From Acidobacteriaceae bacterium (GTDB lineage Bacteria; Acidobacteriota; Terriglobia; Bryobacterales; Bryobacteraceae): a DNA stretch of 32,971 bases. The notes beneath the pieces are model-generated. The model had not been told where the DNA came from. It was given only the letters and a program-made list of their open reading frames with translations, and made no database searches. The DNA is taken from contig JADCJL010000160.1 of the NCBI GenBank assembly GCA_020247055.1, positions 1 to 32,971 of the forward strand. The letters run 5' to 3'. Position 1 is the first letter of the stretch. Each line of letters opens with the position of its first letter. Positions 1 to 32,971 of this stretch are shown here, one piece after another. The position numbers and the translations under genes were made by a program.

Positions 1-434
1 ATGAACACGGAAAGGGACTTGGCAAAAGCACCGCCCGTTGCCAAACCTACCGACTGAGCCTGCCGGTCAATTTCGCCGATGACCGAACTGAATTCGCTGT
101 TCAGCACGTTGCGATCGCCGGAAAACGTGCCGGAGGCCGATTGCGTCGCCAGTGTCCGGGCACGGTCGAGCAGTCTGCCAATGTTGTTGATGCCGCCGTC
201 GAGCGTCTGCAGCGAACTCAAGCCATCATTGGCGTTGCGGATACCTTGCGACAGCACCGCCTGTTCGCTCCGGAACGAGTTGGCGATCGCCAACCCGGCG
301 GCGTCGTCTCCACTGGCTACCAGTCGCAACCCGGACGTGACGCGGTTGATCGTTCTTCCTTGCGCTTCTGAGGTCTGGCGCAAATACTCCCTCGACTGCA
401 GGGAGGCTACGTTCGTGTTTACACGAAAGGACAT
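1..434 (-). CDS. Flagellin 3 (N-terminal part, cut by window edge)
   Basis: Filament subunit, third of three tandem flagellins. Only the first 144 codons lie in the window; the rest continues beyond position 1. The start MSFRVNTNVASLQSREYL and the following DDAAGLAIANSFRSEQA and IRNANDGLSSLQT stretches are the conserved D0/D1 N-terminal helices of flagellin, nearly identical to those of the two upstream copies. The ATG at 432-434 follows an AAGGAG Shine-Dalgarno sequence that lies in the loop of a perfect small hairpin (435-451). A second GGA hairpin lies at 458-474 and a sigma-28 promoter at 502-527, so this copy has its own transcription start and is likely under CsrA control. Its variable and C-terminal regions cannot be seen. 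Confidence 0.95.
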   Translation of the reverse strand, partial: MSFRVNTNVASLQSREYLRQTSEAQGRTINRVTSGLRLVASGDDAAGLAIANSFRSEQAVLSQGIRNANDGLSSLQTLDGGINNIGRLLDRARTLATQSASGTFSGDRNVLNSEFSSVIGEIDRQAQSVGLATGGAFAKSLSVF

Positions 435-451
435 GTTTCTCTCCTTGAAAC
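435..451 (-). promoter_or_regulatory. Hairpin enclosing the Shine-Dalgarno of flagellin 3; candidate CsrA site
   Basis: On the mRNA strand this reads GTTTC-AAGGAGA-GAAAC: five perfect base pairs with the Shine-Dalgarno AAGGAG and its GGA core in the loop, directly before the ATG. CsrA binds GGA presented in a hairpin loop and blocks the ribosome. The same structure stands before flagellin 1, and csrA is in the same locus. Binding itself is inference. Confidence 0.7.
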
Positions 452-457
452 CAAACT

Positions 458-474
458 CCGGGAATCCTTCCCGG
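458..474 (-). promoter_or_regulatory. Upstream GGA-loop hairpin in flagellin 3 leader; candidate CsrA site
   Basis: On the mRNA strand CCGGGAA-GGA-TTCCCGG has seven perfect base pairs closing on a GGA loop. Its GGA lies 23 nt before the GGA of the Shine-Dalgarno hairpin, a distance a CsrA dimer can bridge. Two sites, one over the ribosome binding site, is the known arrangement in the Bacillus subtilis hag leader. Confidence 0.65.
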
Positions 475-501
475 CCGGCGGGATCGCCGGACATAGTGGT
501 C

Positions 502-527
502 TTATCGGATCAAAGCCTAGAGCTTTA
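502..527 (-). promoter_or_regulatory. Sigma-28 (FliA) type promoter for flagellin 3
   Basis: The minus strand reads TAAA, 15 nt, CCGATAA, which matches the flagellar sigma-28 consensus (TAAA ... GCCGATAA) with a spacer one base shorter than the classical one. Transcription would start near 495, giving a leader of about 60 nt that contains both GGA hairpins. Confidence 0.75.
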
Positions 528-611
528 GTCCGAAGGGAGAGGTAGTAACTATTTTTTATTCCTTGTACCCTCTGGGTGAATAGGCTACAGTCCCGGTGAC
601 GCCGCCGCGGA

Positions 612-659
612 CCGGACTCGTCTGTTCCTCCCCGGACTCGCGTGGCTAGGAGAGTCCGG
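612..659. repeat. Three copies of an 8-bp arm (two direct, one inverted)
   Basis: CCGGACTC occurs at 612-619 and 632-639, and its reverse complement GAGTCCGG at 652-659. The inverted copy can pair perfectly with either direct copy, giving two mutually exclusive hairpins downstream of flagellin 2. There is no T-run after them, so a simple intrinsic terminator is not supported. The rest of the 295-bp gap between flagellins 2 and 3 holds the sigma-28 promoter and leader of flagellin 3 and no gene. Confidence 0.5.
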
Positions 660-729
660 ACGGCCCCGCACCCCGCTCGCCTCCCCGCATGGTGACGAAT
701 CCCGCGGTTTCCCGCTTTGCCTGCCCCCG

Positions 730-3126
730 TTACGCACGCAGCAGCGTCAGTACCTGTTCCGGTGCGGAGTTGGCCTGCGCTAGCGCGGCAACTCCGGACC
801 GCAGCAGAATCTGTCCCTTGGTCAGTCTCGCCGCCTCCTCGGCCATGTCCGCATCGCGAATCCGGGACTCCGAGGCGGCCAGATTCGTCAGTTGGGACTG
901 CGCCAGATTCAGCGCGTACGTAAACCGGTTCTGTCCGCGCCCTACCACGGCCTGCGCCGCTCCCACTCTGGTGGTGGCTTCACCGAGAGCCATCAGCGCA
1001 TCCTCGGCTCCCTCCCGCGTCAGAACGGAGGCGGGAAGGGAGCTTCCCTCGAGGGCCGCAGTGACGATCGTGCCCTGACCGCCAATCCCCGTTCCCCCCG
1101 CATTCGTTCCGATACTGACGTTGAAGGAAGACAGGTTGCTGATCAGCCGGATCCCGTCCGGCCCGGCGGTCGTCGCCTTGTCCTTGATTGCGATGATCTG
1201 GCGCAGCGTCGCGTTGTTGGACTGCTGAAGGGCGTTGTTGATGGCCTGCACCGCTTCGTCCACCGTACCGGCGTTCCGGCCGGTGGTGTCGTTGCGCAGC
1301 ACCAGCGCCATCGACTGGTCCACGCCGGCCGGATCGATCGCCGTCACGGTGATCGTCTGGTCATCCCCGCCATTCCGGATCGGAGAGAAACTCAGCAGAC
1401 CGGTCTGTTGCAGACCTCCGGCGGCGAAGGCGTGATTTTGCGTGCCTGCTGGCGGGATCTCGGCAACATCGGCAACGCCGTTCGCCGGCGCCCCTCCGCG
1501 ATCATTGAAGCCGAAAACGTTGGTCGTCCCCACCGAGTTCAACCGGAACCGCGATCCGTTCGTGCTGGTAATCGTAATCGCCGCACCATCGTTGCTCGCT
1601 ACCAGGCCCGCTGCCGCGGTTTGGCTGTTACTGGCAAACGCCGCATTAAGCGCTGTGGTAGCGCCATCGATGCCGGCCGCCGCCGGGGTCAGGGAAAACG
1701 CCACCTTGGCGCCTCCGCCGATCGAGAACTCCAGCGTCTCCGGAGCCGCGGCGAATGTGCCGGCGGCGCCCGTGATCGTTGCGTAGTCAAAGCTCCCGCC
1801 CGCTCCCGCAGAACCCTGGTAGGAACCCAGGGCAAAGAGGTTGTTGACGTCACCGGAGGTCAAAACCTCGAAACGCTCTCCCCGCGTGTTTCCAAACGTC
1901 ATCGGCGTTCCGGCGGTCGTCGTCAGCACCGTCAGACCGGCCCCCTGGAGCGCTGCATTGCCGGCCACCGCCAACCGCAGACTGGCGAGCGCCTCAGTAA
2001 TCGTCGTCGTCGCCGCCACCGGTATGCCGACATCGACAGGAGAAGCCAGGCTCGAACCCTGAAAGCGGAACGTAACCGTCCCCGCGCCCGTGGCCCCAAA
2101 CGTCGTGCCCGCCGCCGCGATGTTGCCGCTCGTCGTAAACACGTTGCCCAGCGTCCGGCCGGTCGGATTCGAACTCGACGTCACGTTGCCCAGCAGGGCG
2201 TTGGCGAGGCGGTCCCCGGCCGTCACCTGAAAGGCGACCGAAGGCGAACTGAAGCTCAGCGATTTCCGCCCCGTGCTGTCGGTAAGGACCGCCGCCCGGA
2301 TGCCAGCATTTTCAAACGAGGTCGCCTGCTGGGAGGTCGGCTGGGCGGCCGCTGTGATCGCGGCGTTTATATTGCCCACCAGTTGGTCAACCGTGGTGAC
2401 GCCCGCCAGGTTCACTGAGACCTTGATCCTCTCACCCCCGGCAAATCCCGGACCGCGAAAGAAGAATTCGGTAAACCCGGTCACCGTATTGGAAGCGCGG
2501 TTGGCCGAGTTCGCCAATATCGCCTGGACGCTCGTACCCGGCGAACCGGGCCCGATATCGACCGTACCGATTCCTTGGGCCTGAACGCGGTTCAAGCCCA
2601 GGCTCTTGGTGTCGACCGCCGCATTGGCGAGATCCAACACCACCGATCCGTTACTGGACGCCGCATCGCGGTCCAATCCCCGGCCCCCGCCCACAAAAAC
2701 GGCGAAGGAACGCGCAAACTTTCCGCCCGTGGACAGTCCCATCGCCTGGGCCTGACGATCGATCTCGCCGAGAACGGCGGCGAACTCCCCTTGCAGGACG
2801 CCGCGGTCCCCGCGGAAGGTTCCCGAGGCCGACTGAGCCGCCAGCGTCCGGGCCCGGTCGAGCAAACCGTTAATGTTCCGGAGCCCGCCGTCGAGCGTCT
2901 GCAGGGTGCTCAAGCCATCGTTGGCGTTGCGCAGTCCCTGGGTAAGCATCGCCTGATCACTGCGCGACCCGTTGGCGATCGCCAAACCCGCTGCATCATC
3001 CCCGCTGGCGAGAATGCGAAGTCCGGAGGTGAGCCGGCCGACTGCTTTTCCTTGTGTCTCCGAAGTGCCGCGCAAGTAGTCCATCGAAAACTGCGAGGCA
3101 ACGTTGGTATTGACGCGGAATGACAT
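730..3126 (-). CDS. Flagellin 2 (long, 798 aa)
   Basis: Filament subunit. The N-terminal D0/D1 part (about residues 1-145, DDAAGLAIANGSRSDQA, LRNANDGLSTLQTLDGG) and the C-terminal D1/D0 part (about 705-798, ending SAPEQVLTLLRA, with ESRIRDADMAEEAARLTK) are typical flagellin ends. Between them lie about 550 residues, far more than in the 495-aa Salmonella FliC, arranged as about four beta-rich modules that align with those of flagellin 1. The start is fixed by homology to the sister copies (MSFRVNTN). Unlike them, the sequence just before the ATG (GCGTTACCACC) has no Shine-Dalgarno match and no GGA hairpin. It lies 77 nt after the stop of flagellin 1, so it is probably co-transcribed and either weakly or unusually translated. 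Confidence 0.96.
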   Translation of the reverse strand: MSFRVNTNVASQFSMDYLRGTSETQGKAVGRLTSGLRILASGDDAAGLAIANGSRSDQAMLTQGLRNANDGLSTLQTLDGGLRNINGLLDRARTLAAQSASGTFRGDRGVLQGEFAAVLGEIDRQAQAMGLSTGGKFARSFAVFVGGGRGLDRDAASSNGSVVLDLANAAVDTKSLGLNRVQAQGIGTVDIGPGSPGTSVQAILANSANRASNTVTGFTEFFFRGPGFAGGERIKVSVNLAGVTTVDQLVGNINAAITAAAQPTSQQATSFENAGIRAAVLTDSTGRKSLSFSSPSVAFQVTAGDRLANALLGNVTSSSNPTGRTLGNVFTTSGNIAAAGTTFGATGAGTVTFRFQGSSLASPVDVGIPVAATTTITEALASLRLAVAGNAALQGAGLTVLTTTAGTPMTFGNTRGERFEVLTSGDVNNLFALGSYQGSAGAGGSFDYATITGAAGTFAAAPETLEFSIGGGAKVAFSLTPAAAGIDGATTALNAAFASNSQTAAAGLVASNDGAAITITSTNGSRFRLNSVGTTNVFGFNDRGGAPANGVADVAEIPPAGTQNHAFAAGGLQQTGLLSFSPIRNGGDDQTITVTAIDPAGVDQSMALVLRNDTTGRNAGTVDEAVQAINNALQQSNNATLRQIIAIKDKATTAGPDGIRLISNLSSFNVSIGTNAGGTGIGGQGTIVTAALEGSSLPASVLTREGAEDALMALGEATTRVGAAQAVVGRGQNRFTYALNLAQSQLTNLAASESRIRDADMAEEAARLTKGQILLRSGVAALAQANSAPEQVLTLLRA

Positions 3127-3203
3127 GGTGGTAACGCGAAACGGATACTCTTGTTCTGCTCAAGGCGGGCTTTCTGGTCCGGGCTGTGGGCTTACGCCGT
3201 TGC

Positions 3204-5588
3204 CTACTGCCGCAGCAGGGATAGGACCTGTTCCGGCGCCGAGTTCGCCTGGGCCAGCGCGGAAACACCAGCCTGGAGAAGGATCTGTGCCTTGGTCAGA
3301 TTCGCCGCCTCCTCGGCCAGATCGGCATCGCGGATCCGGGACTCAGCGGCCGCCAGATTTGTCAACTGACTGGATGCCAGATTCACCGCGAAGTTGAACT
3401 GATTCTGTCCGCGGCCCACCACGGCTTGTGCCTGCCCGAGCGAGACAACTGCCTCCGCGAGCGCGGAAACCGCCGACTGCGCGCTCTCCTGCGTGGCGAT
3501 GCTGGCGGTCGCTCCCGCCCCCGTGGTCGCTGACGCCACCACCGTGCCCTGCAATCCCAAGCCGGTACCTCCGGCGTTGGTGCCGACGGCCACCTTAAAC
3601 GAGTTCAATGTGCTGACAAACTGAATCCCTTCCGCACCCGCCGCTGACGTCTTCGCCTTCACCGCAAAGACTTTCTGCAGCGTCGAGTTGTTCGATTGGT
3701 TCAGTGCCGTGTTGATCGCGGTGATCGCTTCGTCCACGGTGCCCGCGTTGCGCACCGAGTCGTTGCGCAGGACGATGGCCAGCGACTGCTCCGGATCGCC
3801 GTTCTCGGCCGCCGTCAGTGTAATGGTCTGGTCATCGCCGCCGTTGCGAATCGCCGTAAATGGTATCAGGGCCGTCTGCTGGGTACCCCCGGAGATAAAC
3901 TGATTCACGGTCGTGTTGCCCGCCTGGACCTCGGCGGCATCTACTACTCCTGTTGCGCCAACCGGATTGAAGCCATAGACGTTGGCGGCTCCGATGGTTG
4001 CCACTCGAAAGCGGGTGCTGCTGCTGCTGCTGATCGTGATGTTCGTGCCATCGTTCGTCGCCACGAGGCCCGCCGCCGCCAGCGAGGAGTTGCCCGCGAT
4101 GGCCGCGTTCAGCCCCTGGGTGGCGCCGGCGATGGTGGCCGCCGTCGGGGTGACGGCCAGCGAGATGGTCGGGCCACCCCCGAGAGAGAACTCCAGGGTC
4201 TGTGGCGCGGCCGCAAACGTACCGGCGGATCCGGTGATCGAAGTGTAGTCAAACGAACCGGTGGCGCCTCCGGAAGACCGGAAGCTGCCCAGCCCGAGCT
4301 GGTTGTTCAGGTCGCCCGAGACCTGGACTTCAAAACGCTCCCCGCGGGCGCTGCTGAACACCAGCGCCGATCCGGGCGTGGTGGACGTGGTCCGTATGCC
4401 CGCCAACTGTAGCCCGGCGTTAGCGCCCACGGCGGTGGACAGATTCGCCAGAGCTTGGTCAATGGTCGTGCCCGCGGCCACCGTCAGGGCAATGTCGACC
4501 GGAGAAGCCAGTCCGGCGCCCTGGAATCGAACGGTTACCGTGCCGGCGCCCGACGCCCCAAACGTCGTACCCGTCGCCGCCGTGGCGCTGCCTCCGGTTA
4601 CCGTGTTCGCCAGGGTCGTCCCCGTCGGATTCGATGCCGAGGTCACATTTCCAAGCAGCGCGTTTGCCGTCTGGTCCCCCGCCGCTACCTGGAATGCCGA
4701 GTTGGCCGAGGAGAATGCCAGCGAACGCTTGCCGTCCGCTGCGGTGATCACCGAAGCTCGCAGGTTGGCATTCTGGAACGCCGTCGCGGCGGGGCTCACC
4801 ACCTGTCCGGCCGTCTGAATCGCGGAGTTGATCGCTACGACGAGGTTATCAGCGTTCGTCACGCCCGAAAGGTTTACTGATACCTTCACCCGGTCGGCTC
4901 CCCCGAACCCGGGCCCGCGGAAGAAGAAATCAGTGAACCCCGCCGCGGCATTCGAACTCAGGTTGGTCGGGTCGTTGATAATCGCCGCCACGCTCGTGTT
5001 CGCCGATCCTGTGCCGATGTCAATGCTGGGCACTCCCTGCGCCTGGGACCCCTTCAATCCCAGGCTCTTGGCATCGACCGTCGAGTTCGACAGATCCACC
5101 CGCGAAGCGCCGTTCTGAATCGCGTTGATTCCGTTGGAGCTCTTGCCGCCGCCCACGAAAACGGAGAGCGAACGGGCAAACTCACCGCCTGTGTTCAATC
5201 CAATCGATTGCGCTTGGCGATCGATTTCGTTGATCACGCTCGAAAACTCGCTGTTGAGAACCTCGCGGCTTCCCGTGAACGTACCGGAGGCGGACTGCGT
5301 GGCAAGCGTCCTTGCCCGGTCGAGCAGTTTACTGATGTTGTTGATGCCGCCGTCGATCGTTTGCAGCGTACTCAATCCATCGTTGGCGTTACGGATACCC
5401 TGTTGGAGCACCGCCTGGTCACTGCGGAAGCTGTTGGCGATCGACAGTCCGGCCGCGTCGTCTCCGCTCGAAAGGATGCGCAGGCCAGAGGTGACCCGTC
5501 CGATGGCTTTACCCTGCTGCTCCGTGGTCGTCCGCAGGTATTCCCGCGATTGCAGCGAGGCGATATTCGTATTGATGCGAAAAGACAT
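3204..5588 (-). CDS. Flagellin 1 (long, 794 aa)
   Basis: Filament subunit, first of three tandem copies. Residues 1-145 are the D0/D1 N-terminal helices (MSFRINTNIASLQSREYL, SGDDAAGLSIANSFRS, IRNANDGLSTLQTIDGG). Residues about 700-794 are the C-terminal helices (VVGRGQNQFNFAVNLASSQ, ESRIRDADLAEEAANLTK, PEQVLSLLRQ). The central part contains four modules (roughly 215-310, 348-440, 460-545, 570-680) with recurring beta-strand plus helix patterns resembling Flagellin_IN-type surface repeats. The ATG follows AAGGAG, which sits in the loop of a perfect hairpin. A further GGA hairpin lies upstream. No sigma-28 box is visible in the 137-nt gap after csrA, so transcription probably comes from fliW-csrA or farther upstream. 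FliW is expected to bind the C-terminal helix. Confidence 0.96.
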   Translation of the reverse strand: MSFRINTNIASLQSREYLRTTTEQQGKAIGRVTSGLRILSSGDDAAGLSIANSFRSDQAVLQQGIRNANDGLSTLQTIDGGINNISKLLDRARTLATQSASGTFTGSREVLNSEFSSVINEIDRQAQSIGLNTGGEFARSLSVFVGGGKSSNGINAIQNGASRVDLSNSTVDAKSLGLKGSQAQGVPSIDIGTGSANTSVAAIINDPTNLSSNAAAGFTDFFFRGPGFGGADRVKVSVNLSGVTNADNLVVAINSAIQTAGQVVSPAATAFQNANLRASVITAADGKRSLAFSSANSAFQVAAGDQTANALLGNVTSASNPTGTTLANTVTGGSATAATGTTFGASGAGTVTVRFQGAGLASPVDIALTVAAGTTIDQALANLSTAVGANAGLQLAGIRTTSTTPGSALVFSSARGERFEVQVSGDLNNQLGLGSFRSSGGATGSFDYTSITGSAGTFAAAPQTLEFSLGGGPTISLAVTPTAATIAGATQGLNAAIAGNSSLAAAGLVATNDGTNITISSSSSTRFRVATIGAANVYGFNPVGATGVVDAAEVQAGNTTVNQFISGGTQQTALIPFTAIRNGGDDQTITLTAAENGDPEQSLAIVLRNDSVRNAGTVDEAITAINTALNQSNNSTLQKVFAVKAKTSAAGAEGIQFVSTLNSFKVAVGTNAGGTGLGLQGTVVASATTGAGATASIATQESAQSAVSALAEAVVSLGQAQAVVGRGQNQFNFAVNLASSQLTNLAAAESRIRDADLAEEAANLTKAQILLQAGVSALAQANSAPEQVLSLLRQ

Positions 5589-5605
5589 GTTTCACTCCTT
5601 GAAAC
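5589..5605 (-). promoter_or_regulatory. Hairpin enclosing the Shine-Dalgarno of flagellin 1; candidate CsrA site
   Basis: On the mRNA strand GTTTCA-AGGAG-TGAAAC has six perfect base pairs with the whole Shine-Dalgarno in the five-base loop, ending one base before A of ATG. It is the counterpart of the hairpin before flagellin 3, with loop and stem edge slightly changed but pairing kept, which suggests the structure itself is selected. Confidence 0.72.
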
Positions 5606-5636
5606 AGCTCCGGCGGGGGCCAGAGGATGGGGGATG

Positions 5637-5652
5637 CGGGAATCCATTCCCG
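5637..5652 (-). promoter_or_regulatory. Upstream GGA-loop hairpin in flagellin 1 leader; candidate CsrA site
   Basis: On the mRNA strand CGGGAA-TGGA-TTCCCG has six perfect base pairs with GGA in the loop, 47 nt before the GGA of the Shine-Dalgarno hairpin. The stem matches that of the upstream hairpin of flagellin 3. A neighbouring TTCCCGGGAA self-complementary stretch could compete for the same bases. Confidence 0.62.
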
Positions 5653-5725
5653 GGAACGCAGTTCACCCGTTGCTGCGGTAAGCTGCCTCTCAGTCGTTGT
5701 TCTGTTGCGGGGAACCGATGACGCT

Positions 5726-6046
5726 TCAGGAGTGGCGTTTCGGTTGAAGGACAGGGGGAAGGGATTTTTCAAGCGACCCGGGTGTCGCCGTTTCCGGCAA
5801 TGCCAGGACCATTCCGTTGGCCCGGTACTGCTCGGCCAACGTATTCAATTTGTCATCTACTGCCGGCGAGCCGGAAGCAGCGCGGTTCAACTCGCGGGTC
5901 ACGAGGATCTCTTTCCTCAGCACCGCGACGGTTTTCGGAGCACGGATCCCCAGCTTTACCTGCGTCGGGGAGGTCTCCAGAATCTCAATCTCGACATCAT
6001 CACCCACCGTGATGGACTCGCCGCGTCGTCGCCGGATGATCAGCAC
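5726..6046 (-). CDS. csrA: Carbon storage regulator CsrA with long C-terminal tail
   Basis: RNA-binding post-transcriptional regulator. The N-terminal 55 residues show the CsrA fold: MLIIRRRRGESITVGDDVEI, then QVKLGIRAPKTVAVLRKEI, with the conserved GExhhhGD and IxAPKxVxVxRxE patterns. At 106 aa it is much longer than usual (about 60-80). Residues 60-106 form a tail with a helical stretch (DDKLNTLAEQYRANGM) followed by a proline- and basic-rich end. The GTG start at 6044-6046 lies inside the 3' end of fliW, so the two genes overlap by 7 nt and are probably translationally coupled. Position between fliW and the flagellins points to control of flagellin synthesis by GGA hairpins in their leaders. 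Confidence 0.95.
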   Translation of the reverse strand: MLIIRRRRGESITVGDDVEIEILETSPTQVKLGIRAPKTVAVLRKEILVTRELNRAASGSPAVDDKLNTLAEQYRANGMVLALPETATPGSLEKSLPPVLQPKRHS

Positions 6047-6528
6047 TCTGCGTCTCCCGCGGCAGCCAGAGCCGCGGCGCGTCCCTCTTCAGACTCCGCC
6101 CGCGCCGTCCGCAGCGGATGAACCGCTGAGTACTTCGTGTCCTCGCGGATCGCCTGCACGCCCCGCATTGTATCGCGGGAGAGCACCACCGGTCCCAGCA
6201 GGTTCGCCGTCGGCGCCGCATCCTGCGGCATGCAGACGATGGCCAGACAGGCCAGACTGCTCTCCATCTGGGCTAACCCCAGGGCCCGCAGGTCCTCGGC
6301 GGCCAGATCCAGTTGATAGTCCGGCTCTACCGCCTTCGCCGGCAGCGTAATGAAGCAGACTCCCGGATCATCGATACTTTGCAGGAACGTAATCGGCCGC
6401 AGACTCGGGCGCTCCACGCAGACGAAGTGACGGAGATGTTCAAACCCCGGTATCCCTTCCGGGAACTCAAAGATCGCGTCGTCACTGTAGTGAAGCGTTC
6501 CAAATTGCTGAGTGTCTATCGTCGCCAT
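6040..6528 (-). CDS. fliW: Flagellar assembly factor FliW
   Basis: Small cytoplasmic protein that binds flagellin and antagonises CsrA, so that flagellin mRNA is translated once free flagellin has been exported. The 162-aa product shows the family pattern TxxFGxLxYxDDxIxxFPEGIPGFExLRxF near the N-terminus, then PITFLQSIDDPGVCFITLPA and a LxCLAIVxMP strand. An in-frame frame continues 30 codons upstream, but family alignment and an AAGGA just before the ATG at 6526-6528 support the start MATIDTQQFG. It precedes and overlaps csrA by 7 nt; fliW-csrA-flagellin is the classical partner-switch arrangement. Confidence 0.94.
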   Translation of the reverse strand: MATIDTQQFGTLHYSDDAIFEFPEGIPGFEHLRHFVCVERPSLRPITFLQSIDDPGVCFITLPAKAVEPDYQLDLAAEDLRALGLAQMESSLACLAIVCMPQDAAPTANLLGPVVLSRDTMRGVQAIREDTKYSAVHPLRTARAESEEGRAAALAAAGDAEC

Positions 6529-6556
6529 AGTCCTTAGGTAGGCCCGATCCTTGATC

Positions 6557-6582
6557 GCATCGGATCTTCTCCGAACGATTTC
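6557..6582 (-). promoter_or_regulatory. Possible sigma-28-like promoter before fliW
   Basis: The minus strand reads GAAA, 15 nt, CCGATGC, with one mismatch to TAAA and two to CCGATAA, using the same spacer as the better sigma-28 box before flagellin 3. Transcription would start about 20 nt before the fliW ATG. The match is moderate and could be chance. Confidence 0.35.
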
Positions 6583-6619
6583 TTGGCCCTGCCAGTCTAT
6601 CGTCGGCCCCCTCGGCACA

Positions 6620-6637
6620 CTTCACGAAATTGTGAAG
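6620..6637. promoter_or_regulatory. Palindrome between glpD and fliW
   Basis: CTTCAC-GAAATT-GTGAAG is a perfect 6-bp inverted repeat with a partly symmetric centre, in the 143-bp gap between glpD and fliW. On the minus strand the T-run (CTTTTT) comes before the stem, not after it, so it is not an intrinsic terminator for glpD. An operator is possible. No other feature except the possible fliW promoter is visible in this gap. Confidence 0.35.
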
Positions 6638-6671
6638 AAAAAGCGAACAAAACACCCCCGGATTATCCCGA

Positions 6672-8126
6672 TCAACCCCCCGGGAAAAGCTCTTCCCGAT
6701 AGCGCTGAGCCCTGTCCGCCTCGCTCCAATACCGTTCCAGCTCCCCCTGCTGCTCCGCCGGTCCCCACCCAAGCACCTCTCCCATGATCTGAGCGACCGT
6801 CTCGGCTTCCCCCCGGCCCTGGTCGGCCGCAAACGCCCCCGGGCGCCGCCGCAGCAGGTAATCGGCGACATGGCGGCAGTGCTCCCGCTCAATGGCCCAC
6901 CGCACCGCCTCGGCGTTCTCGGTCGGTGGGGGTGACCCGGCGCCGGGCAGCAGCTCCCGATGACTGCGGCATGGCTCACGGTTTCCCAACTGCAGGCACG
7001 CCGCGTCCACCGCCTCCTCGGCAATCGCGCGGTAGCCGGTAATCTTGCCCCCCAAAACAGAGATCATCCCCGGTTGTGTCTCCGTAATCGAGTGCATGCG
7101 CGAGACTGAAGAGGCCGAACCCTCCTGCCGGACCAGCGCGCGCACCCCGGCGTTGGTCGAGTAGATGGCCAACCGCCGTACCTCCGGGAAAAATGGCTCC
7201 ACCGACCGCAGCAGATACTCCACATCCTCGCCATCGGCTCGCACCGCGCCCGGATCCTCCGAAAAATCGGTATCCGTGGTTCCAATCCAGCACTGGCCCA
7301 GCAGGGGAATCACAAAGAACAGACGCCCATCGACCGGCGAAAACAGCACATTGGCCTTCCGGTTCATCGGCTCACAGGTAAGATGAATCCCCTTGGTCGT
7401 CCGGATCCGCGGCGGATGCTCATCGCCGGTTTGTCGCGCCACCCGGTCAAACCACGCTCCGGTCGCATTGACGAATACCTTCGCGCGCACCTCGCCGGTC
7501 GCCCCGCTTTCGGCGCAGCGCAGGCGCAGCGCCTGCACCCGGCCGCTCTCGCTGATGGCCCCCACCACTTCGGTGTAGGATCGCACTACCGCCCCGTGCT
7601 GTTCGGCGTCCATCACATTCTCCAGGCACAGCCGCTCCGGCATCGCCACCTGGGCGTCATAGTAAGCCGCCGCCCCCTGCAGTCCTTCCACCCGCAGCGT
7701 CGGCTCTTCAGCCAGCGTCTCCGCCGCGGACAGCATCCGGTGATTCGGCAGGCTCTTGTCAAAGCTCAGCAGGTCATACAGCATCATGCCGATCCGCATC
7801 TTCAACCGGAACCACGGCGAGGCCCCGTAGAACGGGATCAGGAACTCGAGTGGTTTGACCAGATGCGGCGCAATCCGCAACAGAATCTCCCGCTCCCGCA
7901 GGTCCATCCGCACCAGCCCGAAATCAAACATCTCCAGATAGCGCAGACCGCCGTGAATCAGGCGCGTCGAACCCGACGTCGTTCCCCCTCCAAAATCCCC
8001 CTTCTCGACCAGCGCCACCGACAACCCCCGTAGCGCGGCATCCCGCGCCACCCCGGCCCCGATGATCCCTCCGCCAATCACCGCAACGTCAAACGTCCGG
8101 TCCGTGAGCTTGCTGAGTGGCTGCAT
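6672..8126 (-). CDS. glpD: FAD-dependent glycerol-3-phosphate dehydrogenase
   Basis: Oxidises sn-glycerol 3-phosphate to dihydroxyacetone phosphate at the membrane and passes electrons to quinone. The 484-aa protein begins with the FAD-binding Rossmann motif (VIGGGIIGAG at residues 16-25, then VALVEKGDFGGGTTSGSTRLIHGGLRYLE split over 35-65), the signature of the GlpD family. WIGTTDTDFS and the C-terminal domain with CRSHRELLPGAG are also present. Length is close to the 501-aa Escherichia coli GlpD. It starts 10 bp after the stop of rsmI on the same strand, with GAGAG before the ATG, so the two are probably one transcript. No glycerol kinase or facilitator is nearby, so the link to rsmI is probably only transcriptional. 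Confidence 0.95.
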   Translation of the reverse strand: MQPLSKLTDRTFDVAVIGGGIIGAGVARDAALRGLSVALVEKGDFGGGTTSGSTRLIHGGLRYLEMFDFGLVRMDLREREILLRIAPHLVKPLEFLIPFYGASPWFRLKMRIGMMLYDLLSFDKSLPNHRMLSAAETLAEEPTLRVEGLQGAAAYYDAQVAMPERLCLENVMDAEQHGAVVRSYTEVVGAISESGRVQALRLRCAESGATGEVRAKVFVNATGAWFDRVARQTGDEHPPRIRTTKGIHLTCEPMNRKANVLFSPVDGRLFFVIPLLGQCWIGTTDTDFSEDPGAVRADGEDVEYLLRSVEPFFPEVRRLAIYSTNAGVRALVRQEGSASSVSRMHSITETQPGMISVLGGKITGYRAIAEEAVDAACLQLGNREPCRSHRELLPGAGSPPPTENAEAVRWAIEREHCRHVADYLLRRRPGAFAADQGRGEAETVAQIMGEVLGWGPAEQQGELERYWSEADRAQRYREELFPGG

Positions 8127-8136
8127 CCACTCTCAA

Positions 8137-8955
8137 TTATCGCTCCAAGGCCGCATAAACCTCACGCTTGGCGAGACCCCGGTCCCGGGCGACCTTCTTG
8201 ATCGCCTCCATCCGCTCCATGCCTCCGGCCACCAACTCCCGCACCGCCTCCGCCACCGGCGCCTGCACCACCGCCACCGCCTTCTCCCGGCTGATCAGCA
8301 GCGTCATCTCCCCTTTCTGCGTCGCCCGTTGCGACAGCGCCGTCACCACCTCGGAAACCCGGCCCCGCAGAAACTCCTCGTGCAGCTTGGTCAACTCCCT
8401 GGCCAGCACAATCCGCCGCTCGCCCAGCACGGCCGCTACATCCGCCAGCGTCTCCAAAATCCGGTGCGGCGCCTCGTAGAAGATCAGCGTCGCCTCCACC
8501 TCCCCCCAAGCCGCCAGCGCCTTCCGCCGCTGCCCCTGCTTCGGCGGCAGAAATCCCCCGAAACAGAACGCGTCCGTCGGCAGTCCGGAACCCGCCAGCG
8601 CGGCCAGTACCGCCGATGCACCCGGTACCGGAATCACGGTGATCCCCCGCTCCAGCGCCGCCTGCACCACCCGGTAGCCGGGGTCGGAAATCAGCGGCGT
8701 TCCGGCGTCGCTCACCACAGCCACCGATTGGCCGCTTTCGATCCGCTCCACCAACTGCCCGGCCCGCGCGGCTTCATTGTGCTCGTGATAGCTGAGGCAG
8801 GGCGTGGCGATCGCAAAATGATCCAGCAGCCGCTGCGTATGCCGCGTGTCCTCGCAGGCTATCACGTCAACTTCCCTCAGCAATCGCAGCCCTCGAAGCG
8901 TCATATCTTCGAGGTTGCCGATCGGCGTCGCAATCAAATACAAGACTCCAGGCAC
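8137..8955 (-). CDS. rsmI: 16S rRNA 2'-O-ribose C1402 methyltransferase RsmI
   Basis: Methylates the 2'-hydroxyl of C1402 in the ribosomal decoding centre using S-adenosylmethionine. The 272-aa tetrapyrrole-methylase-fold protein has the full RsmI signature: LYLIATPIGNLEDMTLR at the N-terminus, ACEDTRHTQRLLDHF, SYHEHNE, VSDAGTPLISDPGYR and VPGASAVLAALAGSGLPTD, then FYEAPHRIL. The C-terminal region ends with the helical KREVYAAL tail common in this family. It is the first gene of a short unit with glpD and is divergent from the membrane protein starting at 9003, with under 50 bp between the two starts. Confidence 0.97.
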   Translation of the reverse strand: MPGVLYLIATPIGNLEDMTLRGLRLLREVDVIACEDTRHTQRLLDHFAIATPCLSYHEHNEAARAGQLVERIESGQSVAVVSDAGTPLISDPGYRVVQAALERGITVIPVPGASAVLAALAGSGLPTDAFCFGGFLPPKQGQRRKALAAWGEVEATLIFYEAPHRILETLADVAAVLGERRIVLARELTKLHEEFLRGRVSEVVTALSQRATQKGEMTLLISREKAVAVVQAPVAEAVRELVAGGMERMEAIKKVARDRGLAKREVYAALER

Positions 8956-8964
8956 TTCCCTGAC

Positions 8965-8970
8965 TATACT
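8965..8970 (+). promoter_or_regulatory. Candidate -10 element (TATACT)
   Basis: TATACT lies 18 bp before a GAGGAG ribosome binding site (8988-8993). No good -35 is visible at the right distance. If it is the -10, the TTG at 8970 cannot be the start of the downstream gene, which supports the TTG at 9003. Confidence 0.35.
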
Positions 8971-9002
8971 TGAAGAGATTTCCTCACGAGGAGCTAAAGC
9001 AA

Positions 9003-10154
9003 TTGAACCCAGGACCGGAGTCCGCCGAAAAGCTTCCCTTCTACACTTGGCAGCCCCCGCAGAAGCCCGTTACGATTCGTCTGCACTTTGATGTCGTCGA
9101 TCGCATGCTGCTTGAGGTGATGAAGGGCTTCGGCGCCGTCCCGCGCCGGGGCGCGGAAGTGGGCGGGTTTCTGCTCGGCAGCCGCAGCCAGACCGCGGAT
9201 CATCTCTCCGTCGACATCCTCCAGTTCGAACCCATCGTCTGCGAGCACGCCGAAGGGCCTTCGTTCGTCCTGTCGGCCAATGATCTCCGGCTCTGGAACG
9301 AAGCGATCGCCCGCCTGCGCGCAAGCGGCCAGCAGATCGTCGGCTTCTACCGCAGCCATACCCGCGATGGCCTTCACCTCGCCCAGGAAGACCTCGAACT
9401 GCTCAACGAATACTTCCCCGACCGCGATCTGGTTTCGCTCATCATCAAGCCCTACGCCACCCGCACCAGTGTCGCCGGATTCTTCTTCTGGGAGGGCGAC
9501 TCTCTCCGCAGCGATTCCCCTTACCTCGAGTTCCCCTTCCGCCGCAAAGAACTGGGCGGCGGCGTCTCGCCGCTCGACCGTGCCGTCTCCGCCGCCCGGT
9601 TCGGCCAAGGTTCCCGGCCCTCCGCTATGCCGCCGCCGGGCGCCCCGGCCGCCGAAACCCCGTCGCATTTGTCCCCATCACTTTTTTCCCAATCACTTTT
9701 ATCCCAATCGGCGGAACTGCCGCCGGGAGCGCCTCTCTCCGAAGCGCCCAAGCCCAAGGCCGGCCGCGGCGGTTGGGTCTGGATTCCGCTTTCGTTCATC
9801 TTCATGCTCCTCGGCGTCATCCTCGGCTTCCAGATTGCCATCAGCATGCGGCCCCGCACCCCGGCCAATCCCTATCTCGAAGCCTGGAGTCTCGCCCTGG
9901 GGGTACAGCGGCTTGATGACCGCCTCGTCGTCAGTTGGGATCGGACGGCCCCGGCCGTGCGTAACGCCAACCGCGGCGTCATGACGATCCTGGCCGGCGA
10001 CGACAGCCGCCGCATCGAACTCAGCTATAACGACCTGCAGGCCGGCCAACTCATCTATCGCAGTTCACCCGCCACCGTCATGTTCCGGCTGGAGGTCTTC
10101 CCCAAAGACCGGACCAGCGTCGCGGAAACCCTCGAATACCGTCAGCCCCGGTAA
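9003..10154 (+). CDS. Membrane-anchored protein with degenerate JAMM/MPN domain
   Basis: I chose the TTG at 9003 because GAGGAG lies 9 nt before it; an upstream in-frame TTG at 8970 lacks a Shine-Dalgarno sequence. The 383-aa product has an N-terminal JAB/MPN-like domain (about residues 20-175). The JAMM glutamate is present (GAEVGGFLLG, Glu about 52), but the metal-binding HSH triad reads RSH (GFYRSHTRDG, about 117-119), while Asp about 130 is kept at the correct spacing. Loss of the first His suggests no metalloprotease activity. A proline-rich linker of about 60 residues, one transmembrane helix (about 259-281, WIPLSFIFMLLGVILGFQIA) and a C-terminal beta-rich domain of about 100 residues follow. 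Function unknown. The stop overlaps the convergent ketoacyl synthase by 13 bp. Confidence 0.85.
   Translation: MNPGPESAEKLPFYTWQPPQKPVTIRLHFDVVDRMLLEVMKGFGAVPRRGAEVGGFLLGSRSQTADHLSVDILQFEPIVCEHAEGPSFVLSANDLRLWNEAIARLRASGQQIVGFYRSHTRDGLHLAQEDLELLNEYFPDRDLVSLIIKPYATRTSVAGFFFWEGDSLRSDSPYLEFPFRRKELGGGVSPLDRAVSAARFGQGSRPSAMPPPGAPAAETPSHLSPSLFSQSLLSQSAELPPGAPLSEAPKPKAGRGGWVWIPLSFIFMLLGVILGFQIAISMRPRTPANPYLEAWSLALGVQRLDDRLVVSWDRTAPAVRNANRGVMTILAGDDSRRIELSYNDLQAGQLIYRSSPATVMFRLEVFPKDRTSVAETLEYRQPR
9671..9711. repeat. 15-bp tandem repeat inside the linker of the JAMM-like gene
   Basis: Two near-identical 15-bp units (TCCCAATCACTTTT core) and a partial third follow one another, coding for the serine-rich linker (SPSLF, SQSLL, SQSAE). 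The stretch is clearly lower in GC than the rest of the gene. Such a repeat in a disordered linker can change copy number without a frameshift. Confidence 0.6.
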
Positions 10155-11365
10155 GCCCGAAACAGCAGCACCGCGTTCAACCCCCCGAAGGCGAACGAGT
10201 GCGACAGCGCATACTCGGCCTCGCAGGCCTCCGGCGCCAGAATCAGCGGCAGATCACATTCCGGATCCGGCCCCAGATAGTTCGCCGTCGGCGGCGCCTC
10301 TCCGTGCGCCAGCGTCAACACCGTCGCCACGGCCTCAATCGCCCCAGCCGCACCCAACGCATGCCCGTGTAGAGACTTCGTCGACGTCACCCGCACCCGC
10401 TCCGCCTGCCCGCCCAGCACCCGCCGGATGGCCGCCGTCTCCACCGGGTCGTTCGCCGGCGTCCCCGTGCCGTGCGCGTTGATATGGCCCACCGCTCCGC
10501 CGTCCACGCCCCCGTCAGCCAGCGCCCGCTCAATCGCCAGCGCCGGCCCTTCCACGCTCGGCTGCGTCACGTGATGCGCATCCGCGCTCATCCCAAAACC
10601 CGCAATCTCGCCCAGAATCGCCGCGCCCCGCGCCTTGGCCCGCTCCTCTGCCTCCAGCACCAGCATGGCGGCCCCTTCCCCCAGCACCATCCCCTTCCGG
10701 TCTTTCGAAAAGGGACGGCACGTATCCCCGCTCACCACCCGCAGCGCTTCCCACGCCTTCATTGATCCGGGCGTAAACGGCGCCTCGCAGCCCCCCGTCA
10801 ACGCCACATCACTAATCCCGTTCCGCACCAGCCAAAACGCCTGCCCAATCGCGTGGTTGGCCGACGAACACGCTGTCGATACCGTATACGCCGGTCCCTG
10901 CAGCCCATACTCCATCGCGATCCAACTGCTACCAGCGTTGGCCATCAACCGCGGAATGGTCATCGGATGAATCCGCGGACGCCTACCCCCGCTTCCGTAG
11001 ATCTCCCGAAACCCCTCGTCTTCGCTCGTCTTGCCTCCGTAGCAGGACCCCGTCACCACCGCCGTCCGCTGCCGCTCCGCCGCGCTCCATTCCGGCGACG
11101 CCTGCCGCACCGCCTGCCGCGCCGCCACCACCGCCAGCTGCGCAAAACGGTCCAGCGGGATCAGCTGCTTCTCTTCAAAATGGTCCCCCGGAGTAAACCC
11201 CGAAATCTCCGCTCCGTTCTGAAAGCGGACATCCCCCATCTCCAGATTCCGCAGGGGGCCAATCGCCGATTCCCCGGCCCGCGCCCGCCGCCAAAAGGCC
11301 TCCACGTCGGGCCCCAGCGCCGAAACGCATCCCAGCCCCGTCACGACCACCCGGCGACCGCTCAC
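10142..11365 (-). CDS. Beta-ketoacyl-ACP synthase, FabF/NodE type
   Basis: Condenses malonyl-ACP with an acyl-ACP in fatty acid or specialised acyl-chain synthesis. The 407-aa thiolase-fold protein has the complete active site: nucleophile Cys166 in STACSSA, His298 in NAHGTGT and His335 in KSLHGHALGAAG, plus the C-terminal SHSFAFGGLNAVL glycine-rich loop. The GTG start overlaps the stop of the acyl carrier protein gene (GTGA), so the pair is translationally coupled and this enzyme probably works on that carrier. The group (deacetylase, ACP, KAS) recalls rhizobial nodB/nodF/nodE, suggesting a dedicated acyl chain rather than housekeeping fatty acid synthesis. An ordinary fabF role cannot be excluded, because no fabD, fabG or fabH is nearby either way. 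Confidence 0.9.
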   Translation of the reverse strand: MSGRRVVVTGLGCVSALGPDVEAFWRRARAGESAIGPLRNLEMGDVRFQNGAEISGFTPGDHFEEKQLIPLDRFAQLAVVAARQAVRQASPEWSAAERQRTAVVTGSCYGGKTSEDEGFREIYGSGGRRPRIHPMTIPRLMANAGSSWIAMEYGLQGPAYTVSTACSSANHAIGQAFWLVRNGISDVALTGGCEAPFTPGSMKAWEALRVVSGDTCRPFSKDRKGMVLGEGAAMLVLEAEERAKARGAAILGEIAGFGMSADAHHVTQPSVEGPALAIERALADGGVDGGAVGHINAHGTGTPANDPVETAAIRRVLGGQAERVRVTSTKSLHGHALGAAGAIEAVATVLTLAHGEAPPTANYLGPDPECDLPLILAPEACEAEYALSHSFAFGGLNAVLLFRAYRG

Positions 11366-11610
11366 GCGCTCTTTTGCGCTACCAATTTTTCCACGCCCTC
11401 CGCCAGTTCTCTGATCCCGCGTACCTGACGCGCCGCTTCATCCGGAATATTGATCTCAAACTCCGACTCCAAATGAAACAGCAGCTGAATGCCATCGAGA
11501 GAGTCAATCGCCAACTCCTCAAACGTGGAATCGGCCGTCACCTTTTCGATAGGAAGCTTCTGCGCCTCCGCTACCACCTTAATCACTCGCTGCAGGATGT
11601 CGTCAGACAT
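11362..11610 (-). CDS. Acyl carrier protein
   Basis: Carries acyl chains on a 4'-phosphopantetheine arm. The 82-aa product has the helix-2 motif EELAIDSLDGIQLLFHLE with the modification serine in DSLD, and the helix-3 stretch FEINIPDEAARQVRGIRELAEGV. I used the ATG at 11608-11610 (MSDDILQRVIKVV), which matches the family start; two in-frame ATGs lie 4 and 23 codons upstream but would overlap the end of the deacetylase gene or lengthen the N-terminus without homology. The strong neighbour on the 3' side is a ketoacyl synthase with overlapping start and stop. The sequence is not the highly conserved housekeeping AcpP type (DSLD instead of DSLDTVE), which suggests a specialised carrier. Confidence 0.9.
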   Translation of the reverse strand: MSDDILQRVIKVVAEAQKLPIEKVTADSTFEELAIDSLDGIQLLFHLESEFEINIPDEAARQVRGIRELAEGVEKLVAQKSA

Positions 11611-11645
11611 GCATTCCAGCATCGCAAAGTTCGCGCCTTTCCGCA

Positions 11646-12350
11646 CTAATTCAACTCGCTCAAACCCACCATCTGCCATCCCTTCTCCCGCAACTCCCGT
11701 GTAATCACCCGCACCGCGGCCACCGTTTCGTCAATCGCCGGCGCCGCCAATACCCCCCGCCCATCGTGCAGACAGACAATCGCGCCGTTTTCCACCCCGC
11801 CCAGCACCCGCCCCGCAATCGCCGCCGCCGGCAGTTTCCAGTCCCGTCCCAGACACGTCCACATCGCCCCCTGCAACCCCAACTCCCGCTGCACCTGCCC
11901 CAGTCCCACCCACCGCACCCCAAAAGGCGCCCGGAACCAGCGTGGCGCCGAACCGTGCACCGCCGTCAACAACGTCTGCGCCCGACCCAACTCCTCCCGC
12001 ATCACCGCCCGCGAGGCAAAGTCCAGCCGCCGGTGCGACCACGTATGGTTCCCCACCTCGTGCCCCGCCGCCGAAACCGCCGCCGCCCACTCCGGCCGCC
12101 GCTCCACATTCAGCCCGCACTGGAAAAAAGTCCCCCGCGCCCCCGCCTCCCGCAAAATCTCCAAAATCGCCGTCGTCCCCTCGCTAGGACCATCGTCAAA
12201 CGTCAGCGCCACCGCCCGCCGCTCCCGGTTACCCCGCCAGATCGACGGCGCCAGCACCTGCGCCGAACGCCCCCGCACCGCCCACGCCGCTCCACCCAGC
12301 GCCCCGGCCGCCAGCACTCCCCATCCCGTTATCCCTAATCCCGTCATCAT
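11646..12350 (-). CDS. Polysaccharide deacetylase (NodB homology domain)
   Basis: Removes N- or O-acetyl groups from a glycan in a metal-dependent reaction (carbohydrate esterase family 4). The 234-aa protein has all five CE4 motifs: TFDDGPS (50-56, Asp52/Asp53), the metal histidines in GNHTWSH (His102, His106), RAPFG (140-144), the Asp-Trp of GRDWKL (170-171), and CLHDG (His195). Residues about 4-24 form a hydrophobic segment, so it is membrane-anchored or secreted with the domain outside the cytoplasm. The ATG at 12348-12350 overlaps the stop of the enolase-superfamily gene (TGATG). The acyl carrier protein gene follows after 35 bp. Peptidoglycan, chitin-like or other surface glycans are possible substrates. 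Confidence 0.92.
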   Translation of the reverse strand: MMTGLGITGWGVLAAGALGGAAWAVRGRSAQVLAPSIWRGNRERRAVALTFDDGPSEGTTAILEILREAGARGTFFQCGLNVERRPEWAAAVSAAGHEVGNHTWSHRRLDFASRAVMREELGRAQTLLTAVHGSAPRWFRAPFGVRWVGLGQVQRELGLQGAMWTCLGRDWKLPAAAIAGRVLGGVENGAIVCLHDGRGVLAAPAIDETVAAVRVITRELREKGWQMVGLSELN

Positions 12351-13588
12351 CAGGGATGCAGGCCCGTGTTGGCATGGTCGCCCGTCACCGCAAACCGCCC
12401 CGGCGGCGAGATCAGCGTAAAGTACGACCACGGCCCGTTCACCCACGGATACTTCGTCAGCACCGACTCATTCACCGTCACCCCCAGCCCCGGGCCCCGC
12501 GGCACAATCAACTCGCCCGCCTCCACCGGCAACGGCTCCCGCAGCATCTCCTCGGCCAAAGGGAATTCGTACATGAACTTCCGCCCATTCCCCGTGTACA
12601 GCGGATACTCCAGCCACTCCACCACCTGCTCCGGCCAGCAGACTCCCAACTGCGCCGCCGCCGCCAACTCCAGTTCACTCCCCCAGGAATGAAATGCAAA
12701 CCGCAGCCCCTCCCGCTCCACCGCGTCAAAAAGCCGTCGCGCCTGCGCATACCCCCCCTGACAGACCACGTCCATTTGGATGTAATCCGCACACCCGCCC
12801 TCGATCAGGTCAAGAAAGCCCGCCTCGGACGGCTCATGCTCCCCCGTCGCCAACGGCGCCAATCCCGTCTCCCGCAGCCGCCGGTAGCCGGCGTGGTCGG
12901 CCGGCGGCAGCGGCTCCTCGAGCCAGGTCAATTCGTACGCGCTCATCCCCTCGGCCACCTTTTCCACCGTCGCCGCCGAGTACGACCGGTCCCCCATGCG
13001 CCACCACGAGTGCCCGTCCACCATCAACCCGAATCCCGCTCCCGTCGCCTCCCGCATCGCCCGCACCGCCGCCACATCCTCCTCCGGACCCGCCGCCGGC
13101 CGCATCTTGTAAGCCGCAAACCCCATCTCCTGCGCCAGTTTCGCCTCCGCCGCATACCCCTCCGGCGCCTGGTACATCCCCGACGAGCCGTAACACTTGA
13201 TCCGGTCCCGGATCCGTCCACCCAGCAGCTCGGAAATCGGAACCCCGGCCGCCTTCCCCAGCAGATCGTACAACGCCACCTCCAACGTCCCGTAGGTATG
13301 CGCTGTCCGCAGATCCGGCTTCACCGCGGTATGAAACTGTACCCGCAGCGCATCGGCATCCGCCAGCACCCGCCCCTCCAGCCACGGCGCGATCGTCCCC
13401 CGAATCAGCTCCGCCGCGCTCTCGCTCGCCTCCCCCGGTCCGTAGCCCACCAGGCCGTTATCCGTCTCCACCCGGATCAACATCGCGTCCCGCTTCACAA
13501 TCTCGCGGGTCCCGCCAAAATATCCCAACCGGACCGGCTCCGGAAAAACGTAAGAAAGAAGGTGCGCCTGCACCGAACGAATTCGCAT
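12350..13588 (-). CDS. Enolase-superfamily enzyme (mandelate racemase/muconate lactonizing type), probable acid-sugar dehydratase
   Basis: Abstracts a proton alpha to a carboxylate with a magnesium-stabilised enolate. The 412-aa protein has the capping domain (residues 1-125) and a barrel with a Lys161-Met-Arg163 base motif, metal ligands in LMVDGHS (Asp191), WLEEPL (about Glu224) and ATGEHE (about Glu250), MDVVCQGG on the next strand, and FHSW (His300) as the second acid/base. The K-x-R and terminal His suggest a sugar-acid dehydratase rather than a cycloisomerase, but the substrate is not readable. The start MRIRSVQAH at 13586-13588 follows a strong GGAGG. The longer frame upstream crosses a terminator hairpin. 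Its stop overlaps the deacetylase start, so it leads that short operon. Confidence 0.88.
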   Translation of the reverse strand: MRIRSVQAHLLSYVFPEPVRLGYFGGTREIVKRDAMLIRVETDNGLVGYGPGEASESAAELIRGTIAPWLEGRVLADADALRVQFHTAVKPDLRTAHTYGTLEVALYDLLGKAAGVPISELLGGRIRDRIKCYGSSGMYQAPEGYAAEAKLAQEMGFAAYKMRPAAGPEEDVAAVRAMREATGAGFGLMVDGHSWWRMGDRSYSAATVEKVAEGMSAYELTWLEEPLPPADHAGYRRLRETGLAPLATGEHEPSEAGFLDLIEGGCADYIQMDVVCQGGYAQARRLFDAVEREGLRFAFHSWGSELELAAAAQLGVCWPEQVVEWLEYPLYTGNGRKFMYEFPLAEEMLREPLPVEAGELIVPRGPGLGVTVNESVLTKYPWVNGPWSYFTLISPPGRFAVTGDHANTGLHP

Positions 13589-13609
13589 ATCGCCTCCAGC
13601 ATACCCGAC

Positions 13610-13645
13610 AAAAAAGTGCCGGGTGCAAAAGAAAAGCACCCGGCA
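13610..13645 (-). terminator. Intrinsic terminator after the molybdopterin-binding-type gene
   Basis: On the minus strand TGCCGGGTGC and GCACCCGGCA form a perfect 10-bp stem with a 9-base loop, followed by C and six T. It ends transcription of the gene at 13702-14673. It finishes only 21 bp before the start codon of the enolase-superfamily gene, which leaves no room for a promoter in between. Read-through or an upstream promoter with conditional termination must therefore serve that gene. Confidence 0.85.
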
Positions 13646-13701
13646 TTCTTCAATATCGTCAGCCTCTCGGAGGTAAGGCCAACGCGTCGGAGGAGAAAAC
13701 T

Positions 13702-14673
13702 TTAGGTCAGTAGACCACCGTGTCCCAGACAGGCGATCTCCCATCCCGAGATGCGGTATCGCGCCAGCAGCGCCGGCAAAATCAGATCCACCACATTGGT
13801 CTTCGCCGAACGGAAACACCCCGGCGCCGACACAATCGGAATCTCGTCCTTATAACCCATCAACAGCAGACTGCCCGGCTCCACCGGAGCCAGAAACCGC
13901 TCCAGGTGACAGCCAATCCGCAACATCGCCCTTCCAATCACATCCTCCGGACCCGCCGGCGCCGTCGTCGACGCCACCAGAATCACCGAAGGTTTCGCCC
14001 GCACCAGGTGCTGCAGCGCCCGCACCACCGCAGACTCCTCCTCAAGGGCGCTCAATACAAAGTTGGAGGACGTTCCAAACCGCTCCAGCCGCTGCCGCAT
14101 CACGTTCTCAAACAGCTGCCGCGCCCGGTCTCCCGCCACCGGATCCGAATACAAAACCGCCGCCTGCGGATCCTGCAGCGGCCTCGCCTGCAGAATCGGC
14201 CCCCGCTCCCGCAAAATCGAAATCACCGCCTCAAGCTCCGGAGCCGCCACCGCAAACGGCGTCGATTTGATCGTCGCCACCCGCTGGCCCGCCTGCGCAA
14301 AACTGAAGTTCGCCAGCGTTGCAATCACAATCGACGCCGTGCAGTTGATCTGCTTCAGCAACTCATCATCGATCAACACGCAACAGTCCCGCGTCGCCAC
14401 CAGATTCGCCCGTCCGCCCGCCGCCGGCCGGATCTCTAACGAGCCGCAGCCGATCGCCGTCGCAACCTGCATCACGGCCTCGTCTTCGCCAATCTCTCCT
14501 TCATCGAGCGCGGTGACCCAGACCTCGGCCATCCCCTCCGTCTCCAACAACCGCACATCTTCATCGCTCAAGATGTGTCCCTTCGCCAAAAGCTTCTTGC
14601 CGCCCGGACGAAAGATCGTGCAGCAGAGAATGCGCCCGGTGGACTCACGGACATCGACGGTCAGAGCCTTCAT
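13702..14673 (-). CDS. Molybdopterin-binding domain protein (MoaB/Mog/MoeA-like)
   Basis: The 323-aa product resembles the family annotated as molybdopterin-binding proteins that carry a MoCF-like domain. The C-terminal half (about 175-323) has SVILVASTTAPAGPEDVIGRA, then EPGSLLLMGYKDEIPIVSAPGCFRS and a NVVDLILPALLARY helix, ending with LGHGGLL. The N-terminal part (MKALTVDVRESTGRILCC) has a conserved opening with LAKGHILSDEDVRLLE at 30-45, as in MoeA-like N-terminal domains. Role in molybdenum cofactor handling is inference from family membership; no molybdoenzyme or other moa/moe gene is adjacent. There is no clear Shine-Dalgarno before the ATG at 14671-14673. A promoter with a perfect TATAAT and a palindrome lies upstream. 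Confidence 0.72.
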   Translation of the reverse strand: MKALTVDVRESTGRILCCTIFRPGGKKLLAKGHILSDEDVRLLETEGMAEVWVTALDEGEIGEDEAVMQVATAIGCGSLEIRPAAGGRANLVATRDCCVLIDDELLKQINCTASIVIATLANFSFAQAGQRVATIKSTPFAVAAPELEAVISILRERGPILQARPLQDPQAAVLYSDPVAGDRARQLFENVMRQRLERFGTSSNFVLSALEEESAVVRALQHLVRAKPSVILVASTTAPAGPEDVIGRAMLRIGCHLERFLAPVEPGSLLLMGYKDEIPIVSAPGCFRSAKTNVVDLILPALLARYRISGWEIACLGHGGLLT

Positions 14674-14745
14674 ATTTTAGTCAAGCCTCGCAATTAGAAA
14701 AGAATCTCGGTTTATGTCCCGGACTGCGCGGATTCTTTGCTCTCG

Positions 14746-14778
14746 ATTATACAGATTGGTGCAAAATGTTGTACCAAT
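14746..14778 (-). promoter_or_regulatory. Promoter (TATAAT) with overlapping palindromic operator
   Basis: The minus strand carries a perfect TATAAT (14746-14751). Just upstream, at 14755-14778, ATTGGTACAA-CATT-TTGCACCAAT is an inverted repeat with 10-bp arms and one mismatch, covering the spacer and the -35 position. No consensus -35 is present at 17 bp. A dyad over the -35 region is typical of an operator. The regulator is unknown. Confidence 0.6.
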
Positions 14779-14799
14779 GTTCTCGGAATTTTTTCAGTT

Positions 14800-14937
14800 C
14801 ATTTGCGGGTAATCTGACGAGCTCTCTCAGGTGTTGGCCTTACGGGGAAAACCCTGAAGGTGGTACTAGGACCACCAAAAGCGTTGCTAGGAAACTACTT
14901 AGTGTTTAGTACTACCATGTGGAAATACCCGCAAATG
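14800..14937. repeat. 138-bp intergenic element bounded by a 12-bp perfect inverted repeat, with nested palindromes
   Basis: CATTTGCGGGTA (14800-14811) and TACCCGCAAATG (14926-14937) are perfect reverse complements. Between them lie GGTGGTACTAGGACCACC (14859-14876, symmetric except one base pair), TACTTAGTGTTTAGTA (14896-14911, imperfect dyad) and a TCAGG...CCTGA pair (14827-14856). There is no reading frame of note. It sits upstream of the molybdopterin-binding-type gene promoter and downstream of the GNAT gene. It could be an upstream activator region, a structured RNA or a small mobile repeat. Confidence 0.55.
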
Positions 14938-14957
14938 GGGGTATTGCCGGTACCCCC
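14937..14957 (-). other. Hairpin just after the GNAT gene
   Basis: GGGGGTA and TACCCCC form a perfect 7-bp stem with a 7-base loop, 3 bp beyond the stop of the GNAT gene. The following bases on the minus strand are ATTTGCGGG without a proper T-run, so it is at best a weak terminator or a 3'-end-stabilising stem. Confidence 0.4.
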
Positions 14958-14960
14958 ACG

Positions 14961-15485
14961 TCAGGCGAGGAGCTTGCGCATCGCAATCTCGTCGCAAGCC
15001 TGAAACTTCGGACAGCGCAGGCAGTCTTTCCACGCTTTTAGGGGCAATTCGCCTCGGTCCACCACCTCGTAGCCCAGTTTTCGGAAGAATCCGTCTACGT
15101 AGGTAAACGCAAAGAGAGTCTTCAGCCCGAACTCCCGCGCCTCCTCCTCCAGCGCATTCAGTAACTGTCGTCCTAGGCCGTGCTCCTTCCAGCCGGGTTC
15201 CACCGCCAAACTGCGTACCTCCGCCGCCGCCGGGCTGTAGATGTGCAGCGCGGCGCACGCCACCAGCCGCTCCCCGGCAAAGATAACTGAAAAATCGCGG
15301 ATATTTTCCGCCATTTCAAACTCCGTGCGCGGTAGCATGATGCCCTGCGCCGCGTAGGTATTGATCAGTCCCAACAGCGGCCCAATATCCCGTAGCGTCG
15401 CCTTGCGCAGCGCCGTCGGACCCTCCGTGTAAACCGACGCCGTCGCCGCCCGCACCGGGGCAATCGAGATCAAAGGACCGCTCAT
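14961..15485 (-). CDS. argA: GNAT acetyltransferase, probable short-type N-acetylglutamate synthase
   Basis: Likely transfers acetyl from acetyl-CoA to glutamate, the first step of arginine synthesis. The 174-aa protein has one GNAT domain: LRKATLRDIGPLLGLI at the start, then EVRSLAVEPGWKEHGLGRQLL with the acetyl-CoA-binding R/Q-x-x-G-x-G/A-type loop, and FAFTYVDGFFRKLGYEVV. The C-terminal LPLKAWKDCLRCPKFQACDEIAM contains the Cys-x-x-Cys...Cys pattern seen in short bacterial NAGS-like proteins. It lies 6 bp after argB, third gene of argC-argB-GNAT, which strongly supports the pathway assignment. A generic acetyltransferase is the alternative. Confidence 0.8.
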   Translation of the reverse strand: MSGPLISIAPVRAATASVYTEGPTALRKATLRDIGPLLGLINTYAAQGIMLPRTEFEMAENIRDFSVIFAGERLVACAALHIYSPAAAEVRSLAVEPGWKEHGLGRQLLNALEEEAREFGLKTLFAFTYVDGFFRKLGYEVVDRGELPLKAWKDCLRCPKFQACDEIAMRKLLA

Positions 15486-15491
15486 TCCGCC

Positions 15492-16265
15492 TTATTCCTT
15501 TACAAACCGCGTCCCCACCGCTTCACCCGCCAGCAGCCGCGCCACCACCTCCGCCGCCGCCCCGGGCGCAATCACCACTTCGCCCACCCCGCCCAGCAGC
15601 GCATCGGCCGCCGCATTCAGCTTGGCCTGCATCCCGCCCGTGGCCACCCCGTCCACGATCAGCTGCCGGCTCTCCGCCAGCGTCAACCGCGGTATCACCG
15701 CCCCGTCGGCGCCCTTCACCCCATCCACATCGGTCAGAAACAGCAGCTTCGCCGCCCCGTACCCGCTCGCGCACGCCACCGCCATCTGGTCGGCGTTTAC
15801 GTTGTAGATGTTCCCCTGCCGGTCCCCGGCCACACAGGCCACCACCGGCAGAAATCCCCCGCCCGTCAGCGTTTCAAGCACCGCCGGATTCGACCGCACC
15901 GGCCGTCCCACGGCCCCCAGTTCCGGACGCAGTTGCTCCGCCTCGGTCAGGCAGGCATCAATCCCGCTCAGCCCCACCGCCATCGTCCCGGCCCGTACGA
16001 GCGAAGCCACCAGCAGATGGTTCACCGTCCCGGCAAACACCTTTAATACCGCGTCCAACACCTCCGGCGTCGTCACCCGCAGCCCCTCGACAAACTGGCT
16101 CTCCACGTTCCGTTCGGCCAGAAAGCGCGTCATCTGCTTGCCGCCCCCGTGCACCACCACCATCTCCCGGTTCGCCGCAAACGCCCGTGTCAACTGCCCG
16201 GCCATCGCCGTGCGCGACTCCTCGCTGTCCAGCAGCGTTCCGCCCAACTTCACCAGCACTCTCAT
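15492..16265 (-). CDS. argB: Acetylglutamate kinase
   Basis: Phosphorylates N-acetyl-L-glutamate, the second step of arginine synthesis. The 257-aa amino-acid-kinase-fold protein shows VLVKLGGTLL at the N-terminus, the substrate loop VVVHGGGKQM (38-47), RVTTPEVLDAV, then GNIYNVNADQMAVACA for nucleotide and substrate binding, LLFLTDVDGV and TGGMQAKLNAA near the C-terminus. Length is that of the E. coli-type enzyme, without the N-terminal helix of the arginine-inhibited hexameric form, so direct feedback inhibition by arginine is less likely (inference). The start overlaps the argC stop by 4 bp. Confidence 0.97.
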   Translation of the reverse strand: MRVLVKLGGTLLDSEESRTAMAGQLTRAFAANREMVVVHGGGKQMTRFLAERNVESQFVEGLRVTTPEVLDAVLKVFAGTVNHLLVASLVRAGTMAVGLSGIDACLTEAEQLRPELGAVGRPVRSNPAVLETLTGGGFLPVVACVAGDRQGNIYNVNADQMAVACASGYGAAKLLFLTDVDGVKGADGAVIPRLTLAESRQLIVDGVATGGMQAKLNAAADALLGGVGEVVIAPGAAAEVVARLLAGEAVGTRFVKE

Positions 16266-17242
16266 AGCAGTCCTTGTGTCTCCGCGAAACCCAGGGCCAG
16301 ATTCATATTCTGCATCGCCTGCCCCGCCGCGCCCTTGACAAGATTATCAATCGCGGTCACCACCACCCCGCGCTTCGTCCGTCCGTCAAACACCACCCCG
16401 ATATCGCAATAGTTCGTCCGCGCCACCGCGGTCAGATCCGGCACCTTGCCCGGCTCGTGAACCCGGATAAACGGTTCCCCCGCGTAGCGAGTCTCGTACA
16501 TCCCCGCCAGCTCCGCCGCGCTCTTCACGTCCGAAGCCCGGAAGTAGATTGTTTCAAGAATCCCCCGGTGCACCGGCAGCAGCTGCGCGGTAAAGCTGAA
16601 CTCCGCCTCCCGCAACCCGGTATTTTGCAGCACCTCCGCCACGTGCCGGTGGTAAAGAATCGAGTACGCCGAAAAGTTCTCCGTCACCTCGCAGAAATGC
16701 GTCGTCAGCGAAGGCTTGCGCCCCGCCCCGCTTACCCCGCTCTTGGCATCGCAAACCACCCCGGCCTGCCGGTCAATCACGTCCACCAGCGGCGCCAGCG
16801 CCAGGCTCGCCGCCGTCGGATAACAACCCGGGTTCGAAATCAGACGCTGGCCCGGCACGCGGTCGCGGTGCAGCTCCGGAATCGAATATACCGCCCCGGC
16901 CAGTAACTCCGGCTGCGTATGCTCTTCCTTGTACCAGCGCTGATAGTTCTCCGCCGTGCCCAGCCGGAAGGCGCCCGACAGGTCCACCACCACCGCCCCG
17001 GCCGCCACATAGCCCCCCGCCAGCTCCATCGATACCTCGGGCGGTGTCGCCAGAAACACGCCGTCCAGGCCCTGCGCCGCCACCGCTTCGGCCGTCGCGC
17101 CCATCGTCGGCGCGCCTTTGGCCGGCGCCTTCTCGTCGCGGTGCTCCATCAGAAACACCTCCAACTCCCCGTGCCGCTTACCCAGCTGCACCAGCTCGGC
17201 GCCGCTGTAGCCCCGGAAACCAACAATCCCGATCTTCTTCAT
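16262..17242 (-). CDS. argC: N-acetyl-gamma-glutamyl-phosphate reductase
   Basis: Reduces N-acetylglutamyl phosphate with NADPH to the semialdehyde, the third step of arginine synthesis. The 326-aa protein starts with the dinucleotide motif IGIVGFRGYSGAELV, has the catalytic cysteine in SNPGCYPTAA (Cys140), the AKSGVSGAGRKPS loop, FTAQLLPVHRGI with the catalytic histidine, and the terminal NLVKGAAGQAMQNMN. It is the first gene of argC-argB-GNAT. No Shine-Dalgarno is visible before the ATG at 17240-17242; instead a 26-bp palindrome with an extended -10 ends 7 bp before it, so a short or nearly leaderless transcript is possible. Confidence 0.97.
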   Translation of the reverse strand: MKKIGIVGFRGYSGAELVQLGKRHGELEVFLMEHRDEKAPAKGAPTMGATAEAVAAQGLDGVFLATPPEVSMELAGGYVAAGAVVVDLSGAFRLGTAENYQRWYKEEHTQPELLAGAVYSIPELHRDRVPGQRLISNPGCYPTAASLALAPLVDVIDRQAGVVCDAKSGVSGAGRKPSLTTHFCEVTENFSAYSILYHRHVAEVLQNTGLREAEFSFTAQLLPVHRGILETIYFRASDVKSAAELAGMYETRYAGEPFIRVHEPGKVPDLTAVARTNYCDIGVVFDGRTKRGVVVTAIDNLVKGAAGQAMQNMNLALGFAETQGLL

Positions 17243-17245
17243 GGC

Positions 17246-17280
17246 TGGTTATTTATTCATCCCTATGAATAAATATACCA
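17246..17280 (-). promoter_or_regulatory. Palindromic ArgR-like operator with extended -10 promoter before argC
   Basis: TATTTATTCAT-CCCT-ATGAATAAATA (17250-17275) has perfect 11-bp arms, and TGGT/ACCA outside them continues the symmetry with one extra base. It can be read as two ARG-box-like sequences (TGAATWWWWATTCA, each about 10 of 14) in opposite orientation, with the 2-bp gap between 18-bp boxes typical of ArgR operators. On the minus strand TGGTATATT (17272-17280) is an extended -10 within it. It is the most AT-rich short stretch of this region. That ArgR is the binder is inference. Confidence 0.68.
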
Positions 17281-17286
17281 TCTCCG

Positions 17287-17757
17287 TCAGATCGGCCCCC
17301 CGCCGCCCTGCTCGTTCACGCTGCGCTCCGCCAATTCGCCGAGCACCGGCAGCCGCACCAGCTGCCGGGCGTGCGTCCGGATCAGCATGAAGATCCATAC
17401 CCCCAGCAGCCCCAGCTGCAGTAGCGGAATCAGCGGCCGCCGGATTCCCGACAGGCGCAGTGCCGGGTCGAGCGCAATGTCCACCACCAGCCACACCACC
17501 GCCAGGTACATCCCCTGAAAGGCATGAAAACGGACGAGCCCATCGTTCCGGAACCGGTTCGTCGCCAGCACCACCAGGCTCAAAATCCACCCGACCCACG
17601 GCAAGTAGCACAGCGTCGAAACGCTCTCGGCGCTCATTCCGCTCAGCGGATCCCCCGTCGCGGGCGGAACCCCCGCCACCGGCTGCGGCCTCCCGCAGTT
17701 CTGGCAGAAAACCGCCCGCTCGCTCACCGCCGTACCGCAACTTGTGCAAAAAGGCAT
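17287..17757 (-). CDS. Zinc-ribbon membrane protein
   Basis: Function unknown. The 156-aa product opens with a double-Cys zinc ribbon (CTSCG at 4-8 and CQNCG at 18-22), then a short linker and a membrane part with three or four hydrophobic segments (about 50-65, 80-95, 105-128). This is like small membrane proteins of the DUF4870 or zinc-ribbon tail type (FHAFQGMYLAVVWLVVD resembles the family core around HxxQG). GGGAG stands at suitable distance before the ATG. It lies 44 bp upstream of argC on the same strand but the operator of argC lies between them, so it is probably independently regulated. It is divergent from the hydrolase gene at 17834. Confidence 0.8.
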   Translation of the reverse strand: MPFCTSCGTAVSERAVFCQNCGRPQPVAGVPPATGDPLSGMSAESVSTLCYLPWVGWILSLVVLATNRFRNDGLVRFHAFQGMYLAVVWLVVDIALDPALRLSGIRRPLIPLLQLGLLGVWIFMLIRTHARQLVRLPVLGELAERSVNEQGGGGPI

Positions 17758-17833
17758 CTTTCTACTCCCGCTACTCCCGGTTTACGCAAATCCGGCTTGC
17801 AGTGTTCCACCGGTCTTCAGTAGCATGGCAGCC

Positions 17834-18835
17834 ATGAAGCTTCCGTCCTTCCTCTGCGCCCTCTTCCTGCTGCCGGCCGGCCTTGCAGCCGCGGAAAAGA
17901 CGCTCGACATCTACTTTATCGATGTGGAAGGCGGTCAGGCCACTCTAATCATCACCCCGGAAAAGCAGTCCCTCCTCGTCGACACCGGCTGGCCCGGCTT
18001 TGAAGACCGCGACGCCGACCGCATCGTGAAGACCGCCAAAAAGGCCGGCCTCAAGAAAATTGACCATCTCCTCATCACCCACTACCATCGCGACCACGTC
18101 GGCGGCATCTCCCAGCTCCTCCAGAAAATGCCCGTGGTGAACTTCCTCGATCACGGCCCCAATCGCGAAACCGGCCTGCCCGCCGAACAGCTCATGAACG
18201 CCTACCTCAAGGCCGCCGCCACCGGCCAGCGCCTCTCCCTCAAAGCCGGCGAAAAAATCCCCCTCAAGGGCGCCGATCTCACCGCCGTCTCCTCGGATGG
18301 CGAACTCCTCCCGGCCGCCGGAACCGCCAACCCCCTTTGCGCCGGCGCCGCCCGCAAGGCTGACGACCCCACCGAAAACGCCCGCAGCCTCGGCTTCCTC
18401 CTCACCTTCGGCAAGTTCACCTTCCTTGATCTCGGCGACCTCACCTGGAACAAAGAGCTCGATCTGGCCTGCCCCGCCAACCGCCTCGGTCCCATCTCCG
18501 TCTACCTCACCACTCACCACGGCATGGACGCCTCCGGCCCGAAGGAACTCGTCCACGCCCTCCGCCCCCGCGTTGCCATTATGAACAACGGCTCGAAGAA
18601 GGGAGGCTCGCCCTCGGCCTGGCAGATCGTCCGCTCCTCGCCCGGACTCGAAGACCTCTGGCAGCTCCACTACGCCCTCGCCGGCGGCAAGGAAAACAAC
18701 GCCCCCGACGCCTTCCTCGCGGACACGGCCGAGTTCGGCACCGGCAACTACATCAAGCTCAGCGCCAGCAAAGACGGCTCCTTCACCGTCTTCAACTCCC
18801 GGAATAAGTTCTCGAAAACCTACGCCGCCCGTTAG
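17834..18835 (+). CDS. Secreted metallo-beta-lactamase-fold hydrolase
   Basis: The 333-aa protein begins with a clean Sec signal peptide (MKLPSFLCALFLLPAGLAAA, cut before EKTL). The hydrolase motif THYHRDHVGG (His83, His85, Asp87, His88) binds two metals. LDLGDLTWN and TTHHGMDASG supply the further ligands, as in the ComEC-like branch of the superfamily that often acts on nucleic acids or phosphodiesters. The substrate cannot be read. An ATG three codons upstream (17825) is also possible; neither has a clear Shine-Dalgarno. Its TAG overlaps the TAA of the convergent sbcC by two bases (18833-18834). Confidence 0.88.
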   Translation: MKLPSFLCALFLLPAGLAAAEKTLDIYFIDVEGGQATLIITPEKQSLLVDTGWPGFEDRDADRIVKTAKKAGLKKIDHLLITHYHRDHVGGISQLLQKMPVVNFLDHGPNRETGLPAEQLMNAYLKAAATGQRLSLKAGEKIPLKGADLTAVSSDGELLPAAGTANPLCAGAARKADDPTENARSLGFLLTFGKFTFLDLGDLTWNKELDLACPANRLGPISVYLTTHHGMDASGPKELVHALRPRVAIMNNGSKKGGSPSAWQIVRSSPGLEDLWQLHYALAGGKENNAPDAFLADTAEFGTGNYIKLSASKDGSFTVFNSRNKFSKTYAAR

Positions 18836-21657
18836 CCCGGCACACCCGTCACCCGCGTCGTGCTCCCCCGCTTGCCCGGCACCACCTCTAACCGTAGCGG
18901 GATCCGCTCCCGCATCTCGGCCACGTGCGAGATCAGCCCCACCAGCCGCCCGCTCCTCTGCAGCTCGGTCAGCGTGTTCATCGCCAGGTCCAGCACCTCC
19001 GGGTCCAGCGTGCCAAAGCCCTCGTCGACAAACAGGGAATCGAGCCGCGTTCCCCCGCTGTTGGCCTGCACCACGTCGGAAAGACCCAGCGCCAACGCGA
19101 GCGAAGCCAAAAACATCTCTCCGCCCGAAAGCGTCTCGACGCCCCGCGTCTGGCCCGTGTAAAAGTCCCGCACCGCCAGCTCCAATCCCTTCGCCCCCGC
19201 CGGATGCAGCAGCTCGTAGCGCCCGCTGCTCATCCGCTGCAGCCGCGCCGTCGCGGCCTCGAGAACCTCTCCGAGAAACGCCATCTGCGCGTACTCCTGC
19301 AGGCTCAGCTTCCGGGCGTTCTTCCCCTGCACCACCTCCGCCACGTGACCCACCACCCGCAACTCCGCCTCCACCGCCGCGCTCCCGGCGCTCACCCGCT
19401 CCACCTCCGCCCCCGTCCGGCGCAAGCTCTCTGCCTCCTGCGCCAACTCCCCGCGCCGCTCGGTCAGGCGCGCCACCACCGCCGCCGCCGTCTGCTTGGC
19501 GGCCTCCGCCGCCGCTGTGTCGGCCGTGGCCAAACCCTCTACCGCCCGCTCGGCCGCCTCCGCCCGCGCCCGCACCGCCGCCAGCCCCTCCCGAAACTCC
19601 CGAATCTGCCGCGTCCACTTCTCCTGCACCTCGGGCGCAATCCGCGCCGCCCCCAGCTCCTCCCAACTGCGAAACCCGCTCCTCTGCAACGCCTCCGCCG
19701 CCCCGGCTGCCGCCGCGGCCAGCGCCGCTTCGGCCTCCTGCTCGCTCCGCTCCGTCTCGCTCTGCGCCGCCGCCGCCCCCCCGGCCTCCGCCCTCGCCCG
19801 GCTTTCGCTGGCCTGCGCCTGCCGCCACTGCTCATCGAGCGATGCAATCCGCCGCTCCAGTTCGCCCAGCGCCCGTTCGAGCGCCCCGACCTCCCGCAGC
19901 CCCTCCGGCACCGCCGCCTCTTCGCTCTCCACGCTCGTGACGAAACGAACCCATTCGCGCTGCAACTCGCCCGCCCGCTGCTGCCACTCCTCCACCTGCA
20001 GCGCCGCCCTCCGCCGGCTCAGCTCCCCGCGCTCGGCCGTCGCCGCCCGGCTCTCCTGCTCCTCCCGCTCGGCCGTCCGCAGCCGCTCGGCGGCATCGGC
20101 CGGCAAATCCGGCGGCAGACCCGCCAGCTGCTCCCGCAGAACCGCCACCCGTTCGGACAACGCCCGCCCACCCGCTCCCGCCCCACCGTAATGCACCGCC
20201 GGATTCGGATGCACCGTCGACCCGCACACCGGACACGCCTCTCCCTCCCGCAGACGCTCGGCCAGCGCCGCCGCCTCGGCCTGTTCCGCCGCCGCCGCCC
20301 GGGGCGCTGTATCGGCCAGCTCCTTCGTCCATCGCTCCCAGTTCCTCCGCTGCTCCAGTTGCTGACGCGCCTCTACCAGCGCCATCGCCCGCCCCGCCGC
20401 CGCGTCCGCCTGCCGCTCCAACTCCGGCATCCGCGCCTCCAGCGCCGACCGCTCGGCCAATCGCGCCCGCACCTCCCCCTCGGCCGTCCGAAACGCCTGC
20501 TCCGCCTCCCGCTGCCCCCGCCGCAGCTCCGCCAATCGCTGCACCACCGGCCGCCACGCCTCCCGCTGGCCCCGCTCTGCCACCAACCGCTCCCGCTCCG
20601 GCCGACTGGCTCCCGCCTCACTCAGCGCCTCGTTGGCCGCCAGCAGTTGCAGCGTCGTGGCCGCCACCCGTTGCCGCGCTTCCTGATTCCGCCGCCGCGC
20701 CTGCTCAACCGCCGCTTCCCGCCGCTCCCGCTCCGCGCCGGCCGGCCAGGCGGCCTCGGCCCGCCGGGCGGCTTCGAGCCGCGCCTCGGTTGCCGCCGCT
20801 CCCCCAATGCGCAGCTCCTGCTCCTGCAGCGCCTGCCGCGCCCCCGCCCGCTCGGCAAACAGCCGCTCCCGGTGGACCGCCTCCTGATAAGCGCTCTCGG
20901 CCCGGCTCAACGCCGCACCCGCCGCCGTCATCTCCCCGGCCAGCGTCTCTAACTCCGCCGTCAACGCTCCCTGCCGCGCCGCCAGCGCCTCGGCCGACTC
21001 ACACCCCACCATCGACAGCATCGCCTTGCGCTGCGTCTCCAGACGGTTGAACTGCTCCTCCAACTCTCTCTTTTTCTGCTTCAGCTGCTCCTCGACCCGC
21101 CGGTAGAGATGCGTCTGGAACAGTACCGCCAAAATGTTCTCTCGCTCGGCGCCCGAGGCCATCAGAAAGCGCTGAAACTGCCCCTGCGGCAGCAGCACCA
21201 CCTGCCGGAACTGATCGCCCTTGAAGCCCAGCAGCTCCGCCACCCGGCCGGTCACCTCCCCCACCTTGCTGGTCAGCAGCCGCTCCTCCCCGCCGTCCAG
21301 GGACGACAGATAAGCTTCGGCGGCCCGCGTTGTGAAACCCTCGCCCCGCACTTTGGGCAGCGTCTGCTCAGGAATACGGCGCACCTTGTACTGTCGCCCG
21401 CCCAGCGCAAACGAAAAGGTCACCTGCGTCACCGTCTTCGCCTCCGCGAAGTCGCTCCGCATGGTGCGCCCGGTGCGCTCTCCCCCTGCCGAGTCGCCGT
21501 AGAGCGCATAGCAGATCCCGTCAAGAATCGACGTCTTGCCCGCACCCGTCGGCCCGCAGATTAAAAACAGCGGCGCCTCGCCCAGCCGCGTAAAGTCCAC
21601 CCGCTCCGTCCCGGCGTAGGGCCCAAAAGCCTGCATCTCCAGCTCCAGCGGTCTCAC
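18832..21657 (-). CDS. sbcC: Exonuclease subunit SbcC (Rad50-like ATPase)
   Basis: ATPase subunit of the SbcCD nuclease, which opens and degrades hairpin and blocked DNA ends. The 941-aa protein has the Walker A GPTGAGKTS (35-43), long alanine-, glutamate- and arginine-rich coiled coils (about 180-430 and 530-760), a central zinc hook CPVCGSTVHP (Cys about 474 and 477), the ABC signature LSGGE (about 841) and Walker B LFVDEGFGTLD (about 872). It is shorter than E. coli SbcC (1048 aa), through shorter coiled coils. The GTG start overlaps the sbcD stop (GTGA). Very high GC and long coiled coils give several long but empty antisense frames here. Confidence 0.96.
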   Translation of the reverse strand: MRPLELEMQAFGPYAGTERVDFTRLGEAPLFLICGPTGAGKTSILDGICYALYGDSAGGERTGRTMRSDFAEAKTVTQVTFSFALGGRQYKVRRIPEQTLPKVRGEGFTTRAAEAYLSSLDGGEERLLTSKVGEVTGRVAELLGFKGDQFRQVVLLPQGQFQRFLMASGAERENILAVLFQTHLYRRVEEQLKQKKRELEEQFNRLETQRKAMLSMVGCESAEALAARQGALTAELETLAGEMTAAGAALSRAESAYQEAVHRERLFAERAGARQALQEQELRIGGAAATEARLEAARRAEAAWPAGAERERREAAVEQARRRNQEARQRVAATTLQLLAANEALSEAGASRPERERLVAERGQREAWRPVVQRLAELRRGQREAEQAFRTAEGEVRARLAERSALEARMPELERQADAAAGRAMALVEARQQLEQRRNWERWTKELADTAPRAAAAEQAEAAALAERLREGEACPVCGSTVHPNPAVHYGGAGAGGRALSERVAVLREQLAGLPPDLPADAAERLRTAEREEQESRAATAERGELSRRRAALQVEEWQQRAGELQREWVRFVTSVESEEAAVPEGLREVGALERALGELERRIASLDEQWRQAQASESRARAEAGGAAAAQSETERSEQEAEAALAAAAAGAAEALQRSGFRSWEELGAARIAPEVQEKWTRQIREFREGLAAVRARAEAAERAVEGLATADTAAAEAAKQTAAAVVARLTERRGELAQEAESLRRTGAEVERVSAGSAAVEAELRVVGHVAEVVQGKNARKLSLQEYAQMAFLGEVLEAATARLQRMSSGRYELLHPAGAKGLELAVRDFYTGQTRGVETLSGGEMFLASLALALGLSDVVQANSGGTRLDSLFVDEGFGTLDPEVLDLAMNTLTELQRSGRLVGLISHVAEMRERIPLRLEVVPGKRGSTTRVTGVPG

Positions 21658-22718
21658 GGCGCCTCCTCAAACAGCGGCTCCACTACCGCCTGTTGCCCCG
21701 CCGTGGCCTCCTCGCCCGCCACGTGCCGCCAAAATCCGGCAAACATCTCCCGCGGCGATGCCGCTTTGCCCGTCATCCTCTCCCCCGCCTCCTTCACCCG
21801 GCGCACCTCCAGGCCCAAAAACTGCGGGTAAATCTCCCGCAGCCGCTGCGCCGCGTTCGGAATCAGCCCCGTGTCGGTCAGCGTGAAATACAGATAATCC
21901 TCACTCGGCGGCCCGGCCAGCAGGGCATCAAAGTCCCCCTCCACGCACCGCAAATCGCGCCGCGGCCGCAGCGCAAACTCTTCGGTCTCCCCGTCCAGAT
22001 CGACCAGCGTCACCGACTTTTTCTGTGCCGCCTCACTCGTGCTGTACTTGAGCAGCGAACCCGCGTAACGCGCCCTGCCCAGCGTCTGCGGCCGGTGCAG
22101 ATGCCCCAGCGCCGCATAGGCGAAACCCCGAAACACCTCGACTCCCACCATTCCCGCCGTCCCTACCGAAAGCGCCCGCTCCGATGCCGACTCCACCCCG
22201 CCCGCCACAAACGCATGGGCAATCGCCACTGCCCGCCCCTCGGCCGGCCGCAGCGTCTCCAGCAGAAACGCTAACGCCGAGTGATGGTCCTGCCCCGTGT
22301 AACCCGGATAGGCGCTCCGCACCGCGGCCGGCTCGGCGAACGGTACCGCCACAAACGCCGTATCCCCCACCGTCACAACCCCGGCCGACTCCAGCGACCC
22401 AAACAGATGCAGACCCCGGTGCCGCAGCAGCCGCGCTCCAAAGTCGAGCCGCTGCTGGCTGTCGTGGTTCCCGCTGATGGCAATCACGGGCGCCCCGCAA
22501 CGGCTCGTTAACTCGTGCAGCGTATCGTCGAGCAGCGTCACGGCATCGGCCGGCGGCACCGACCGGTCATAGAGGTCCCCGGCAATCACAATCACATCCG
22601 GCCGCGTCTCCACGGCCAGCTCGATAAACTGCCGCAGAACGTACGCCTGGTCCTCGAGCAGCGAGTGATTGCCGAGCGTACGGCCCAGGTGCCAGTCGGC
22701 GGTATGCAGAATACGCAT
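21654..22718 (-). CDS. sbcD: Exonuclease subunit SbcD (Mre11-like nuclease)
   Basis: Manganese-dependent nuclease subunit of SbcCD. The 354-aa protein shows the calcineurin-type phosphoesterase motifs: MRILHTADWHLG (Asp8, His10), VIAGDLYDR, ISGNHDSQQR, and ALGHLHRPQ. The C-terminal capping region (EDYLYFTLTDTGLIPNAAQRLRE) matches the family. The start at 22716-22718 fits the universal MRILHT(S/A)DWHLG opening; a TTG 13 codons upstream has a G-rich sequence before it but would add unconserved residues. Overlap with sbcC indicates coupled synthesis of the two subunits. It is divergent from the small zinc-ribbon gene, with 57 bp between the starts. Confidence 0.96.
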   Translation of the reverse strand: MRILHTADWHLGRTLGNHSLLEDQAYVLRQFIELAVETRPDVIVIAGDLYDRSVPPADAVTLLDDTLHELTSRCGAPVIAISGNHDSQQRLDFGARLLRHRGLHLFGSLESAGVVTVGDTAFVAVPFAEPAAVRSAYPGYTGQDHHSALAFLLETLRPAEGRAVAIAHAFVAGGVESASERALSVGTAGMVGVEVFRGFAYAALGHLHRPQTLGRARYAGSLLKYSTSEAAQKKSVTLVDLDGETEEFALRPRRDLRCVEGDFDALLAGPPSEDYLYFTLTDTGLIPNAAQRLREIYPQFLGLEVRRVKEAGERMTGKAASPREMFAGFWRHVAGEEATAGQQAVVEPLFEEAP

Positions 22719-22775
22719 CAACTTGTTAGAGTAACTGGCAAAGGCCGGCACCCCCAAAGTCCCCCCTTACTAACC

Positions 22776-23054
22776 ATGGAAGAACGCCAGTATTTCGTCG
22801 AAAGCCCTACCACCCGGCCTGCCAATCTTCACTGCCCCTTCTGCCGCGTTAGCAGCTCCTACGAACTGCGCTACCTCCTGCGCCGGAAACGGGACCGCCT
22901 CCCCCCCGGCGCCGACGAACGGGACCGCGCCCGCTTTGCCAAATCCCAGAGCTATCTCGTTCTGCTCGAGGACAAAATCCGTTGCGCCAACCCCCGCTGC
23001 CGGAAAACTTTTGAGATCTCCGGCATCAAAACCATGTCGTTTCTCGCTGAATAA
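22776..23054 (+). CDS. Small zinc-ribbon-like protein, function unknown
   Basis: A 92-aa basic protein with two Cys pairs (CPFC at 20-23 and CANPRC at 73-78) spaced by about 50 residues, as in a split zinc ribbon. The central part is charged and helical (YELRYLLRRKRDRL, DERDRARFAKSQSYLVLLEDK). I do not recognise a named family. The ATG at 22776 is the first reasonable start after sbcD's divergent promoter region; no strong Shine-Dalgarno is visible. It lies 4 bp before the cupin gene and probably shares its transcript. Confidence 0.72.
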   Translation: MEERQYFVESPTTRPANLHCPFCRVSSSYELRYLLRRKRDRLPPGADERDRARFAKSQSYLVLLEDKIRCANPRCRKTFEISGIKTMSFLAE

Positions 23055-23058
23055 ACCC

Positions 23059-23424
23059 ATGCCCCAACTCATCTCCACCCCCACCCGCATCACCCCCGCC
23101 GGCAACAAACCCAAGCTGATCGACGAATACGTCGGCCGCGTCAACACCGGTTCGACCGCCGTCAGTATCGCCCACATGCGCTCCCCCGCCGGTTGGGTCG
23201 AGCCCGGCCAGCGGCCCGAGTTCGACGAATACACCGTTGTCCTGCGCGGCGCCGTACACGTCGAGTTTGAGGGCGGTCAACTGGTAGTTTGCGCTGGTCA
23301 GGCTGTTCTCACCCACGCCGGTGAGTGGATTCGCTACAGCACGCCCGGCGACGAGGGCGCCGAGTATATCGCCGTCTGCCTTCCGGCCTTCGCGCCGGAA
23401 ACGGTGCATCGCGAGGAACCGTAA
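23059..23424 (+). CDS. Single-domain cupin protein
   Basis: A 121-aa beta-barrel protein. Cupin motif 1 is replaced by EPGQRPEFDEYTVVLRGAVHVEF (P-G-x5-E-x3-V-L-x-G), lacking the usual two histidines but keeping the glutamate (DEY); motif 2 is VCAGQAVLTHAGEWIRYSTPG with His in THAG. Metal binding may therefore be weaker or altered. Reaction unknown; such small cupins are often sensors or isomerases. The ATG lies 4 bp after the stop of the zinc-ribbon gene. metK follows after 69 bp, in which a hairpin-bearing leader is found. Confidence 0.82.
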   Translation: MPQLISTPTRITPAGNKPKLIDEYVGRVNTGSTAVSIAHMRSPAGWVEPGQRPEFDEYTVVLRGAVHVEFEGGQLVVCAGQAVLTHAGEWIRYSTPGDEGAEYIAVCLPAFAPETVHREEP

Positions 23425-23493
23425 GGGCTGTGTTACCCTGAGAAGTTGGTGTTTCCACCAAATCACTAATCAGCTTTGGAGGCTGGCTTTTTC
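23424..23493 (+). promoter_or_regulatory. metK leader with hairpins and a possible Shine-Dalgarno sequester
   Basis: TTGGTG-TTTC-CACCAA (23446-23461) is a perfect 6-bp hairpin. Bases 23452-23457 (TTTCCA) can also pair with 23477-23482 (TGGAGG), which contains the metK Shine-Dalgarno, by four Watson-Crick and two GU pairs. CAGC/GCTG (23471-23474 and 23482-23485) also encloses the GGAG. AGGG/CCCT (23424-23439) forms a small upstream stem. The leader does not match any SAM riboswitch consensus I know, so regulation by it is only a possibility. Confidence 0.35.
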
Positions 23494-24645
23494 GTGGCAG
23501 ATGGTATCCGTCATATTTTTACTTCCGAGTCGGTAACGGAAGGGCATCCCGACAAGATGGCCGATCAAATTTCCGACGCCGTTCTTGACGCCGTCCTGGC
23601 GGGCGATCCGACCAGCCGCGTGGCCTGCGAGGTCCTGGTCACCACCGGCATCTGCCTCGTGGCGGGCGAAATCACCACCAAGTCCATCATCGACGTGCCT
23701 ACGCTTGCCCGTAAGGTTATCGCCGACATCGGCTTCACCGATTCCGCCATGGGCTTTGACGCCAAAACCTGCGGCGTTCTGAACGTCATCCAGACCCAGA
23801 GTCCCGATATCGCCATGGGTGTTGACACCGGCGGCGCCGGCGACCAGGGCCTCATGTTCGGCTACGCCTGCACGGAAACCGAAGAACTCATGCCGCTGCC
23901 CATTGTGCTGTCGCACAAGCTCGCGCGCCGCCTCAGCGAATCCCGCAACTCCGGCGAACTCCCCTGGCTCCGGCCCGACGGCAAAAGCCAGGTGTCCGTG
24001 GAATATGTCAACGGCGTCCCCACCCGCGTCGATGCCGTTGTCGTCTCCACCCAGCACGATGACGCCGTCAGCACCGAAGAGTTGCGCAAAGAGGTCAAGG
24101 CGAAGATCATCGACCCGGTCATCCCGGCCGGTATGATCGATGCCAACACCAAGTTCCACATCAACCCCACCGGTCGTTTCGTCATCGGCGGACCCCACGG
24201 CGACACCGGCCTCACCGGCCGTAAGATCATCGTCGATACCTACGGCGGCATGGGACGCCACGGTGGCGGCGCCTTCTCGGGTAAGGATCCGACGAAGGTC
24301 GACCGCTCGGCCTGCTACATGGCCCGCTACGTCGCCAAGAACCTCGTGGCGGCTGGCCTCGCCACCCGCGCCGAAGTCCAACTGGCCTACGCCATCGGCG
24401 TGGCGGAGCCCGTCTCGGTCAACGTCAACACCTTTGGTACCGGGCTGCTCGACGAAGAGAAGCTGGTCGCCCTCATCCGCGCCCACTTCCCGCTCACCCC
24501 CAAAGGCATGATCGAACACCTCGACCTGCGCCGGCCCATCTACCGCGCCACGGCCGCCTTCGGTCACTTTGGCCGCAACGAGTTCCCCTGGGAGTCTACT
24601 GCGAAGGCCGCCGCGCTGCGCGCCGACGCCGGACTCGCCAGCTAG
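23494..24645 (+). CDS. metK: S-adenosylmethionine synthetase
   Basis: Makes S-adenosylmethionine from methionine and ATP. The 383-aa protein has the N-terminal [24 protein letters not shown], the ATP-binding signature [12 protein letters not shown], the P-loop-like [16 protein letters not shown] and the terminal [11 protein letters not shown] chose the GTG at 23494, which follows GGAGG (23478-23482), over the TTG at 23476, because the resulting 383 aa equals the family length (E. coli 384). It is followed after 24 bp by the AdoHcy-hydrolase-like gene, so the two genes probably form one unit of the methyl cycle. Confidence 0.97.
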
Positions 24646-24669
24646 GTTGTTGTCCGTCTGAGATCAACC

Positions 24670-25857
24670 ATGGCCATGAACGCGGATCCAACTGTCGACC
24701 CCGACATCCTGGATCTCGGCCTGGCCGAGCCGGGACGACGGCGCATCGAGTGGGTTTTCCAGTCGATGCCCGTCCTCCAGTCCGTCCGAAAAAACTTCAT
24801 CAAGGCACAGCCGCTCGACGGCTTCCGCGTGCTTGCCGGCTTCCCGCTGACACCGGAAACGGCTAATCTCCTCATCACTCTCCGCGACGGCGGCGCTCAG
24901 GTCTCCGTCGCCGCCCCGGAGGAGGCTCCCAAGGCACCCGATCTGCTCGCCAGCCTCAGCCGCGACTACGGAATTGCCCACCTCCCCGCCGCCGCCGCTC
25001 TCAGCGCCGAACCCCATTGGGTCCTCGAGCAGGGGGGGCGCCTCCTGGCCGGCGAACTCCCCGGTTTGCTCGGGGCCACCGTGGAATGGGCTTCCGTCCG
25101 AACCTATCCCTTTCCGGTCATCTCCATCGATCAGGCATTGACCACCCGCCTGTTTGACCACCGCTACGGCGTCGGCCAGTCCGTTCTCGATGGGATTCTC
25201 CGCACGACGAATCTGTTCCTGAGCGGCATCACCATCGTCATCGCCGGCTACCGGTGGTGCGGCCGCGGCATCGCCACCCGTGCCCGCGGCATGGGCGCCT
25301 CCGTCATCATCACCGAGATCGATCCCACCCGCGCCCTCGAAGCCCTCATGGACGGCAACCGCGTCATGTCCATGGCCGAAGCCGCTGCCGTCGGCGATCT
25401 CTTCATCACCGCCACCGGCAGCAAGAACGTCATCGCCCGCGATCATTTCGACCGGCTCAAAAGCGGCGCCATTCTCGCCAACGCCGGCCACTCGCCCGCC
25501 GAAATCGATCTCCCCGCCCTCGAACGCATCGCCTCGAGCCGTCGTTCCATCCGCGATTCCGTCGACGAATACGTCCTCCGCGATGGCCGTCGCATTCAGG
25601 TACTCGCCCAGGCCCAACCCATCAATGGCGCCAGCGGCCAGCCCACCGCCGTCCGGGACATCACCATGGCGATGCATGCCCTCTCGCTCGAACATCTAAG
25701 CCGCCAGGCCGCGGAGATGCCCAACCGCATCCACCCCGTGCCCGAGGAGATCGACCGCCAGGTCGCCCGCCTCAAGCTGGACGCGCTCGGGCTGAAAATC
25801 GACCGCCTCACGCCGGAACAGGAAGCCTACTTGGCGACCGGCCCGGAAGCACATTAA
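24670..25857 (+). CDS. S-adenosylhomocysteine-hydrolase-like protein with lost active-site residues
   Basis: The 395-aa product aligns with the archaeal/bacterial type of AdoHcy hydrolase: LFDHRYGVGQSVLDGI, then IAGYRWCGRGIATRARGMGASVIITEIDP split over about 190-220, GDLFITATGSK, GAILANAGHSPAEID, and the C-terminal DRLTPEQEAYL. Yet family key residues are changed: the catalytic lysine of TKxxFD is Thr (TTRLFD), the HMT substrate motif reads PLT, the DDGGDL aspartate is Arg (EQGGRL), the EETTTG motif is absent, the NAD glycine motif GYG reads GYR, and the C-terminal GHP motif is QPT. Such losses together argue against hydrolysis of AdoHcy. The frame is intact and well conserved in style, so this is a pseudoenzyme or one with another substrate, not a decayed pseudogene. 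Positions are by eye. Confidence 0.85.
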   Translation: MAMNADPTVDPDILDLGLAEPGRRRIEWVFQSMPVLQSVRKNFIKAQPLDGFRVLAGFPLTPETANLLITLRDGGAQVSVAAPEEAPKAPDLLASLSRDYGIAHLPAAAALSAEPHWVLEQGGRLLAGELPGLLGATVEWASVRTYPFPVISIDQALTTRLFDHRYGVGQSVLDGILRTTNLFLSGITIVIAGYRWCGRGIATRARGMGASVIITEIDPTRALEALMDGNRVMSMAEAAAVGDLFITATGSKNVIARDHFDRLKSGAILANAGHSPAEIDLPALERIASSRRSIRDSVDEYVLRDGRRIQVLAQAQPINGASGQPTAVRDITMAMHALSLEHLSRQAAEMPNRIHPVPEEIDRQVARLKLDALGLKIDRLTPEQEAYLATGPEAH

Positions 25858-25869
25858 GATAAGGATTCC

Positions 25870-27180
25870 ATGGCTTTACTCGAAGGTTGCAAGCACGAAG
25901 TTGAATTGACCGTCCCTTTGCTTACCCTTGCGGACGAAACGGATAGGGCGGTTGAAAAGATCCGCGCCAAGGTCCAGCTCCCCGGTTTCCGTCCCGGCAA
26001 AGTGCCGGCCTCTCTCATCCGCCAGCGGTTCCAGAACGAGATCCGCCAGGACGTCATGGAATCCGTCATCCCCAAGGCGTTCCACGATCACGCGCAAGCT
26101 GAAAAACTCGATGTCGCGAGCCAGCCCAACGTCGTCGATCTCAAGTGGGAACCCAACGAACCGCTCTGGTTCAAGGCCGAGTTCGAGGTGGCGCCCCAGT
26201 TCGAACTCGAAGATAACTACCGCGGCCTCACCGTTCCCTATCTCCAGCCCGTGCTCGAACAAGCGCTGGTCGACGAACGCCTCCTCACCCTCCAGCAGCA
26301 GAAAGCCGAATTCATCAACGAAGACCCCCGCCCCGCCGCCAGCGGCGATAACGTCCTCGTCGAACTCGAAAGCCTGAGCGGGGTCGACAACCCGGTCAAC
26401 GAAACAGAGATCGCTCTTGCCCTCGGCGACGAGGCCACGCTGCCCGCCTTCAACGAAAACGTCGTGGGCATGGAGCCCGGCGACGAAAAGCAGATCGAAG
26501 TCACCTACCCCGCAGACTACGGGGCCGAGCATCTCGCCGGTAAAACCGTCAACTTCCGCGTTAAACTAACCACCGTCCGCCGCAAGGAACTGCCGGAACT
26601 CAACGACGAGTTCGCCCAGGATCTCGGCGACTTCAAAAGTATTGACGAGCTCAAACAGGCCATCCACCGCTCCCTGCTCGCCGAGCGTGAGCGCGAGGCG
26701 CAGGGCAAGGCTCGCGAAAAAATGCTCGACGCCCTCGTCGCCCTCTACGACTTCCCCATTCCCACTGCCTACGTCGACCGCCAGATCGAAAGTACGCTCG
26801 AACAGCGCTTCCGCAGCCTCGCCGAGCAGGGAATCGACGTGCGCAAACTGAACCTCGATTGGGCCAAGCTCCGTGAAATCCAGGAACCCCAGGCGCGTAA
26901 GGACGTGCGGGCCTCCCTGCTGCTCGAACGTATTGCCGAACGGGAAGCGATTCACGCCACCTCCGAAGAGGTTGATGCCGAAGTCAACCGCATCGCCCGG
27001 CAGGAGCGGGAAGCCGTGGCCGCCGTGCGCCGCCGCCTCGAAAAGGATGGCATCCTCGGCCGCATCGCCGGACAGATCCGCACCGAAAAGGTCCTCTCCT
27101 TCCTGTTTGAGCAGTCCACCAAAGTGGCTCCCCCGCCCGAACCGGAACCCGAGGCCAGCGCCGAGTCGCCCGCCGAATAG
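25870..27180 (+). CDS. tig: Trigger factor
   Basis: Ribosome-associated chaperone and peptidyl-prolyl isomerase. The 436-aa protein has the ribosome-docking signature GFRPGKVP (about 39-46) in the N-terminal domain (1-115), a PPIase-like domain (about 150-235, GDNVLVELESL, LPAFNENVVGMEPGD) and the helical C-terminal chaperone domain (about 240-415). It ends in an acidic, proline-rich tail. AAGGA stands 5 nt before the ATG, and the gene starts 12 bp after the AdoHcy-hydrolase-like gene. In many bacteria tig precedes clpP-clpX; here a CorA-like gene follows, so the usual partner set is broken. Confidence 0.95.
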   Translation: MALLEGCKHEVELTVPLLTLADETDRAVEKIRAKVQLPGFRPGKVPASLIRQRFQNEIRQDVMESVIPKAFHDHAQAEKLDVASQPNVVDLKWEPNEPLWFKAEFEVAPQFELEDNYRGLTVPYLQPVLEQALVDERLLTLQQQKAEFINEDPRPAASGDNVLVELESLSGVDNPVNETEIALALGDEATLPAFNENVVGMEPGDEKQIEVTYPADYGAEHLAGKTVNFRVKLTTVRRKELPELNDEFAQDLGDFKSIDELKQAIHRSLLAEREREAQGKAREKMLDALVALYDFPIPTAYVDRQIESTLEQRFRSLAEQGIDVRKLNLDWAKLREIQEPQARKDVRASLLLERIAEREAIHATSEEVDAEVNRIARQEREAVAAVRRRLEKDGILGRIAGQIRTEKVLSFLFEQSTKVAPPPEPEPEASAESPAE

Positions 27181-27234
27181 CCGCGCCGCCGGCCGGCAAA
27201 CCCCTCTCCGCGCTTCCGCCACCGCGCTTCCGTC

Positions 27235-28902
27235 ATGACCCGGCCGGTTCTCCACCTCCACACCTACTTCCTGTTCCCGTTCGTCGTCGAACGGGAACTC
27301 GTGGCCGAGGCCCATCCCGAACACTGGCCCGCCAACCGCACCTGGATCGACGGCCTCGACGACCTCGTCCACGCCCAAAGCCTCGCCGCCGCCGCCCGCC
27401 CCCTCCTCACCCACCTCGGCCCCTGGCGCCGAGCCTCCTATGACCGCTTCGACCTGGACTCCCCGGCCTACCAGGACATGGTCTTCTTCCACCCGTTCGT
27501 CCGCCGCGTCTTCTTCGACGTCAAGGCCGGGGGGAACACCGCCTCCGAGCAGGACACCTTGGTCCGCTGCTACGAGATCCCCCTGCCCGGCTCCGGCGTC
27601 GTCTGGACCGCTTCGGTCGGCGCCCGCCAGCCCATCACCATCGCCGTCACCGACCTCCGCCTCTTCCTGTTCGCCAACGGCGTCGGACTCCTCTCGATCG
27701 GCGTCGAAAAACACCATCTGCCCTTTGCCGAAGCCCTCTGGATCAACGAGATGTTCCGCAAGGTCTATCCCACCAGCGGCCGCCAGCGCCGCGAGGGCCG
27801 CATCCCCCATCTCTCCCGCCTCCACCTCGATCAAACCACCCTCGCCGAAGAGAGCTTCGAAGCAGGCGAACTCGTCAATTTTCAACCCCCGCTCACCCGC
27901 GTCATCCGCGAACTCCTCTACTTCCTCGACTACCCCCGGCGCGAGTACGAACAGATCTTCGACGAACGCATGATCGTCTACTCCTACGCCGCCGTCGACC
28001 CCGACCGCACCGGCGAAAGCTACGTCTACAGCGACGAGCTTCAGGTCATGCTCAGCCGCTTCCTCTACGTCGACCGCGCCGGTGAGCAGTTCCGCTACGA
28101 CCCCGTCTTCCTGCGCGGCCAGATGAACGAGCACCTTTACACCCGCTGGGCCCACGAAGGCACCTACTACGGCTTCACCCGCTATTCGAACGTCACCCTC
28201 ACCCTCGGCGTCTCCGACCGCGGCGACCACCTCGTCCGCGAAGGCGCCCTCATCCACCGGATGTTCGACACGCGTTACTATCTCATGGCCGTCGTCGCCA
28301 GCTTCTATCGCGCCTCCCTCCTCGACTTCACGGAGAACATCGCCCTCGTCTCCCGCCGCATCTTCCTCGACCTCCAGGCCGGCGCCCTCACCCGCCAGAA
28401 CATGGAGATCGCCACCGACCTCCGCAGCGACTTCCTCAACTTCTCGAACTACTGGCTCTTCAGCGAACTCGCCAACAAGGACGAGGAGATCGAGCATTTC
28501 GAAATGCAGTGCCGGGCCTTCCGCGTCGATGACCTCCGCAAGGAGATCCGCGAGGAGCTCGAAAGCATGAACGCCTCCATTCTGGAGTTCAACCAGAGCC
28601 GTTCCACGGACTCGGTCAACCGCCTCGCCGTCCTCAGCATGATCTTCGGCGCCGGCGCGGTCTTAACCGGCTTCTTCGGCATGAACTTCGGCCGCGAGTT
28701 CGGCGCCATCTTCTTCGAACCCGCCCCGGGACGTGAATGGATGCACTACGCCGCCGTCGCCGGCGTCTCCCTGATGGCTGTGGCCATTATCACCTTCGGC
28801 GTCTATCTGGTCGCCTCCAACTGGCGCGACTACCGCTATATTCTCCGCGGGCGGCACGCCCGGCGAAGAGCCCATCGCTGGTTTAGTATCCGGAACCGTT
28901 GA
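27235..28902 (+). CDS. CorA-like membrane protein with unusual 460-residue N-terminal domain
   Basis: The 555-aa product ends like a CorA magnesium channel: a helix with SRSTDSVNRLAVLSMIFG leads to transmembrane helix 1 with the signature GMN (Gly482-Met483-Asn484 in TGFFGMNFG), a short loop, transmembrane helix 2 (about 503-526) and a basic cytoplasmic tail (RGRHARRRAHRW). The cytoplasmic N-terminal part, about 460 residues, is roughly twice as long as in CorA and begins with PVLHLHTYFLFPF. It is not obviously related to the CorA funnel, though its last 100 residues (about 355-460) are helical as CorA's stalk is. Ion specificity is unknown. The gene starts 54 bp after tig with no distinct Shine-Dalgarno. 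Confidence 0.8.
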   Translation: MTRPVLHLHTYFLFPFVVERELVAEAHPEHWPANRTWIDGLDDLVHAQSLAAAARPLLTHLGPWRRASYDRFDLDSPAYQDMVFFHPFVRRVFFDVKAGGNTASEQDTLVRCYEIPLPGSGVVWTASVGARQPITIAVTDLRLFLFANGVGLLSIGVEKHHLPFAEALWINEMFRKVYPTSGRQRREGRIPHLSRLHLDQTTLAEESFEAGELVNFQPPLTRVIRELLYFLDYPRREYEQIFDERMIVYSYAAVDPDRTGESYVYSDELQVMLSRFLYVDRAGEQFRYDPVFLRGQMNEHLYTRWAHEGTYYGFTRYSNVTLTLGVSDRGDHLVREGALIHRMFDTRYYLMAVVASFYRASLLDFTENIALVSRRIFLDLQAGALTRQNMEIATDLRSDFLNFSNYWLFSELANKDEEIEHFEMQCRAFRVDDLRKEIREELESMNASILEFNQSRSTDSVNRLAVLSMIFGAGAVLTGFFGMNFGREFGAIFFEPAPGREWMHYAAVAGVSLMAVAIITFGVYLVASNWRDYRYILRGRHARRRAHRWFSIRNR

Positions 28903-29146
28903 CCCAGCCCGCGACGAACCGCCGCACACGCTACCGTCTCGCTACTGGGGATAGAGGGAAAACAACTTGGGATATTACAAAATTCCCATTGAAAAATGAA
29001 CCTTCCTGCCCAGAGCAATTGCTGAAACCGGCTGGTACTCTGAGACTGCCCAACCAAACTGAGCTGTTCTTTGCATCCTCCGATTCGGCGCGAAGCCGGC
29101 GTAAGTCCTCGGGTAAGGGCTATCTTTACATTAAAGGGTTCCGTTG
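28903..29146. other. Intergenic region before the subtilisin gene
   Basis: This 244-bp stretch is markedly lower in GC than its surroundings, above all 28950-29070. It contains TGGGA-N11-TCCCA (within 28965-28990) as an imperfect dyad. An 82-codon frame spans it, but its codon use is unlike neighbouring genes, so I do not call it. No convincing promoter is visible. AAAGGG at 29133-29138 is the ribosome binding site of the protease gene. Confidence 0.5.
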
Positions 29147-31099
29147 ATGTCCTTCGCCGCCTGTGCGCCCCTTTGGTCGCGTACCGCTGTCACCCTCTGC
29201 CTGGGATTTGCCGGAGTTGTCCTCCCCCTCGCCGGGCAAGAGAGTAAGCTTTCCCCCGATCTGCTCCCTGTTGCCGCCGACGAGGTCGTGGAAGTGATTA
29301 TTCAATTGGAGGACCCGCCGGAAGACCGTGCCGCGGGCCGTCTGCCGGCCGCTTTCCCGCGACCGGCCGCCCTCAGCGCCCGCGGACCCGTGCGGGAGTT
29401 GAACGCTATTCGCGGCCTCGTTACCCGGGTGAACGGCTCCTCCCTCAGCGCCCTCGCCCGCGACCCGCAGGTGAAATACATCTCCCCGAACCGGGAACTC
29501 TCCGCCGCCACGAATTGGGGGACCGCCTCGGTCGGGGCCATCAGTCTGCAGGCAAAGGGCTTCAAGGGTCGTGGTGTCGGCGTCGCCGTGATCGACAGTG
29601 GCGTCGTTGCTCATCCGGATTTGGACGGGACTGCTTGCAACAACGTCTCGCGCCTGACCTACTTTGAGGATTTCGTCCAGACTTTAAGCACTTTCAGGAC
29701 GGCATCCACCGATCCTTACGGGCACGGCACGGCCGTTGCGGGCCTCGTCGCGGGCAACGGTCTCTGTAAGGTGGTTTCGATGGGCTTGGATCGCCAGGCG
29801 ATCGAAAACCAGCCCAACAAGCGGTTAGCCGGGGTGGCGCCGGAGGCAAACATCATCTCTCTTCGCGTGCTTGACGACGAAGGCAAGGGCTTCGATGCCA
29901 ACGTGATCAGGGCCATCGACCGGGCGATCCAATTGAAATCCCAGCACAATATTCGCGTGATCAACCTCTCGCTCGGCCGGCCAGTCTTCGAGAGTTTCTC
30001 TAAAGATCCGCTTTGCCAAGCCGTCGAGCGCGCCTGGAAAGCCGGCATCGTTGTCGTGGTCGCCGCCGGGAATCGGGGCCGCACCGAGTTCCTTACGGAC
30101 AAGAACGGCAAGACCTACCGGATCGACGGCTATGGCACCATCGGCTCTCCAGCGAACGATCCGTTCGTCATCACCGTCGGAGCCATGAACGACAAAGGCA
30201 ACGCGTCTGTCACCGATGATACGATTGCCTCCTACAGTTCGAAAGGTCCTACCGCCATCGACAACTTTGTCAAGCCCGACCTCGTGGCCCCCGGCAACTG
30301 GATCCACTCGACGCGCGGTCCCGGCAATGACGGGCTGTTCGGCAAACTCCTGCGCGATACCTCGGGCGCTATCACAGAAGAACTGGCTTACTGTAAGTCC
30401 ACCGATTACGTCTATAACATCAAATCCAAATCCTGTACCTATCTCTGGTACACGGGAACCTTCTCGGGTCAGTATGCACCAGGGATTGGCGATCCCACCA
30501 CGTCCGGCCCGTACATGTACCTGAGCGGAACCAGCCTGGCCGCGCCGCTCGTCTCCGGGGCCGCCGCCCTGCTCATCGCCAATCAGCCCACCCTCACCCC
30601 GGATGTCGTCAAGGCCAGACTGATGAAATCGGCCCGAAAAACCGGCTTCCCCACCTCGACGACCATTCTCCTCGAGACCGGCAGGAGGCAAACCGTACAG
30701 TACGACATGCTGGCTTTCGGCGCCGGATATCTGGACATCCCTGCCGCCCTCGCCAATACCGATTCCGCTCCGGCGGGCAAGTTTGCGCTCTCCCCAAAGG
30801 TCCTGCGGAGCACTGGAACAGCTTGTAGCATCGTGAACAAACCAACCTGCGTTACCTTGCAGCATGCTGTCAGCTCCCTGTTTACCACCACCGGAACGAT
30901 CTGGGGGAACAAAGCGAGTTGGGGAACCTCGGTGTTGTGGGGCGATAGCGTTCTGTGGGGAGACAGCGTCGTCTGGGGCGACACTACCAGTTCGGGCTAC
31001 AGTCTGCTCTGGGGAGATTCCGTCCTCTGGGGTGACTCGGTCCTCTGGGGCGACAAGTCCATGTTCCCCTTTTCTGTTACCAAGGACGGCGATAAGTAA
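29147..31099 (+). CDS. Secreted subtilisin-like serine protease (S8) with C-terminal WGD repeats
   Basis: The 650-aa protein has a signal peptide (about 1-30, RTAVTLCLGFAGVVLPLAG), an inhibitor-I9-like propeptide (about 45-118, ending RDPQVKYISPNREL) and an S8 domain with Asp150 (VAVIDSG), His193 (YGHGTAVAGL), Asn309 (AAGN) and Ser463 (LSGTSLAAP). An insert of about 60 residues with Cys pairs lies before the serine. The C-terminus (about 585-640) has eight WG motifs, six of them WGD, spaced by six residues (WGDSVL unit) with one 12-residue spacer. Such W-G tails occur in extracellular proteases of Acidobacteria and related phyla; their role is unknown, perhaps attachment or maturation. The ATG at 29147 follows AAAGGG by 8 nt. 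Confidence 0.93.
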   Translation: MSFAACAPLWSRTAVTLCLGFAGVVLPLAGQESKLSPDLLPVAADEVVEVIIQLEDPPEDRAAGRLPAAFPRPAALSARGPVRELNAIRGLVTRVNGSSLSALARDPQVKYISPNRELSAATNWGTASVGAISLQAKGFKGRGVGVAVIDSGVVAHPDLDGTACNNVSRLTYFEDFVQTLSTFRTASTDPYGHGTAVAGLVAGNGLCKVVSMGLDRQAIENQPNKRLAGVAPEANIISLRVLDDEGKGFDANVIRAIDRAIQLKSQHNIRVINLSLGRPVFESFSKDPLCQAVERAWKAGIVVVVAAGNRGRTEFLTDKNGKTYRIDGYGTIGSPANDPFVITVGAMNDKGNASVTDDTIASYSSKGPTAIDNFVKPDLVAPGNWIHSTRGPGNDGLFGKLLRDTSGAITEELAYCKSTDYVYNIKSKSCTYLWYTGTFSGQYAPGIGDPTTSGPYMYLSGTSLAAPLVSGAAALLIANQPTLTPDVVKARLMKSARKTGFPTSTTILLETGRRQTVQYDMLAFGAGYLDIPAALANTDSAPAGKFALSPKVLRSTGTACSIVNKPTCVTLQHAVSSLFTTTGTIWGNKASWGTSVLWGDSVLWGDSVVWGDTTSSGYSLLWGDSVLWGDSVLWGDKSMFPFSVTKDGDK

Positions 31100-31126
31100 C
31101 TAGCCCCGGCAACGCACCCGCCTCTC

Positions 31127-31183
31127 GCACAAACTGGCCGCCAACGCGCAAGCTGGCCCTAAAAACATGGGCCAGCTTGCGCG
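31127..31183. repeat. 15-bp perfect inverted repeat with a partial direct copy upstream
   Basis: CGCGCAAGCTGGCCC (31145-31159) and GGGCCAGCTTGCGCG (31169-31183) are perfect reverse complements with a 9-base loop. A related sequence GCACAAACTGGCC (31127-31139) lies just upstream as a direct copy (11 of 13). There is no T-run on either side, so an intrinsic terminator is not supported. A TATATT (31188-31193) follows directly, so the dyad could be an operator over the -35 region of the pentapeptide-repeat gene, or a REP-type element. Confidence 0.7.
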
Positions 31184-31199
31184 AAACTATATTCTGCGG

Positions 31200-31859
31200 A
31201 TGAAACAGAGCAAGAGCGCAGTCCGGGAACGCGAGCAGCCGGACCTGCCGGCGGAGTTCGAAGCCGCGACGGCTGCCGACCTCGTGCCGGATGGTGGCGC
31301 GATCCGTCTCGATAGCCGGCAGGTGGAGGACGCCGCCTGGGTGGACGGGAAGGCCGGAGTCCTGCATCTCGAGGGTTGCGTGCTCCGCCGGGTGCGGTTA
31401 GCCGGTAGCGAGTTCGGCTCCGTCATCGCGAAAGACGTCCGCCTCGTCGGTTGCGACCTCGCCAACGTACGCGCCCACCGCCTCAACCTGGTCCGCGTCG
31501 AACTCATCGACTGCCGCTTCACCGGCTTCGCCACCCGCGCCGCCGACTGCCGCGACGTCCTCGTCCAGGACTCCGACCTGCGCTTCGCCCAACTCGCCGG
31601 CGCCCTCTTTCGCCGCTGTGCGTTCGCCTCGACCGACCTCACCGAAGCCGATCTCCGCGATGCCGACCTCACCAGCGTCCTCCTCCGCGGCTGCCAGCTC
31701 ACCCGGGCCGACCTCCGCCAAGCCCGCCTGCGCGGCGCCGACCTCCGTCAGTCGGATCTGGAAGAGATGCTGGTGGGCATCGCCGACCTCGACGGCGCCA
31801 TCGTCGATCCCGCCCAGGCCATGGTTCTGGCGCGCCTCATGGGCCTCCAGATCCGCTAA
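31200..31859 (+). CDS. Pentapeptide-repeat protein
   Basis: The 219-aa product contains some 25 pentapeptide units of the A(D/N)LXX kind from about residue 75 on, most clearly STDLTEADLRDADLTSVLL and RADLRQARLRGADLRQSDL, which form a right-handed quadrilateral beta-helix. The first 60 residues are outside the repeat. No signal peptide is visible. Known relatives range from DNA-gyrase-protecting mimics to proteins with no known role, so function is open. Start is uncertain: the ATG at 31200 gives MKQSKSAVRE; an ATG at 31167 lies inside the large inverted repeat. If TATATT at 31188 is the -10, the transcript would be leaderless from 31200. Confidence 0.85.
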   Translation: MKQSKSAVREREQPDLPAEFEAATAADLVPDGGAIRLDSRQVEDAAWVDGKAGVLHLEGCVLRRVRLAGSEFGSVIAKDVRLVGCDLANVRAHRLNLVRVELIDCRFTGFATRAADCRDVLVQDSDLRFAQLAGALFRRCAFASTDLTEADLRDADLTSVLLRGCQLTRADLRQARLRGADLRQSDLEEMLVGIADLDGAIVDPAQAMVLARLMGLQIR

Positions 31860-31902
31860 TCGCCGGCCAGCCAGTTTGCGGAACGTTTCCCCAAAAATCG
31901 GC

Positions 31903-31929
31903 TCAAGCTTCTCCCACCCGCACCGATAC
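31903..31929 (+). promoter_or_regulatory. Possible sigma-28 promoter before the GAF protein
   Basis: TCAA, 16 nt, CCGATAC differs from the sigma-28 consensus (TAAA ... CCGATAA) at one base in each box and has the classical spacer. The transcript would start near 31936. Chemotaxis receptors are common sigma-28 targets, which makes the match more interesting, but two mismatches leave it uncertain. Confidence 0.38.
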
Positions 31930-31943
31930 GTCTTCTGATGGTA

Positions 31944-31960
31944 GGAATTGATCGAATTCC
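31944..31960. promoter_or_regulatory. Palindrome in the leader of the GAF protein gene
   Basis: GGAATT-GATCG-AATTCC is a perfect 6-bp inverted repeat located between the possible sigma-28 promoter and the Shine-Dalgarno AAGGAG (31969-31974). It could be an operator or an mRNA hairpin with GAUCG loop. No regulator can be assigned. The remaining stretch from 31860 to 31902 shows nothing distinct. Confidence 0.35.
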
Positions 31961-31981
31961 TTCGCCATAAGGAGACAATTT

Positions 31982-32971
31982 ATGAAGTCAACTGGGAAGC
32001 GCCCCCGTGTCGTCGCCTCACAGGTTGAAGAAAAAATCCTCAATCTAAAACCGCGACTCTGTAGTGAAGATCTCTCCGCCCGGATCCCTATGGAGGATCT
32101 AGTCCCGGGCGAACAGCCGCTGGCAAGTGCCGTGAATGACTTAGTGAGTCATCTCGCCGCGCATGCCATCGACGCACGGCAACGAGCCCTAGAAGAGACG
32201 CAACGACTAGCCGCCGAATTAGTCGATGCTCGCGCCATTGCCGCCGCCGTCGCCGCCATCACCCAGGCGACCACCGAAGAAGATGCCGCCACGCAGGCGC
32301 TCGAAGCCGTTCGCTCCACCCTCGGCTGGGAGTATGCCTCCTATTGGAGGGTGGACAAAGCCGAGAACGCGCTGCGATTCGCCGCGGACACGGGCAAGGT
32401 GCCCGACGAGTTCCGCCGCGTTTCGCAAAGCGCCACGTTCAAGGAAGGCGTCGGCCTGTGCGGCCGCGCTTGGGAGCGCCGGGATCTGGTCTTCGTCCCG
32501 GATCTGGGCGAAGTGAAGGATTGCGTCCGGGCCTCCGCGGCACAAGGCGCCAGCGTCCGCTCCGCGGTCTGCCTGCCGATTGCAGTGGATGGTCAGGTTG
32601 TGGCCACCATGGACTTCTTCACGCGGGAAGTCCTGTCTCCCACCGTCGCGCGCCTCGAAGCGTTGCGCGGCATTGCGCGTTTCCTGTCGGCTGGCGTGGC
32701 GCGTTTGCGCAACCAGCAGAGCGAAAAAAATGCTGCGCAGGATGCCGAGGCGGTTCGCAAGGTCATGGAAAACGTCGGAGGCGTGGCAACCGAGCAGGAT
32801 GCCATCCGCACGGCTCTCGACACCGTCCGCGCCGTCTTCGGTTGGGCCTACGCCTCCTTCTGGGCCCTCGACCGCTCCGATAACAGCCTCAAGTTCAGCC
32901 TCGAATCCGGTACCGTGAGCGATGAGTTCCACCGCGTCACCAAGGTCACCCGCTTTTTCGAGGGCGTGGGG
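31982..32971 (+). CDS. Tandem GAF-domain sensor protein (5' part, cut by window edge)
   Basis: The frame runs open for 330 codons from ATG 31982, preceded by AAGGAG at 7 nt, to the window end. After about 80 unconserved, charged residues comes a GAF domain (about 94-245; TLGWEYASYWRVD, FKEGVGLCGRAWERRDLVFVP split, SAVCLPIAVDGQVVATMDFF), then a helical linker and the start of a second, clearly related GAF domain (from about 262; VFGWAYASFWALD, SDEFHRVT, FFEGVG). The two share about half their residues, so the protein holds an internal duplication and may have more copies beyond the edge. Such GAF arrays are found in methyl-accepting chemotaxis proteins and histidine kinases; the output domain is not in the window. 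The cytoplasmic location is suggested by lack of a signal or membrane helix. Confidence 0.82.
   Translation, partial: MKSTGKRPRVVASQVEEKILNLKPRLCSEDLSARIPMEDLVPGEQPLASAVNDLVSHLAAHAIDARQRALEETQRLAAELVDARAIAAAVAAITQATTEEDAATQALEAVRSTLGWEYASYWRVDKAENALRFAADTGKVPDEFRRVSQSATFKEGVGLCGRAWERRDLVFVPDLGEVKDCVRASAAQGASVRSAVCLPIAVDGQVVATMDFFTREVLSPTVARLEALRGIARFLSAGVARLRNQQSEKNAAQDAEAVRKVMENVGGVATEQDAIRTALDTVRAVFGWAYASFWALDRSDNSLKFSLESGTVSDEFHRVTKVTRFFEGVG

Follow-up and report, generated by a model that had tools for sequence, protein, structure and literature searches.

Paired GGA-loop hairpins in flagellin leaders adjoining fliW and csrA in Bryobacteraceae: candidate two-site targets of CsrA

In the flaA leader of C. 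jejuni, which has been tested, there are two stem-loops with AnGGA loops, the second lying over the ribosome-binding site, and FliW acts as the antagonist; the leader is 45 bases long and sister species show compensatory changes (PMC4894983). The hag leader of B. subtilis contains two CsrA sites, one of them over the Shine-Dalgarno (SD) sequence (Yakhnin 2007 and Mukherjee 2011, as cited in PMC7652899); according to the same source, CsrA links an upstream hairpin site of the E. coli glgC leader with one lying over the SD, and a CsrA dimer bridges distances of 10–63, with an optimum above 18. Acidobacteria are named, in PMC4682653, among the groups possibly using FliW. No description of a CsrA-FliW flagellin switch in Acidobacteriota was found in the full-text literature, a scope that leaves out most subscription papers, and within the same scope nothing was found on CsrA together with either Bryobacter or Solibacter.

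The window analyzed here, a stretch of 32,971 bases from a Bryobacteraceae-type MAG (Acidobacteriota), carries fliW and csrA immediately upstream of three flagellin genes on the same strand, the 3' end of fliW overlapping the start of csrA (Table 1). The placement of fliW and csrA at the head of the locus, proposed in the initial annotation, is borne out by the Pfam matches. The csrA of the window accounts for the only PF02599 match in the genome. Its product possesses the RNA-binding Arg44, as seen from the sequence and from the alignment to PDB 2jpp_A, and a C-terminal extension that is a candidate for the FliW-binding kind, residues 2–73 aligning to PDB 5dmb_D. Flagellin 3 is represented by its N-terminal part and continues past the contig edge; another contig of the assembly, C120, ends in the C-terminal part of a flagellin.

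Table 1. Genes and leader elements of the locus, in window coordinates.
Feature	Positions	Strand	Details
fliW	6040..6528	-	ATG 6528; PF02623 E 2.4e-28; PDB 5dmb_A (FliW) E 9.2e-13
csrA, 106 aa	5726..6046	-	GTG start; PF02599 E 3.1e-18, over cut-off
Flagellin 1 upstream hairpin CGGGAA-TGGA-TTCCCG	5637..5652	-	loop UGGA; read directly; pairing probability 0.35-0.66
Flagellin 1 middle hairpin CTCTGGC-CCCC-GCCGGAG, without GGA	5608..5625	-	pairing probability 0.91-1.0
Flagellin 1 SD hairpin GTTTCA-AGGAG-TGAAAC	5589..5605	-	abuts ATG 5588
Flagellin 1, 794 aa	3204..5588	-	ATG 5588; PF00669 + PF00700
Flagellin 2, 798 aa	730..3126	-	ATG 3126; PF00669 + PF00700
Sigma-28-like promoter TAAA-N15-CCGATAA, upstream of flagellin 3	502..527	-	1 match; shuffle mean 0.01
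Flagellin 3 first hairpin CCGGCG-ATCC-CGCCGG, without GGA	475..490	-	pairing probability 0.97-1.0
Flagellin 3 upstream hairpin CCGGGAA-GGA-TTCCCGG	458..474	-	pairing probability 0.97-1.0, innermost pair 0.56
Flagellin 3 SD hairpin GTTTC-AAGGAGA-GAAAC	435..451	-	abuts ATG 434
Flagellin 3, N-terminal part	3..434	-	ATG 434; PF00669 E 2.6e-26; continues past contig edge

Direct reading of the leaders, together with a search for the SD-hairpin pattern GTTTCNAGGANNGAAAC, confirms the earlier observation that flagellins 1 and 3 each possess an upstream GGA hairpin and an SD hairpin abutting the ATG. With one mismatch tolerated, the pattern has two matches in the 32,971 bases, which are exactly flagellins 1 and 3, against a mean of 0.02 in 100 shuffles. 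The restriction to two of the three flagellins also stands, the flagellin 2 leader revealing, on direct reading, no GGA hairpin, no SD hairpin and no recognisable SD. The accompanying statement that the stems differ while pairing is kept applies between species but hardly inside the window, where the stems are nearly identical: the two SD stems share the same five pairs, their sole difference (T vs A) costing flagellin 3 a sixth pair, and CGGGAA/TTCCCG is common to both upstream stems. The SD hairpin of flagellin 1 taken alone reaches -4.7 kcal/mol, with a pairing probability of 0.86–0.99 in the 75-base leader and 0.66–0.76 in an 80-base piece. That of flagellin 3 is weak (-1.9 kcal/mol); it is predicted in the isolated 63-base leader, and appears neither in the predicted folds with at least 15 coding bases added nor in that of a 75-base piece extended 5'. 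Its sequence pair is found in all 20 flagellin-3-type leaders of the genus. The distance from GGA to GGA is 44 bases in flagellin 1 and 20 in flagellin 3, both inside the published dimer-bridging range. The flagellin 1 middle hairpin varies among relatives in one stem pair (U-G, C-G, U-A) and also in its loop. Whole-fold z-scores of the flagellin leaders are ordinary (-1.1 to -1.6), and a search of positions 1–7000 of the window with Rfam covariance models, extended to E 1, found nothing. The promoter upstream of flagellin 3 resembles the sigma-28 consensus.

Comparison between species shows covariation in each of the two hairpins across Bryobacteraceae. An alignment by MAFFT of 21 entire two-hairpin leaders (A2; the 22 available minus L063, whose loop is UGA, and with L100 as a longer piece) was dropped, some stems being misregistered: it gave 84.7% paired versus 80.7% shuffled and a covariation of 0.139 versus 0.092 (0/500 shuffles), further pair types were at shuffle level (294/500), and two slid registers exceeded the true one in two-sided changed cells (13 vs 9). 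Since A2 misregisters stems, ungapped centred windows (A3 and A4) were used instead; these were chosen for their inner pairs, and only the outer pairs entered the counts. For the SD hairpin, 19 distinct 19-base windows were picked by C-N-AGGA-NN-G, that is, by the closing pair only; their outer four pairs are 75% paired, with a covariation of 0.428 versus 0.109 shuffled and at most 0.168 in slid registers. For the upstream hairpin, 36 distinct sites picked by the three inner pairs flanking GGA are 66% paired in the outer four, with a covariation of 0.492 versus 0.206 shuffled and at most 0.243 in slid registers. The covariation score was matched by none of 500 shuffles for either hairpin, and three of five measures beat every shuffle in each; two-sided pair changes (reached by 143/500 shuffles for the SD hairpin and 474/500 for the upstream one) and further pair types (68/500 and 87/500) are not clearly above shuffles. 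When all SD windows of other genera were taken in a fixed register, with no subtype chosen, pairing showed no clear peak over slid registers, and the SD hairpin is therefore limited to part of the family.

The hairpin census comprises 179 leaders, de-duplicated on their last 60 bases, with rows L100-L159 drawn from one search only; one of the leader collections numbers 119 distinct leaders out of 163 matches, pieces under 70 bases and duplicates having been discarded. Requiring a stem score of at least 5 upstream and at least 4 at the SD, and leaving 14 mixed-class "other" rows and six middle flagellins out of the totals, the two hairpins are found together in 36 of the 113 flagellin leaders from relatives that carry CsrA/FliW (23/35 in the genus, 13/78 outside it; 36/119 with the middle flagellins included), in 2 of 43 from flagellated relatives without CsrA and FliW, and in 1 of 115 non-flagellin SD-bearing ORFs of named loci, where CsrA/FliW status was established by searching the class-sample genomes and was judged on FliW for the genus and named loci. 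A single hairpin of either kind is unspecific (88/113 CsrA/FliW-bearing leaders, 33/115 control ORFs, 10/43 CsrA-less leaders), and in CsrA-less families an SD hairpin scoring at least 4 is present in 7 of 38 leaders vs 2.4 expected. The check named in the initial annotation, whether relatives preserve the stems, does not refute its reading. Not every leader has the element, however: at these thresholds neither hairpin is present in 5 of the 15 flagellin-1-type (type-A) leaders within the genus, nor in 20 of the 73 from other genera. The upstream hairpin of flagellin 1 was found in 8 of the 15 type-A leaders, and none of the genus's six middle flagellins has an SD hairpin. Among type-B leaders 15 have an upstream hairpin, some elsewhere in the leader, the CGGGA-type of flagellin 3 being recognized by eye in 11 of 20. 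Folded as 80-base pieces, just 5 of the 20 type-B leaders give the SD hairpin a probability of 0.5 or more; of the 8 type-A leaders that possess the hairpin, 7 do so.

A covariance model built on the compact two-hairpin element was run against the genome itself, 150 of 2,530 first-look candidates being scored. Two matches are strong (E about 5e-15), one at flagellin 3 and the other at a flagellin of contig C120; flagellin 1, whose spacer is longer than that of the compact element, is weak (E 0.16). Six further matches are all weak (E 0.046 to 7.2), and in the five that were read (L247 left out) no start codon follows a flagellin-like SD hairpin. No convincing target besides flagellin leaders was found among the scored candidates.

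Sequence comparison makes it very probable that the flagellin 1, flagellin 3 and C120 flagellin leaders are two-site CsrA targets, repressed by CsrA and relieved by FliW. One face of a CsrA dimer would hold the GGA of the upstream hairpin and the other that of the SD hairpin, keeping the ribosome off; FliW, on binding the CsrA tail, would release the message, and unsecreted flagellin would close a feedback loop by sequestering FliW. The loop-variable middle hairpin of flagellin 1 may serve as a spacer between the two sites. The hag-like reading first put forward for this locus thus finds support in the adjoining genes, the covariation, the rarity of the pair where CsrA and FliW are missing, and the recovery of the pair by the same scan in all three of the Bacillus hag leaders (L227, L228, L231), which read TGCAC-atggac-GTGCA and ATTTC-aaggag-GAAAT with 18–22 bases between GGAs.

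Were the SD hairpin to act alone, as an intrinsic brake or a temperature-sensitive lock, with the upstream hairpin merely shielding the 5' end, the stability of the flagellin 1 SD hairpin by itself would be accounted for, as would the lineages, several in number, that retain the upstream stem and have lost GGA; however, the SD sits in the loop rather than being part of the stem, the hairpin pair tracks the presence of CsrA and FliW, and flagellin 3 has a weak stem, so that we regard this explanation as improbable. The sites could also be real and serve, in this lineage, an sRNA or an RNA-binding protein other than CsrA. Some lineages do retain stems whose loops have AGA, UGA or CGA, and a GGA hairpin persists in 2 of the 5 Bryobacteraceae leaders where CsrA/FliW are missing; yet in the genome of the window an Arg44 CsrA adjoins its putative targets and the motif fits the AnGGA loop consensus (PMC4894983 and PMC6692469), which makes another binder very unlikely. 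That the inverted repeats work as DNA, as a palindromic protein-binding site near promoter or start, would predict paired changes equally well but is scarcely credible, the GGA core lacking symmetry and lying on the coding strand, the position of the SD repeat being fixed relative to the ATG, and both flagellin 3 repeats downstream of the sigma-28-like promoter.

In a "Candidatus Solibacter"-like branch of the same family, CsrA has Ala in place of Arg44. There fliW, csrA and flagellin have stayed linked, and the hairpin upstream in the flagellin leader persists, mostly with AGA for GGA. Residue 44 was scored by alignment in 133 loci, and for 40 of these the piece contains no start of a flagellin gene; over 91 distinct leaders with the loop base scored mechanically, Ala44 loci display AGA in 15 of 24 (GGA 2, UGA 1, CGA 1, no hairpin 5) and Arg44 loci GGA in 30 (AGA 2, CGA 3, UGA 1, none 31). 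Five leaders were re-read by eye for the test of repeated co-evolution between residue 44 and the loop (L301, L186, L203, L187, L191), which counts one independent pair on supported branches and three on all branches; with only one to three independent origins, significance is impossible to reach. In E. coli CsrA, the change of Arg44 to Ala destroys regulation. In the crystal structure of RsmN with RNA, the side chain equivalent to Arg44 touches N7 of the first G of GGA (PMC3791407). In the Ala44 clade, CsrA may have evolved in step with its RNA target, a natural shift of specificity at the first G that we put forward as a tentative and rather doubtful proposal; the clade provides a natural test of the determinants of CsrA RNA specificity.

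The present analysis extends the CsrA-FliW flagellin switch, as a reading backed by covariation, to Acidobacteriota. With Acidobacteriota joining Bacillota and Campylobacterota among the phyla that show the two-hairpin layout, the question of an ancestral origin versus repeated origins of this layout can now be raised. With E. coli glgC the locus shares an upstream hairpin site combined with an SD site, but glgC involves neither a flagellin nor FliW. With B. subtilis hag it has in common two sites of which one is over the SD; Bacillus hag belongs to another phylum and its SD stem is weaker (-0.8 kcal/mol). C. jejuni flaA resembles it in the two-hairpin architecture, the AnGGA loops, the compensatory changes in relatives and the expected role of FliW as antagonist; in C. 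jejuni, however, fliW lies apart from csrA, whereas here the two are adjacent, the hairpin pair precedes more than one flagellin, and a hairpin without GGA separates the two sites of flagellin 1.

The initial annotation had assigned two hairpins to the leaders of flagellins 1 and 3 and none to that of flagellin 2, an assignment borne out by reading the sequence. The pair, regarded here as candidate CsrA sites, consists of an upstream hairpin with GGA in its loop and a hairpin around the Shine-Dalgarno (SD), flush with the ATG; the pattern of the latter matches twice in the window, against a mean of 0.02 in shuffled sequences. The flagellin 2 leader (window 3127-3203) has no recognisable SD (GCGTTACCACC-ATG), and flagellin 2, having neither the sites nor an SD, may be poorly translated and stand outside the CsrA-FliW loop. 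The leaders of the middle flagellins in L065 and L066 resemble it.

Coordinates of the locus and of two further proteins in the window
Feature	Position	Strand	Remark
fliW	6528-6040	minus	
csrA	6046-5726	minus	
flagellin 1	5588-3204	minus	
flagellin 2	730-3126 (read 3126-730)	minus	
flagellin 3	434 to contig end	minus	start only
323-aa protein	13702-14673	minus	no Pfam match at E 0.001
protease-like protein	29144-31099	plus	subtilisin-like by eye; LWGDSVLWGDSVVWGD-type repeats at C-terminal end

The genome holds six Flagellin_N matches, three in the window, two on contig C120 and one on contig C146; the last, in a 317-aa frame, we infer to be a hook-associated protein. A covariance model search finds the same compact two-hairpin element before the first C120 flagellin (E 4.5e-15), and the second has a TGA within its frame and a leader (row L068,L004) in which the scan gives weak four-pair matches only. 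The pair is thus present in 3 of the 5 flagellin genes, namely flagellins 1 and 3 and the first of C120. On the reverse strand of C120 (L068, G000:C120:36500-43916), a flagellin C-terminal part, probably that of flagellin 3, stands at the start and is followed by imperfect repeats, the flagellin with the two-hairpin leader and the frame with the internal stop.

Most of the named relatives found through FliW are MAGs that carry the label Bryobacteraceae, Bryobacterales, Solibacter or Acidobacteria; two near relatives bear the name Candidatus Sulfopaludibacter. Within the genus, the 15 distinct flagellin-1-type leaders behind csrA (type A) comprise 8 with both hairpins, 2 with the SD hairpin only and 5 with neither. 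All 20 flagellin-3-type leaders (type B) carry the SD hairpin and 15 of them an upstream GGA hairpin as well, homologous in 11/20 as judged by eye; in the type-B leader of L063 the homologous loop reads TGA. Among six middle-flagellin leaders, none has the SD hairpin and one the upstream hairpin. Since the SD stem is near-invariant across the genus, the genus alone is weakly informative on pairing. Type A leaders contain a third hairpin between the two sites, with a variable loop and one stem pair occurring as U-G, C-G or U-A, which appears to be a folded spacer. The GGA-GGA spacing is 44 bases in type A leaders with this hairpin, and 66 in L010, which has two copies of a similar middle hairpin; among the 15 type-B leaders listed, 10 have a spacing of 20.

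Outside the genus, upstream stem types include CCGGGAA, CGGCTGGA, CTGAAAA and CCGCCGGCA, and SD stems include AATTC/GAATT, AATAC/GTATT (L102 window) and GCTTC/GAAGC; a TTTGAA/TTCAAA stem encloses a different SD. Covariation was scored on outer pairs in windows selected by inner pairs only, and for both hairpins it exceeds all 500 shuffles and every slid register, the slid registers being the better control as kinship among rows can beat shuffles without any structure. Pairs changed on both sides and further pair types show no clear excess over shuffles for either hairpin.

In other genera, 28 of 73 leaders carry an upstream hairpin with a stem score of at least 6, where 2.7 would be expected; in flagellated families lacking CsrA and FliW the count is 3 of 38, with 1.3 expected. 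Of the 250 genomes in the class sample, 136 match Flagellin_N, 55 FliW and 59 CsrA. Both hairpins (upstream at least 5, SD at least 4) occur in 36/113 leaders of CsrA/FliW-bearing relatives, 23 of the 36 being from the genus, in 2/43 flagellin leaders from genomes lacking CsrA/FliW and in 1/115 other ORFs of the named loci. A single hairpin means little, because either one is also frequent in the controls (10/43 and 33/115, with 88/113 in the CsrA/FliW-bearing set). Two Bryobacteraceae genomes in which neither CsrA nor FliW was detected (L120, L108) nevertheless have a strong GGA-containing hairpin in their flagellin leaders. The f5 genomes G059, G087, G094 and G100 have three CsrA matches each versus one or two of FliW.

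Residue 44 of CsrA, scored at 133 loci in which one species may appear twice, is Arg in 92, Ala in 36, Met in 3, Ser in 1 and Thr in 1. On the tree, Ala44 rows form a Solibacter-like branch plus L310, and their upstream hairpin is typically CCGGC-AAGA(U/A)-GCCGG. The loop is AGA in 15 of 24 distinct Ala44 leaders by mechanical score, 16 after L301 was re-read; L304 has GGA, L310 UGA, and five leaders have no such hairpin. Examples with Ala44 CsrA adjoining the flagellin and AGA in place of GGA in the upstream hairpin are L188, L195, L199, L202, L208, L293, L296, L300 and L309. GGA is still present in the SD of this clade, as an SD requires. Arg44 loci too have AGA, UGA and CGA loops (L104, L211, L336, L177). 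By eye, L117, L123, L212 and L216 show UGA for GGA in the upstream loop, with Arg44 kept in the three that are readable (L117, L212 and L216). G185 has two separate FliW-CsrA sets (C55, C59), each near a flagellin, one CsrA with Ala44 and the other with Arg44. Adenine, like guanine, presents an N7. Arg44 is termed critical or essential in three papers (PMC7652899, PMC7366521, PMC6692469). The RsmN study describes a crystal structure in which the residue equivalent to Arg44 contacts the first G at its N7 while stacking on the A of AnGGA, a loss of affinity of over 1,000-fold without it, and complementation of an rsmA strain still obtained with the same mutant from plasmid (PMC3791407); in RsmE, Arg44 stacks on the A or contacts the backbone (PMC4005645). 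On the FliW tree, residue 44 needs three changes, only one forced by supported branches, GGA loss needs seven, and the independent pairs are too few for statistics. Ala44 with an AGA loop is put forward as a lead, not a result.

Predicted folding gives the flagellin 1 SD hairpin a pairing probability of 0.86-0.99 in the 75-base leader and 0.66-0.76 in an 80-base piece. That of flagellin 3 reaches 0.81-0.83 in the 63-base leader and falls to about 0 in pieces that extend into the coding sequence, as codons 2-3 then take up the SD in pairing. In 80-base pieces from the genus, the probability is at least 0.5 in 7 of 8 type A and 5 of 20 type B leaders. The hairpin scan finds both hairpins in 3/3 Bacillus hag leaders; the hag SD hairpin has a probability of 0.29-0.59, and weak SD hairpins therefore occur in leaders of the known CsrA kind too.
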